Part shown: positions 1 to 50,470 of the stretch, piece after piece
Layout: every line of letters begins with the position of its first letter
Position numbering within the stretch: the stretch's first letter is position 1
NCBI RefSeq assembly: GCF_944324525.1
Contig: NZ_CALUWS010000019.1
Coordinates: 1 to 50,470 of the forward strand
Length of the DNA stretch: 50,470 nt
Source: an uncultured Desulfovibrio sp.
GTDB lineage: Bacteria; Desulfobacterota; Desulfovibrionia; Desulfovibrionales; Desulfovibrionaceae
Reading direction: 5' to 3'
Notes under the pieces: generated by a model
Told to the model about the DNA's origin: nothing
Database searches by the model: none
The model's input: the letters and a program-made list of their open reading frames with translations, nothing else
Program-made: the position numbers and the translations under genes

Positions 1-254
1 AAGGGGAACCCCTCCGCCGGCGCGGGAGGGGTTCCCCTTCCCCCCAAGCCCCCCATCCCTTCCCCAGCGCGCTTTTATCAGGGGAAAATGCAGGGACGCG
101 GGACGCATCGCCTTCCAGGGCAGGCGGGATATGTACAGCTTATGTTATTTTATATATTGAAATAATTAGTAAAATTTGAGTTGGCAGGCCCCGGGCGACG
201 CAGGAGCCTTACAGGCATCGACAGCAACACGAGGGGGTTCCCCTTCCCCCCAAA
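1..254. repeat. Composite intergenic repeat, copy 1
   Basis: This gene-free stretch lies 3' of the LuxR-type gene and carries modules that recur elsewhere in the window. One is a C-rich block ending in CCAGCGCGCTTTTA (51-77), seen again at 3277-3306 and 12487-12514. Another is a GGGGTTCCCCTTCCCCCCAA block (around 29-47 and 232-250), found inverted at 3038-3056 and 12471-12489. The third, at about 190-236, is the inverse of the ATGCC-GTAA-CTCCTGCGTCGCC module near 3064-3205. An AT-rich patch (145-185) also resembles 3375-3412. The shared order suggests a duplicated intergenic unit; function is unknown. Confidence 0.6.
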
Positions 255-278
255 CAAAAGCAGATAGCCTCGCAGGCC

Positions 279-1712
279 CTAAGCCGTCTCGCCGCCGCTG
301 TGGAGCAGGTGGACGGCAAGCTGGGTATCGTGCCCGCGCAGGCCGAGCTTGCGCCGGATGTTGCGGCGATGGGTCTGCACGGTCTCCGGCGAGATGTTGA
401 GCAGCCCGGCGATCTCCTTGGAGCTGTGGCCCGCCCGCACCAGCCGGCAGACCTTCAGCTCCGCCAGGGTCAGCTTGTCCAGACCGTCCCGCGCCCGGTC
501 GTCGCCGTCGATCAGGGGCAGCAGGCTGCCGCGCACGAGCTGGATCATGGATCGGCGCGCGGCGGCATCCGGTTCCCTGCCGATCTGTTCGAGGGCGGGC
601 AGCAGCACGCGGCGGATATGGGAGGAAAGCTCGTCGCGGCGGCTGTCCCGCTCGGCATGGATGGTGGACAGCACCGTACGGAGCGTGATGTCCAGTTCTT
701 CCTGGCGGCGTTTCTCTTCCGTCAGGGCGGCGGCATGGCGGCCTATGGCCTCTTCCATCATTTCCCGTTGCAGCACCTGCGGCGTGATGTTGGTCAGCAG
801 CACGAGGTATTCCCCGGCGCTGGCAAGGCTGACCCCGCCCAGCGAGGCGATGGACAGGCGAAAGAACAGGCCGTCCCCGAACGGGCTGACCTCCACGGTC
901 TGCCCGATGGGATAGTAGCGGAAAAATTCCTCCGGACTTTCACCCTCAAGGCCCAGGGCCTCCCAAACGGGCTTGCCCTCGATGCCTTCTCCGGCGTATT
1001 GACGCAACGAGCGGTTGGTGGTGGAGATGCGGCAGTTCTCGTCCATCACCAGCACGCCGTCGGACGTGGTGTTGAAAATGTTCTCGAAGCGGCATTTCTC
1101 CAGCGTGAGCAGGCGCAGCAGCTCATCCTGCGGCGGGAGGGCCGACGGATGCACGGACTGCCGGGCGGCGGCGGTCTCCCGCAGGCCGGCTTCCGTCCAG
1201 AGCACTTCAAAGGCATGGGCATGCAGGCGCAGGAACTCCGTCGCCGCCGGGATATGATCCGCGGGGATGCCGGGACAGAGCCGCGGCAGCAGGGCAAGCG
1301 CATCTTCCAGCGCCATGATGAAGGTCTTGAAGCAGCCCAGGTACATGGCCACGGTGACGCCGCGGCGGCAATGGCGCAAGCCGGACTCCAGCAGCGCGTC
1401 GGCCCAGCCGCCGGCATTCTCGCGCAGGGTCTCGAAGGTGGGGGGCTGCTCCGCGGCGGCATGCCGCAGCACAGGGTCCAGAAAGGCCCGGCAGGCGGCC
1501 ACGCAGTCGTCACGCCGGGCCGTGGTGAAGGAAAGATAGCCCGCTGCCTGCATGCTCAGGGTCCAGAATTCCAGGAAGCTGTCCATGCAGACGTCGAAAC
1601 GGGCCAGTACGGCGGCGGCCTTCCGGCGGGTCTGGGGCTGCGGCACGAAGAGGCCGGAAAAGGCTTCGGAAGACGAAAGATGGCGTCGGCGTGCGGAAGA
1701 GGCCTGCGGCAT
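279..1712 (-). CDS. PAS domain LuxR-family transcriptional regulator
   Basis: A 477-residue cytoplasmic regulator. The C-terminal part (about 412-470) is a LuxR/GerE helix-turn-helix that includes the HSSKEIAGLLNISPETVQTH recognition region. A PAS-like sensor segment (about 205-315, around FNTTSDGVLVMDENCRIS) and a charged coiled stretch (about 325-360) precede it. The first 200 residues are alpha-helical in character and show no family I recognise. There is no receiver domain, so activity is probably set by a ligand or partner at the PAS segment. The ATG at 1712 has a modest GGAAAA site upstream. Only 36 bases separate it from the divergent small exported gene, so a later start (for example Met-43) is possible. 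The target is unknown; the neighbouring exported gene is the obvious candidate. The family assignment is firm, the function is not. Confidence 0.85.
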   Translation of the reverse strand: MPQASSARRRHLSSSEAFSGLFVPQPQTRRKAAAVLARFDVCMDSFLEFWTLSMQAAGYLSFTTARRDDCVAACRAFLDPVLRHAAAEQPPTFETLRENAGGWADALLESGLRHCRRGVTVAMYLGCFKTFIMALEDALALLPRLCPGIPADHIPAATEFLRLHAHAFEVLWTEAGLRETAAARQSVHPSALPPQDELLRLLTLEKCRFENIFNTTSDGVLVMDENCRISTTNRSLRQYAGEGIEGKPVWEALGLEGESPEEFFRYYPIGQTVEVSPFGDGLFFRLSIASLGGVSLASAGEYLVLLTNITPQVLQREMMEEAIGRHAAALTEEKRRQEELDITLRTVLSTIHAERDSRRDELSSHIRRVLLPALEQIGREPDAAARRSMIQLVRGSLLPLIDGDDRARDGLDKLTLAELKVCRLVRAGHSSKEIAGLLNISPETVQTHRRNIRRKLGLRGHDTQLAVHLLHSGGETA

Positions 1713-1748
1713 GGCGGATTTTCCAAAAAAGAGTGAGGGAGGTTACGA

Positions 1749-2180
1749 ATGCGTTGTGCACGAACACTGCTGTGCTTGTTTCTTCTTTTTCCCTGGCCTG
1801 TCAAGGCCGCGGGTCTGGACGAGGCCCGTTCGGCCGCCGAAGCCGTCCAGGGCACGCGGGCCAGCCTGCCCGCCGAAGCCCGCTGCGGCGAGACCGTACG
1901 CCTCACGGCGGAACAGCCGCCCCTGCCCGGCGGCACGGCCTATGCCGGGGTGCAGGTGAGCTGGACGCAGCGGCCGGAAGGCAGGGAACCGGATGTCCTG
2001 CCCGGCTTCCCGGAGAGCGACATTTGTTTCCATGTGCCGGGGCGCTATGTCTGTACGGTCTCCGTGGGCTACGTCAGCAAGGGGACCTGCGCCGGGGCCG
2101 TCTGGCATGAACGCGGCACGCATACGCTGGAAATACAGGTGCTGCCCGCATCCGCTCCCGCGGAGACGCCTTCCCGCTAG
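1749..2180 (+). CDS. Small exported protein of unknown function
   Basis: A 143-residue protein with a clear Sec signal peptide: positively charged start, leucine/phenylalanine-rich core (about 6-15), cleavage after PVKAA near residue 21. The mature part has four cysteines (Cys-46, Cys-95, Cys-105 and Cys-116) that could form periplasmic disulfides, and a beta-rich look (YAGVQVSWTQ, GRYVCTVSVGYVS) like a small Ig-like or inhibitor fold. I recognise no family. A strong GAGTGAGGGAGG site supports the ATG at 1749. The gene is divergent from the PAS-LuxR gene with no room for an independent promoter in the 36-base gap, so its promoter must lie within the start of that gene. An insertion sequence begins inside its stop codon: T and A come from the host and the G is the first base of the element. 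Confidence 0.6.
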   Translation: MRCARTLLCLFLLFPWPVKAAGLDEARSAAEAVQGTRASLPAEARCGETVRLTAEQPPLPGGTAYAGVQVSWTQRPEGREPDVLPGFPESDICFHVPGRYVCTVSVGYVSKGTCAGAVWHERGTHTLEIQVLPASAPAETPSR

Positions 2181-3009
2181 GAGCTGTTTCTAAAAAAGCT
2201 GGACATCTTAAATGACTCCTGCTTTCCTGTTTGTCATGAGCAGACATGACATTTCAGATGAAAAGTGGGCGGTCATCGGTCCTATGCTGGAAAAGAAAAA
2301 GACTGAAACCAGAGGACGGAAGCGTAAAGATGACCGCCTCATGTTCAATGGTATTTTGTGGATTTTGAAAACTGGAGCACCCTGGAGGGATTTACCTGCG
2401 GAATTCGGACCATGGAATACTGTTCATAAACGGTTTCTCGAATGGACGAGACTCGAAGTCTGGGATGATATTTTACGCATGCTGTCCATAAAAGCTGATC
2501 GGGATGCCCTCATTATTGATGCGACCTTTGTCAAGGTGCATCAGCACGCCACCGGCGCAAAAGGGGGCACTTCCGACAGGAAATCGGACGTACAAAGGGC
2601 GGACTGACAAGCAAAATTCATGCGGTTGTTGACGCTCTTGGAAATCCTTTGCGCATATATCTCACGGCGGGCAACGTAAACGATACGGTACCCGTTGGGG
2701 GACTCCTTGCGAATTTGTCCGCGGACAAGCTCCTTGCGGATCGAGCTTATGACAGTGATGCAGTGCTGGAGCAGGCTCGACAACAAAAGATGGAAGTAGT
2801 TATTCCCTCCCGAAAGTGCAGACGTCAACAGCGGGAGTATGATGCCCATGTGTACAAGGAACGTCATCTAGTTGAATGTTTTTTTGCAAAGCTCAAGTCA
2901 TTTCGACGCATTGCAACCCGCTATGACAAATTGGCCGCGACATTCCGGGCAAACGTCATGTTAGCGGCCTGTCTGGTTTGGCTGCAATAAACTTTTTAGA
3001 AACAGCCCC
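2180..3009 (+). mobile_element. IS5 family (IS427-like) insertion sequence
   Basis: An 830-base element bounded by imperfect inverted repeats: GGAGCTGTTTCTAAAAAA at the left (2180-2197) and, read inward from the right end, GGGGCTGTTTCTAAAAAG (3009-2992). It is flanked by a TA duplication (2178-2179 and 3010-3011), the target habit of IS427-type IS5 elements. It encodes one transposase in two overlapping frames. Its GC content is clearly below that of the flanking genes, consistent with recent arrival. Confidence 0.9.
2236..2990 (+). CDS. IS5/IS427-type transposase, made by -1 frameshift
   Basis: DDE transposase in two frames. The first frame (2236-2607) has the N-terminal DUF4096-like region (SDEKWAVIGPML, LWILKTGAPWRDLP) and the first catalytic Asp in LIIDATFVKVHQHA. 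The second frame ends at 2990 and carries EIGRTKGGLTSKIH, the second Asp in LLADRAYDSDAV and the Glu in ERHLVECFFAKLKSFRR. The frames join by a -1 shift at or near the A4G5 run at 2559-2567, giving roughly GAKGG-HFRQEIGRTKGG, close to the usual family sequence. Programmed frameshifting is standard in this IS group, so the element may be active. Met at 2236 (MSRHDIS) fits the family start better than the upstream Met at 2212. Confidence 0.85.
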
Positions 3010-3033
3010 TAGGGCCTGTTAACACTATTCGTT

Positions 3034-3420
3034 ACTTGTTTGGGGGGAAGGGGAACCCCTCGCGTTGCTGCCGATGCCCGTAACTTCCTGCGTCGCCTAA
3101 CAGGCACGGCCTGCGGCCGCCTTTCGGTCGCGCTCTGCTGTCGATGTCCGTAAGGCTCCTTCGTCGCCTAACGGACACGGCCCTCCGGGCCGCCTTTCGG
3201 TCGCCGCCGGCGCGGGAGGGCCCAGCCTTTTCGCAGCGGAGCGAGAAAAGGCGTTCTCGCCATCCTTCCCCCAAAGCCCCCCATCCCCTCCCCAGCGCGC
3301 TTTTATCAGGCGCAGTGAGAGCGTTCGGGGCGACCCGCATCCAAAACACGCGGCGCGTGTGCGGCTGTTTTTCTTTATCTCTTGAAATAATGTGTAAAAT
3401 CGTGTCGGCAGACAGACACG
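3034..3420. repeat. Composite intergenic repeat, copy 2, with tandem module
   Basis: There is no gene here. Two tandem diverged units of about 70 bases (3064-3132 and 3133-3205) share CTG-CGATG-CCGTAA, CGTCGCCTAAC and CCGCCTTTCGGTCG. They are followed by the C-rich AGCGCGCTTTTATCAGG module (3277-3310) and an AT-rich patch (3375-3412), in the same order as at the left edge of the window. The inverted G/C-rich block at 3038-3056 matches 12471-12489. It sits between the IS element and the 3' end of the IclR gene. Confidence 0.6.
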
Positions 3421-3434
3421 GGGCCGTCAGGCGG

Positions 3435-4208
3435 CTATTTGCCTGAAAAGCCGTGGCCGGCCGAGGAGAGATGCCGCTCCACGGCATTGCGTGCGGCAAG
3501 CAGGCAGGCGCGCACCAGCCGTTCCTTGTCCTCATCCAGCCGAAAGGCGGGCATGGAGACGCTGACGGCCGCGTCGACCTGTCCGTCCAGACGGATGGGC
3601 AGGGCGAAACAGCGCAGATGTTCGTGGGATTCGTCCACGTCCAGCGCGAACTCTCCCATATGGATGCGGGCCAGCTGCCCGCAAAATTCGTCCATGTCCC
3701 GGATGCTGCTCGGCGTCAGCGCGGGGAGCCCGTCCGGGTAGAGGCTCTCCACTTCCTGCCGGGTGCAGTCGCAGAGCAGGGCCTTGCCGATGGCCGTGCA
3801 GCTGGCGGGCAGGCTCTTGCCCACGCTGGAGACGAGGCGCAGCGGTTCCGGCGAATCTATCTTGGCGATATAAAAGACGTTGCTGCCTTCGCGTATGCCG
3901 AGCTGGCAGGTCTCCGAACAGCGGTCCACCACGCGCTGCATCTCCTGCATGGTCAGGGAATAGATGTCGGTGGTGGCAAAGGCGGCGGAGAGCAGCAGGG
4001 TCCTCGCGCCCAGCGTGTAGACCATGTTCTTGCGGTTGCAATCCAGATAGCCGCGGGCGCAGAGCGTGCGCAAAAAGGGCGTCAGGCTGCTGGCCGGGGC
4101 ATCCACGCTGCGGGACAGCTCGGTCAGCGTCAGGCCGCCGTCACGCTGGGCAAGGGTTTCCAGGATGTCCAGCACGCGGCTGGTGGGGCGGTGCGGCTCG
4201 TGAGTCAT
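3435..4208 (-). CDS. IclR family transcriptional regulator
   Basis: A 257-residue regulator. An N-terminal winged helix-turn-helix (about 8-65, with GLTLTELSRSVDAPASS) is followed by the IclR effector-binding domain (about 75-250, with the family-typical GKSLPASCTAIGKALL region and a C-terminal hydrophobic strand). The open frame extends further upstream, but the ATG at 4208 is preceded by GAGGAAAG and gives a normal IclR N-terminus, so it is preferred. It is divergent from the sugar-acid type operon that starts at 4777, with palindromic sites between them. By analogy with KdgR-type and similar IclR proteins it probably represses that operon and is released by a pathway intermediate. Ligand and sign of control are inferred. 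Confidence 0.88.
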   Translation of the reverse strand: MTHEPHRPTSRVLDILETLAQRDGGLTLTELSRSVDAPASSLTPFLRTLCARGYLDCNRKNMVYTLGARTLLLSAAFATTDIYSLTMQEMQRVVDRCSETCQLGIREGSNVFYIAKIDSPEPLRLVSSVGKSLPASCTAIGKALLCDCTRQEVESLYPDGLPALTPSSIRDMDEFCGQLARIHMGEFALDVDESHEHLRCFALPIRLDGQVDAAVSVSMPAFRLDEDKERLVRACLLAARNAVERHLSSAGHGFSGK

Positions 4209-4776
4209 GCTTTCCTCGACATGGCGTGGCGTTTTCTGCGGCGGGTCTGGCCGTCCTTTTTCCACATGCTTTCCTGCTCCTGCCGCGGCCTGCCGGGGGA
4301 CCATGCCCGTCCGGCAGCGGCGCGATTCCACCAGATCCCTTTCTTCCGTCTTTCCCTCTGGAACCATTCAGCTTTTTGCGGACGGCAGGCATATCTGTCC
4401 TGACCCTAGCATGCTCCGCGGGCAAGCTCAAGGACTGAGGCGCGGCAGCGGGAACGCCTTGGCAGGCAGCGGTCCGGCCCATGTCTCGACCTGTCGGCAT
4501 ATGTTTCTGATATACAAAACGACTATGGGTAAACAAAGAAATAGCCGCTCCCGCCAGCACGCAAAAGGTGCCGTCCTTACGTGGCGAAGAAGCTTGTTTG
4601 CTGAAAATACTGGATTTCTCATCAAGGTGTGCGCTGATTTTCTCTTATAATATATTTTAATAAATGAATAAAAAATATCACCCCCATGCCTTGACAAGAA
4701 GGGTGGAGATTGCGTATGTGGAAATTATGGTTCGAATATAAGTATTCGTTTCGAATATACGAAAAGGAGAAGATTC
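4209..4776. promoter_or_regulatory. Divergent control region with palindromes before the catabolic operon
   Basis: A 568-base AT-richer region between the IclR gene and the operon. A TTGACA box at 4691-4696 with an 18-base gap to a weak TATGTG could be the operon promoter. Just downstream are two palindromes: CGAATA-TAAG-TATTCG (4733-4748) and TTCG-AATATA-CGAA (4750-4763). They share the TTCGAATATA core as a direct repeat and lie between the presumed start of transcription and the ribosome binding site AAAAGGAGA (4763-4771). Placement fits repression by the divergent IclR protein. The rest (4209-4680) shows no clear gene. Confidence 0.5.
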
Positions 4777-5682
4777 ATGAGCACTACCAAATTCGCGGGC
4801 ATCATGCCCCCCATGTCCACGTTTTTCGATGCTGAAGGCACGTTTGACCGCAAGGCCACGGCCGCTCTCATGGACCGCCTCATGGAGGCCGGCGTGCAGG
4901 GCGTGCTCATCCTGGGCAGCGCCGGGGAATTCTTCAGCATGAACATGGCCCAGCGTAAGGAAGTGGCCGAGTTCTGCCTGCGCCACATCGACGGGCGCAT
5001 CACCACCCTGGTGGGCACGGGCGCCTGCGGCACGCAGGAGACCATCGAACTTTCCCGCCACGCCGCCGAACACGGAGCCGATGCGGTCATGGTCATCAAT
5101 CCCTACTACTCGCCCATGAGCGACGACTGCCTTTTTGCCCACTACAGCGCCGTGGCCGACGCCTGCCCCTGCCCGGTCATGCTCTACAACTTCCCGGCCA
5201 TGACCAAGCAGGATCTGTCCGTGGAGCTCATCGCCCGCCTGGCGGAGCATCCCAACATCCGCGGCCTCAAGGACAGCGTGGCCGAGGTGGCCCACACCCG
5301 CCGCGTCATCCTGGAAGTGGGCACGAAGCATCCCGACTTCGCGGTCTTTTCCGGCTTTGACGAGCATGTGCTGAACAACCTTGCCCTGGGCGGCGCGGGC
5401 GGCATCCCCGGCACGGCCAACTTCGCGCCGCAGTTCATCTGCGGGTTGTACAAGGCCTTCCGCGAAGGCGACTTCGCGCGGGCCCACGAGCTGCACCGCG
5501 TGGTGGCGGCGCTCTCCAACGTGTACGCCATCGAGACCCCCTATTTCGGCACCCTCAAGGAAGCGGCCCGCCTCTGCGGCCTGCCCGACCTGCCCACCCA
5601 CGTGCTGCGTCCCTCGCAGCCCCTGAGCGAGCAGGGCAAGGCGAAGCTGCGGGCCCTGCTGGAGTCCTGCGGCCTGCTGTAA
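4777..5682 (+). CDS. DapA/NanA-family aldolase (2-keto-3-deoxy acid type)
   Basis: A 301-residue class I aldolase of the dihydrodipicolinate synthase / N-acetylneuraminate lyase superfamily. Visible are the GSAGEFF carboxylate-binding loop (47-53), the catalytic Tyr-137 in MLYNFPAMT and the Schiff-base Lys-165 in IRGLKDSVAE, so it should be active. It is unlikely to be housekeeping lysine biosynthesis: it is the first gene of a catabolic operon with a permease, a lactonase-like enzyme and a dehydratase. The expected reaction is cleavage of a 2-keto-3-deoxy sugar acid to pyruvate and an aldehyde, as in YagE/KdgA-like members. The start has a strong AAAAGGAGA site. The substrate cannot be read from the sequence. 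Confidence 0.88.
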   Translation: MSTTKFAGIMPPMSTFFDAEGTFDRKATAALMDRLMEAGVQGVLILGSAGEFFSMNMAQRKEVAEFCLRHIDGRITTLVGTGACGTQETIELSRHAAEHGADAVMVINPYYSPMSDDCLFAHYSAVADACPCPVMLYNFPAMTKQDLSVELIARLAEHPNIRGLKDSVAEVAHTRRVILEVGTKHPDFAVFSGFDEHVLNNLALGGAGGIPGTANFAPQFICGLYKAFREGDFARAHELHRVVAALSNVYAIETPYFGTLKEAARLCGLPDLPTHVLRPSQPLSEQGKAKLRALLESCGLL

Positions 5683-5722
5683 GAGCTTTCTTCCTTCCCC
5701 CCGTCACCACGAGAGGTGAACC

Positions 5723-7009
5723 ATGAATGCCAATGTCTCTTCTTCCGCCGAACCCACGCGCATCCGCTGGAAGATCTTCGGCGTGCTGTTCCTTCTGGTC
5801 GTGGTCAACATGATCGACCGGGCCTCCATTTCCATCGCCATGCCCACCATCGCGCAGGAGCTGAACCTGAGCGGGGTCATGCAAGGGCTGGTGCTCAGCG
5901 GCTTTTTCTGGACATACGCCCTGATGCAGATCCCCAGCGGCCTCATTGCCGACAAGTTCGGCCCGCGTTCGACCGTCTCCATCTCCACCGTGCTGTGGGG
6001 CGCTTCGCAGGCCCTGCTGGGCCTGTGCCACAACGGCATCGCCCTCATCGGCGCACGCCTGCTGCTGGGGGCCAGCGAGGCCCCGGTCTTCCCGGCGGGG
6101 GCCCGGCTCAACGCCATCTGGCTCAACAAGAAGGAGCGGGCGCGCGGCGCGGTGCTCATGGATGCCGGCGGGCCTTTCGGGGCGGCGCTGGGCGGCATCC
6201 TGGTGGCGGAGATGATCCTGTTCTTCGCCTCCTGGCGCATAACCTTCATCATCGCCGGGGTGGCCACCATCCTGCTCGGCTTCCTCGCGCATTACATCAT
6301 CCGCGATGACCCGACCCATGACCCGATGGTCAATGAGGCGGAACTGTCCATCATCCGCGAGGGACAGAACGACGGCCCGGCCGTGCAGGCGGAAGGGGAG
6401 AGCGGTTCCCTCCTCCACCTCATGTCGCTGCGTTCGCTGGCGGGCATGCTGGTGGGCCGCTGCGCCTGGGCCATGATGTTCTTCGGCCTGCTGACCTGGG
6501 GACCCAGCTTCCTGGCCAGTGCGCTGAATCTTGACCTGAAGTCCGTGGGCTTCGCCACGATGATCATCTTCTGCGCCGGGGGCGTGGGCAGCCTGTGCGG
6601 CGGCTTTTTGTGCGACAGGCTGGTCAGCGGCGGCATGAGCCGCGCCCGCTCCTGCAAGCTGCTGCTCACCATCTCCGGCCTGCTGACGCTGGGGGCCTTT
6701 GCGGCCCTGCCCTATGTGCCGGACGTGACCTCCTCGATCATCCTGCTGTCCTGCGCGTCCTTCGTGCTCATGTGGGGCAGCATGTACTGGAGTTTCCCGC
6801 CCATGCTGGCCCCGCGTTCGCGTGTGGCGACCGTGGGCGGCATGATGAACATGGCCGGCAGCGTGGGCGGCATCTGCATCCCGCTCATCGTGGGCTGGAT
6901 CCTCGACCTCACCGGCGGCTCCTTTGACCCGGTGCTGCACTTCTTTGCCGCCTGCGCCGTGGTGTTCGTCATCATGACCAATATCATCGACCTGCGTAAC
7001 GCCCGCTGA
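5723..7009 (+). CDS. MFS transporter, anion:cation symporter type
   Basis: A 428-residue major facilitator with about 12 hydrophobic segments. The start MNANVSSSAEPTRIRWKIFG, the VVNMIDRASISIAMPTIAQEL segment in helix 1-2 and the LIADKFGPRSTVSISTVLWG loop resemble the sugar-acid uptake branch (glucarate, galactonate and similar transporters). It should import the substrate of the operon through the inner membrane by H+ or Na+ symport. It starts 40 bases after the aldolase gene with a GAGAGGTG site and is followed by the lactonase-like gene after 77 bases. Family placement is confident; the transported acid or lactone is inferred from the neighbouring enzymes. Confidence 0.88.
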   Translation: MNANVSSSAEPTRIRWKIFGVLFLLVVVNMIDRASISIAMPTIAQELNLSGVMQGLVLSGFFWTYALMQIPSGLIADKFGPRSTVSISTVLWGASQALLGLCHNGIALIGARLLLGASEAPVFPAGARLNAIWLNKKERARGAVLMDAGGPFGAALGGILVAEMILFFASWRITFIIAGVATILLGFLAHYIIRDDPTHDPMVNEAELSIIREGQNDGPAVQAEGESGSLLHLMSLRSLAGMLVGRCAWAMMFFGLLTWGPSFLASALNLDLKSVGFATMIIFCAGGVGSLCGGFLCDRLVSGGMSRARSCKLLLTISGLLTLGAFAALPYVPDVTSSIILLSCASFVLMWGSMYWSFPPMLAPRSRVATVGGMMNMAGSVGGICIPLIVGWILDLTGGSFDPVLHFFAACAVVFVIMTNIIDLRNAR

Positions 7010-7086
7010 CGGCTGCGCGGCGGCCGCCCGCGGACGGCGCTCCGCAGCGGCCGCCGCCCCTTCGGCGATCCTCAGGAGGTATCCCC

Positions 7087-8046
7087 ATGCAACTGGAAGC
7101 CCTGCACCTTTACGACGGCCCCGTCATCGACGCGCACCATCATTTCTGGGACCCCATCAAGAACGATCACCCCTGGCTCAAGCCCGACGTGCTCATCCCC
7201 TTCCGTTACGGCGACTATACGGCCATCAAGCGTCCCTACTATCCGGCGGACTACTTTCAGGATACCGGGGACATCAACGTGGTGGAGACCTGCTACATGG
7301 AGACCGAATGGAATCCGGCGGACCCCACGGGCGAGAGCGACTTCATCACCTCGGTTGCCCGCGAGACGGGCTATCCCAACGCGGTGGTGGGGCAGGCCTG
7401 GCTGCACCATGCGGATGTGGAGGACGTGCTGCGCGCCCAGAGCGCCTATACCCTCATGCGCAGCGTGCGCCACAAGCCCGGCGGCCCCGCCTCGCCCGAA
7501 GAGGTGGGGAGCTGCCGCACCCTCATGAGCGACGACGCCTGGCGCAAGGGCTACGAGCTGCTGGAGAAGTACGGCCTCATGTTCGACTTGCAGACCCCGT
7601 GGTGGAACCTGCCTGAAGCCGTCTCCCTGGCCTGCGATTTCCCGGACACGACCATCATCCTCAACCATACGGGCCTGCCCGCCCAGCGTTCGCACGAGGG
7701 GCTGGCTGGCTGGCACAAGCACATGGCGGCTCTGGCCGAATGCGAGAACGTGATGGTAAAGGTGTCGGGCATCGGCCTGAAGGACGTGCCGTGGACGGTG
7801 GAGAGCAACGGCTGGATCATCTCCGAAGTGCTGGCCATGTTCGGGCCTGACCGCATCATGTTCGCCAGCAATTTCCCGGTGGACAGCCTGTGCGGCAGCT
7901 TCCCGGACATCTTCCACGGCTTCATGACGGTCTGCGCCATGAAGGGGTATTCCTACGCGGCGCAGCGCAAGATGTTCCACGACAACTGCAAACGCGTCTA
8001 CCGCACCATCGCGCCGGAAGACCTCAAGGGAAAGATCGTAAAATAG
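7087..8046 (+). CDS. Amidohydrolase_2 family lactonase-like enzyme
   Basis: A 319-residue TIM-barrel amidohydrolase of the COG3618 group (2-pyrone-4,6-dicarboxylate lactonase and sugar-lactone hydrolases). The metal-ligand start VIDAHHHFWDP (14-24) is intact, as is the LNHTGLP strand (about residues 194-200). At the C-terminal strand, where many amidohydrolases have an Asp (SDWP), this protein has ASNFPVDS; Asn at that place occurs in a subgroup of the family as I recall it, but the catalytic effect is uncertain. In this operon it most likely opens a lactone to the acid used by the dehydratase. A strong CAGGAGG site precedes the ATG. Exact substrate unknown. Confidence 0.8.
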   Translation: MQLEALHLYDGPVIDAHHHFWDPIKNDHPWLKPDVLIPFRYGDYTAIKRPYYPADYFQDTGDINVVETCYMETEWNPADPTGESDFITSVARETGYPNAVVGQAWLHHADVEDVLRAQSAYTLMRSVRHKPGGPASPEEVGSCRTLMSDDAWRKGYELLEKYGLMFDLQTPWWNLPEAVSLACDFPDTTIILNHTGLPAQRSHEGLAGWHKHMAALAECENVMVKVSGIGLKDVPWTVESNGWIISEVLAMFGPDRIMFASNFPVDSLCGSFPDIFHGFMTVCAMKGYSYAAQRKMFHDNCKRVYRTIAPEDLKGKIVK

Positions 8047-8074
8047 GGGCCGCGGCGGCCCCGGAGGACCAAGC

Positions 8075-8359
8075 ATGAGCAATGCCATCATCATCAGCCC
8101 CGCCGACGACGTGGCCGTGGCCATCGAGCCCATCGCGGCCGGTGAGGCCGTGGATTACGGCCCGGCGCAGGCCGAGGCCTTCTGCGCGCGGGAGGACATC
8201 CCCATCTACCACAAGGTCGCCGTGCGCGATCTGGCTGCCGGGCAGAAGATCTGCAAGTACGGCGAACATATCGGCGAGGCCCTGTACGACATCGCGCGCG
8301 GCAGTCATGTGCACGTGCACAATGTGGGCAGCGTGCGCGAAGATCTGGACAACAAATAG
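8075..8359 (+). CDS. UxaA-family hydro-lyase, small (SAF domain) subunit
   Basis: A 94-residue protein equal to the N-terminal SAF domain of altronate dehydratase. It has the typical ISPADDVAVAIEPIAAGEAV start, a HKVAVRDLAAGQKICKYGE middle and the GSHVHVHNV end. In full-length UxaA/GarD this domain is fused to the catalytic part; here it is a separate gene 9 bases before the large subunit, as in SuyA/SuyB sulfolactate sulfo-lyase and other split members. It should form a complex with the next product. A GGAGGACC site supports the start. The alternative reading as (2R)-sulfolactate sulfo-lyase alpha subunit cannot be ruled out, which would be notable in a sulfur-metabolising organism. Confidence 0.82.
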   Translation: MSNAIIISPADDVAVAIEPIAAGEAVDYGPAQAEAFCAREDIPIYHKVAVRDLAAGQKICKYGEHIGEALYDIARGSHVHVHNVGSVREDLDNK

Positions 8360-8368
8360 GGGCGGGAC

Positions 8369-9532
8369 ATGCAAACCTTTCTTGGATACAAGCGCCCGGA
8401 CGGGCGCGTGGGCATCCGCAATCATGTGCTCATCCTGCCTGCCAGCGTCTGCGCTTCGGATACGGCGCGCATCGTGGCCGGGCAGGTGGAAGGGGCGGTC
8501 ACCTTCAACAATCAGAACGGCTGCTCGCAGGTGGCCCCCGACCAGCAGCTGACCATGGACGTCATGGCCGGGTATGCGGCCAATCCCAACGTCTACGGTA
8601 CGGTGGTCATCTCGCTGGGCTGCGAGAACTGCCAGATGGATCTGGTGGTGGAGGCCATCCGGCAGCGTACCTGCAAACCGATGGAGACCTTCATCATCCA
8701 GCAGGAGGGCGGCACGCTCAAGACCATCGAGAAGGCCGTGCGCGCGGCCCGCGCCATGCAGCAGGAGGCCGGGCTCATCCAGCGGGAGGCCTTCCCCCTG
8801 TCCGAGCTCATCGTGGGCACCGAATGCGGCGGCAGCGACCCCACCAGCGGGCTGGCGGCCAATCCGCTCATCGGCGAGCTGTCCGACAGGATAGTGGACG
8901 CCGGCGGGACGGCCATCCTCAGCGAGACCACGGAATTCATCGGGGCCGAGCACATCCTTGCCCGGCGCGCTGCCACGCCGCAGGTGCGGGAGCGCATCCT
9001 CGACATCGTGCACCGCTACGAGAAGGCCCTGCGTCTGGTGGGCGAAGAAGTGCGCGAGGGCAATCCCTCGCCCGGCAACAAGGCCGGCGGCATCACCACG
9101 CTGGAGGAGAAAAGCCTCGGCTGCATCCACAAGGGCGGTCACCGGCCGGTCATGGCCGTGTACGATTACGCCAAGCAGATCGACACCCGCGGGCTCGTCA
9201 TCATGGACACGCCCGGCAACGATCCTTCCTCGGTGGCGGGCATGGTCGCCGGGGGCTGCCAGCTCGTGGTCTTCAGTACCGGGCGCGGCACGCCCACGGG
9301 CAATCCCATCGTGCCGGTCATCAAGGTGACGGGTAACCGGCAGACCTATGCCGCCATGCTCGACAATATGGACTTTGACGCCAGCCCCGTCATCTATGAA
9401 CCGGGCTGCATGGACAGGCTGGCCGGGGAGTTCCTCGACCTGGCCGTCGCCACGGCCAACGGCCGCAAGACCAAGGCCGAAGCGCTGGGCTTTACGGAAA
9501 TGGCCATCGCCCGCGTGTGCAACTACGTTTAA
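8369..9532 (+). CDS. UxaA-family hydro-lyase, large catalytic subunit
   Basis: A 387-residue catalytic subunit of the altronate dehydratase family (UxaA C-terminal domain; SuyB-like when split). Conserved metal-site regions are visible: ISLGCENCQMD, VGTECGGSDPTSGLAANP, ETTEFIGAEHIL and the KSLGCIHKGGHRPV stretch. The expected reaction is metal-dependent removal of water from an aldonate or aldarate to give a 2-keto-3-deoxy acid, the substrate type of the aldolase at 4777. An alternative is C-S cleavage of sulfolactate, but the lactonase and aldolase neighbours favour a sugar acid. It pairs with the small subunit directly upstream; the PdxA-family gene follows after 24 bases. Specificity unknown. 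Confidence 0.85.
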   Translation: MQTFLGYKRPDGRVGIRNHVLILPASVCASDTARIVAGQVEGAVTFNNQNGCSQVAPDQQLTMDVMAGYAANPNVYGTVVISLGCENCQMDLVVEAIRQRTCKPMETFIIQQEGGTLKTIEKAVRAARAMQQEAGLIQREAFPLSELIVGTECGGSDPTSGLAANPLIGELSDRIVDAGGTAILSETTEFIGAEHILARRAATPQVRERILDIVHRYEKALRLVGEEVREGNPSPGNKAGGITTLEEKSLGCIHKGGHRPVMAVYDYAKQIDTRGLVIMDTPGNDPSSVAGMVAGGCQLVVFSTGRGTPTGNPIVPVIKVTGNRQTYAAMLDNMDFDASPVIYEPGCMDRLAGEFLDLAVATANGRKTKAEALGFTEMAIARVCNYV

Positions 9533-9556
9533 CCCGCTATCCCGCAGGAGCGTTCC

Positions 9557-10558
9557 ATGAAACCCATCCTTGGCATCTTTCTGGGCGAGGCCGCCGGCAT
9601 CGGGCCGGAAGTCATCGCCCGCCTCGTGGCCAACGGCACCGTGCAGAAATATTGCCGCCCGCTGCTCATCGGCGACAGCCGCGTCCTCAAGCTCGGGCAG
9701 CGCATCGCCGGGGTCGATTTCCCCGTCAGCATCATCTCGGACGCCGCGGCGGCGAACTGGGACGGGCCGGTGCCCTTCCTGGATCTGAAGAACTTCGATC
9801 CCGACGGGCTCGTCATGGGGCAGGTCGATACCGCTTCCGGCAAGGCCACCGGGGACTCGCTCATCGAAAGCATGAAGCTGCTCAAGGCCGGCAGCATCGA
9901 CGGCTTCGTCTTCGGCCCCCTCAACAAGGAGGCCTTCAAGAAGGGCGGCCATCACGTGGAGGACGAGCATGCCCTCTTTGCCCAGTGCCTGGACTGGCTG
10001 GACAAGCCGCGCGGCCTGCTCAACGTGCTGGAGGACCTCTGGGTGTTCCGCGTGACCGGGCACATCCCCTTCAAGGACATCTCCGCCCACATCACGCGGG
10101 AGAGCGTGGGGCGGGCCATCCGCCTCTCCTATGACACGCTGCGCATGGCCGGTTACGACGATCCGCGCATCGCCGTGGCGGCCCTCAATCCGCACGCCGG
10201 GGACGGCGGCACCTGCGGCATGGAAGAGATCGACGTGCTCATCCCCACCATCCAGGAGATGCGTGCCCAGGGCATGAACGTCATCGGGCCCGTGCCCGCC
10301 GACACCATCTTCATGCACGCCTTCAACAAGGAATACGATACGGTGGTGACGCTCTACCATGACCAGGGCCAGATCGCCACCAAGCTCAAAGCCTTCGATG
10401 TGGGCGTCACCGTGTCCGGCGGCATGCCCTACGCCATCACCACCCCCGAACACGGCACCGCCTTCGACATCGCCGGCAAGGGCATCGCCAAGACGCTTGC
10501 CACGGAAGAAGCCATCCGCATCGCCGCCCGCATGGCGGCGACCCGCCACGCGGGATAG
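9557..10558 (+). CDS. PdxA-family NAD-dependent dehydrogenase (PdxA2-like)
   Basis: A 333-residue member of the 4-hydroxythreonine-4-phosphate dehydrogenase family. Metal/substrate regions GEAAGIGPEV (N-terminus), VTGHIPFKDISAHIT, ALNPHAGDGGTCGMEE and LYHDQGQIATKLKAFD carry the expected His residues. The stretch GVTVSGGMPYAITTPEHGTA departs from classical PdxA and resembles catabolic PdxA2/TphB-type members. Such enzymes oxidise a beta-hydroxy acid with loss of CO2, for example 4-phospho-D-threonate. No DUF1537 kinase is in the operon, so the substrate may be unphosphorylated or the kinase lies elsewhere. It is last in the operon, followed by a hairpin at 10593-10634. The family is sure; the role in this pathway is inferred. 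Confidence 0.85.
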   Translation: MKPILGIFLGEAAGIGPEVIARLVANGTVQKYCRPLLIGDSRVLKLGQRIAGVDFPVSIISDAAAANWDGPVPFLDLKNFDPDGLVMGQVDTASGKATGDSLIESMKLLKAGSIDGFVFGPLNKEAFKKGGHHVEDEHALFAQCLDWLDKPRGLLNVLEDLWVFRVTGHIPFKDISAHITRESVGRAIRLSYDTLRMAGYDDPRIAVAALNPHAGDGGTCGMEEIDVLIPTIQEMRAQGMNVIGPVPADTIFMHAFNKEYDTVVTLYHDQGQIATKLKAFDVGVTVSGGMPYAITTPEHGTAFDIAGKGIAKTLATEEAIRIAARMAATRHAG

Positions 10559-10592
10559 CGGGACACGCCATGCCTCCTCTTCCCCCCCCCGC

Positions 10593-10634
10593 AAACGGGA
10601 GGCCTGCCGCTCACGCTGCGGCGGCCTCCCGTTT
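10593..10634 (+). terminator. Hairpin after the catabolic operon
   Basis: A near-perfect stem (AAACGGGAGGCC with its complement GGCCTCCCGTTT, extended by GCCGC/GCGGC) lies 34 bases after the last stop codon. The T run after it is short, so it may act as a terminator or as a 3' stabiliser. Confidence 0.6.
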
Positions 10635-10663
10635 CGCTTGCGCGGGCCGGGTCTTCCGCGCCT

Positions 10664-10781
10664 AGCACATTTTACGGCCTGTCATTTCGCGGAAAAACGC
10701 GGTTTTCCGCTTGGTTTGGGCCTGGCGGCGCTGTAGCGCCGGCACGCATCTTGCCTTTTTCAAAGACAAAATGCTCTGTTG
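10664..10781 (-). repeat. Dispersed hairpin repeat (family R2), next to arsR promoter
   Basis: Read on the minus strand it runs CAGAGCATTTTGTCTTTGAAA, a GGCGGCGC-type hairpin core, GCCCAAACCAAGCGGAAA, ending TGTGCTAG. It is homologous to copies at 34392-34498, 36503-36599 and 48704-48852 and to a partial one at 12557-12608. It abuts the -35 box of the ArsR promoter. No coding capacity is seen; it looks like a MITE or REP-like sequence. Confidence 0.7.
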
Positions 10782-10814
10782 ACAGCACCGCAAAGCATGG
10801 CTATTTTGCCAAAT
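10779..10814 (+). promoter_or_regulatory. ArsR-gene promoter overlapped by an operator
   Basis: TTGACA (10779-10784), a 17-base spacer and TATTTT (10802-10807) form a near-consensus sigma-70 promoter. The inverted repeat TGGC-TATTTT-GCCA (10798-10811) covers the -10 box. The same TATTTGGC/GCCAATA half-sites occur before the permease gene (11262-11277). Transcription should start near 10813-10815, at the ATG itself, so the message may be leaderless. Confidence 0.75.
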
Positions 10815-11165
10815 ATGAATGAGGTGAACGCACGTCCCCATCGGGAGTACATCGCCGAGCAGGCTAAGATCTTCAAGGCGCTGGGGCATCCCAGCCGTCT
10901 GCTCATGGTGCAGGCCCTGCGCGACGGGGAAAAATGCGTCTGCGATCTGCAAACGCTCATCGGGGCGGACATGTCCACCGTGTCGCGCCATCTGGCGGTA
11001 TTGCGGGAGGCGGGCGTGGTGCGCAGCGAAAAGCGCGGCACCAACATCTATTATGCTCTGGCCCTGAGCTGTCTGGATACCTTTCTGCACTGCACAGGTA
11101 CGCTCATTGCGGAGCGCATCCGCGAAAAGGCGTCCCTGTTGGGGGGCGGAGAGCGGGCGTCGTAG
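10815..11165 (+). CDS. ArsR/SmtB family transcriptional repressor
   Basis: A 116-residue winged-helix metalloregulator. After a helical N-terminus (EYIAEQAKIFKALGHPSRLL), the recognition region contains KCVCDLQTLIGADMSTVSRH, close to the CVCDLC arsenic/antimony-sensing motif of ArsR, then LREAGVVRSEKRGTNIYYAL for the wing. The third motif cysteine is Gln here, but further cysteines lie in the C-terminal SCLDTFLHCTG region and could complete a thiolate site. It probably represses itself and the permease gene through the two matching inverted repeats. An upstream TTG at 10779 is in frame but is part of the -35 box, so the ATG at 10815 is chosen; it has no Shine-Dalgarno site. Effector not determined. 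Confidence 0.87.
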   Translation: MNEVNARPHREYIAEQAKIFKALGHPSRLLMVQALRDGEKCVCDLQTLIGADMSTVSRHLAVLREAGVVRSEKRGTNIYYALALSCLDTFLHCTGTLIAERIREKASLLGGGERAS

Positions 11166-11220
11166 CCGTCCGACCGGCGGGGGAGGGCAGTCCGGCCGTT
11201 CCCTCGCGTGTGCGCCGGCC

Positions 11221-11249
11221 GCCTGTCGTTGCTGCGACAGGCATTTTTT
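11221..11249 (+). terminator. Rho-independent terminator after the ArsR gene
   Basis: GCCTGTCG-TTGCTG-CGACAGGC stem-loop followed by ATTTTTT. It separates the regulator transcript from the permease gene, which has its own operator and promoter region. Confidence 0.8.
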
Positions 11250-11299
11250 GAACACTGTTATTTGGCTTTTTTGCCAATAAGAAAATTAAGGAGAACATC
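11248..11299 (+). promoter_or_regulatory. Operator and promoter region of the permease gene
   Basis: A TTGAAC box (11248-11253) overlaps the terminator's T run. The inverted repeat TTGGC-TTTTTT-GCCAA (11262-11277) covers where a -10 box would be. It matches the operator in the ArsR promoter, so both units should be under the same repressor. A TTAAGGAGAAC site (11286-11296) serves the ATG at 11300. Confidence 0.65.
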
Positions 11300-12445
11300 A
11301 TGCAAGGTCCTTGCTGCTGTCAGTCGGGGAAGGACAAGCCGCAGTCGGCACCGCAGGGAAATGCCGGGCCGCTGCGCGAGCTGACGCCGCTGCGGCCGCA
11401 ACCGGTGGACCGCCTGCGCTATTTCGGGACGGGTGCGCTCGTCTTTGCGGTCTGGACGGGCTGCTATCTGGCCATCGAACCGCTGGCCCGGCTGTTGACG
11501 CAAGCCGTGCCCGGCCTGAGCGAGCGGGCGGCGGCCGCGCTGGAGTTCTTCCTCTACGATACGGCCAAGATCCTGCTCCTGCTGCTGCTCATGGTCTACG
11601 TCATCGGCTGGCTGCGGGCCGGGCTGCACGTGGAGCGGGTGCGGGACTTCCTGGCGGGCAGGCGGCGCGTGCTGGGCTATGTGCTGGGCGCGGGGTTTGG
11701 GGCCATCACGCCGTTCTGTTCCTGTTCCAGCATCCCGCTGTTTCTGGGCTTCACCACGTCGGGCATACCGGTGGGCATCACGCTGGCCTTCCTCATCACC
11801 TCGCCGCTGATCAACGAGATCGCCGTGGTCCTGCTCTGGGGGCTGCTGGGCTGGAAGCTCACGCTTGTCTATGTGCTGGCCGGACTGGGGGCGGGCATCA
11901 TCGGCGGCTGGTTCATGGACGTGCTGCGCGCGGAGCGCTGGTTGCAGGACTACCTGAAGGAAAGCATCGCCTCCGGCGCGGCGCAGCAGCCCATCGGGAC
12001 GGCGCAACGGAAGATCGGTCTGCGTGAGCGCCACCTCTTTGCCGGCGGGGAAACGCGCTCCATCTTCCGGCGCGTCTGGCGCTGGGTCATCATCGGGGTG
12101 GGGCTGGGGGCCCTGCTGCACGGCTATGTGCCGGAAGCCTGGTTCGCCGAGCATCTGGGCGCGGGCCAGTGGTGGTCGGTCCCGGCTGCGGTGGCCGTGG
12201 GCATCCCGCTCTACACCAACGTCACGGGCATCGTGCCCGTCATGGAAAGCCTGCTGCTCAAGGGCCTGCCCGTGGGCACCACGCTGGCCTTCTGCATGAG
12301 CGCCGTGGCGGCCAGCCTGCCGGAAGTGCTCATGCTGCGGCAGGTCATGCGCGGCAAGCTGCTGGCGCTCTTCCTGGGGACGCTGCTGGTGCTCTTCTCC
12401 CTGCTGGGCTGGCTGCTCAACGCGGTGCAGGGCTGGCTGCTGTAG
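11300..12445 (+). CDS. COG0701 (DUF318) permease
   Basis: A 381-residue inner-membrane protein of the ArsP-like permease family with about 8-10 hydrophobic segments. The family signature TPFCSCSSIPLFLGF (about 140-155) and the second half repeat GIPLYTNVTGIVPVMESLL are present. The N-terminus MQGPCCCQSG is a cysteine cluster on the presumed cytosolic side, suited to binding a soft metal or exchanging thiols. With an ArsR-type regulator upstream and a small thioredoxin-fold protein downstream this is a frequent gene trio; members export methylated or trivalent arsenicals, but the substrate of this subgroup is not settled. Family sure, cargo unknown. Confidence 0.87.
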   Translation: MQGPCCCQSGKDKPQSAPQGNAGPLRELTPLRPQPVDRLRYFGTGALVFAVWTGCYLAIEPLARLLTQAVPGLSERAAAALEFFLYDTAKILLLLLLMVYVIGWLRAGLHVERVRDFLAGRRRVLGYVLGAGFGAITPFCSCSSIPLFLGFTTSGIPVGITLAFLITSPLINEIAVVLLWGLLGWKLTLVYVLAGLGAGIIGGWFMDVLRAERWLQDYLKESIASGAAQQPIGTAQRKIGLRERHLFAGGETRSIFRRVWRWVIIGVGLGALLHGYVPEAWFAEHLGAGQWWSVPAAVAVGIPLYTNVTGIVPVMESLLLKGLPVGTTLAFCMSAVAASLPEVLMLRQVMRGKLLALFLGTLLVLFSLLGWLLNAVQGWLL

Positions 12446-12470
12446 AGCCTGCTGGCTCTATTGACTGCTT

Positions 12471-12514
12471 GTTTGGGGGGAAGGGGAGCCCATCCCTTCC
12501 CCAGCGCGCTTTTA
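12471..12514 (+). repeat. Composite intergenic repeat, short copy 3
   Basis: The G-rich block GTTTGGGGGGAAGGGGA and the module CCAGCGCGCTTTTA, in the same order as at 3038-3306 but with the middle deleted. Confidence 0.55.
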
Positions 12515-12556
12515 CTGTGGGAAGAGTCAGGGACACGAGGCCCGCTCTCAAAGGCA

Positions 12557-12608
12557 AGCGGAGAAATCGCGTTTTTCCCGCGAAGCGTTTCAAACTGAAA
12601 ATGCGCTA
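12557..12608 (+). repeat. Dispersed repeat R2, partial copy
   Basis: Contains AAGCGTTTCAAACTGAAAAT and GCGCTAA, matching the right end of the full copy at 48704-48852 (48827-48852). Lies directly before the thioredoxin-fold gene. Confidence 0.55.
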
Positions 12609-12630
12609 ATATACGACAAGGAGAAAGTTC

Positions 12631-12876
12631 ATGGACATCAAGGTGCTGGGGCCGGGCTGTGCCCGCTGCCATGAAACGGAAGAACTGGTGCGGGCCGTGG
12701 TGGCGGAAACGGGCTGCGCGGCCGAAGTGGAAAAGGTGACGGATTTTCGGGAGATGCTGCGGCTGGGCGTCATGGCCACGCCCGCCGTGCTGGTGGACGG
12801 CAGGGTCATGTGTTCGGGGCGCGTGCCCACGCGGGAGGAAGTGCGCGACTGGCTGGCCGGGGCCGGGCAGGCATAG
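12631..12876 (+). CDS. Small thioredoxin-fold redox protein
   Basis: An 81-residue protein of the redox-active disulfide type (TM0996/MTH895 group). It has GPGCARCHET with a CxxC site at Cys-10 and Cys-13 and a cis-proline region VMATPAVLVDG. It has no signal peptide, so it acts in the cytosol. It follows the COG0701 permease and probably works with it, passing electrons or a thiol-bound metalloid. An AAGGAGAAAG site precedes the ATG. A repeat-containing gap of about 185 bases separates it from the permease gene, so cotranscription is likely but not certain. Confidence 0.85.
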   Translation: MDIKVLGPGCARCHETEELVRAVVAETGCAAEVEKVTDFREMLRLGVMATPAVLVDGRVMCSGRVPTREEVRDWLAGAGQA

Positions 12877-13044
12877 TCCGCCGCGTCCTCACGACGGGGG
12901 TCGCCGCATGCGAAGGAAAGTCCGGTGTGTCGCCGCCGTACCTCGTGATGTCATGGGGCGGGGGAGCGGAAGCGTGGGAGAGGGACCCTTTTCACACTCG
13001 GGAAAGGGGTCTCTCCCGCATAAAGCACGCCGCGACCGTCAGGC

Positions 13045-13287
13045 TCAGGCCCGTTCGATGCGGAATTCCACTTTGTCCGCGCAATCCGGGCACTGGAAGG
13101 GGCCGTGATTGATGACGCCCTTGCGGGCCGCGTACACGAAGGGGAAGATGGCGTTCATGGCCATCATGCAGATATTGGCGCTCTCGTCCTTGGCGATGAG
13201 CGGCCCGTCAAAGACGACGGAATCGCCCGCCGAGTAGAGCGGACAGGAGGAGGACTGGACCGTGAGGCGGATCTTGATTTCTTCCAT
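13045..13287 (-). CDS. TIGR04076-type small protein
   Basis: An 80-residue protein with four cysteines: Cys-15 in SSCPLYSAGDSVVFDGP, Cys-40 in NICMMAMNA, and the pair in PFQCPDCADKVEFRI near the C-terminus, a likely metal or Fe-S knuckle. The pattern matches the TIGR04076 family of anaerobes, whose function is unknown. An AGGAAGAC site supports the ATG at 13287. It follows the sensor kinase gene on the same strand after about 115 bases and may belong to that operon. Confidence 0.7.
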   Translation of the reverse strand: MEEIKIRLTVQSSSCPLYSAGDSVVFDGPLIAKDESANICMMAMNAIFPFVYAARKGVINHGPFQCPDCADKVEFRIERA

Positions 13288-13401
13288 GAGAGTCTTCCTT
13301 TCGGCAAAGAGGGTGAGCGAAGACGGACAGCCGCCCGCCGACCCGTACGGCAGGGGCTGATGCGCGTACCGTCGGGAGAGTAGTCCTGACGGTACGCGGC
13401 G

Positions 13402-14889
13402 TCAAATGCCGTCGTGCGCCTCGTCCTGTTCCGGGGCAAAGACGAGCCGAACGGCAAAGCCCAACGGCGAACCGCTGTGAGCGGATGCTTCCTGATCCGG
13501 CCCGAAATGCAGCGAAAAGCCATGAAGCCGGGCGATGCGGCACATGATGGAGCAGCCCAATCCGCTGCCGCGTTCCGTCTGTCCCGGCGGACGGAAAAAG
13601 CGTTCGCCCACGCGGGCAAACTGCTCCGGCGGCAGGGAGGGGCCGCTGTTGGCGATGGTCAGCGCGGCGGAGGTCAGGTCGATACGGATGCTGCCGCCCT
13701 GCGGGGTGTAGCGGACGGCATTGTCCAGCGCATTGCGCAGCAGCAGCCGCAGGAGCGGAAGATACCCGGTGAGGCCGCAGGGCGTGGACAGGATGGAGCG
13801 GCTGACGGCAAGATCTTTTTCGTCCAGGCGGTCACAATGCCCGGCCAGCGCCTCGTCCAGCAGGGAAGGCCAGTCCACGGGCTCACGCGTCAGGCCGCCG
13901 CTGTCGGGCGGAGCGTCGCCGAAGGCCTCCAGACGGGAGAGGGCAAGGAGCTGTTCGGCAAGGCGTCCGCAGCGGTCGATGGCCTGCAGCATGGCCGCTA
14001 CGGCTTCATGCCGGGCCGGGGCGTCGTCGTCCAGCAGGGCGATGACCTCGGCCTGGATGCGCAGCCCGGCCAGCGGCGTGCGCAGTTCATGGGCAGCATC
14101 GGCCACGAAGGCGCGTTCCCGGTCAAGCAGTGCCGCCGTGCGCCTGAAAAGATCATTCTGGGCTTCCACCAGCGGCCGCAGTTCGGCGGGCGTGCGGGAC
14201 AGTCTCAGGGGGGCGGCATCCTTCGGGGAGCGGCGGGCAAGGCGCTGCGTCAGCTCGCGGAAGGGAGCTGTCTCCCGCTGGAGCAGCCAGAAGAGTCCCA
14301 GCAGGCAGACGGGCAGAAAAGGCAGCCAGGGGAGCGCCTGCCGCCAGAGCAGGGAGAGAGCCATGTTCCGCCGGTAGGCGAGGTCCTGCCCCACCATCAC
14401 GATCCGTTCCCCGTCCGGCGCGCTGAGCCAGACTTCGCGCCGGACAGCCCCATTTTTGCCTGCCGGGCGGTTGACGAAGCCTCGCCGCAGGGGCGTGGCG
14501 GTCAGGCGCTCGCCCGGGCCGCCATCGCGCAGCAGGCAATTGCCCTCCCCGTCATAGACGGCGAAGGAGAGCGCCTTCTTGCTCTGGCGGCCGCGGGCCT
14601 TCTTGCCGCCAAAGGGCAGCGCCTCGCGTGGCGAGGGCAGGACGGCGGGGCCGCCATTACCGGCTGTGTCGGCCCTGGAGAGGGGGGACGATGCACGAAC
14701 GTCGCTGTGCATGGAAAGCAGCGTCCGGGCGTAGAGGAGCTGTTGGGTGTCGAAAAAGGTATCCAGATTCCGGCGGTGGACGGAAAAGGAGATCAGCAGC
14801 ATCACGGCCCAGACGACCAGCAGGAACAGGCCGAACAGCAGACCGAAGCGCAGGCGCAGGCTGCCGTCCCGCAGGGAAAGGCGCCTCAT
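13402..14889 (-). CDS. Sensor histidine kinase (QseC/PmrB-like)
   Basis: A 495-residue membrane kinase: first membrane helix about 14-36, a periplasmic region about 37-180 that is basic and low-complexity around 80-108, second helix about 182-204, then a short linker, the dimerisation box FVADAAHELRTPLAGL with phospho-acceptor His-267, the N box RNALDNAVRYTPQGG and the G box RGSGLGCSIM. Overall order matches the QseC/PmrB class. It overlaps the response regulator gene by 4 bases (ATGA), so the two are translated together. With a YgiW homologue heading the operon, a role in envelope or oxidative/metal stress sensing is likely; the signal is unknown. Confidence 0.88.
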   Translation of the reverse strand: MRRLSLRDGSLRLRFGLLFGLFLLVVWAVMLLISFSVHRRNLDTFFDTQQLLYARTLLSMHSDVRASSPLSRADTAGNGGPAVLPSPREALPFGGKKARGRQSKKALSFAVYDGEGNCLLRDGGPGERLTATPLRRGFVNRPAGKNGAVRREVWLSAPDGERIVMVGQDLAYRRNMALSLLWRQALPWLPFLPVCLLGLFWLLQRETAPFRELTQRLARRSPKDAAPLRLSRTPAELRPLVEAQNDLFRRTAALLDRERAFVADAAHELRTPLAGLRIQAEVIALLDDDAPARHEAVAAMLQAIDRCGRLAEQLLALSRLEAFGDAPPDSGGLTREPVDWPSLLDEALAGHCDRLDEKDLAVSRSILSTPCGLTGYLPLLRLLLRNALDNAVRYTPQGGSIRIDLTSAALTIANSGPSLPPEQFARVGERFFRPPGQTERGSGLGCSIMCRIARLHGFSLHFGPDQEASAHSGSPLGFAVRLVFAPEQDEAHDGI

Positions 14890-15548
14890 GCCTCCTCTCC
14901 CAGCATATAGCCGACGCCGTGGACCGTCCTGATGGAGTCCCGGCCCAGCTTGCGGCGAATGGCATGCACATGCACTTCCACGGCATTGCTGCTGATTTCT
15001 TCTCCCCAGGGATAGAGACTGTCTTCGATTTGTCGCCGGGTAAGCGCCTGCCCCCGGTGCAGCAGGAGGAGCTCCAGCAGCGCAAGGGCGCGGGGCGGCA
15101 GGGAGATCTCTTCGCCGTCGCGGAAAAGGCGGCGGCTGGCCGTATCCAGACTGAGGCCGCCGTGGACGAGACAGGCCGCTGTCCGGCCGTGGCGGCGGCG
15201 GATCAGGGCCTGCAGGCGGGCCGCCAGCTCTTCCAGCGCGAAGGGCTTGCCGAGGTAGTCGTCCGCGCCGTTGTGGAAGCCTGCAAGACGCTGATCCAGC
15301 GCGTCCCGGGCAGTGAGGATGAGCACAGGCACGTCCAGCCCCCGCCGTCGCCAGCGGCGCAGGATATCCAGCCCGTCCAGTCCGGGCAGGGAAAGATCCA
15401 GCACCACCGCGTCATAAGGAGCGGCGGACAGGGCGTCCAGCCCTTCCTGACCGTCACGGAACCAGTCCATGCTGAAGTTGAGCCGCGTCAGACCGGCCCG
15501 GATGCCGCTGCCGATGATGGCATCATCTTCCACAAGCAGAATGCGCAT
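14886..15548 (-). CDS. OmpR-family response regulator (QseB/PmrA-like)
   Basis: A 220-residue two-domain regulator. The receiver domain (1-115) has the acidic pair ED near residues 7-9, phospho-acceptor Asp-51 in VVLDLSLPGLDG, Thr in LILTAR and Lys in LGKPFALEEL. The C-terminal OmpR/PhoB winged helix spans about 125-218 (EISLPPRALALLELLLLH, AVEVHVHAIRRKLG). It is the partner of the overlapping kinase and by analogy with QseB/PmrA may control this operon and envelope genes. It begins 57 bases after the YgiW-like gene. Confidence 0.92.
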   Translation of the reverse strand: MRILLVEDDAIIGSGIRAGLTRLNFSMDWFRDGQEGLDALSAAPYDAVVLDLSLPGLDGLDILRRWRRRGLDVPVLILTARDALDQRLAGFHNGADDYLGKPFALEELAARLQALIRRRHGRTAACLVHGGLSLDTASRRLFRDGEEISLPPRALALLELLLLHRGQALTRRQIEDSLYPWGEEISSNAVEVHVHAIRRKLGRDSIRTVHGVGYMLGEEA

Positions 15549-15605
15549 GCCTCGCCTCCTTCTTCGGCCGCGCCGCCGTTCCCCCGGCGGCGCGGCACGG
15601 CCGGG

Positions 15606-16082
15606 CTACCGCCGGACGACACGCCGGATGTCGATGAAGCTATGTTCCCAGTGACGGCGTACCTTGCCGTAGAGCAGCACCGTGTCTTCGGCGGAAACCT
15701 GCACGCCCTGCCAGGCCTTCTGGCCGATGCGCACGTCGGCATTGCCGCTGGCGTCGGTGAAGATGTATTCCTTTTCTCCCACCCGACGGCTGATGTTGCC
15801 CCGCAGTACGACCCAGGCGCCGTCACCGCGCGTCAGGGCGTCCCGCGCCGGGAGGACGGTCTCGTCCGTGAGAGCGTAGCCGCCCATATCCAGCGGGCGG
15901 GGCGCGGGCGCGACGGCAAAGGACTCGTGAGGCGCTCCGTCCTTGTCCTTCTTCGCCTGCACGGGCTGGCAGTCGAGCAGCAGGGCGGCGGCCAGCAGCA
16001 GGGCCAGCGGCAGGACGGGCAGCGGGCGGCCGGTGCGGGACGGGCGGGACTGACGGGCGGACGTGGTGGATGTGGTGTTCAT
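15606..16082 (-). CDS. YgiW/YdeI family periplasmic OB-fold stress protein
   Basis: A 158-residue exported protein with a signal peptide ending near QPVQA (about 43). The mature BOF domain (about 65-158) has the family pattern ETVLPARDAL, DGAWVVLRGNI, EKEYIFTDASGNADVRIG, AEDTVLLYGKV and a basic tail. Such small OB-fold proteins are induced by stress and sit beside QseBC in Enterobacteria and Pasteurellaceae; here it is the first gene of the ygiW-RR-kinase order. The frame is open much further upstream, but the ATG at 16082 with GGAGGTCC upstream and a proper signal peptide fixes the start. Confidence 0.85.
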   Translation of the reverse strand: MNTTSTTSARQSRPSRTGRPLPVLPLALLLAAALLLDCQPVQAKKDKDGAPHESFAVAPAPRPLDMGGYALTDETVLPARDALTRGDGAWVVLRGNISRRVGEKEYIFTDASGNADVRIGQKAWQGVQVSAEDTVLLYGKVRRHWEHSFIDIRRVVRR

Positions 16083-16236
16083 GGGGACCTCCGATATGCT
16101 GGTTTGCGCGGGGGGAACATCCCTGCCCGCAGATCCAGAACACCACAGGCAGCTTAAGAAAAGCTTACGGGTCGCCGGGCGGGAAAAATTTTTTCCGTCC
16201 GGCGTACAGGTGGCGGACGGCGTGCCGTCCATTCCG

Positions 16237-17010
16237 TCAGCACGGTTTGACGGCCCGCAGGGCGAACATGGGCACAGGATTGAACGAACCGTCCCGTACG
16301 GCAAAGACGCGTCCGCTGAGTCCCCTGTCGCAGATGCAGGCGGCAAAACCGATGCGCTCCAGCGTTTCCTTGTCCCACTGCGGGCGGCATTCCCGACTGA
16401 GCGGCAGTTCCTGCCGGATATGTTCGCCTTCGCGCAGCAGGTCGGGATCGATGCCGGCATGGGCGTGCCGCCCCGCCGTCCCGGCCTGTTCGGTAAAGTC
16501 GGCGGACCCGTAGTCGGCGTCGAAATTGAGCAGGCTGCCGCCCCGCCGCAGCACGCGCCACCACTCCCGGTAGGCGGCGCAGGGATCGACCAGCGTCCAG
16601 GTGACGTTGCGCGCCACGATGCAGTCGAACGAGGCGTCGGGGAAGTCCAGTCGCTGGGCGTCCATAGGCAGGAAGTCGACGCTGCGGCCGTCCTGCCGGG
16701 CCAGGACGCGCGCCTCATCCAGCATGGGCAGGCAGCTGTCCACGCCAGTCGCCTCGCAGCCGTGGCGAGCCAGCAGGATGGCCAGAAAGCCCGCGCCGGT
16801 CCCCACATCCAGTACGCGCAGCGGCTTTTTGTCATCCGGGGCAGGCAGGTAAGGGGCGATCTCCGCCCACCAGCGTTCGGCCTTGTCGCTGTGCAGCTCC
16901 TGCTGGCGGACCTGCCCGAAGCCGGCGGCTCGGTGGGACCAGTATTGCCGGATGCGGGCGTCGAGACGGAGGGAAGGGGTGGCTGTTTCCGTGGTGCGGG
17001 GACGTGTCAT
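16237..17010 (-). CDS. Class I SAM-dependent methyltransferase
   Basis: A 257-residue cytosolic methyltransferase. SAM motif I is RVLDVGTGAGFLAI (about 65-78), the acidic loop VDSCLPMLDEAR and the motif IV region DASFDCIVARNVTW follow, and LLNFDADYG sits where post-IV motifs lie. The C-terminal third may be the substrate domain. Its start overlaps the stop of the ABC ATPase gene by 4 bases, so it is the last gene of the nickel/peptide-type transporter operon. Methyltransferases in such operons may act on a metallophore or the transported compound; that is a guess. It appears intact although two upstream operon genes are broken. Confidence 0.85.
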   Translation of the reverse strand: MTRPRTTETATPSLRLDARIRQYWSHRAAGFGQVRQQELHSDKAERWWAEIAPYLPAPDDKKPLRVLDVGTGAGFLAILLARHGCEATGVDSCLPMLDEARVLARQDGRSVDFLPMDAQRLDFPDASFDCIVARNVTWTLVDPCAAYREWWRVLRRGGSLLNFDADYGSADFTEQAGTAGRHAHAGIDPDLLREGEHIRQELPLSRECRPQWDKETLERIGFAACICDRGLSGRVFAVRDGSFNPVPMFALRAVKPC

Positions 17011-18722
17011 GGCTGTTCTTCCTGTGTCGGTAGGGGGGAAACGTGCGGCCGGGCGGAGAGCTCAAGGCGCAGGGAGGCGTCCAGCAGATGCCGCAGCCGG
17101 GGGGAGGCCGCGTGCAGTTCCGTCAGGGCGCGGTCGTCGGTCAGACGGCCCTGATGCAGCACCGCCAGTCTGTCGCAAAGCAGCGCGGCCGCCTGGATGT
17201 CATGGGTGATGAAGATCTGGGTCATTTGGCCCCGAAGGCCCTTGAGCAGGCGCAACACCTCCGCCTGGGCGGAAGCGTCCAGCGCGCTCACGGCCTCGTC
17301 GAAAATGAGCAGGTCGGGCCGGCAGGCCAGCGCCCGCGCGATGCAGACGCGTTGCAGCTGTCCGCCGCTCAGCTGATGCGGCAGGCAGGCGGCCAGGCGG
17401 GGCGAGAGCTCCACGCGCTCCAGGAGCCCGGCCACGGCATCCGGCCCGGCGGGGCTGTCCGGCACGGTGCCGCAGCCCTCGGCGATGATCTGTCCGACGG
17501 TCAGGCCCAGATTGACGGACTGCGCGTAGTCCTGAAAAACGACGCTCATCCTGCCCCGGCGTTGGCGTCGCCACGCGGCGAGGGGCTGCCCGTCCAGAAG
17601 GATGTCTCCCGCATCCGGTCGTTCCAGCCCCAGCAGCAGGCGGGCAAGGGTGCTCTTGCCGCTGCCGCTTTCTCCCAGCAGGCCCAGGGTGACGCCTTTC
17701 TCCAGACGGAAACTGATGTCGTGCAGCACGGCCCGGCGGCCGCGTGCGCCGAAGAAGCCGCTCCGCGCGGGATAGCTTTTGCCGAGGCCCCGCACCTGCA
17801 GGAAGGGGACGCCGGAAGCGGGAGCCGCGGGCGCTGCCGGGGACGGCGTGCTTCCGTCGCGCGGGCCGCATGCCTGATGGGCCTGCGGCGCGGCCTCGGC
17901 CGTCTGTCCGTCCGCCATATGCCGGTCAAGGGCTTGCGTCAGCAGCCGCCGCGTGCGGATGAGGCGTTGCGTACAGGCGTGGCGCGGGGCCCGCAGCACA
18001 TGGGCCGCATCCCCCTGCTCCACACAGACGCCCCCCTGCATGACGAGCAGCCGGTCGGCAAGCTGCTGCACCACGGCCAGATCATGGGACACGACGATGA
18101 GGCCCAGACGGCGTTCCGCCTTCAGATGGGCAAGCAGGCGCACGATGTCCCGCCGGTTGGGCGCATCAAGGGAGGAGGTCGGCTCGTCGGCGATGATGAG
18201 GCGGGACCCCAGCCCCAGACTGAGGCCGATCAGGCAGCGTTGCAGCGTGCCGCCGGAAAGCTGGTGGGGGTGGCGTTGCAGCACGCCGGCGGGCAGGTTG
18301 AGCTGCCGCAGCACCTCCTCCGCCAGCTCGTCGGCCTGTCCCGCCGTGAGGGAGCGCTTTTCCCGCCAGGTCTCCCGCCATTGCGCGCCGATGGTGAGGA
18401 GGGGATCGAAGGCGCTGCCGGCCTGCTGGAAAACGGCGCTGATGCCCGTGCCGCGCAGACGGCGGGCCAGCGGCGCGGCGGCGCGCAGCATGTCGGTTCC
18501 CGCGAACAGAGCTTCTCCATCCGCGGCGAGCTCCGGCGGCAGCAGCCCCAGGAGCGCCCGGCAGAGCAGGGTCTTGCCGCTGCCGCTCTCGCCCACGATG
18601 CCCAGACACCGCCCTTCGCGCAGCGTAAAGCTCACGTCCGTCACCAGCGCTTTGCCGGAGGCCCGTTCCCGGATGCTCAGACGGTGCAGGGCGGCGAGAG
18701 GAGAAGCTGCGCGAGCGTCCAT
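17007..18722 (-). CDS. Fused nickel/dipeptide-type ABC transporter ATPase (NikD-NikE-like)
   Basis: A 571-residue protein with two complete ABC ATPase halves. Half one: Walker A GIVGESGSGKTLL (41-53), signature LSGGTLQR (155-162), Walker B SRLIIADEPTSSLD. Half two: Walker A GLLGESGSGKSTL (347-359), signature LSGGQLQR, Walker B DLLIFDEAVSALDAS, and the final His in FITHDIQ. A low-complexity linker (about 270-305) joins them. It would power import of nickel, a metallophore or peptides. It is intact, but the membrane subunits it needs are damaged in this operon, so it is probably not working unless another permease supplies them. It begins 4 bases after the permease remnant. Confidence 0.88.
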   Translation of the reverse strand: MDARAASPLAALHRLSIRERASGKALVTDVSFTLREGRCLGIVGESGSGKTLLCRALLGLLPPELAADGEALFAGTDMLRAAAPLARRLRGTGISAVFQQAGSAFDPLLTIGAQWRETWREKRSLTAGQADELAEEVLRQLNLPAGVLQRHPHQLSGGTLQRCLIGLSLGLGSRLIIADEPTSSLDAPNRRDIVRLLAHLKAERRLGLIVVSHDLAVVQQLADRLLVMQGGVCVEQGDAAHVLRAPRHACTQRLIRTRRLLTQALDRHMADGQTAEAAPQAHQACGPRDGSTPSPAAPAAPASGVPFLQVRGLGKSYPARSGFFGARGRRAVLHDISFRLEKGVTLGLLGESGSGKSTLARLLLGLERPDAGDILLDGQPLAAWRRQRRGRMSVVFQDYAQSVNLGLTVGQIIAEGCGTVPDSPAGPDAVAGLLERVELSPRLAACLPHQLSGGQLQRVCIARALACRPDLLIFDEAVSALDASAQAEVLRLLKGLRGQMTQIFITHDIQAAALLCDRLAVLHQGRLTDDRALTELHAASPRLRHLLDASLRLELSARPHVSPLPTQEEQP

Positions 18723-18726
18723 ACGG

Positions 18727-19766
18727 CTACCGTGTGCGGGAGGTACGCCGGGGGGACAGGGCGTCCCGCAGGCTGTCGCCCAGCAGGTTGCAGGCCGCCG
18801 TCACCAGGAGGACGGCAAGGCCGGGGGGCAGCATCTGCCAGGGATGCAGGGTCATGACGTTGCGGGCCTCGCTCAACATGGCCCCCCATTCCGGCGTGGG
18901 CGGCTGCACGTTCAGGCCGAGGAAGGAAAGGGCGGACAGGAGCAGGATGACCGAGCCGGAGTCCAGCGTGGCCAGCACGGCGATCTCTCCGGCCGCGCGG
19001 GGCAGCAGATGCCGCCGGATGATGGCGGGCGCGGCGTAGCCCGCGACGCGGGCGAAGCATACATAGGGCATGTCGGCGTACTGCCGGGTGATGGTGTGGA
19101 TCATGCGGGCGTACCAGGGCCATTTGGCCAGGATGCAGGCCAGGAAGACATGTTCCGGCGCGGGGCCGAGCAGGCCGACCAGGGCGAGGATCAGCACTTC
19201 GGCCGGTCCAGTCCGCCCAGCGGCAGCAGGTCCCAGTGGACGGCGAACAGCCAGATAAGCAGCAGCCCGGCCCAGTAGGCCGGTACGGACGTGCCCAGCA
19301 GGATCAGCCCCCGCAGCAGGAGGTCCGGCAGCTTCCCCGCCCCGCAGGCGCTCAACATGGCTGCCGGAACGCTGCACAAAAGGACGATGCAGGCCGCCGT
19401 CCCCGCCAGCAGCAGGGTGGGGGGCAGGGCGGCGGCCAGTTCTCCCGTCACGGCCTTTCCGTCGGTATGGCTGGCGCCCAGGTTCCCCTGCAGGGCCTGT
19501 CCCAGCCAGTGCAGGTAACGCTCGAGGAAAGGGCGGTCGAGCCCGAGTCGGGCTCGCGTCTCGGCCAGCAGTTCCGGCGTGGGGCGCATGCCGTTGACCC
19601 GGATGGCCACCTCCGCCGAATCGCCCGGGCTGAGCTGGATGACGGCAAAGGAAAGGAAGCTGATGCACAGCAGCAGGGGCACGGCGCGCAGCAGCCTGCC
19701 CGCAAGGACGGCGAACAGGCGCGCGAGAGCAGCCGGTCGGCCGGACTCAGAACGCCATCTTCTCAA
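18727..19766 (-). pseudogene. Deletion fusion of two ABC permease genes (nikB/nikC-like)
   Basis: Reading leftward from 19766, the first 190 codons are a NikB/DppB permease N-terminal half (LLRAVPLLLCISFLSFAV, LGLDRPFLERYLHWLGQALQ) that stops at 19191 after LLPLGGLDRPKC. From about 19200 another frame gives the C-terminal half of NikC/DppC (LILALVGLLGPAPEHVFL, LDSGSVILLLSALSFLGLNV, PPTPEWGAML) to 18727. The C-terminal part of the first permease and the N-terminal part of the second are missing, and the join changes frame. I infer one deletion of several hundred bases, leaving no functional permease. The start near 19766 is a TTG; the true start is unsure. Confidence 0.82.
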
Positions 19767-21338
19767 AGGGGATCTCGTACTGGGAGAGGCCGAATTCCAC
19801 GCCCTTCAGGGCTTTGGCGTATACGGCCTTGGTCCGGGAGGTGGTGAGGGGGAGGTAGATGGCCTCGTCGTGGACGTAGGTCAGGATATCCCGGTATATG
19901 GCGCGGCGCGCGCTCTCGTCCGTCTCCGCCATGAGGCGGGTGATCGCCGCGTCCAGCCAGGACTTGCGTTCCAGCCCCGTCTGGGCCTGATAGTCCCCGT
20001 GGGCGGGGACGCGCCAGGAGGAAAGATAGGACTGCGGAGCATAGGGCGTGCCCCAGGAAAGGGAATACTGCATGTCGAAGTCGCCGCGCTTCTGACGGTC
20101 AAGGAAAGCCTGCTTTTCCTCGCCGATGATGCGCATCTCCACGCCGATCTGTTTCAGGTTCGCCTGGGCGAATTCGCTGATGGTGCGTTCCTGCGCATTG
20201 TCGGCATTGTAGAAGAGGCGCACCACCGCCCTCTCGCCATCCTTGTACCGCCAGCCGTCAGGCGCGAGCGTCCAGCCCGCGGCATCCAGCAGGGCGGCGG
20301 CCTTTTCCGGGTCATGGTCGCGCCGTTCCAGCGGCACGTCGCAGTAGGGAACGCCGGGATCCAGCAGCGTATGGGCGACGGATTCGGAACCGTTGAGCAC
20401 GCCTTCGGCGATGCCGGCCTTGTCCACGGCATATTGCAGGGCGCGGCGCACGGCGCGCTCCCGCGTGAAGGGCTGATGCGCGTTGAGCAGGAGGGCGCGT
20501 GAGGCGATGGGCCGGCTGAGCGCCGTGGCGTAGCGGCCGTCACGTTGCAGGGCCGCAAAGGCGTCAAGGTTGAGCATGTCGCCGTCAGCGCCGAAAACGA
20601 GGTCTATCTCTCCCTTCTGCAGGGCCATGAGGATGGACTGATGGTCGGGGATGACCTTCCAGCGCACGGCGTCCAGGCGGGGTCTCGTCCCCCAGTACTG
20701 CGGATTGGCGGTAAAGAGGGCGTACTGATCTTTCCGGTGTTCCGTCAGTATCCACGGCCCGGTGCCGATGAGGCCCGTCACGCCGTCCTTCGTCTGGCCG
20801 TCGGTGAAGCATTTGGGCGAGAGGAAGCGGAACGGCCGCAGCAACCCCAGCTCCGTGAGCGTCGGGTAGTAGGGATGTCTGAGCACGAGGCGGCAGGTGT
20901 GGTCGTCCACCACTTCGCAGGCTTCAAGAGCATTGGTGAGGTCGAGGCATGGCGGGAGCGGTTGGCCATGATGGCGTCCATGTTCAGCTTCACGACCTGG
21001 GCGGTGAAGGGCTCGCCGTCGGAAAAGCGCACGTCCCGGCGCAAATGGAAGGTGTAGACCGTGCCGTCGGCCGAGATCTCCCAGCGTTCCGCGAGCCACG
21101 GCCTGATCCCTTCGCGGGTGTTGACGACCAGCGGCTCGAAGACCATGCCCTGGGCCGCCATCTCGCCGCCGTAGAGGTGCGGATGGATGTTGCGTATATC
21201 CTTGGTGCTGGCATAGACCAGCTCGCGGCGCCGGGCGGCGTCCGCATCCGGGCCGTCGTCCGGCTGTTCGTTCGCTTCGCAGCCTGCCGCGATCAGGGAC
21301 AGGATGAAAATGATGAGCAAGGCGGGCAGATGGCGCAT
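19747..21338 (-). pseudogene. Frameshifted ABC substrate-binding lipoprotein (SBP_bac_5, NikA-like)
   Basis: The gene starts at 21338 with a lipoprotein signal (LLIIFILSLIAAGC, lipobox LIAAGC). It continues as a normal family-5 binding protein (DIRNIHPHLYGGEMAAQ, SADGTVYTFHLRRDVRFSDG, AIMANRSRHA) until about 20950. From there the homology runs on in a different frame (LDLTNALEACEVVDDHTC to the end at 19747, with YAVDKAGIAEGVL and LKQIGVEMRIIGEEKQAFLD). A one- or two-base indel near 20945-20955 breaks the gene. It would bind nickel, a metallophore or peptides in the periplasm. The break, with the permease deletion just downstream, points to a decaying operon. Confidence 0.82.
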
Positions 21339-21561
21339 GCGCTTTCCTCATGAGGACGTTTCCGGGAGCGGTCCCGCTACCGGGGATGTGGGCGTGTCAT
21401 GAGGTGATAGCACGTTTTGTCAAAAGATGCCACCCTGCGGGCGACCCTGTCCGCGCGCCGGGACTGCGGCCGGAAAATGCCGGGCGCGCTGTCCGGCGGA
21501 TGCCCGGCCGGGGTGGTTCCGATACGCAGCAAACAGGGGGCGGTCGTCTGATCAGGCCCGG

Positions 21562-23643
21562 TCAGGCCCGTTTCAGCTTGGCGATGAGCTCCATGAGGCG
21601 GCCGGACTGGGCGGCCACATCCTGCACGAGCTGCGCCGACTGCCGCATGGTGACCACCGCGTCGGCGGAGACCTGATTGATGTCCGACAGGGAGTGATTG
21701 ATGGCGTCGGAGGTGGCCGACTGCCGCTCGGCCGCCGTGGCGATGGTGCGGATCTGTTCGGCGGTGCTGTCGGCCATTTCCACGATCTCAACCAGCGCCG
21801 TGCCGGATTCGTTGACGAGCCGGGTGGCGTCCTCGATGGAGCTTACCGCCAGCTCCATCTGCTTTTCACTTTCCTGTGTGGATGCCTGGATGGCGCTGAT
21901 GCTCTTGCCCACTTCGCCGGTGGAGGCCATGGTCTTTTCGGCCAGCTTGCGCACTTCGTCGGCCACCACGGCAAAGCCGCGCCCGGCTTCCCCGGCGCGG
22001 GCGGCCTCGATGGCGGCATTGAGGGCCAGCAGATTGGTCTGGTCGGCGATGTCCGAGATGACGCCCATAACCGTGCCGATGTCGCGGGCGCTGGCGGCGA
22101 GGTTGGCCATGTCGTCCTTGAGCTTGAGGGACTGTTCCCGCACGCCCTGCATGCCGCTGATGGCAAGCTGGCTCAGGCGTGCGCCGTTTTCCGCCCGCTC
22201 GCGGGTCTCGGCGGAGACTTCCGAGGTCTTGCCGGCATTCTGCGCCACGTCGATGACCGAGGCGTTCATCTGTTCCATGGCGTGGGCCGTTTCGGTGATG
22301 CGTCCCGCCTGCTGGCGTGCGCCGTCCTCCGAATGGGCCACCTGTTCCCGCAGCGAGCGGGTGGCGGCATCGATGGCCGCGGCGATGCCCTCGAGCTGCC
22401 CGGCCGCGGCCAGCATGCCTTCGGCCTTGGCCCGTTCGGCATCGGCCTTGGCCTGCTCCGCCACCTGTACGGCGTCACGGGCCCGCTGGGACTCTTCCTG
22501 CGCCCGCAGGCTGTCCTGCTCGGACTGGCGCAGCATCTTGCGCAGGGAGCCGATCATGACGCCGAGCGACGCGCAGAGCGCGCCCAGCTCATGCCGCATG
22601 TGCGAGGGGGGCGGCGTTTCCGTATCGCCGCCGGAGACCCTGTCGGCATAGGCGATGAGCTGGCGGATGGGGCGGGTGATGGAGAGGATGACGAGCACGA
22701 GCACGATGCTGATGAGCACGATGACCGCCGCGATGATGACGCAGAGCTCCACCAGCGTGGACGACGCCTCGGCCTGCACAAGTCCCATGCGGTTTTCAAA
22801 GGCCTCGAATTCCACGTCCCGGATCTTGTTCAGTCCGTCGATGATGGCGGTCATGTTCTTCCAGAACTGATCGGCGTTGACGCCGAACTGTCCGGACGCC
22901 GCCCGCGCGATGACGTTTTGCAGGGCGGTCTCGGCCTCCTTCCAGTAGGCGGAGGCGCGCAGGCCGTCCAGGATGGCCCGTGAATCGCCGGTCAGCGTCA
23001 GCAGGCCCGAATCGAGGTGGATCTCCATGCCGGAGCGCAGCGCCATAACGCGGTCGAGCGTGGCGGGATCCAGCGGCTTGCCGGCCGTGATCAGCGCCGT
23101 CAGCGTCCCGCGCAGCAGGCCGGCGCTCTCCTTGACGTCTTCCAGCAGCAGCAGCGAGGTGAAGGTGGTACGCATGCCGTCGCCCATGTCCCGCAGGTCG
23201 GGGAGCGCGCCGGCGAGCGCAAGCTGACCGCGGACGATGCGCGAATACGCTTGCAGCACTTCGGCCGATGCGGCCTTGGCGTCCACCAGGCGGCGCGCAT
23301 CGGCGATCTTGCCGCTCAGGGCCGCAAGATCCCGCCCCTGAGCGGGCGTGAGCAGCACAGGCGCCCGTAGTTCCGCCAGACGTTCCAGCGCGGTATCGGT
23401 GTTTTTCCGCTGGGTGGCGATGACGGCCTTGTCCCCGGTGGTCAGATAGACGTTGGAAAGGCCGCGTTCCTTTTGCGTTTCGTTGACCAGACCCGACAGG
23501 CCGCGGAACAGGGCGATATTGTTGCCCACTTCGGAGAGGGCGTCCCGCTTTTCCAGCCAGACGAGAGCATACAGGATGCTGATGACAAGAAAGGCCAGCA
23601 TGGGGATGCTGCTCAGCAGCAGAAGCTTGTGGGAGATCTTCAT
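21562..23643 (-). CDS. Methyl-accepting chemotaxis protein with NIT sensor domain
   Basis: A 693-residue chemoreceptor. A first membrane helix (about 8-30) is followed by a periplasmic nitrate/nitrite-sensing (NIT) type helical domain (about 40-310, with [20 protein letters not shown]), a second helix (about 325-350, [20 protein letters not shown]), a HAMP region, and the signalling domain whose hairpin tip [20 protein letters not shown] is fully conserved. It should signal to CheA/CheW in response to nitrate, nitrite or a similar ligand. The frame is open upstream to 23862, but the ATG at 23643 puts the first helix at the N-terminus and is chosen. No CheB/CheR pentapeptide tail is seen. It is a single-gene unit. 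Confidence 0.88.
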
Positions 23644-24151
23644 GGTCGTTCCGCGTCTTTTTCCCACCGCCGTATCGTAGCGCGGCAGAGAATACATGCG
23701 GCCTCCGTGGCTGGTTACGGCAGAGCTGGGACGCGGGGGTCCTTCCGTCCGCCGGTGTTGCAGGCAGTGTCCGTCCAAAATGTCATCCGTCGCACGGATT
23801 TTCCCGCTGAGGCATGCCGCGCTCACTGCGTTATGCGAAACAGCGCATGCGGAGAAGGGCATACGACGGTCTGTGTTGCGTATACGTGATTACTTACACA
23901 AAAAAAAGCCGTCCGACAAGCATATGCCCGGGTTCGGCATGTTCACCGCCGCCAGTCGAACACGCCGCTGCTTCCGTGCAACCTCTTCTTTTTACAGCAC
24001 TACAATACATGCCCTCTCCTGTACCCGCACAGCGCACGGCGGCTTGTCATGGCAAAGGTTGTGACTGTATGAGATGAAAAAAGAGGGATGCCGTCCGCCG
24101 CCGTCCCGGCGCGAGCGGCAGGCCCGCAACGCCGTACGGCAGGGAGGCGCC
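23644..24151. other. Intergenic region, no gene recognised
   Basis: About 500 bases between two divergent genes; both promoters must lie here. The AT-rich segment around 23870-23910 is the likeliest site. I see no RNA gene or repeat. Confidence 0.4.
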
Positions 24152-25348
24152 ATGCCACGGATAGCGACAAAAAACCACACATGCCGCACTGCCGCCGGGC
24201 TGCTGGGGGCTGTTTGTCTTGCCGTCCTGCTCCTGTCGGGGCTGGGGGCGGCGTGTCCGGCCCGGGCCGCGCAGGCCGCGGACACCTCTCTGGCGGGCGC
24301 GTTCGCCCGATTGCTCGAGGATCCGTCCCTCTCCACACGCCTGCAGGCCTGTTTCCTCGCGGCGGGGCTGCCGGAAGCGCCCGAGCTCGTGGATAGCCTG
24401 CGCCGCCGCAGCCGCGATGCCACCGATGCGACGGAGCGGATCGCCGTTTTGTACGCGCTGGCGACCACGACCCGCGACGCCGGGGACTGCGAGGCCTTTC
24501 TGGCCGCCTTCCCGGCCGAACCGCAGCTTTTTTTCGATTTGATGGAAGCGGAATGGGCGCTTGCCAGGGGCACGTTCAATACCGGTTTCGCGGACTTCCT
24601 GCTGTTGCTGGCCTACGAGCCGGCCACACGCCAAAAGGCGCTGCCCCATGTGGCGCGCACCGCCTGCAATATGCCCGGCGAACTGGAATCCATGGGGAGA
24701 TATTGGAAAGATCCGCTGGTCGGCCCCTATGCCCGCAAGCACTACAAGAGCCTGCGGCTGGATGATTCCGGCCTGAAGTCCCTGCGGGATCTTCCCGAGC
24801 CGTCGACTTGCGCGGATACGCTGACGGCTTTCCTTCGCCACGGCAGCGAGGCGGAAAAAACGGCGGCCTGGCTGATGACGGGGAGCCGGATGGGCATGTC
24901 CGACCCCGCCTTGCACAAGGCGTGGAAAGCGTTTGGCGAGCGGGAGGAGGGGAAGCAGGACATCCACGCCTGTTTCCTTCTGAGTGACTGGCCGGATGAC
25001 GAGGCGTTCGTGGCCCGGCTTGCGGCGGAACCGGAGCTGTTGCAAACCATCCTGCGTGCGGAGAAGGGGCTGTACCATCCGCCGCTGCAGGGCTTTCTCG
25101 AATCGTTATGGGATGCCCTTGAAGTCGATGAAGCCTGGCGAAGCGAGGGCATATACCGGGACAAGGAGGGGCCGGAAGACGAGGCAAAGCGGCGTGCCCG
25201 GCGGATCGCGGTCCTCAAGGCCCTGGCCCGCGTCGAACAGGACTGTCTCGAAGTCTATGACGGATGTCAGCTGGAACGATATATGCGGCAATTCGGCATA
25301 GCGGAAGACGCCGGCAGGGGAGAAGGGAAGGCCGGGCCGCATCCGTGA
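24152..25348 (+). CDS. Exported protein of unknown function
   Basis: A 398-residue protein with a signal peptide (hydrophobic core AGLLGAVCLAVLLLSGLGAA, cleavage near ARAAQA at about 44). The rest is predicted helical and rich in Glu, Leu and Ala, with tetratricopeptide- or HEAT-like spacing (LARGTFNTGFADFLLLLAYE, ALARVEQDCLEVYDGCQLER), but I recognise no family. An AGGGAGG site supports the ATG at 24152; the frame is open from 24074, but that extension would bury the signal peptide. It is probably periplasmic. It converges on the YgjP gene, with a hairpin between them. Confidence 0.6.
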   Translation: MPRIATKNHTCRTAAGLLGAVCLAVLLLSGLGAACPARAAQAADTSLAGAFARLLEDPSLSTRLQACFLAAGLPEAPELVDSLRRRSRDATDATERIAVLYALATTTRDAGDCEAFLAAFPAEPQLFFDLMEAEWALARGTFNTGFADFLLLLAYEPATRQKALPHVARTACNMPGELESMGRYWKDPLVGPYARKHYKSLRLDDSGLKSLRDLPEPSTCADTLTAFLRHGSEAEKTAAWLMTGSRMGMSDPALHKAWKAFGEREEGKQDIHACFLLSDWPDDEAFVARLAAEPELLQTILRAEKGLYHPPLQGFLESLWDALEVDEAWRSEGIYRDKEGPEDEAKRRARRIAVLKALARVEQDCLEVYDGCQLERYMRQFGIAEDAGRGEGKAGPHP

Positions 25349-25514
25349 TGCCCTGCGCGGCAGCTCCCGGCCATGACGGGACGGGGCCATGACGGGGCTG
25401 GTCATGACGGTTGCGGGCGTCGTCCGCCGCACGCGTTTTGCGCCGCCGGGACAGCGGCCGCCTGCGCCCCGGCGGGCCGTCCACTGGGAGCGCAGCCACG
25501 ACATGACGCACAAA

Positions 25515-25545
25515 GCCCCCTTGCCGCATGACACGGCAGGGGGGC
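25515..25545. terminator. Bidirectional terminator hairpin
   Basis: A GCCCCCTTGCCG stem and its near-complement CGGCAGGGGGGC around a 7-base loop, between convergent genes. Confidence 0.6.
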
Positions 25546-25568
25546 CCGGGACGGCAGGGCGGAGAGCG

Positions 25569-26276
25569 TCAGGCCACGGGCAGGGCGTTGAGATCGGCGC
25601 GGGCCTGCCGCCAGCGGGGGTAATGGCGGCCCAGCAGGGCGTAATAGCGCTCGTCGTGCCGGGGTTCGCGCAGGTGGCACAGCTCATGTGCCACCACATA
25701 CTCCAGCAGGTCCTTGGGTTTTTTGACCAGTTCGGTATTGAAGCGCACATAGCCGCGATCCGGGGTGCAGCTGCCCCAGCGGGTTTTCATGCGCTGCACG
25801 AAAAAGGCGTTCACCGTCACGTCGAGGATGGCCTCCCACTGCCGGATGAGGGGCGGCAGCGCGGCGCGGAGCAGGCGCTTGTGCCATTCGTGCATGATCC
25901 GTTCCCGGCACTGGCGGTCGCTGCCCGGGCGCACGGTGAGCACGATCTCGTCATGGCGGAGTTCGATGCCGGGCCGGGCCGCCTGTTCCTCCACACGCAG
26001 CAGGTAGCGGCGGCCCCAGAGGTAATGCGTCTCGCGGGTCAGGTATTCCCGCGCGGATTCCCGCGGCTGCCGCCGGAACGCCTCCTGTTTGTCCCGTATC
26101 CAGCCCAGACGGCTGAGGACGAAGGCGCGGATGACCTCCGGCCGTTTTTCCAGCGGCGCGGAGATGAGCACCCGGCCGTCGGGAGGGTAGACCGCGATGT
26201 GGATGTGCTTGATGGCCTTGCGCCGCACAGGCAGGCACAGCTCGTCGATGCGGATATGTTCCCGCGCATCAGACAT
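25569..26276 (-). CDS. YgjP-like (COG1451, SprT-type) metallopeptidase
   Basis: A 235-residue putative zinc peptidase. The HExxH site lies in YVVAHELCHLREPRHDERYY (about 188-207), with the following His as a likely third ligand. The N-terminus IDELCLPVRRKAIKHIHIAV and the RWGSCT motif before the active site are typical of the YgjP/DUF45 family. This gene is commonly attached to type I restriction operons; here its start overlaps the end of hsdR by 8 bases, so it is the last gene of the hsdM-S-R-ygjP unit. Its biochemical role is unknown; a part in turnover of restriction subunits is possible. Confidence 0.85.
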   Translation of the reverse strand: MSDAREHIRIDELCLPVRRKAIKHIHIAVYPPDGRVLISAPLEKRPEVIRAFVLSRLGWIRDKQEAFRRQPRESAREYLTRETHYLWGRRYLLRVEEQAARPGIELRHDEIVLTVRPGSDRQCRERIMHEWHKRLLRAALPPLIRQWEAILDVTVNAFFVQRMKTRWGSCTPDRGYVRFNTELVKKPKDLLEYVVAHELCHLREPRHDERYYALLGRHYPRWRQARADLNALPVA

Positions 26277-29200
26277 GGAAATCCCCTCCCTTGATCAGCT
26301 CGAACAGGGCAAGGGTGGCCGTTTCATCCTTTTGCAGGAAGGGATAGAGCAGGGCCTTGACCCTGTTTTCCCGTGCGTGGACGCCGCGCCAGGCGCTGGG
26401 AGCCTCCTTTTCCAGCGCCGCCTCCATGTCCAGCGCCAGCGTGGCGCGCGTTTCGGCATCTTCGGGGCAGACGAAGGTCCGCGCGGGCAGAGCGGGCAGA
26501 TTGTGGAAGATGGTCGCGGCGAGCTTCCTGCCCTTCAGGCGGGCGGGCAGGGTGACGGCGGCGGCGCTGCCGGCGGCGATCTGCTGCGCCAGCTCTTCCA
26601 TGCGCTTCAGGAAGGCCTCATAGGCCAGGGCGCCGCTGCGCTGCTGTTCGAGCAGATCGCCCAGCAGCCTGGACATGTCCTCGTAAAATCTGGGGTCGGT
26701 CTCCTTCTTGTCGTTGACGGCCTTGCGGAGGTTGTTGACGATGCCGTCCGCAACGGCACGAGGTGAAGTCTTTTCCAGCCATTTCCGGGCAATGGCCTCA
26801 TGGATGCCGCTCCTGACGATGAGATCCAGCAGGGAAAAGTCGTCCAGACTGCCCTGTTCGTACGGGACGTCGGCCCGGATATACATGTCGATGAGGTGGC
26901 GCATGTCCCGTTCGTAGGCTTTGAGATCCAGCTCTTCCCCGGCGAACTTCTTCACGGCGTCGCGCAGCTCGCTGAACAGCCGGACGTCGGCCGCGATGGC
27001 GTGCGCCTCGGCGGGCGAATAGCCCGCGCACAGCAGGTCTTGCGCCATTTCGCCGTACACGCGGAGAAAACGCGCCGTCAGCTTGTACAGCTCGTCCCGC
27101 AGGGGGGCCGTGGCGGCAAGGGCTTCCGGGTCGGCGGCGTCGCCGCAGAAGAAGAGCAGCGCATCCTCCAGTTCGCGGGGCGGGCGCACATGTTCGTACA
27201 GCCTCTTCAGCTCCCGCCGCACCGCATCGAGTTCCCGCCGTCCTTCCCGCAGACGGTCCTTGAGCAGGATGTTGTCGCCGTCCGCGCCCGCGCCGGGCGA
27301 GGGCTCCAGCTCGTCGGCGCTGTAGACGGCCACGGATTCCTGTACGGAGGCGAATTGCTCCTTGTAGTCCACCACCTGGCCGTATTCCTTGTCCGCCCCG
27401 TCCAGACGGTTGGTGCGGGTGATGGCCTGGAACAGGGCATGATCCTTCAGGCGCTTGTCGAGATAGATGTAGCTGCACGAGGGCGCGTCAAAGCCCACCA
27501 GCAGCTTGCTGACCACGATGAGCAGGCGGCAGCGTCCCGGCTCCTCCCGAAAGCGCCGTTTCATCTCGGTTTCGTAACGTGCCGTGTCCGGCAGGTCCGC
27601 GCTCAGGACGTGGCGCGTGTAGGTCTCGTGCTTGTAGTGCTCCTCTCCCTGTTCCGGCTCGCGGGAAATGTCCACCTGTGTCGGATCGTAGGAGGTGATC
27701 AGGCCGCATTTGCCCTGAAGCGGGGTGTCGCTCTCAAAGAGACGGAAATAGCGGCAGGCGTCATAGATGGAATCCGCCACCAGCATGGCCGTGCCCCGGC
27801 CGCCGGCAAGGCGGGGCTTGAGGTCGAAGTCCATGCAGATGTCTTCCACGATGCGCTGCATCCGCCCGCGGGAGGTCCGAAGGCGTTCCAGGGTGCCCCA
27901 GCGGCGGCGCAGGAGCGCCTTCTGATAGTCGGACAGGCCCGCCGTCCTGGCGGCGAACCAGGCGTCCACCTTTTGCGGGGAGGTCAGTTCCTGCGGCACG
28001 GTGCGGGCCTCGTACTTCAGGTCGAGCACCACCCCGTCGGCCACGGCTTCGGGGAACTTGTAGGTATGGATATAGGTGCCGAAGACCGCGCGGGTGGATC
28101 GGGCATCCGCTTTCAGCAGGGGAGTGCCGGTAAAGCCGATGAAAACGGCGTTGGGCAGCCACCGCTTCATCTGTGCGTGGAAATCGCCGCTCTGGGTGCG
28201 GTGGCATTCGTCCACCAGCACATAAAACTCGCCGTGCACCTCGGGCGGCACTTCCCTGCCGAGATCGAACTTGTGGATGAGGGCGCAGAGCAGGCGCGGG
28301 GCGGGAGCCTGCAATTTTTCCCGAAACGTCTGCCGGCTGGTGACGGCGCTCTCTTTGGCATTCAGTCCGGCCGCGCCTGACCGGCTCATGACGCGGCGTA
28401 TCTGGTCATCCAGTTCGGTACGGTCCGTGACGATGAGCACCCGTGCGGCGGGCCTGTGCTCCAGTATCCACTTGACGAGCATGACCATGAGGAGGCTTTT
28501 CCCCGAGCCCTGCGTATGCCAGATGACGCCGCCCTCCTTGCGGAGGAGGCGCTCCTGCGCGGCCTTGAGGGCCAGATACTGGTGCGGGCGCGGGACCTTT
28601 TTGACGCCGCCGTCGTAGAGGATGCCGTCCCGCAGCAGATCCAGCAGGGTCTCCCGGTCGCAGAGCCGGGCCAGCGGGCCGTCCAGATGGCAGCCGGGCG
28701 CGGGCGCGGCCGGGGCCGCCTCCTTCCAGCGCACATAGAACTGCTCTTCCGTGCCGCAGGTGCCGTAATACAGGCCCTCCACATCGTTGCCGGCAAGGAG
28801 AAGCTGAGAGGCCACAAAAAAATAGGGATTGGCGCGCTGGTTGCTGATGAGCTGGCGGATGCCGTCGCCCACCGTGACCGAGGCCCGCTTGAGCTCGATG
28901 ACGCCCACGGCAAAGCCGTTGAGGTAGAGCACGAGATCCGGACGGCGCACGTCGCCGCCCTCGCGCAGCGTCACCTCCTCGGCCAGGGCAAAGTCGTTGT
29001 TTTCCGGCGTGTCCCAGTCCACCAGCCGCACGGTCTCATGCGGCTTGCCGGGGCCGGCGGACACGATGACGCCGTAGCGCAGCAGTTGGTAGACCCCGGC
29101 ATTGGCCTCGTAGAGGGTATGGCCGAGCACGGGCAGGGCCTGATCGATGCGGAGGCGCGCCGCCGCCACCAGTTCCGGCGCGACGCCCCGCCGCCGCAGG

Positions 29201-29340
29201 AAGGCCTCCAGCAGTTCGTACTCCACGGCGCGGTTCTTCTCGCGCCGGCTCCAGTCGCCAAGATAGGCATAGCCCATTTTCTGGAACAGACGGATGACGC
29301 GATCTTGCGTTTCCCGTTCGCTGCGTGCGCTATTGGCCAT
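26269..29340 (-). CDS. hsdR: Type I restriction enzyme, endonuclease/translocase subunit
   Basis: A 1023-residue motor-nuclease. The PD-(D/E)xK nuclease is RPDLVLYLNGFAVGVIELKR (Asp-135, Glu-149, Lys-151). Superfamily 2 helicase motifs follow: Walker A THTQ-type WHTQGSGKSLLM (about 274-285), VLVDECHRTQSGDF, VFIGFTGTPLL and FQAITRTNRLDG. The C-terminal region is helical for complex assembly. It cuts unmodified DNA at a distance after translocation with HsdM and HsdS. The ATG at 29340 has a GGAGGAC site and overlaps the hsdS end by 11 bases. All key residues are present, so it should be functional. A 100-base relic of the 3' end of a second hsdR occurs at 36657-36756. Confidence 0.95.
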   Translation of the reverse strand: MANSARSERETQDRVIRLFQKMGYAYLGDWSRREKNRAVEYELLEAFLRRRGVAPELVAAARLRIDQALPVLGHTLYEANAGVYQLLRYGVIVSAGPGKPHETVRLVDWDTPENNDFALAEEVTLREGGDVRRPDLVLYLNGFAVGVIELKRASVTVGDGIRQLISNQRANPYFFVASQLLLAGNDVEGLYYGTCGTEEQFYVRWKEAAPAAPAPGCHLDGPLARLCDRETLLDLLRDGILYDGGVKKVPRPHQYLALKAAQERLLRKEGGVIWHTQGSGKSLLMVMLVKWILEHRPAARVLIVTDRTELDDQIRRVMSRSGAAGLNAKESAVTSRQTFREKLQAPAPRLLCALIHKFDLGREVPPEVHGEFYVLVDECHRTQSGDFHAQMKRWLPNAVFIGFTGTPLLKADARSTRAVFGTYIHTYKFPEAVADGVVLDLKYEARTVPQELTSPQKVDAWFAARTAGLSDYQKALLRRRWGTLERLRTSRGRMQRIVEDICMDFDLKPRLAGGRGTAMLVADSIYDACRYFRLFESDTPLQGKCGLITSYDPTQVDISREPEQGEEHYKHETYTRHVLSADLPDTARYETEMKRRFREEPGRCRLLIVVSKLLVGFDAPSCSYIYLDKRLKDHALFQAITRTNRLDGADKEYGQVVDYKEQFASVQESVAVYSADELEPSPGAGADGDNILLKDRLREGRRELDAVRRELKRLYEHVRPPRELEDALLFFCGDAADPEALAATAPLRDELYKLTARFLRVYGEMAQDLLCAGYSPAEAHAIAADVRLFSELRDAVKKFAGEELDLKAYERDMRHLIDMYIRADVPYEQGSLDDFSLLDLIVRSGIHEAIARKWLEKTSPRAVADGIVNNLRKAVNDKKETDPRFYEDMSRLLGDLLEQQRSGALAYEAFLKRMEELAQQIAAGSAAAVTLPARLKGRKLAATIFHNLPALPARTFVCPEDAETRATLALDMEAALEKEAPSAWRGVHARENRVKALLYPFLQKDETATLALFELIKGGDFHV

Positions 29341-30622
29341 GTTGTCCTCCCGCGCCGGCAAGGCGCGTCCTGCCCGTGAGCAACTCCCGCATCATGCCCT
29401 GCTTGACGGCCCGCAGCTTGTCGCGCCGGGCCTCCAGCGCCGCCAGCTCGGCGTCCATGTCGGACAGGACGGCGGCAATGGCGCGTTGTTCGTCAAAGGA
29501 TGGGGGAAACTCCAGAAAAAGACCGGAAAGACTTGTCTTACTAATGGAAGAGACCTTGATTCCAGTCACATAGGCTGCCAGTTGTCCATGAAATTTTTCG
29601 CTATTGATAAGGTAGCCGAGAATTCCCTTAGCAAACCGTATTTTCGGTCTGCATAAAAATGTATGTTGACCGGAAAGGACTTTTCCATCGATGTTAATAA
29701 CTTCAACAGCTTTTCCGACTGTAGAATCTTCTGCCGTGTTGGCAATCACCACATCGCCATTTTGTAGAAAACACTTTTGGGGATAATTCTTTTCCGACAG
29801 TATCTTATTGATAAAGGGGAGTTTGTCTTTGGAAATGTCGATAATAAATGAAAATTTTGTTAAAATGTCTCCGTAATGGATATTCCTGATGCAGCCTCTT
29901 TGTACAAACTGTGAACGAGAATAGGGATTTGTAGGAAGAAATTCAAATATCTCTCCAAAAAATTTCTTTATCCACGGTTCTTGAAAACCCGGCAGACGCG
30001 TTTTCCCCGTCAAAAGCTGCTGCATGGCGGCCAGCTTGATGTTGCGCTTTTTGGCTATGAGGCGTTCCTGCGCATCCAGCAGGGCGTCCACATCCGACAG
30101 GGCGGCGGCAATGGCGTGTTGCTCGGGAAGGCTCTTGGGCAGGCAGAGCAAAATTTCCCCCAACTTACGGGGACTGATTTCCAAAAAAGTTGAACCGGAT
30201 GCCTGTTTGAGAAGTTCCTTTTTGAATATTGTCAGTAAATAGTAAATAAATTCATTGTCAATATCATCATTTATAATAAGATTTTTAAAGCCCTGGTTTG
30301 TTGTCGCAGGTAACAGGAGAATAGACTTAAGACCAATCGAAGCGCGCGTTGTCAGAAGTATTGTGCCGACGGGAAGCAGTTTTGCAGAGCTTTTTTTCAG
30401 GCCGTCATCTGAAATTTTTTTATTGCTTGTTGAAACGTATTTCTTTTCATCATTAATTTCAGATGGCGTAAACCAAGAAATATTGCCATCCCAATAGGCA
30501 GAAATAGCGGTTGAGGGGGTTCCTCCGCCTACGATTCGTGCAATGGAAAAAAGTGGCCTGACCTCCCAATCCTCAGGGAGGACGCCCAGTTCCGTCATGG
30601 TGTAGCCGGGTCTCAGTTCCAT
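29330..30622 (-). CDS. hsdS: Type I restriction enzyme, specificity subunit
   Basis: A 430-residue DNA-recognition subunit with two target recognition domains (about 20-170 and 225-390). Each is followed by a conserved helical repeat (LPEQHAIAAALSDVDALLDA; FDEQRAIAAVLSDMDAELAA, then LLTGKTRLPG and LLTGRTRLAG). The recognition domains are much richer in A+T than the conserved helices and the neighbouring genes, the usual sign of domain exchange by transfer. The ATG at 30622 overlaps the end of hsdM by 10 bases; longer upstream readings would only re-read hsdM. The recognised DNA site cannot be predicted. Confidence 0.93.
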   Translation of the reverse strand: MELRPGYTMTELGVLPEDWEVRPLFSIARIVGGGTPSTAISAYWDGNISWFTPSEINDEKKYVSTSNKKISDDGLKKSSAKLLPVGTILLTTRASIGLKSILLLPATTNQGFKNLIINDDIDNEFIYYLLTIFKKELLKQASGSTFLEISPRKLGEILLCLPKSLPEQHAIAAALSDVDALLDAQERLIAKKRNIKLAAMQQLLTGKTRLPGFQEPWIKKFFGEIFEFLPTNPYSRSQFVQRGCIRNIHYGDILTKFSFIIDISKDKLPFINKILSEKNYPQKCFLQNGDVVIANTAEDSTVGKAVEVINIDGKVLSGQHTFLCRPKIRFAKGILGYLINSEKFHGQLAAYVTGIKVSSISKTSLSGLFLEFPPSFDEQRAIAAVLSDMDAELAALEARRDKLRAVKQGMMRELLTGRTRLAGAGGQHGQ

Positions 30623-33024
30623 GTCAGCCCCATGTTGCGGAGGTGTTCGGCCACACGGGCGGAGAGCGTTTCCACCTCCCGCTCCAGCGCGGGGAGGGGG
30701 GTCGCGTAGCGGTCGGCCAGCTGGTGCAGGCGGCTTTCCGTCCACTGCACGAGGCGGTCCAGCTCGTCGGCAAGAGCGCGGCGCAGCACCGGCAGCCATT
30801 TGTCATGCACGAGCATGTCCCGCAGCGTGGTCTCGTCCAGACGCGGATACTGGGCGAGGGTCTTACTTTCCAGTTCGGTCTCCGCATCCTTGATCTGTTT
30901 CTTCAGCCTGGCCATGCGCTCGTCAAGGCGCAGCCACCGCGCGAGGACGTCCGCCTCCTCATCCCGGCCCGCCTGTTCTTTGATGTCCGCCAGCAGGGCC
31001 TTGACCGGCTTTTTGGCGATCTTCTCCAGCTCGAAAAAGATGCCGTCCTCTCCGCCGTTTTCCTCCTCCAGACTTTCCAGCTCCTGCCGGGCGTTTTCCA
31101 GTTCGCCCCGCAGCGTCTCAAGAGCGGCGGCCTCCGCGGCAAAGAAGCGCCGCACCACATACTCGCCGGGCAGGAGGTCGCAGCGCCAGACGCGTTTTTC
31201 CCGCTTGCCGCTTTTGACCGTCTCCCATACCGGTTCCGCCTTCCAGCCGTCGTCACTGATCTGGTAAAAGTCGTCCTGCATGGTATCGGCCCAGTATTCC
31301 ATAAGGCGCTGGTAGACGGCATAGGCATCCACCAGCGGCACGGGCCGGAAGGCCGCCAGCAGGGACTCGGCAAGCCCGGCGATGAGCTCCCGCGGCCGGT
31401 CCCCGCGGGCAAAGCCGCACATGCGCGGCTCCGCCTCGCTCTGCCATTGCCGCAGGGCCGTTTCCGCCGTTTCCGTCAGCCGCATGAATCCCGCATCCTG
31501 CCGGATGGTCTCCCCCAGCGCGTCCGGCGGCACGGCAAGGGTGGACCTGTCCGTGCCCGGCAGCGGGGCAACGAGGCGGGCGCGCAGATGGGGCAGGGCT
31601 TCCCATACCGTATGCAGGGCCGCAAGGTCGCTGTTCGGGATGCCGCCGTTGAGGTGGGCGTCCAGATGGTGGATGTCCTCGTCCGTGTCGCTGTCGATAT
31701 AGCGGGGCAGGTTGAGATTGCAGGCGTTCCGCTCGGAAGCGATCTCCTCCAGCGGCACCATGCGGGCGTAGCCGGGCACGTCCCGCATCGCCGCAAAGAC
31801 GCTGACGATCTTGTGGATGTCGCGTTCCCGCAGGCGGTTCTTGTTGCCGTCCTTCATGAAGTCCCGCGAGGCGTCCAGCATGAAGATGCCCCGGCGGGCC
31901 TGCGCGTTCTCCTTGTCCAGAACGAGGATGCAGGCCGGGATGCCCGTGCCGTAAAACAGGTTGGGCGGCAGGCCGATGATGCCCTTCAGGATGCCGGAAC
32001 GCACGAGCCCCTCGCGGATGACGGCCTCCGCATTGCCGCGAAACAGCACGCCGTGCGGCAGGATGCAGGCGCCCTTGCCGGTATCTTTCAACGAATGGAT
32101 GATATGCAGCAGGTAGGCGTAATCCCCCTGCTTTTCCGGCGGTACGCCCCAGCTGAAACGGTGGTAGGGGTCGTTTTCCCTCTCCACGCCGATGGCCCAT
32201 TGCTTGTCCGAAAAGGGCGGATTGGCCACCACGAAGTCGTAGGTGCGCAGGCGGCCCTCATCCGTGAAGCGCGGATTGGCCAGCGTGTTGCCCCCGGCGA
32301 TGACCGCATCGGCCACCCCGTGCAGCAGCATGTTCATGCGGGCAAGACCCACCGTGCTCACGTCCTTTTCCTGTCCCTCGAGCGTGATGTCCCGCCCGGC
32401 CTCGGCCGCCACCTTGAGCAGCAGCGAGCCGGAGCCGCATGTGGGGTCGTAGGCGCTGGTCGATTTGGTGACCGCTTCCGGGCGGATGCCGATGACACGG
32501 GCTATGACGCGGCTCACCTCCGAAGGCGTGTAGAATTGCCCCTTGCTCTTGCCGCTCTCCGTGGCGAAGTGCCGCATCAGGTACTCGTAGGCGTCGCCGA
32601 GCAGGTCGTCGTTTTCCGCGCGGTTACGGGAAAAATCGAGGCGCTTGTCCTCGAAGATGGCGATCAGCGCCGTGAGGCGATCCACCATCTCCTTGCCTTC
32701 GCCTAGACGGGACGCGTCGTTGAAATCGGGAAAGTCCGTGCGGGCCAGGCCGTTGTTGGCCTCGATGAGCGGCTGGATGATGTGCTTGTTGATGCAGTCC
32801 CCGATGTCCGCCTTGCCCTTGAGGCGGCACATGTCCGCAAAGCTCGCCCCCTGCGGCACCTTGAACGCGGCAAACGGCCCGGCATCGGCAAACTTGTCCG
32901 ACACGTACTTGATGAAGAGCATGAACAGCACATAGTCCTTGTACAGACTGGCGTCCATGCCGCCGCGCAGCGTGTCGCAACTTGCCCAGATGGATGCGTA
33001 TATCTCCGATTTCTTGACGGCCAT
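30613..33024 (-). CDS. hsdM: Type I restriction enzyme, N6-adenine methyltransferase subunit
   Basis: An 803-residue methyltransferase. An HsdM N-terminal helical domain is followed by the SAM-binding motif AYDPTCGSGSLLLKV (191-205) and catalytic motif NPPF (268-271). A roughly 300-residue C-terminal extension (from about 500) ends in helical, charge-rich segments, making it longer than classic HsdM (about 500-530) but normal for the long HsdM group. It protects host DNA and forms the core of the HsdRMS complex. The ATG at 33024 has CAGGGGGAC upstream; the open frame before it is ignored. It is the first gene of the four-gene unit. Confidence 0.93.
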   Translation of the reverse strand: MAVKKSEIYASIWASCDTLRGGMDASLYKDYVLFMLFIKYVSDKFADAGPFAAFKVPQGASFADMCRLKGKADIGDCINKHIIQPLIEANNGLARTDFPDFNDASRLGEGKEMVDRLTALIAIFEDKRLDFSRNRAENDDLLGDAYEYLMRHFATESGKSKGQFYTPSEVSRVIARVIGIRPEAVTKSTSAYDPTCGSGSLLLKVAAEAGRDITLEGQEKDVSTVGLARMNMLLHGVADAVIAGGNTLANPRFTDEGRLRTYDFVVANPPFSDKQWAIGVERENDPYHRFSWGVPPEKQGDYAYLLHIIHSLKDTGKGACILPHGVLFRGNAEAVIREGLVRSGILKGIIGLPPNLFYGTGIPACILVLDKENAQARRGIFMLDASRDFMKDGNKNRLRERDIHKIVSVFAAMRDVPGYARMVPLEEIASERNACNLNLPRYIDSDTDEDIHHLDAHLNGGIPNSDLAALHTVWEALPHLRARLVAPLPGTDRSTLAVPPDALGETIRQDAGFMRLTETAETALRQWQSEAEPRMCGFARGDRPRELIAGLAESLLAAFRPVPLVDAYAVYQRLMEYWADTMQDDFYQISDDGWKAEPVWETVKSGKREKRVWRCDLLPGEYVVRRFFAAEAAALETLRGELENARQELESLEEENGGEDGIFFELEKIAKKPVKALLADIKEQAGRDEEADVLARWLRLDERMARLKKQIKDAETELESKTLAQYPRLDETTLRDMLVHDKWLPVLRRALADELDRLVQWTESRLHQLADRYATPLPALEREVETLSARVAEHLRNMGLTWN

Positions 33025-33299
33025 GTCGTCCCCCTGCCGCGAGAAAAAAACGAATCGCGAAAAAAAGAGAATATAGAGATTTTGCCGGCAAAAGTCGATG
33101 ACCCCCGTATGCGTCCGCCGCCGTGCCGCCTGGGCACGCACCTTCCCTTGCGGAGAACGGGGAGCGGAGGCGGCAGTCCTGCCAAAAGAGACGGAAGGAC
33201 ACTCACCGCCGGAGACGAAACAAGGACTCGCGGCATCATCCGCAAGTCCTTGTTTCATTGCGCTGCTTCACGCAAAAAGTGGGGACAAAATGGGGACAA

Positions 33300-33597
33300 C
33301 GTTTCGGGAGCGCACACGCTGGGCTATCAATGGCATCAGCTGGAAGAAGGCAGCCGGGTACGAGAACATCCCACACGCAAGCACGGCAGCAAGCCTGACC
33401 TGTATTTTGCCATCCGCTGTCAGAAGGACGGCAAGCGGCAGGGAGAGTCTCTGGACTGGACATCGCAGGGCATGACCCTGCACAAGGCCCGTCTGGCGCT
33501 GGCTCAGCTTCGGGAAGCGGCGCGCACCGGCAATGGAGCCACGCGACTCCGGGAACAGCGGCAGAAAGGGGCTTGTGCACTTCTGCCGGAGCAATGA
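33300..33597 (+). pseudogene. N-terminal relic of a tyrosine integrase
   Basis: A frame here reads GSRVREHPTRKHGSKPDLYF, then CQKDGKRQGESLDWTSQGMT and LAQLREAARTGNGATRLREQ, which is the arm-type DNA-binding start of tyrosine integrases as I know them from Desulfovibrio elements. The beginning (TTFRERTRWAINGI) may lie in another frame, and nothing of the catalytic domain follows. The relic lies beside the type I restriction genes and the TGGGGACAAAATGGGGACAA direct repeat at 33280-33299, possibly part of an attachment or arm site. It marks a former integration event. Confidence 0.65.
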
Positions 33598-33968
33598 GGG
33601 GACGGGCCGCATGATACGGCGATCCGCTCCCGATGCGGACAGTCAGCTGCGCGAGGTCATCAGGTTCGCCGGCTATCTTGCCAAGGTGCAGGGCAAGGAG
33701 AGACTGGCCAAAGGCAGCAGGGTTTCCTCCGCCTCCCACGGTTTCAGTGTCGCCGCGCCTTTTCCTGATATACGGAGGACAGCGACTGAGACGTCGTCTC
33801 TCGCCGGCAGCAGGGGAGGGCAGGGGAGATCATCATCTGTGGGAAGGCATCTGCAAACCGGCAAATACATGCGTAGTCGGGACTGTCCTTTTTCCCTTCT
33901 CTGGGGTACCCTGAAGGCAGGTTGTCCATCATGCCGATCCGCATCGTTCTTTCCCTCGGAGTGCCGTC
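33598..33968. other. Intergenic region after integrase relic
   Basis: No gene is recognised. The stretch 33632-33770 might still be decayed integrase or island DNA (a frame reads SQLREVIRFAGYLAKVQGKE), but the match is too weak to call. Confidence 0.3.
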
Positions 33969-34262
33969 ATGTTGAAGCGATCCATCTGCCTCACCTGTCT
34001 TGCCGTCCTGCTGCTGACCGGCCCCTGCCTTGCCGGAGACAAGAGCGTAAGCGAACTGCGCCAGATCGTTCAGGCCGGCGGTTCCCTCATTCTGGATATG
34101 AGCAACCGCCGCTATTCGGTGACCGAACTGCTGACGCTTGCCGCCGCCCTGCGCGACAATGCCACCTTGACCATCAGGATGGACAGGGGCGGCGAACTCT
34201 CCACCGTGGACTGTCAGCGACTGAGCAAGAGCCGTCCGGGACAGATTCGTTTCTGGTTTTGA
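33969..34262 (+). CDS. Small exported protein, unknown
   Basis: A 97-residue protein with a clear signal peptide (LKRSICLTCLAVLLLTGPCLA, cleavage near residue 22). The mature part is about 75 residues with a repeating hydrophobic pattern (GGSLILDMSNRRYSVTELLT, ALRDNATLTIRMDRGG), suggesting a small alpha/beta periplasmic domain. I recognise no named family, though the text resembles short hypothetical proteins of Desulfovibrio. The ribosome site is weak. A dispersed repeat follows about 130 bases downstream. Confidence 0.55.
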   Translation: MLKRSICLTCLAVLLLTGPCLAGDKSVSELRQIVQAGGSLILDMSNRRYSVTELLTLAAALRDNATLTIRMDRGGELSTVDCQRLSKSRPGQIRFWF

Positions 34263-34378
34263 GGTGGCCGGGGCATGGACGCTCCGCCTGCTTCCTCATT
34301 GATGCGCGGGCGGGGTTGGATGACATCGCCTCGGCCAGCGTGCTCGATCTTGCACCGCGGCTGGTGCTGTTTTTTTGC

Positions 34379-34498
34379 GTTCATTGAAGAAAGCAGAAAA
34401 TTTTCTGGCGAAAAAACGCGGTTTTTCCACTTGGTTTGGGCTGGGCGGCGCTGTACCGCCGCCTCGCGTTTTACCTTTTTCAAAGACAACATGCTCTA
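34379..34498 (-). repeat. Dispersed hairpin repeat R2
   Basis: On the minus strand: TAGAGCATGTTGTCTTTGAAA, the GGCGGCGGTACAGCGCCGCC hairpin, CCCAAACCAAGTGGAAAAAC. The flank CATTGAAGAAAGCAG (34383-34397) is also found at 48674-48688. The rest of the gap (34263-34378, 34499-34583) holds nothing I recognise. Confidence 0.7.
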
Positions 34499-34583
34499 AA
34501 AAATGAGGATTTCGTGTCTTGTCGTCTTATTTCCGAAATCTGGAAAGATCGGGCCGTAGAGCGTACGGCAAGGAGAAGCACCC

Positions 34584-35528
34584 ATGCCGAGCAAATATGA
34601 TCAGGACAGCACGCCGGGCGTCAAACTGTTGCGGCTGTTCCGCAAGCTGCTGGCGGACGGCAGGCGGCACTACCAGAGCGATCTGGCTGCCGAATTCCAG
34701 TGTTCGCCACAAACCATCATGCGGCTGACCGCGGAAATAGAAAGCGTCATCGGCGCCAATCTGGAAACGGGGCTGGACTGCCGCCGGCGCTGGTACCGCA
34801 TTGCCAGCAGCCATCCCAACCGCCTGGGATTGGAGTATGAGGAGCTGCGCTATCTGGCCGTCTGTCGGGACCTGGCGATGCCCGCCCTGCCGGAACCGGT
34901 ACGCCGCCGCGTGGATGAGACGCTCCTCCAGCTTTCGCTGCATATGGCCGAACAGGGATTTTCCGATCAGCCGGATGTGCGGGAGCCGCGCTTCGGCTTT
35001 TATTCCAAGGGACGCATCGACTACACGCCGCATCAGGAAACGCTGGAGCAGCTTCTTTGTGCCATACGGAATCATGGCGTGTGCCGCCTGCTCTATAAAG
35101 CGTCGGGCAACAAGGCGAGCAAGGAGCATCTCTTTGCGCCGGGCAGGCTCGTCAGCATGAACCTGACCATATATGTGCTGGGGGCGCTGCTGACGGAGGA
35201 GGGGGCGGAGGTCCGGCACTACACGCATCTGGCTGTTCATCGCATACAGGAGATTTCCCGAACCAAGCTTGTCTACAGCGGGACGTTCCCGGACGCCGAG
35301 CAGGGGACGTTCGGCCTGCCGTGGCATGAACCGAGGGAATTCCATATCCGCTTCAAGGCCGGAAGAGCGGCGGATTATGTCTGTGAGCGCATCTGGGCGG
35401 ACAGGCAGACCATCGAGACGCAGCCGGACGGAAGCGTCATCCTGCACATCACCACCCGCAGCGAGCCGGAACTCATGGCCTGGGTACGGAGCTTCGGGGA
35501 GGAAGCTTGTCTGCTTGGCAGGGAGTAG
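34584..35528 (+). CDS. WYL-domain transcriptional regulator
   Basis: A 314-residue regulator. An N-terminal winged helix-turn-helix (about 12-70, QSDLAAEFQCSPQTIMRLTA) is followed by a WYL-type ligand-binding domain (about 150-235, with VCRLLYKASG and LFAPGRLVSMNLTIYVLGAL) and a C-terminal WCX-type extension (about 245-310). The literal W-Y-L triplet is degenerate (TIYVLG). WYL regulators are frequent in defence islands and can sense nucleic acids or second messengers. It stands alone on the plus strand, so its targets (the restriction operon, or the three-gene operon at 36.8-40.1 kb) are a guess. An AAGGAGAAGC site supports the start. Confidence 0.8.
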   Translation: MPSKYDQDSTPGVKLLRLFRKLLADGRRHYQSDLAAEFQCSPQTIMRLTAEIESVIGANLETGLDCRRRWYRIASSHPNRLGLEYEELRYLAVCRDLAMPALPEPVRRRVDETLLQLSLHMAEQGFSDQPDVREPRFGFYSKGRIDYTPHQETLEQLLCAIRNHGVCRLLYKASGNKASKEHLFAPGRLVSMNLTIYVLGALLTEEGAEVRHYTHLAVHRIQEISRTKLVYSGTFPDAEQGTFGLPWHEPREFHIRFKAGRAADYVCERIWADRQTIETQPDGSVILHITTRSEPELMAWVRSFGEEACLLGRE

Positions 35529-35733
35529 GGCGACCGGAAGGCGGTGCAGCGGCACGGGGCGGATGTTTTTCTCGAATGCGGGATACTGGATTCCATTTTC
35601 TGGAAACGAAGAGAGGTAATGGGAACCGCCAGCACTGCCCCGCTCCCGGCTTGCCCGATGCTGAGACCTTGCGTCATTTGGGGGATACGCTCACTCAGCA
35701 GGTTGCGGGGCACAAAAGAAAACGGAGGAAACC

Positions 35734-36453
35734 ATGTTCGGAAACCGACTGATTCATCTTGGCGGGGCGGTCTGCCTTGTCCTTGTCCTGCTTGGCGCAC
35801 ACGTCCCCGCGCGAGCGGCAAGCAAAACGACCTGCCCGGAAAAGGTCATTGACGTCCAGACCGTCACGGGAACGTATCTGGGCTGGTTCGAGACGGAGGA
35901 AGGGCTCAATACCATCGGCATTCAGGTTCCCGGTGAAACGGAACCCGTGTATATCGGCGCATCGGAAGAAGAAGCCAGAAAATTTTTCGGCAATGGTACG
36001 GGGCAGCGGGTGTCCGTCACCTGGCAGGTGGAGCAGATGTGGATAGACGAAACACGGGAATGTCTGCGTCTGGAAATCCTGAAGGAAGGCCATCCGCTCG
36101 ACGCAGCGGAACAAGGCTCCGCTGTGAAGGTGATCCCCGGACAATACAAGTACATGAGCACCCATGAAGATGCCTCGGGTGAGTTGCGGCTTTCCGCCCC
36201 GGATCCATCGGGAAAGTTTGCCGTTACCATCGAAACGATAAGCCCGCAACTGCATACCTGCGGCTTCAGCGGGTTCTGTACCCTCAAGGATGATATGCTG
36301 ATCTGCCGAAACGCGCCGGAATACGACGATGCAGAGAATCCTGATGCCTACGTCGGCATCAAGGTTTTGCAGAGCGGTCTTGAGATCGTGCATGGAAGCT
36401 ACGGCTGGTGTGGCGCAAAAGGATCAATGGTAGGCATCTATATGCTGAAATAG
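35734..36453 (+). CDS. Exported protein of unknown function
   Basis: A 239-residue protein with a signal peptide (LGGAVCLVLVLLGAHVPARA, cleavage near residue 28). The mature domain has strands suggesting a beta-barrel or OB-like N-terminal part (VIDVQTVTGTYLGWFETEEG, VSVTWQVEQMWIDETRECLR) and four cysteines in the second half that could pair. I recognise no named family. It has its own AACGGAGGAAACC site and no close neighbour on its strand. GC content is slightly below the window average. Confidence 0.6.
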   Translation: MFGNRLIHLGGAVCLVLVLLGAHVPARAASKTTCPEKVIDVQTVTGTYLGWFETEEGLNTIGIQVPGETEPVYIGASEEEARKFFGNGTGQRVSVTWQVEQMWIDETRECLRLEILKEGHPLDAAEQGSAVKVIPGQYKYMSTHEDASGELRLSAPDPSGKFAVTIETISPQLHTCGFSGFCTLKDDMLICRNAPEYDDAENPDAYVGIKVLQSGLEIVHGSYGWCGAKGSMVGIYMLK

Positions 36454-36502
36454 ACGGAGCTCAGGTGGACAGTGTTGATTGCGGAAAGCAAATTTCCCGA
36501 TT

Positions 36503-36599
36503 CTAGAGCGTTTCATCTTTGAAAAAGGTGAAACGCGAGGCGGCGGCACAGCGCCGCCCGGCCCAAAGTGAGCGGAAAAACCGCCTGAAAATGCTCTAG
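36503..36599 (+). repeat. Dispersed hairpin repeat R2, complete 97-base copy
   Basis: Ends are inverted: CTAGAGCGTTT at the left and AAAATGCTCTAG at the right. The core is GGCGGCGGCACAGCGCCGCC. This is the cleanest copy and defines the element's ends, with CTAG at both termini. Confidence 0.75.
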
Positions 36600-36656
36600 A
36601 AAAAAAACGGATAACCGTCAGAACAAGTCTGCGCGACTACCAATTTGAACGGCAAA

Positions 36657-36756
36657 AAGCCCCCTCCCTCGATCAGTTCACGCAGGGTAAGGGGGCCGTT
36701 TCATCCCCTTGCAGGAATGGAGCAGATAGAGCGTGCTCCTGTTTTCCCGTGCGGAG
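36657..36756 (-). pseudogene. Relic of the 3' end of a second hsdR
   Basis: About 100 bases align with the 3' end of hsdR at 26276-26375 on the same strand. Shared blocks include GATCAG, CAGGG-AAGGG, GGCCGTTTCATCC, TTGCAGGAA and CCTGTTTTCCCGTGCG, with small indels. Translated, pieces match the HsdR tail (FLQ-DETA). It lies just downstream of the unknown three-gene operon, as if that operon replaced the body of an hsdR gene. Confidence 0.7.
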
Positions 36757-36778
36757 ATCCATGCTGTGCTCTCTGTGT

Positions 36779-37501
36779 TCACGCCTTCTCCGGGTATTTT
36801 TCACAAATTTCATCCAAGGCGTCTTCATAAAGCTCTTCATTGTTTTTGTAGAGCTCAATCAGATTGGGAATCACTTCAGAAAGATAATTTCTAAAGAGGC
36901 GTATGCATATTTCTCCCACTGTCGCCATTTCACAAAACAAGGAATTATTTGCTTGTGACTTCATTGTAAAATCACATCCGCTACGTTCATATCCTCCCGG
37001 CTCCGCCAATTCGCGAAATGTGGAAAACGTTGCGTGTTCGTCAATTCCATCATCAAAAAATAAAAATTTCTTTTTATTTTTCGCAGTGAGACAGAAAATG
37101 CCTTCAGCAGTAATGATTACTTGTTCGCGGTCTCCATTAAGGAAGTCTGGATTTGCAATCAAGACAGTAACAAGGAGCTCATTTGTTGGTTCATCAGTAC
37201 ACACCCGATTACCCCACCAAAGTCCGTCTCCATTCTGATGCTCCAGGCTAGGATTGTAAATATGCTGCGTTCTAAACGTTGTGCTTGGAATACGATACCA
37301 CCAAAGTGCGCCGGCGCCGGGGTACGAAAATTCAGAAAATGCTTTTGTATTGCAAGAGCAAATACCATATTGGGGTTGTTTTCTCCCACTCTCATATCCA
37401 GCTTCCAACGTATCGCCATATTTTTCCACAGAGTAAGGAAATGAAAATTTTTCCCGGCATACATCATACACCATTTTCCGCCATTTGTTGTAGCTTTCCA
37501 T
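36779..37501 (-). CDS. Unknown protein, third gene of three-gene island operon
   Basis: A 240-residue soluble protein without signal peptide or membrane segment. It is acidic and aromatic-rich (GALWWYRIPSTTF, GDGLWWGNRVCTDEP, LFFDDGIDEHATFSTFRELA) and ends in a helical acidic tail (NEELYEDALDEICEKYPE). I recognise no family. Its ATG shares one base with the stop of the upstream gene (TAATG), so synthesis is coupled. Its codon and base use is clearly richer in A+T than the rest of the window, indicating transfer. By position it may be an immunity, chaperone or adaptor partner of the two Gly/Ala-rich proteins; that is inference. Confidence 0.65.
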   Translation of the reverse strand: MESYNKWRKMVYDVCREKFSFPYSVEKYGDTLEAGYESGRKQPQYGICSCNTKAFSEFSYPGAGALWWYRIPSTTFRTQHIYNPSLEHQNGDGLWWGNRVCTDEPTNELLVTVLIANPDFLNGDREQVIITAEGIFCLTAKNKKKFLFFDDGIDEHATFSTFRELAEPGGYERSGCDFTMKSQANNSLFCEMATVGEICIRLFRNYLSEVIPNLIELYKNNEELYEDALDEICEKYPEKA

Positions 37502-38475
37502 TACTCTTCTCCCAATTTGCTGTTTATATCCGATTCAAGCTCGGAAAGTCCCAGCTTTGCGGTTTCGCAAAGCCTACCTTCATCGTCCACGATGGTTATC
37601 CCGGCAAAGGCGTTTATCAGATCGCATACGGAACATGCGCGATACAGCTTTTCCTGCGTATCCAGGCCGGAGTTCTTGAGATCAGCACCGCGCAAATCCT
37701 GAATGGAGGGCAGCAGCTCCCGGGCGATTCCGTCAAGTCGGGCCAGAATCCTTTGGGAAAGTGCGGCCAGCCGGGCAATTTCCCTGAGCCGCTCATTTAT
37801 GACTTCGAATTCCTTTTCTTTCACCCGCATTTTTTCAAGTTCGCTCATCGCCTCGGCGCAAAGCGTTTCGGACTTTGCCCCAAGCGAGATGCCGGTGATA
37901 AGAAGCGCGGGGAGGGCAATCAGGCCCGTGAGGGCCAATGCGCCTCCGGCCATCCCCAATCCTCCCGCCGCCAGTGTGCCGCCGCCGAGCCATGCCAAGG
38001 TGGCGTTTACCGCCGCCGCTCCGGAGAGAGAGCTTATGGCGGTTCCTGTTCCCGCTGTTCCCAGCAGCCCCGCCAGCGAATAGGCGCCAAAGCTTACCAG
38101 CGCTCCCGTTACGCCCCCCGCCGCCAGCCCCGTGGCCGTGCCACAGGCTATTGCGCTTGCCGTATCGCAGGCTTTTTCACATACCGCGGACGGCCTGATG
38201 GATGGTAACTGTTCTTTAGTCCCCTTGAATTCAACAGTTGCCCCCTCGGGTATTTGCAAGGCCTGCAGGGCATTGAGGAGCTGAGTGTACGTCCCCCCGT
38301 CCTTCTTGAACGTATCCCGTTTGAGCTTTCCCAGCTTGCGGAGCGCGACTCTGGCTTTTTCCCGTTCACCTGCACAGGCGCCCTCAATGGCACGCTGATA
38401 GTGCGGCAGACGCTCCGCTATCTTGCTTGCTTGTTGTATATTATCATAAATCGTGAATGGATTGAGCGTAACCAT
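37501..38475 (-). CDS. Unknown protein with long glycine-zipper hydrophobic region
   Basis: A 324-residue protein. Residues 1-100 are mainly helical and basic; 105-200 form a long Gly/Ala-rich hydrophobic stretch (GTATGLAAGGVTGALVSFGA, LAWLGGGTLAAGGLGMAGGA, LTGLIALPALLITGISLGA) of the kind that inserts in or oligomerises at membranes. Residues 205-260 look coiled (AMSELEKMRVKEKEFEVINE), with an acidic C-terminus. I know similar zipper regions from uncharacterised proteins of mobile islands, but no function. It starts 6 bases after the stop of the 513-residue gene, with a GAGGG site. A pore-forming or membrane-disrupting effector is a fair hypothesis, not shown. Confidence 0.65.
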   Translation of the reverse strand: MVTLNPFTIYDNIQQASKIAERLPHYQRAIEGACAGEREKARVALRKLGKLKRDTFKKDGGTYTQLLNALQALQIPEGATVEFKGTKEQLPSIRPSAVCEKACDTASAIACGTATGLAAGGVTGALVSFGAYSLAGLLGTAGTGTAISSLSGAAAVNATLAWLGGGTLAAGGLGMAGGALALTGLIALPALLITGISLGAKSETLCAEAMSELEKMRVKEKEFEVINERLREIARLAALSQRILARLDGIARELLPSIQDLRGADLKNSGLDTQEKLYRACSVCDLINAFAGITIVDDEGRLCETAKLGLSELESDINSKLGEE

Positions 38476-38481
38476 ATTCCC

Positions 38482-40131
38482 TCACAAAGAGTCGAGCATT
38501 GCCCTGAACGCGGAAAAACTTTCATACCGCAATTTCGTATTGAGCGTCTTTGCCATCTGTTGCGCACCTTTTTCAAATTCTTCAAGGGAAGAATTTCGCT
38601 CCATCATTTCAAGGGCTTCATTGCTCTCCTGTTCTATTTTTGCAAAATAGTTTTCAAACGTGGTGAAAAGCTCAAATCTGTACTCCTCCCACTTGCGGCA
38701 GGCAGCACGTGCTCTGGCACGGGTTTCCTCATATCGCTCCCTGGCTGCCCGCGCTTTCCTGATGGCAAAAATGCTTTCGGTAAAGCATAGCGAACTCAGC
38801 GCACAGGCAATGGTCGCTCCCACGACGGCTCCCACCACGGGAACAGGCAAGAGTATCTGCCCCGCAGTTCCGCCCCAAACCCCGGCCAGAGCGGCAACAC
38901 CTTTTTGCCCCAGTTCTTCCACCGCAGCGCCCGCATCGATCTCGCCTGCCGCCAATCGCGACAGCGTTTTTGCCACATCTACCGTAGCAGATGCGATCAT
39001 TCCCGGCAGAGCGGTCCCGGCAAGGGAGCGCAGCACGGCTTTATCCGATTGCTGCATGGCCCCCTTTGCCACGCTTCCCACCGCCGCCCCTGCATATCCC
39101 ATCAGTGCGGATTTTCCGGCATCTGCGGCTATGCCGGCTATGGCATCTTCAAACTCGATATTGCCTCTGTACACCTGCAGCAAATGGAGACCTGTCGAGA
39201 CCGCCGCGCCGGCGACCAGCCCCGCGCAAGCGCCCTGCTTGCCCGCCTCATGGGCCACACGTCCCATTTCCAGAGCTGTTGCGAGTTCAGGATGCTCTCG
39301 CAGGAAGAGGGCATCCTCCGTGGTCATGCCGCTGTCGCGTATGTTTTTTTCCAGAGCATCAAAATTGTCCGCTTGCGCCCTGCATTTTTCCGCTTGTTCC
39401 GCCAGTCCCTTTTCTTCCAGCCGATCCGCTTTGATACGGAAATGGCGGCTTTGTTGTCGGCAATGCTCCTTTCCGCACTCCACCTGCTCACTGGGAAGGT
39501 CAAGCGGGATGCCTTGATAACGGGAAAAATCGTTCCTGCCCCCACCTTCCCCAAGTGCGATTTTATTCAGCAGGTTCTTGTAGTTCCCAACAAATTTCAT
39601 TTGTGAGCCGGAATTTCCTACTACCTGCCCTCCACGAAGTTCGATGTGGTCGAAACGCTGATCATTATGCGGAAATCCGGGGGCATCATCCGTCCTCATG
39701 CTCCGTCTGGCACGCCCATCAATAATATTTCGCGCATTATCCCGGCTTACTTTATTGACTTCTGCGGAGAATCCCGCCTGCTGCTTGATATTCTGCTCTG
39801 CATAATCAGGGTTGACCCTGGAATTTGCAATATCTTTCAATCCCTTGAATCTACGAAGTGTTTGCTGATCGAATCCGGTGTACCCCTTGACGAATTCCGC
39901 ATTTGCCGAACCATAGCGATCAACAATCTCCGCATTCTCGACAAGAGTCGCTGCAGTGCGAATTTTTTCGCAGTCGCCCTTGATGCTGTCATGTTCATCA
40001 TTACACATATGACACACCGCCAATTCATGACCGGTCTTTATCGACCATCAATCCGGGATCTGGGCCGCCAAGAACTCAGGGGAAAGTATGCTGGTCAAAC
40101 CCACCGTGTTCAGGAGTTTCCAGGCAGCCAT
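38482..40131 (-). CDS. Unknown large protein, first gene of operon, in-frame TGA at codon 28
   Basis: The open part (from 40047) gives a protein of about 520 residues. Near its start is a Cys/His cluster (CHMCNDEHDSIKGDC) that could bind zinc. Next comes a conserved-looking region (EFVKGYTGFDQQTLRRFKGL, NPDYAEQNIKQQAGFSAEVN, QRFDHIELRGGQVVGNSGSQ), a helical Cys/His-containing part, a Gly/Ala-rich hydrophobic region (about 260-415 counted from 40023), and a coiled coil. Upstream and in the same frame, an ATG at 40131 opens MAAWKLLNTVGLTSILSPEF and LAAQIPD, then TGA (40048-40050), then WSIKTGHELAVC. No good start with a ribosome site exists after the TGA, so the gene was probably longer and is now interrupted, or TGA is read through. 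No family name can be given; an effector-like architecture is plausible. Confidence 0.6.
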
Positions 40132-40395
40132 TCTTCAAAATTTCCCACCCTGCGAGGCATGACAATCAGGCGAGACAGGAATCACCCGTGTGCTTGAGAA
40201 CACAATTCAACCTCTTGTATCAATTAAGATTCTAGCGATTTTTTCACTTGGTGGAAAGTACGTAAAATTGATGCAACTGATGCTGTACGGCAGAACATCA
40301 GCACGACAATCAAAAAAAATTTGTTGTGCTGAAGTGGGTATAGCGGGCACTTACCCTCCGCCCACCTATCTCATACATACTCTTTAGTGATTTTT
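40132..40395 (-). promoter_or_regulatory. Control region of the three-gene operon
   Basis: An AT-rich 260-base region upstream of the operon. It includes an inverted pair CTGATG / CATCAG (about 40279-40304) and A/T runs, consistent with a promoter firing leftward. No exact promoter boxes are assigned. Confidence 0.35.
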
Positions 40396-40996
40396 ATGTC
40401 AATAATTGATTTTTATGCTGTTTTTTTTGAGGGGAAGTTCTCATGTACCCTTTTCCACCAGGAAAGGAGGACAGCAATATCCCGAAGCAAAGTACGACCC
40501 AGGATTCACCAGACGGGCACGACGTGGCGGCCGGCATTCCTCCCCGGCACAAGGCTGAAAGGCTGTCCGCCTGCCTCGGCAGCAGAAAGCCTGTCGGCCT
40601 GCACGGTATTCACAGCACAAGGACATCGTCGTTCTCCAGCATGGCGTCGCATCCTTTTTCGGTGGCATCACTCCTTCCACGGGCAAGGTCCACGGCACAT
40701 CGTCAGTAGCGCAGCCCGTCCCTTTGCATCCCAGTGTAGACGCGCAATGCTCCATAATCCGGAAACGTCAAAAAAATTTTTTCAGGGGATGGTTCCGCAT
40801 CAGCAACTCCCCCCCGCACAGCAGGCCGGATAACGAAGCGGCATACAAAACGCCCCCTTTCCGCACGGAACGGAAAGGGGGCGTTTCAGTTGGAAAAACA
40901 GTGGTCGACTATTTCCAGGGATATACAAGATCAGAGCAGACCCTGCCGGGCAGCCTCAGTCCAGACAAATGGGGAATATTTCTTGAGAAACCCCTC
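40396..40996. repeat. Duplicated unit, copy A (XRE gene deleted, HNH gene kept)
   Basis: This stretch matches 46982-47955: a leader with ATGTCAATAATTG, TTTTTATGCTGTTTTTT, GTACCCTTTTCCA and AGGAAAGGAGGACAG, then the trailer (CACAAGGACATCGTCGTTCT, GACGCGCAATGCTCCATAAT), the hairpin, and the last codons of the HNH gene. In this copy the leader's ribosome site at 40460-40474 joins directly to AATATCCCG of the trailer. The whole XRE coding region present in copy B (about 47058-47438) is missing. Confidence 0.85.
40849..40886. terminator. Strong bidirectional terminator, copy A
   Basis: A 15-base-pair stem AACGCCCCCTTTCCG / CGGAAAGGGGGCGTT with a 7-base loop, T's on one side and A's on the other. 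Ends the HNH gene transcript from the right. The same hairpin is at 47808-47844. Confidence 0.85.
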
Positions 40997-41530
40997 TGTT
41001 ACCTCCCCTTCGCAATAGAACTGGTAATGCTTGGCACGCATTTCGTTATGGGCAGGACTATCCAGTTTCAGCCGGTCTATGCTTGCCTGAATCTTTTGTT
41101 GCAGAGAGGCAGGCAACTGCGGGTTGGGAAAAATATGCCCGCTTACAAGTTCCAGATAAAACCAACCATCCTCGATTTCAAAAGGATCGAGAATATCCGT
41201 GAAGTCCCTTTTGCGGCTGTTTATTGCGGAACAGGCCAGACGGTAATTGCGCCATTCGTACGCAAGATCAGGGCGCAAAGACTTGGGGAGAAAATGCTCT
41301 ACGTGTCCAGTCCCTGTAGTTCTTTCAAAGAAAACGGCAAGATAGGCGCAAACTCCGTCATAGTTATGATACAGTTCATCTAGACAGGCCCGCCAGTAGG
41401 GAGGCAGTTCCGTCCCTGACGGCAGGGGAGCTGTGATGTCGATATGATGTTTCTCCAGCCAGCGCAGACCCTTTTGGCGAACTTGTGTATCGAAATCTTT
41501 CGGTTCTGGCTGCGGTATCACCGGAATCAT
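40931..41530 (-). CDS. HNH endonuclease-like protein (Septu PtuB-like)
   Basis: A 199-residue protein with an HNH-type core: YDGVCAYLAVFF (about 57-68), GHVEHFLPKSLRPDLAYEW (75-93), NYRLACSAINSRK (95-107), then DILDPFEIEDGWFYLELV. His-76, His-79 and the NxxK region fit the nuclease centre; the usual CxxC is reduced to CAYL, so the structural zinc may be absent. Partnership with the ATPase upstream is the arrangement of Septu (PtuA-PtuB) phage defence. The ATG at 41530 overlaps the ATPase stop as ATGA; a GTG at 41539 is less likely. The last 21 codons are duplicated at 47890-47955. Confidence 0.75.
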   Translation of the reverse strand: MIPVIPQPEPKDFDTQVRQKGLRWLEKHHIDITAPLPSGTELPPYWRACLDELYHNYDGVCAYLAVFFERTTGTGHVEHFLPKSLRPDLAYEWRNYRLACSAINSRKRDFTDILDPFEIEDGWFYLELVSGHIFPNPQLPASLQQKIQASIDRLKLDSPAHNEMRAKHYQFYCEGEVTEGFLKKYSPFVWTEAARQGLL

Positions 41531-42804
41531 GCCAGCCACCCCTTTTTTCCCGCCACAAAGCGCCAGCGGATCCAGAAAGGATCGGTGTCTGAAAGCACGC
41601 CGCGTAATTGCTGATCCAGCTTTTGCGCATCTTCCGGGCCGAAGCTTTCATTGCTCAATGCCTGTGTGGCCTCTTCCAGAACCTTTTCCGCTTCCCGAGG
41701 ATAGCCGGACGGCAAATCAAAGGCTTCGCTGGTAAGCCAGTTGGAGACATTCCCCTGCCGCAGGAAGGGCCGCTGCGTCAGGAGGACTTTGCCGTCGTTG
41801 AGATCGAGGTCGAACCAGGCATCCTTCGCCGCATCGAACAGGGTTTCCACAGAGGCCATGATCAGCGGCGAATGCGTTGCAACGATGAGCTGCATTTCCC
41901 TGTCGGGACGTAACGTCTCCATGACCTGCATCAGGGCCGGTATGACCGTGCGCTGCCACTTGGGATGCAGATGCGCCTCCGCTTCATCTATCAGAAATAC
42001 CGCCCGGCTTTCCGGCTCTTCCCCCGTCAATTCCCGGGCTTTCAAATGTTCCTCCCAGCACCAGACAAGAAAATAGGCCAGCGAAATGATGCGACGCATA
42101 CCGGAAGACGCATGCAGCACGGGGACTTCCTGCCCATACGGCATACGCAGCGTCGGCATATCCCGCGCATCGTCAAGGCTGATGCGCGTCAATTTGCCGG
42201 GAACAAGTTTTTCCTCCCCGGAAGGCGACAGCACCGCAAGCACCGCCTCCAACGACGAAAAGGCTTGCCCCTTTTCCTTTTGCCAGCCTGCCCAGTCCCG
42301 GATCAGGCCGTTGCAGAGCCATGCGCCGTCCGAATTTTCAAGTCCGTTCCAGACTTCCTCAGGACTGAAAACATACGCCGGAGGACGCGCTTTTCCCTCC
42401 TCCCGCTTCGACTTCCAGTAATTGCGTGCCGGGTCCCATACCGCGAAACTGCCGTCCGCCATAGCGTAGAAAATCAGACCGGGATTGGCGGGACCCGCCT
42501 TTATGGGCCATTCCTGTTCGCGGGGCTTGAACGTGCTTTCGCTTTCTATGGGTTTGGATGCGGCGGAAAAACGGGCCTTGATAGTTGCCGGTTGTTTTTT
42601 GTCTGTGGGCAGGGCTGTCTTGCCTGCGGTCAGATGCGGATTGACCTCGGCCGGCCAGGTGCGTGTCATGGCCCACCAGAGAATATCGAGGAGAAAACTT
42701 TTTCCTAGTCCGTTGTCTCCGGTCAGCAGATTCAAGCGGCTGCCAAAGTCCAGCTCCATGCCGGGGACCGGTCCCACATTGGCTATGCCAAGATGCATTA
42801 TCAT
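41527..42804 (-). CDS. AAA/ABC-type ATPase (Septu PtuA-like)
   Basis: A 425-residue ATPase of the AAA_15/AAA_21, OLD-like group. It starts with IANVGPVPGMELDFGSRLNL and Walker A TGDNGLGKSFLLD (28-40). Later come VLHASSGMRRIISLAYFLVW (signature-like), Walker B AVFLIDEAEAHLHPKWQ and the switch His in LIVATHSPLIMAS. Such ATPases sense invading DNA or phage proteins and control a partner nuclease. It has an AAAGGAG site and is coupled to the HNH gene by the ATGA overlap. A Septu-like defence pair is the best reading; other ATPase-nuclease systems (retron Ec78-like without the RT) share this pair, and no reverse transcriptase is present here. Confidence 0.8.
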   Translation of the reverse strand: MIMHLGIANVGPVPGMELDFGSRLNLLTGDNGLGKSFLLDILWWAMTRTWPAEVNPHLTAGKTALPTDKKQPATIKARFSAASKPIESESTFKPREQEWPIKAGPANPGLIFYAMADGSFAVWDPARNYWKSKREEGKARPPAYVFSPEEVWNGLENSDGAWLCNGLIRDWAGWQKEKGQAFSSLEAVLAVLSPSGEEKLVPGKLTRISLDDARDMPTLRMPYGQEVPVLHASSGMRRIISLAYFLVWCWEEHLKARELTGEEPESRAVFLIDEAEAHLHPKWQRTVIPALMQVMETLRPDREMQLIVATHSPLIMASVETLFDAAKDAWFDLDLNDGKVLLTQRPFLRQGNVSNWLTSEAFDLPSGYPREAEKVLEEATQALSNESFGPEDAQKLDQQLRGVLSDTDPFWIRWRFVAGKKGWLA

Positions 42805-43008
42805 GGCGGAAGCTCCTTTTCTTTCACATATCTGCCTTGGCGCACCGGAGACGCCGGGCCAGCGGGAATGCATTGCCGACGATTCTGCCCAGCGGGGCCT
42901 CCCGGAGTTCTATGTCCTTTTTTGAGAAATTTATCCAGCCCTTGCCCGCCGTACTGTTTCGGCGAGAAGCCCACCCCCCGATCAAGCAGCGAAGAGCGTC
43001 AACAGGCC

Positions 43009-43611
43009 CTAAAAAAGCGTATAAATAAAGGGGGCGATGACCGACGTCTGGGCGAAGAACAGCAGCACGCCAAGGGACAGCAGCAAAATGAGCAGCGGCA
43101 GGAGGAACCATTGTCCATGACGGGCAAAGTGCTGCAACACCTGGACGAGCGTCGCCAGCAGGCCTCTTCCGTTCGCGCCATCCTGCACGAGGGTGCGGGT
43201 CCGCTTGGGCTGCCAGCCGCAGATCCGGCCCGCTCCATCCTCCCAACGGACTGCCGGAACGTCGCTCCCGGCATGCGTCAACCGGGCCAGCGGGGTCAGC
43301 AGAACAAGATAGATGCAGGCCAGCAGAGCCGAAAAGACAAGATGCCCGAACTTGCCCATGACGCGCTGAAACAGGGCCGCCGGTCCGGCAAGGCACAAGG
43401 GACAGGCAATGCCCGCCAGCAGGATGAGCGCCCCGCCGAAACAGAACGTCAGATAGAATCCGTCGGAGTGCGTTTCCCCGATGAAATAGCCGAACCAGCC
43501 GTACAGCCCGGCGGCCGTGCCGATGATCTGGCCGAAGGCCGCGCTGCGGCGGACATCTTCCCGGAACAGGCGCATCCTGAGCGCCTGCATGTAAGCGTTT
43601 GAGCTAGTCAA
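43009..43611 (-). CDS. SxtJ-like / DUF5989 fusion membrane protein
   Basis: A 200-residue protein. The N-terminal part has hydrophobic helices (FGQIIGTAAGLYGWFGYFIG, YLTFCFGGALILLAGIA, LVFSALLACIYLVLLTPLA) like the SxtJ family. The C-terminal 55 residues (LLATLVQVLQHFARHGQWFL, LPLLILLLSLGVLLFFAQ, then SVIAPFIYTLF) match the small DUF5989 protein that is usually a separate gene beside carbamoyltransferases. The start is a TTG at 43611 supported by GAGGAGG at 7 bases; the ATG at 43590 has no ribosome site. It overlaps the carbamoyltransferase gene by 8 bases. Function unknown; probably a membrane partner of that enzyme. Confidence 0.7.
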   Translation of the reverse strand: MTSSNAYMQALRMRLFREDVRRSAAFGQIIGTAAGLYGWFGYFIGETHSDGFYLTFCFGGALILLAGIACPLCLAGPAALFQRVMGKFGHLVFSALLACIYLVLLTPLARLTHAGSDVPAVRWEDGAGRICGWQPKRTRTLVQDGANGRGLLATLVQVLQHFARHGQWFLLPLLILLLSLGVLLFFAQTSVIAPFIYTLF

Positions 43612-45442
43612 GGCGAAACCTCCTCATCCAGTCGGCCCGTTCTTCGGGGCTCATCTCGCCGCAGCGCTGTTCTTCCCTCAGCAGCAGGCGATTGCCTACC
43701 ACCAGCGCATCCATTTCCGTGACCATGAAGCAGCGGTAGGCATCCTCGCAGGTGCAGACGATGGGCTCGCTGCGCACATTGAAGGAGGTGTTGATGATGA
43801 CGGGGCAGCCGGTGCGCTCCATGAAGCGGGAAAGCACCTTGTGCATGAAGGGATTGCGCTCCGCATCGATGGTTTGCAGCCGGGCCGAGTAGTCCACATG
43901 CGTCACGGCGGGGATCTCCGAACGGGGCACCTTGAGCAGGTCAATGCCCCAGAGCTGTCGTTCCTCTTCGCCCGGCTCTATCCGACGGTCTTCCCGTACC
44001 GGCGAGACCAGCAGCATATAGGGGCTCTCCTGCGTGGTCTCAAACCATTCGTCGCGGTATTCGTTCAGCACCATTGGCGCAAAGGGGCGAAAGCTTTCTC
44101 TGAACTTTATCTTCAGATTCATGTGCTCCTGCATTTTCGGGCTGCGGGCGTCGCCGAGAATGGAGCGGGCCCCCAGCGCTCTCGGCCCCCATTCCATGCG
44201 CCCGCGCGCCAGCCCCACGATGCGTCCTTCCGCGATCAGCTCCGCAATGCGTTCGGCCAGCGCCTCTTCGTCCAGTTCGGTCCATACAGCGCCAAGCTGC
44301 CGCAAGAGGGCATCATCTTCCGCATCGACGGGGCGGATGGCCGGGCCGAGGAAGGAACCCTGCATACTGTCGCCGGGCTGGGCCCGGCGGGTTTGCCCCT
44401 GCACCATGTGCCAGTGCCAGTAGGCCGCCCCCAGCGCGCCCCCGGCATCCCCGGAGGCCGGCTGCACCCAGATGCGGTCAAAGATCTTCCGCCGGGCCAG
44501 CAGACCGCAGGCCACCACGTTGAGCGCAACGCCCCCCGCCATGACCAGATGCCGCATGCCGGAAATGTCGCGGGCATGAGCGGCGGCCGCCAGTACGGCT
44601 TCCTCCGTCACCGCCTGGATGCTGGCGGCAATGTCCATCTCCCGCTGGGTGATCAGGCTTTCGGGCTTGCGGGGCGGGCCGTCGAACAATTCCTCAAAGG
44701 CGGGCGAGGTCATGGTCAGCCCGCCGATGAAGTTGAAATATTTTTGATTCAGCGTAAGGGCTCCCTTCTCGTCGATGTGCGCTATCTCGTCGAGGATGCG
44801 CTGCCTGTAGAGAGGTTTGCCGTAGGGAGCCAGGCCCATGAGCTTGTATTCCCCGCTGTTGATCTTGAATCCCGTGAAATAGGTGAAGGCAGAGTAGAGC
44901 AGGCCCAGCGAATTGGGGAAGCGCTGCTCTTCCCGCAGCTCGATATGATTGCCCTGTCCCACGCCGATGGTGGATGTGGCCCATTCCCCAACCCCGTCAA
45001 GGGTCAGGATGGCGGCCTCCTCGAAAGGCGAGGGAAAGAAGGCGCTGGCCGCGTGCGACAGATGGTGCTCGCAGAACTGGATGGGGCGCTCGATCCCCAT
45101 TTCACGGCACATTTCCCGTTCCAGCCAGAGATTGCGCGACAGCCATTTGGGCATGGCCCGGAGAAAGAACGGCAGCCCGCGGGGCGCGGCATACAGCTGG
45201 CTCTGCATCAACCGGTCGAACTTCTCGAGGACATTCTCGTAAAAAACGATGTTGTCGACGTCGTCAAGGCGAATGCCGGCCTCGGCAAGGCAATAGGCAA
45301 TGGCGTGATGGGGAAAGGAAGCGTCCCCCTTGATGCGCGTGAACCGTTCTTCCTGCGCGGCGGCAACGATCCGCCCATCCCGCAGCAGCGCGGCGGCGGC
45401 GTCATGATAGTAGGCGGAAATACCCAGGACCGTGGAACTCAT
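43604..45442 (-). CDS. NodU/CmcH-family O-carbamoyltransferase
   Basis: A 612-residue enzyme. The N-terminal kinase-like domain begins VLGISAYYHDAAAALLRDG with the conserved His-Asp pair, then AAQEERFTRIKGD, CEHHLSHAASAFFPSPF and LTLDGVGEWATSTIG. The C-terminal carbamoyl-transfer domain has GRMEWGPRALGARSILGD and VIINTSFNVRSEPIV. It makes carbamoyl-AMP from carbamoyl phosphate and ATP and passes it to a hydroxyl group. With an SGNH protein upstream (ATGA overlap) and the SxtJ/DUF5989 protein downstream, the target is probably a surface polysaccharide or lipid-linked sugar; this is from gene context seen in many genomes. Confidence 0.9.
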   Translation of the reverse strand: MSSTVLGISAYYHDAAAALLRDGRIVAAAQEERFTRIKGDASFPHHAIAYCLAEAGIRLDDVDNIVFYENVLEKFDRLMQSQLYAAPRGLPFFLRAMPKWLSRNLWLEREMCREMGIERPIQFCEHHLSHAASAFFPSPFEEAAILTLDGVGEWATSTIGVGQGNHIELREEQRFPNSLGLLYSAFTYFTGFKINSGEYKLMGLAPYGKPLYRQRILDEIAHIDEKGALTLNQKYFNFIGGLTMTSPAFEELFDGPPRKPESLITQREMDIAASIQAVTEEAVLAAAAHARDISGMRHLVMAGGVALNVVACGLLARRKIFDRIWVQPASGDAGGALGAAYWHWHMVQGQTRRAQPGDSMQGSFLGPAIRPVDAEDDALLRQLGAVWTELDEEALAERIAELIAEGRIVGLARGRMEWGPRALGARSILGDARSPKMQEHMNLKIKFRESFRPFAPMVLNEYRDEWFETTQESPYMLLVSPVREDRRIEPGEEERQLWGIDLLKVPRSEIPAVTHVDYSARLQTIDAERNPFMHKVLSRFMERTGCPVIINTSFNVRSEPIVCTCEDAYRCFMVTEMDALVVGNRLLLREEQRCGEMSPEERADWMRRFRLD

Positions 45443-46875
45443 GGGGCGGCACTCCCGGCAATTTCAAGTGTGGCCGTCATTTCGACGTCTTCATTCGCGG
45501 GGACGATGCGAAGGGAATTGACCCGTGCCCCCTGCGGCAGTTCAGGGACCCGGAAGCCGTCATCCTGCCGGCGGCAGGGGTACAGCGTGCCGTTGTCCAG
45601 CCCCCCGGCATCCGTCACGGACACCCAGACTTCCTCCGCCCGCGCATCGGGAGAGGTGATCGTCATCCCCGCGAGCGCCACCGGACGCTCAAAGGAAACG
45701 AGCACGTGCGGCTTGCCCACAGGCTGCACGCCCATTTCGCGAAACGGCGGCAGCTTCAGGCGCAGCGTATCCCCCTCCAGCCGGGCCTGGATCTTCCAGG
45801 GATACCAGTCATTGATGCGCGGCCCGGTCTTGCGGAGCACGCCCTTTTCGCCCAGCGCCTGCGGCGCATGCCCCTCAAGCCAGTCAACGACCTTTTGGGC
45901 ATAGTAATGCGTGGCGCGGGGGCCCGGGTGTCCGTTGGCCGGATTGGCCGTCCAGCGGAAGGGATGGGCGGCGGCGTCTTCCCCCATGTCCCGCACATAG
46001 TCATCCAGCAGGTTCACAAGCGGGATGCCGCTCTCCTCGATCACGCGCATGGGCTTGTCATACAGCGGCGAGTAATAGGATCTGTCGGGCACTACCGGCA
46101 GACTGACCATGACGGCAGGCAGACGCAGCGCATCCAGCTGCCGCGCCAGTTCGGCGACCGTCTTCCGCCAGCGCGTGAAATTTTCGCCCTCCAGCAGCAG
46201 CTTCAGCCATTCTTCCGGCCCGTATTCCAGGCCGCTCCTGGCCAGCCGCTCCCGTTTCTTGCGCATGTATCTTGCCTGAAACTGCTCCACGAGCTCCGGC
46301 AGCCACCAGCGAAAGACATCATCCACAAAAAACATCCGATATACCTTGTAATTCTGCGGCCATACCCCCATATCCGGGTCATTGACCACATAGCCGAGGA
46401 CAATGGCCTCCGCCTTCAGTCCGGCAAAGCGGGGATCCCGCAGCCAGGCCAGTTCTTCCTTTGTCTGCGCGCCGTTCCAGCCCAGAGCCAGGACCTCGAC
46501 ATCAGTATAGCCGCGCCGCTCGAGCTCCCGCTCGATCTGCCGCCACCAGACGTCGTTGATGTTGGCCAGACCGTCACCCCAGGAAAAGGAATCCGCAATG
46601 ACCACAATGCGATGCGACTTGCCGCCCTGCATGGGCCGGATGCCGCCCGGCGTCGCCATGAGCGGGAATGTCTCATCCAGCCCGGCCAGTTTGGTCAGAT
46701 TGTTCTGCTTGATGCGGGTATCTTCCTGCCCCCAGGAACGACTCATGAGCGAAGCGCCGCTCTGGTGGCGAAGCCAGAGCTCAGCGCAAAATGCCGTCCC
46801 CAGCAGAACGGCAAGCACCCCGACAAAAAACCGCAATGCGGCCGGGGGAAAAATCCGCCTTCCCCTGTGCGCCAT
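45439..46875 (-). CDS. SGNH/GDSL-type hydrolase or acyltransferase, membrane anchored
   Basis: A 478-residue protein with one N-terminal membrane helix (about 13-31, LRFFVGVLAVLLGTAFCAEL) and an SGNH-like domain outside. The nucleophile block is RIVVIADSFSWGDGL, with WNGAQTKEELAWL and a C-terminal catalytic Asp/His-type block NGHPGPRATHYYAQ. A beta-rich C-terminal domain (about 355-478) may bind carbohydrate. It heads the operon with the carbamoyltransferase. It likely edits or acylates the same cell-surface glycan. Start at 46875 gives a short cytoplasmic tail; the operon reads away from the XRE gene. Confidence 0.75.
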   Translation of the reverse strand: MAHRGRRIFPPAALRFFVGVLAVLLGTAFCAELWLRHQSGASLMSRSWGQEDTRIKQNNLTKLAGLDETFPLMATPGGIRPMQGGKSHRIVVIADSFSWGDGLANINDVWWRQIERELERRGYTDVEVLALGWNGAQTKEELAWLRDPRFAGLKAEAIVLGYVVNDPDMGVWPQNYKVYRMFFVDDVFRWWLPELVEQFQARYMRKKRERLARSGLEYGPEEWLKLLLEGENFTRWRKTVAELARQLDALRLPAVMVSLPVVPDRSYYSPLYDKPMRVIEESGIPLVNLLDDYVRDMGEDAAAHPFRWTANPANGHPGPRATHYYAQKVVDWLEGHAPQALGEKGVLRKTGPRINDWYPWKIQARLEGDTLRLKLPPFREMGVQPVGKPHVLVSFERPVALAGMTITSPDARAEEVWVSVTDAGGLDNGTLYPCRRQDDGFRVPELPQGARVNSLRIVPANEDVEMTATLEIAGSAAP

Positions 46876-47058
46876 GACGCCCCCTTTTCCCTGATAACGC
46901 TGAACCGGTATTTACGACTGCAAACGCCTCCTTGGGGGACGCTGCACAGCCTTTCCCTTTTCATTGGATATTTGGTTAAAATGTCAATAATTGGTTTTTA
47001 TGCTGTTTTTTGGGGAGGGCTTCCCTTGTACCCTTTTCCATCAGGAAAGGAGGACAGT
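46876..47058. promoter_or_regulatory. Divergent promoter region of the SGNH operon and XRE gene
   Basis: A 183-base gap. The right part carries the leader (AATGTCAATAATTGG, TTTTTATGCTG, GTACCCTTTTCCATCAGGAA) shared with copy A at 40396-40474. The strong site AGGAAAGGAGGACA (47042-47055) precedes a GTG start. Conservation of the leader between copies suggests a promoter or operator function. Confidence 0.5.
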
Positions 47059-47406
47059 GTGGCCGAACAAAAAAAACAGCGGCTTGCAACCATTGTCGGA
47101 GCCAACATTACCGCACAGCGACGCCTCATGGGCTGGAACCAGGCCGAATTCGCCGAGCGGCTCGGCATCGGCGCGGACTCGTTGTCGCGCATAGAGCGAG
47201 GACTGGTAGCCCCGCGCTTTCCCCGTCTTGAACAGATGGCATCCTTGCTGGAATGTCCGGTCTACGAACTGTTCCAGACGCAGGAAGACCGCGAACGGGC
47301 GACGGAACGTCCTGCCGCCGCCGTTTCTTTCAGCAGCCTTGACCTCAGTACGCGCCGTGAAGTGATGCTTATGGCGGAAAAAATCATCCAGCTCATGCGC
47401 TCCTGA
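47059..47406 (+). CDS. XRE (Cro/CI) family helix-turn-helix regulator
   Basis: A 115-residue DNA-binding protein. The HTH (about 12-66) reads IVGANITAQRRLMGWNQAEF, AERLGIGADSLSRIERG, FPRLEQMASLLECPVYELFQ. A C-terminal helical tail (STRREVMLMAEKIIQLM) may serve dimerisation. The start is GTG at 47059, decided by the AGGAAAGGAGGACA site. It is divergent from the SGNH operon. The original unit seems to have been this regulator convergent with an ATPase-HNH pair, of which only 66 bases remain here. It could still control the intact pair at 41-42.8 kb or the SGNH operon; neither is shown. Confidence 0.88.
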   Translation: MAEQKKQRLATIVGANITAQRRLMGWNQAEFAERLGIGADSLSRIERGLVAPRFPRLEQMASLLECPVYELFQTQEDRERATERPAAAVSFSSLDLSTRREVMLMAEKIIQLMRS

Positions 47407-47889
47407 TCCCTCCGACGGTGTGCAACTTCCGTCGCCGGAAATATCCCGCAACCAAACATGACCCCGGGTATGCCAAACGGATACGACGCAGCAGCCAGCA
47501 TTCCCCCTGATACGAGATCGGGGGCTGTCCGCCTGCCCCGGTAGCCGGAACCCTGTCGGCCTGCGCGGTACTCACAACACAAGGACATCGTCGTTCTCCA
47601 GCATGGCGTTGAATCCTTCTTCGATGGCATCACTACTTTCGCGGACAAGGACCACGGCACATCGTCAGTGGCGCAGCTCGCCCCTCTGCATCCCGTTGTA
47701 GACGCGCAATGCTCCATAATCCGGAAACGTCAAAAAAATTTCAGGGACTGGTTCCATACCAGCGACTGCCCCCTGCACAGCAGGCCGGATAACGAAGCGG
47801 CATACACAACGCCCCCTTTCCGCACGGAACGGAAAGGGGGCGTTTCAGTTGGAAAAACAGGAGGTGACTTTTACCAAGGACAAACAAAA
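47407..47889. repeat. Duplicated unit, copy B trailer
   Basis: Homologous to 40475-40930. It holds a 31-base block identical in both copies (47578-47608, CACAAGGACATCGTCGTTCT onward) and other conserved blocks. On the minus strand both copies keep a short frame ending AMLENDDVLVL before a stop, preceded by a TGA; a lost small gene is possible, but none can be called. Confidence 0.75.
47808..47844. terminator. Strong bidirectional terminator, copy B
   Basis: Same 15-base-pair hairpin as at 40849-40886 (AACGCCCCCTTTCCG and complement). Serves the XRE gene from the left. Confidence 0.85.
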
Positions 47890-47955
47890 TCAGAATAGCC
47901 TTTGCCGGGCAGTCTCTGTCCAGACAAAGGAAGAATATTTCTTGGGAAATTCATT
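47890..47955 (-). pseudogene. 3' remnant of a second HNH (PtuB-like) gene
   Basis: Twenty-one codons plus stop translate as NEFPKKYSSFVWTETARQRL and a final F. This matches EGFLKKYSPFVWTEAARQGL plus L at the end of the HNH gene at 40931. The protein text and stop position are conserved, so this is a true gene tail, not chance. The rest of the HNH gene and its ATPase are gone. Confidence 0.85.
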
Positions 47956-48214
47956 CTTAACTGTTTTATGGTCGCTGTCAGCCTAACAAATCAAAAGACT
48001 ATGTCCTTTTTGAACAATTGTTATGGACGTATCCATCTGCAACGGTAAAGAGAAAATATCTTTTCCCTTTCACCATTGACACGATAAGTCCATGTCGTAT
48101 TATTGAAGAGAATTTTGGTATTTTTCTGTCTCTAAGGTGCCGGGTTATTGATAACACGCCATTTGAGACGAGACAGGCAAACACGGTGCCACACAGGTTT
48201 GAAAAGGAGTTTTT
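47956..48214 (+). other. AT-rich upstream region of the 60-residue gene
   Basis: Homology to copy A ends near 47955. This stretch has AT-rich promoter-like sequence and the AAAAGGAG site at 48201-48208. No other gene is recognised. Confidence 0.4.
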
Positions 48215-48397
48215 ATGGCCAAAAATACCGGTGAAGGCTATCGAAAGGGTTCTGTTTGCGATCGTACACAGATTCAAAATCCCCGCACAGGAAACTGGAC
48301 AAAGCGCGATACGGACAGCGGAAAGTTTATTGACGTCAAAAAAGATGGAGAACCATTCAAAGGCGTTGCCAAGGAAGAGGACGGCAGACGCAGTTAA
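48215..48397 (+). CDS. Small hydrophilic protein, unknown
   Basis: A 60-residue charged protein with repeating polar turns (TQIQNPRTGNWTKRDTDSGK, FIDVKKDGEPFKGVAKEEDG). It resembles short hypothetical proteins found widely in genomes with the pattern NPxTGxWxKRDxxTGKF, of unknown role, often in islands. A clear AAAAGGAG site precedes the ATG. It stands alone. Confidence 0.6.
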   Translation: MAKNTGEGYRKGSVCDRTQIQNPRTGNWTKRDTDSGKFIDVKKDGEPFKGVAKEEDGRRS

Positions 48398-48543
48398 GGT
48401 CCATCAATAGCGGCAGGGCAGGGGAGCCAAAGCGCTTTCCTGCCCTCCTTTTTCCGTTCCCCTCTCTTCTGCTTTTCCCCATTCCCTTTTCGGGCGTTTC
48501 CGGCTATGCTGACATGCCATCTTTTTTTCAGGGAGAACGCCCC
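48398..48543. other. Intergenic region before the restriction-gene fragment
   Basis: A pyrimidine-rich plus strand (48430-48500), no gene. CAGGGAGAACG upstream of 48544 could be the ribosome site of the fragment gene. Confidence 0.35.
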
Positions 48544-48678
48544 ATGACCTTTCAGGATATCCTTGCCAGGTACCGCGCCGTTTCCTTTTCCGAACGCGAC
48601 AAGGGCGACCGTTTCGAGCGGCTCATGCAGGCGTTTCTGAAAACAGTGCCGTGGTATGCGGGCACGTTCCGGCATTGA
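48544..48678 (+). pseudogene. N-terminal fragment of a type ISP-like restriction/helicase gene
   Basis: Forty-four codons read FQDILARYRAVSFSERDKGD, RFERLMQAFLKTVPWYAG and TFRH before TGA. The block SERDKGxRFERLMQAFL is, as I recall it, the conserved start of DEAD/DEAH type ISP restriction-modification enzymes, which are over 1000 residues. The frame ends where the flank of the R2 repeat begins (CATTGAAGAAA, also at 34383-34393), so the repeat or a deletion next to it has removed the rest. Confidence 0.7.
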
Positions 48679-48852
48679 AGAAAACAGAGAATTTTCATGA
48701 AGGATAGAGCGTTTTTTTTTAAAAAGGAAAAACGCAAGGCGGCGGCACAGCGCCGCCCGGCCAAAAGTGGGTGGAAAAACTGCGTTTTTTCGCGAAACGA
48801 CAGGCCGTATGGTTTGAAGCGCAAAGCGTTTCAAACTGAAAATACGCTAGAT
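48674..48852 (+). repeat. Dispersed hairpin repeat R2, extended copy
   Basis: TAGAGCG at 48705, hairpin core GGCGGCGGCACAGCGCCGCC, GGTGGAAAAACTGCG, then an extra arm GGTTTGAAGCGCAAAGCG and the end CAAACTGAAAATACGCTAGA. It is longer than the 97-base copy at 36503. It truncates the type ISP-like fragment. From 48853 to 48970 nothing is recognised. Confidence 0.7.
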
Positions 48853-48970
48853 CGCTTGGGAACTCCACGGTATCCCAACTTCCGGCAAGGTGAGAAGCAA
48901 ATCCGGCCGTTCAGACGGAGAATACGCGAAAAATGGATATTCCCCAAGGCCAGCCGCATAACAGTCGTTG

Positions 48971-49015
48971 GACAGCAAAACGGTGAGGCGGAAGTTGCCT
49001 CACCGTTTTGCTGTC
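48971..49015 (-). terminator. Long perfect hairpin terminator of the DUF499-type gene
   Basis: A 19-base-pair perfect stem GACAGCAAAACGGTGAGGC and its complement with a 7-base loop. It overlaps the stop codon of the gene to the right by two bases. Confidence 0.85.
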
Positions 49016-50432
49016 ATTCAAATTCAGCGATGGTGAATTTGAGCTGCTGACTATTTTCTTTTACTATACGCTGGATCGAACTTGTAAAGCCGTCCTGACT
49101 GCTAGTTTCCGCCTGGATTTCCAGCGTAATGGAAACAGAGCTTCCAGAGCTTTCGTACAGATGCTGAATGACTTCATCAAAAATCTTTTGAGAGTCGGAC
49201 TTGCCTATCAGCGGATCAAGGGCGACATTGCCGATGAATCTCCGCACGATCTTCTGAGATGCTGTCCCGCCGCCCCTTACGCTGTCGGGAACCGGCTTTC
49301 CCTGCCCGGAGGGCGTCATCGGGGCGGGGGGCGTTTCCTCACTTCCCGCCGCCTTCAGCGTATTTTCGTAATGTGCCGCATGTTCAGGCGCGATCAGCAA
49401 GAGGTCGGCATCCAGAACGACAAGGCTTGCCTTGCCGAAGATGAAGCCGAGGAATTTTTCCCCTTCCTGTCCCTGCGCAAGAGCAAAGAAATCACGGGAC
49501 CCCGTGCCGTCGGTCAATGTCTGCGCAAAAACCCCCTTGTTGCTCAGGCGCGGCAGATATAGATAGCGGCACATTGCCTGCCAGACATCGAGAGCCTTTT
49601 GCTGTGATGCGCCGTTTTTCCAGAACCAGTTTTGCAGCTCGGTCCTGAGGTGGATAGGTGCCCAGCGTTCGATGACCAGCTCATTTTCACGCAATTGACG
49701 TTCGATCTCATCCATCAGGTTGGTCGCGCTGCTGGGGATGGAGAGCTTTTCCCACAGCGTTTCCGCCAGACTATTCTTGCCGCAATACGGCACCAGAAGC
49801 CATTTGAAGGCTTCCATGACGGAACATTTGGCGACTTTGAAGGCGTTTTCCGCGGCTTTCCGGGCGTTTTTGATCTGGAGCGTATCCAGCACCAGCCGTT
49901 CTTCCGTGCTGTCCGTGACGATGGACTGCCATGCCAGACAGGTCTTTACCTGATCCAGAAGGCGGCTCGTGGCATCGTATTCCGGCGCCAGAAAGATGAG
50001 TCGGTTACGGTTTTGCCGCGGCAGGTCTCCCCGCTGCTCCAGAATGGTGCGGGCTGCCGTCAGGGCATGGTTGTCCATGTTCTTGCTGTAGGCGTCACAA
50101 AGCGGCAGGACGACCAGCCGCAACTGCTCATCGTCCGGGATGTCGCCCGTGTTCGCAAAGATATGTCGCGCCCCGAACATGCCCTGCTTGAGGACGCCTT
50201 GCAGGCAGCTTTTGATGAAGGGCTGGACCTGATCCATGCCGTAACGTCCCTTGCGGTCTTCCATTTCCCGCCGCAGGTTGGGATGGACGTTGAACCAGTA
50301 CCGTTCGTTTTCCGTGTTCAGGTAATACAACTTGTCCTGCAGGCGTTGCAGCGAATCATGGAACAGCGCAAGGGAGGCTGAGGGCAGCACGGCCCCTAGA
50401 TGTAGAGTGTCAACACGTTGTTCACCCTCCGT
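49014..50432 (-). CDS. 3' part of a DUF499-type ATPase of a methylation-linked defence system
   Basis: At least 458 residues (from a GTG at 50390; the frame is open to 50432). The region LFHDSLQRLQDKLYYLNTEN, ERYWFNVHPNLRREMEDRKG and RLIFLAPEYDATSRLLDQVK is that of large DUF499 ATP-binding proteins, found with DUF1156-type DNA methylases in defence islands. The C-terminal 100 residues (after a Pro-rich linker near TPPAPMTPSGQGKPVPDS) carry a separate beta-rich domain. The usual N-terminal ATPase part (Walker motifs) is not here: an in-frame TGA at 50433-50435 closes the frame and the window ends 35 bases on. The gene is thus truncated or frameshifted at its 5' side. Confidence 0.65.
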   Translation of the reverse strand, partial: TEGEQRVDTLHLGAVLPSASLALFHDSLQRLQDKLYYLNTENERYWFNVHPNLRREMEDRKGRYGMDQVQPFIKSCLQGVLKQGMFGARHIFANTGDIPDDEQLRLVVLPLCDAYSKNMDNHALTAARTILEQRGDLPRQNRNRLIFLAPEYDATSRLLDQVKTCLAWQSIVTDSTEERLVLDTLQIKNARKAAENAFKVAKCSVMEAFKWLLVPYCGKNSLAETLWEKLSIPSSATNLMDEIERQLRENELVIERWAPIHLRTELQNWFWKNGASQQKALDVWQAMCRYLYLPRLSNKGVFAQTLTDGTGSRDFFALAQGQEGEKFLGFIFGKASLVVLDADLLLIAPEHAAHYENTLKAAGSEETPPAPMTPSGQGKPVPDSVRGGGTASQKIVRRFIGNVALDPLIGKSDSQKIFDEVIQHLYESSGSSVSITLEIQAETSSQDGFTSSIQRIVKENSQQLKFTIAEFE

Positions 50433-50470
50433 TCAGACATGAAGCTGGAGGTTTTCTGCCAAGAGCCGAA

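Follow-up and report, generated by a model that had tools for sequence, protein, structure and literature searches.

What is the function of the tight three-gene block on the minus strand of a 50,470-nucleotide stretch of DNA from an uncultured Desulfovibrio sp. (the whole of which is referred to here as the window), and does it encode, as the initial annotation proposed, an undescribed defence system in which a membrane-acting pair cooperates with a soluble partner protein? The ORF coordinates bear out the proposed coupling of gene 1, gene 2 and gene 3, in this order, by a gap of 6 bases between the first two and a TAATG overlap joining the last two:

38482..40023, minus strand: gene 1, M09B-like, with a predicted N-terminal PD-(D/E)XK nuclease and a C-terminal membrane-type domain (513 aa, TTG start)
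37501..38475, minus strand: gene 2, M09A, putative membrane scaffold (324 aa)
36779..37501, minus strand: gene 3, an acidic orphan with translational coupling (240 aa)

The block had also been described as AT-rich against its surroundings. Its GC content is indeed low, albeit unevenly so (0.537, 0.573 and 0.414 for genes 1, 2 and 3, respectively, and 0.382 at third positions of gene 3), and the adjoining stretch 40001-42000 is equally GC-poor (0.507, 0.536).

As judged by the E-values of matches to the models of PADLOC-DB 2.0.0, gene 2 belongs to PDC-M09A (PDLC04407, E 1.1e-25) and gene 1 to PDC-M09B (E 1.1e-10 and 1.4e-10). The window thus holds an M09A-type and an M09B-type protein encoded by adjacent genes on the same strand, and since PADLOC already lists PDC-M09 the pair is catalogued and the system undescribed only in part. 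PDCs are termed unvalidated in a passage of PMC12988326, the text searched gives no function for either PDC-M09 or PDC-M40, and a nuclease reading of PDC-M09 was not met in print in text searches that stopped short of Payne et al. (2024), the originating preprint. The window differs from the prototype-like locus L052 in its gene order, which is B then A instead of A then B, and in the N-terminal domain of its M09B protein, which in profile comparison is only weakly like that of the prototype. On balance we favor the view that genes 1 and 2 are a diverged representative of the candidate family PDC-M09, consisting of a membrane-tethered nuclease and its membrane scaffold, and that the conserved pair probably defends bacteria against viruses.

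The predicted nuclease is carried in the N-terminal region of gene 1, ahead of a domain of a very different kind:

39496..39810, minus strand: predicted nuclease core of gene 1, residues 72-176 (from invariant residues and modelled secondary structure)
38749..39318, minus strand: residues 236-425 of gene 1, a Gly/Ala-rich domain of membrane type (from hydrophobicity; model confidence is low around 381-420)

In an alignment of the window protein with 57 homologues, E88, D125, Q141 and K143 are identical in all 58 rows, as are six further residues, and the conserved E, D and (D/E/Q)xK by which PD-(D/E)XK enzymes are recognized hence occur in order in every one of them. The structural model of gene 1 (mean pLDDT 83, block means 85-98 over residues 31-240) places E88 in the first helix of the core, D125 just before the second strand and Q141-x-K143 in and after the third (DSSP: H72-101 E106-110 E126-130 E140-142 H148-157 E174-176). 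Read by eye against the topology of this superfamily, the model shows an alpha-beta-beta-beta-alpha-beta order with the four invariant residues at what we take to be the canonical E, D and QxK places of the PD-(D/E)XK core. Residues and core order together make up a predicted PD-(D/E)XK nuclease signature, from which we infer that gene 1 has nuclease activity. When the complete gene 1 model was used as query in fold searches, no solved nuclease came up, none of the matches being significant and helical parts filling the lists, and a sequence-profile search gave no meaningful solved relative. The signature, which precedes the hydrophobic zone, had not been visible to the initial annotation.

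That annotation had correctly located the hydrophobic zones of genes 1 and 2 (19-residue Kyte-Doolittle averages): peaks above 1.2 lie at residues 264, 330 and 390 of gene 1 and at residues 109, 125, 180 and 278 of gene 2. The coiled coil noted in gene 1 is likewise seen in the model, as a long coiled-coil-like helix at residues 395-475. A CHMC...H...C cluster (residues 4-17, with an in-frame ATG at residue 6) fared less well, as the cysteines are absent there from all four other proteins aligned from the start codon, and the larger alignment, being trimmed at match ends, is uninformative on these residues; because of its absence from the four other full-length relatives we reject a metal-binding cluster. 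As far as the sequence goes, gene 1 would be placed at the membrane, the membrane parts being the least confident regions of both the gene 1 and the gene 2 models. Such a pair of hydrophobic proteins might also form an abortive pore that depolarises the infected cell, in which case the nuclease-like domain would be a degenerate sensor or a DNA-binding switch; we consider this improbable, though it is the best placed of the alternatives.

The model of gene 2 (mean pLDDT 69) shows long helices at residues 6-56 and 198-259 on either side of a Gly/Ala-rich zone (109-192) without defined structure. The N-terminus of gene 2 shows no hydrophobicity (15-residue means reach at most -0.01), whereas among the 46 of 55 homologues compared the best such mean is at least 1.69 in 44 and 1.05 and 1.19 in the other two. 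With the customary hydrophobic N-terminus missing from gene 2, and with neither a TerB nor a YkgJ gene detected in the window, this copy may be a reduced one. A further alternative is that a dynamin-like (Eleos/LeoBC-like) membrane-remodelling system has lost its GTPase and that the pair is its membrane part. LeoBC is matched at E up to 0.001 by four of nine M09A relatives scanned (L052 not among them; best 1.3e-7), 4/58 M09B proteins match LeoB (best 2.4e-8), and the LeoA paddle is described in a section of PMC4159319 as glycine-rich and hydrophobic. However, these matches, weak as they are, fall within or close to composition-biased Gly/Ala-rich stretches, genes 1 and 2 of the window have no Leo match, no dynamin GTPase domain is found in the ten window proteins scanned, and the nuclease signature would be left unexplained, all of which makes this explanation quite unlikely.

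How conserved, then, is the block? A first scan of the genome collection with gene 1 alone matched 19 stretches and found no relative, but with the alignment as query relatives were found in 60 genome loci and one viral contig, 60 of these 61 having a gene 1 ORF of over 380 aa and, going by record titles, at least seven phyla being represented. A gene 2 homologue lies within three genes and on the same strand in 55 of the 60 with such an ORF (directly adjacent in 25, separated by a single gene in 27 and by two genes in 1, and in reversed order in 2), and TerB, YkgJ-type and WYL genes often accompany the pair. Complete cassettes are carried, for example, by an Azospirillum ramasamyi plasmid and by the Halodesulfovibrio locus L059, the latter with WYL, M09B, a TerB-slot gene and M09A. 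The pairing of genes 1 and 2 is therefore conserved. Gene 1 is rare in plasmid and phage records: it occurs on 2 of 72,556 plasmid records and, with an Enterobacter relative as query, on none of 50,697 phage records, and the same query gave no match in a DNA comparison with 5,426 E. coli genomes. Partners of the type found in locus L012 had no plasmid match, and the gene 2 search yielded no relative in plasmids or in viral contigs (79 stretches matched). The M09A model matched one of 14 control genomes, that of Sulfolobus acidocaldarius. The nearest large neighbours of the wider family (87 proteins from 51 of the 61 loci) are mixed, each of the 25 PADLOC families shown matching one or two members; the neighbour proteins match 60 PADLOC families in all at E up to 1e-15, and many of their Pfam names are housekeeping. 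This survey omitted L088 and L092 (no suitable ORF), L100 (gene 1 uncalled), L091, L107, L114, L118 and L119 (near-duplicates or cut contigs), and L115 and L116 (a different branch). With results so mixed, and drawn from the family's own loci alone, an enrichment of the family in defence islands is not used as support.

Gene 3 tells a different story. It is acidic (net -12) and has no hydrophobic peak, in agreement with its initial description as a soluble acidic protein, but no search made gave it a credible homologue, so that it has so far been seen only in the window. It is its own single match in 297 genomes of the class, it is absent from 40 genomes carrying gene 1 relatives (40 of the 61 loci being covered), and it has no match in the phage, plasmid or viral-contig collections. 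At E up to 0.01 the 395 genomes of the phylum gave five matches, namely gene 3 itself and four weak partial ones (E no better than 9.4e-4, over 55-79 residues and in three cases interrupted by stop codons), which we take as chance. We also considered that gene 3 might be a diverged form of the accessory proteins that occupy the position following gene 2. Its weak top phmmer rows (E 0.4-3) include four such proteins and one from the middle slot, but profile scores are near zero (-2.0 to 4.2 bits) and an hhalign score of 17.3 was exceeded by 1/60 shuffles; this origin was not accepted. A conserved partner role is rejected as well, for no homologue lies beside the pair in any genome searched. The proposed conservation of all three genes as a unit thus stands for genes 1 and 2 and fails for gene 3, whose inclusion the initial annotation had itself made dependent on homologues being found together. 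Gene 3 is probably a recent passenger, coupled to the conserved module but outside it, or else it stands in locally for an accessory subunit.

But is gene 2 bound to one kind of nuclease? In profile comparison with the gene 1 N-terminal domain, all five L012-type partners score 31.9-46.0, as compared to a maximum of 24.5 among 87 controls, and all five keep E, D and QxK. The C-terminal domain of gene 1 recurs in the L029 type and in the prototype PDC-M09B of L052 (scores 145.4, 145.0 and 75.8 for the L029, L030 and L052 partners; best of 87 controls 19.0). The N-terminal domain of this prototype scores 29.9, above all controls, over a short stretch. That of the L029 type has a D and a QAK that align with gene 1, yet it scores only 23.8 and 20.7, below the best control, and nuclease homology is rejected. 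A further partner type is HNH-like: the three proteins tested (L016, L056 and L125) match PDC-M40B (6.6e-37 to 1.7e-50), the L056 partner also matches PHROG endonuclease VII (2.6e-4), and neither L016 nor L056 was assigned to an HNH family by Pfam. Beside four HNH-like partners the gene 2 homologues match PDC-M09A, with both YkgJ and WYL genes nearby in L056 and L125 and a YkgJ gene in L124. The nuclease part is thus exchanged between loci, gene 2 elsewhere being paired with other predicted nuclease-type proteins, one of them HNH-like.

Polymorphic toxins commonly exchange their nuclease domains, and some immunity proteins are, like gene 3, small, acidic and coupled, but a contact-dependent or secreted toxin with gene 1 as the nuclease, gene 2 as translocator and gene 3 (or TerB/YkgJ) as immunity protein is hardly probable given that the accessory genes stay constant across nuclease types, YkgJ and WYL occurring with both PD-(D/E)XK and HNH-like partners, and that Pfam recognises a domain for secretion or delivery in neither gene 1 nor gene 2.

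The surroundings of the block in the window are of interest in this context:

34584..35528, plus strand: HTH-WYL regulator (Pfam WCX 5.8e-11, WYL 6.4e-5)
33382..33570, plus strand: integrase-like fragment, resembling the N-terminus of a tyrosine integrase (63 residues, 54% identical)
40931-41539: PtuB of Septu (PADLOC model positions 1-192 of 198)
41527-42873: PtuA of Septu (PADLOC model positions 1-422 of 424)

The WYL gene shares 31-61% identity with WYL genes that lie close to cassettes of this kind in L012, L016, L027/L059, L029, L030, L050, L053, L054, L056 and L060, and is likely the regulator of the module, located here on its far side in convergent orientation. The integrase-like fragment, which matches the start of an ORF named integrase-like by eye near a related cassette in L053, reads like a mobile-element context. 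The neighbouring defence genes had been called relics, a term that does not suit PtuA and PtuB, whose near-full PADLOC matches make the adjoining Septu look complete. The idea of a membrane-acting pair in a defence island is supported in part, by the conserved same-strand pair, the match to a PADLOC defence candidate and the adjoining Septu.

We read gene 2 as a membrane scaffold that carries interchangeable nucleases and works, by analogy, like SNIPE. The Gly/Ala-rich domain of gene 1 would sit in or on the inner membrane, where gene 2, a helical membrane protein, would hold the nuclease and thereby keep the chromosome out of its reach. Phage infection, the trigger that we infer, would release or position the complex, perhaps via the TerB, YkgJ or WYL proteins of other loci, which perhaps sense a ligand or metal. 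At the membrane the complex would then cut DNA, be it the phage genome on entry, which is what SNIPE attacks, or all DNA of the cell. More tentatively, with the odds slightly against it, PDC-M09, PDC-M40 and the further partner types may be one modular immune family built on a common M09A scaffold with WYL, TerB and YkgJ accessories, into which different nucleases, at least PD-(D/E)XK ones with two kinds of membrane tail and an HNH-like one, are plugged and in which place, the membrane, and not DNA sequence tells self from non-self. Such a shared scaffold predicts that PDC-M09 and PDC-M40 work in one way, and mutations can be aimed at the invariant E-D-QxK set.

How does the pair compare with known systems? 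Septu (PtuAB) adjoins the block, shares no family with it in our scans and is a separate system. Eleos is a defence system too. Some relatives of the pair weakly match its LeoB/LeoBC in the glycine-rich part (the comparison draws on a portion of PMC4159319), whereas the block has no GTPase and its own genes 1 and 2 no match. In PDC-M40 an M40B protein is paired with a PDC-M09A-matching one, with YkgJ near and WYL in L056 and L125; the partner is HNH-like as opposed to the predicted PD-(D/E)XK type of gene 1, neither half shows a detectable profile relation to gene 1, and gene 1 does not match M40B at E up to 1. SNIPE (2026) is a nuclease that sits at the membrane and in this way, according to PMC13190303, distinguishes the DNA of a phage from that of its own cell. 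A hydrophobic part places the nuclease at the inner membrane, as shown for SNIPE and predicted for gene 1, and variable anchoring parts are common to both. SNIPE however combines a GIY-YIG fold and DUF4041 in one protein, while the window pair has another predicted nuclease fold, no DUF4041 and two proteins, and scanning gene 1 against Pfam at E up to 1 finds neither domain. If our reading is true, the pair would represent a second, unrelated and modular family that discriminates at the membrane as SNIPE does.

The initial annotation had described a tight minus-strand block of three genes, coupled through a gap of 6 bases and then a TAATG overlap, and the open reading frames confirm this layout:

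38482-40023, minus strand, gene 1, separated from gene 2 by the 6-base gap
37501-38475, minus strand, gene 2, sharing the TAATG overlap with gene 3
36779-37501, minus strand, gene 3, overlapping the end of gene 2

In composition gene 3 (GC 0.414, third-position GC 0.382) is distinct from gene 1 (0.537 and 0.545) and gene 2 (0.573 and 0.615), and genes further out reach 0.627 (a carbamoyltransferase gene) and 0.641 (an HsdM-like gene); the window is one complete contig of 50,470 bases from a 2.9-Mb genome. Pfam and NCBIfam scans yield nothing usable for any of the three proteins. In the PADLOC scan, gene 2 matches PDC-M09A (1.1e-25 and 1.9e-24), gene 1 matches PDC-M09B (1.1e-10 and 1.4e-10) and gene 3 has no match. 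PDC is expanded as phage defence candidate in a portion of PMC11514479 and as putative defence candidate in a portion of PMC12988326, where the PDCs are termed unvalidated and traced to the guilt-by-embedding study of Payne et al. (2024 preprint), from which we infer that PDC-M09 itself derives. No paper on PDC-M09 or PDC-M40 came up in text searches of the literature collection used.

Ten residues of gene 1 (N78, Q81, G84, F85, A87, E88, D125, Q141, K143 and Y169) are invariant in an alignment of 58 proteins, one from the window and one from each of 57 loci out of 61 (L096, L113, L115 and L116 were omitted as partial or distant; L numbers denote loci with relatives of gene 1 or gene 2). The structural model of gene 1 has a mean pLDDT of 83 and a pTM of 0.69, with block means of 85-98 for residues 31-240 and of 48-59 for residues 381-420. 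In it, a helix (72-101) holding E88 is followed by a strand (106-110), a strand (126-130) directly after D125, a strand (140-142) holding Q141, a helix (148-157) and a strand (174-176), an order of elements and placing of residues which we take to be those of the PD-(D/E)XK fold. Gene 1 is a predicted nuclease. Two fold searches of solved structures with the whole model returned lists dominated by helical matches, and the sequence profile found no meaningful relative among solved structures, the best row being a coiled-coil ATP synthase subunit (0.0011).

Conservation of the trio as a unit, which the initial annotation had proposed to survey, holds for genes 1 and 2 but not for gene 3. Gene 2 lies within three genes of gene 1 in 55 of the 60 loci that have a gene 1 ORF over 380 aa, and always on the same strand (55/55), the two being adjacent in 25, separated by one gene in 27 and by two in one, and reversed in order in two. 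For gene 3, family scans and searches of class genomes, genomes with gene 1 relatives, phages, plasmids and viral contigs gave no credible relative, and 395 phylum genomes gave four chance-level rows.

Counting the host, gene 2 has matches in 6 of 61 genomes (host and relatives) and gene 1 in 8 of 297 class genomes, among them two weak matches with internal stops (genomes G066 and G068) and a short fragment with a stop (G165). G161, apparently a Halodesulfovibrio, has a full-length relative of gene 1 (40%), and Azospirillum ramasamyi carries another on a plasmid (43% over 96%). As a single query gene 1 found nothing among 84,980 species genomes; a five-protein alignment found 60 loci there, with 101 stretches fitting a pattern in this collection, and one viral contig. 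The gene 1 reading frame exceeds 380 aa in 60 of these 61 loci. By record names, some of which are MAG labels, the relatives belong to Proteobacteria, Desulfobacterota, Campylobacter, Spirochaetes, Firmicutes, Bacteroidetes, Bifidobacterium and Lentisphaeria/Kiritimatiellae, and the set includes near-duplicates (L089/L114, 96% identical; L099/L118, 97%; L093/L098, 91%; four more pairs above 80%). One Cyanobacteria-labelled MAG (L091) equals two Treponema MAGs (L089, L114) in cassette order and ORF lengths (541, 178 and 258 aa), and its label or binning may be wrong.

Near the gene 1 relatives of L115, L116 and a Ruminococcus albus plasmid gene 2 was not found, and a large ORF lies upstream; on the plasmid this is a HerA/DUF87-type ATPase (1.8e-11), itself preceded by a 543-aa protein without assigned function. 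This branch (L051:4124-10311, L115 and L116) possibly represents another way to couple the gene 1 protein.

The partners of gene 2 vary. At ten Desulfovibrionales loci it stands beside a protein of 492-557 aa that is not closely related to gene 1; no such partner was seen beside it in L013, L015, L018, L057 and L058. Five of the ten partners (L012, L014, L053, L054, L055) keep the E, D and QxK residues. Compared with the gene 1 N-domain all five reach scores of 31.9-46.0, the highest among 87 control proteins being 24.5; their C-terminal parts do not match the gene 1 C-domain (13.4-18.1; best control 19.0). The L029 and L030 partners have the gene 1 C-domain in common (score 145), and their N-domain scores of 23.8 and 20.7 are not significant against the same control maximum. 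The L052 protein, the prototype PDC-M09B (PADLOC 1.6e-147), scores 75.8 with the C-domain and 29.9 with the N-domain, over a short stretch with QSK. Judged by sequence, the putative nuclease part is exchangeable between loci. The L014 pair of scaffold and nuclease-type protein (L014:4595-7230, genome G016) lies amid genes resembling, by eye, phage structural genes on the opposite strand, as if it were prophage cargo.

A further, HNH-like partner occurs in L016, L017, L056 and the annotated plasmid loci L124 (located by tblastn with L056 as query) and L125. It matches PDC-M40B in all three cases tested (L016, L056, L125), and the accompanying gene 2 proteins match PDC-M09A in four of four (L125, L124, L056, L016; 7.1e-13 to 7.1e-32). 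The L056 protein matches PHROG endonuclease VII (2.6e-4); a Pfam scan of the L016 and L056 proteins gave neither an HNH family nor a cobalamin adenosyltransferase domain. Among the plasmid matches to this type (such as L124:5965-7542), 17 of the 20 listed bear the annotation (ATP--)cob(I)alamin adenosyltransferase. The type occurs on 70 plasmids in a set of 72,556 records, and Klebsiella accounts for 39 of the 70; the gene order is M09A, HNH-like, YkgJ on Duffyella pEM01 and WYL, HNH-like, YkgJ, M09A on a Clostridioides plasmid.

Accessory genes recur around the pair. Those between genes 1 and 2 fall largely into one cluster (27/29). A Pfam scan of 27 middle-slot proteins (24 of the 29, one from L054 and two preceding gene 1) gave TerB for 15 at E up to 0.01. 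The genes that follow gene 2 on the same strand within 100 bases likewise cluster (29/35), with CxxCxxCC Pfam matches in 27 of 31 (L060, L091, L092 and L095 omitted). L055:6224-7621 is, by eye, a single ORF joining a YkgJ-type CxxCxxCC part to the gene 2 scaffold, a fusion suggesting that these parts work jointly. In the slot past M09A, ten loci (L070, L073, L074, L076-L079, L089, L091, L114) have in common a C-terminal domain of no assigned kind, to the eye small and beta-rich (PH-like), standing past the YkgJ part, alone, or past zinc ribbons. Ahead of gene 1, 18 of 33 same-strand genes cluster, four of which match the window's WYL gene by blastp; this gene (34584-35528) shares 31-61% identity with the WYL genes found by cassettes of the same kind at ten loci from Desulfovibrionales and Azospirillum. 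A portion of PMC4012209 describes WYL domains fused to REase, HNH and TerB domains.

Profiles of the accessory clusters detected neither a TerB nor a YkgJ-type gene in the window, nor remnants of one. Gene 3 sits in the slot of the YkgJ-type subunit, and is probably a coupled passenger or a putative local stand-in for that subunit.

One flank of the block carries a Septu system, complete by PADLOC model coverage, adjoined by a two-gene unit (43009-45442, minus strand) in which the carbamoyltransferase gene is followed, with overlap, by a gene whose 200-aa product has a DUF5989 end. On the other are ORFs that by eye resemble HsdM (881 aa), HsdS (489 aa) and HsdR (1,030 aa). Between gene 3 and the WYL gene, 35734-36453 on the plus strand encodes a protein of 239 aa with what looks by eye like a signal peptide; it has no Pfam match. 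Close to the related cassette in L053 lies an integrase-like ORF whose start the fragment 33382-33570 of the window resembles, a likeness suggesting that the cassette is carried on an integrative element.

We think that genes 1 and 2 form a membrane-held nuclease. The predicted nuclease would be anchored through its own hydrophobic domain, gene 2 would also hold it at the membrane, and the anchored enzyme would cut DNA there. The likeness of this module to SNIPE, a membrane-bound GIY-YIG nuclease with DUF4041 (PMC13190303), lies in its layout; membership is excluded because the SNIPE domains are absent from the module.
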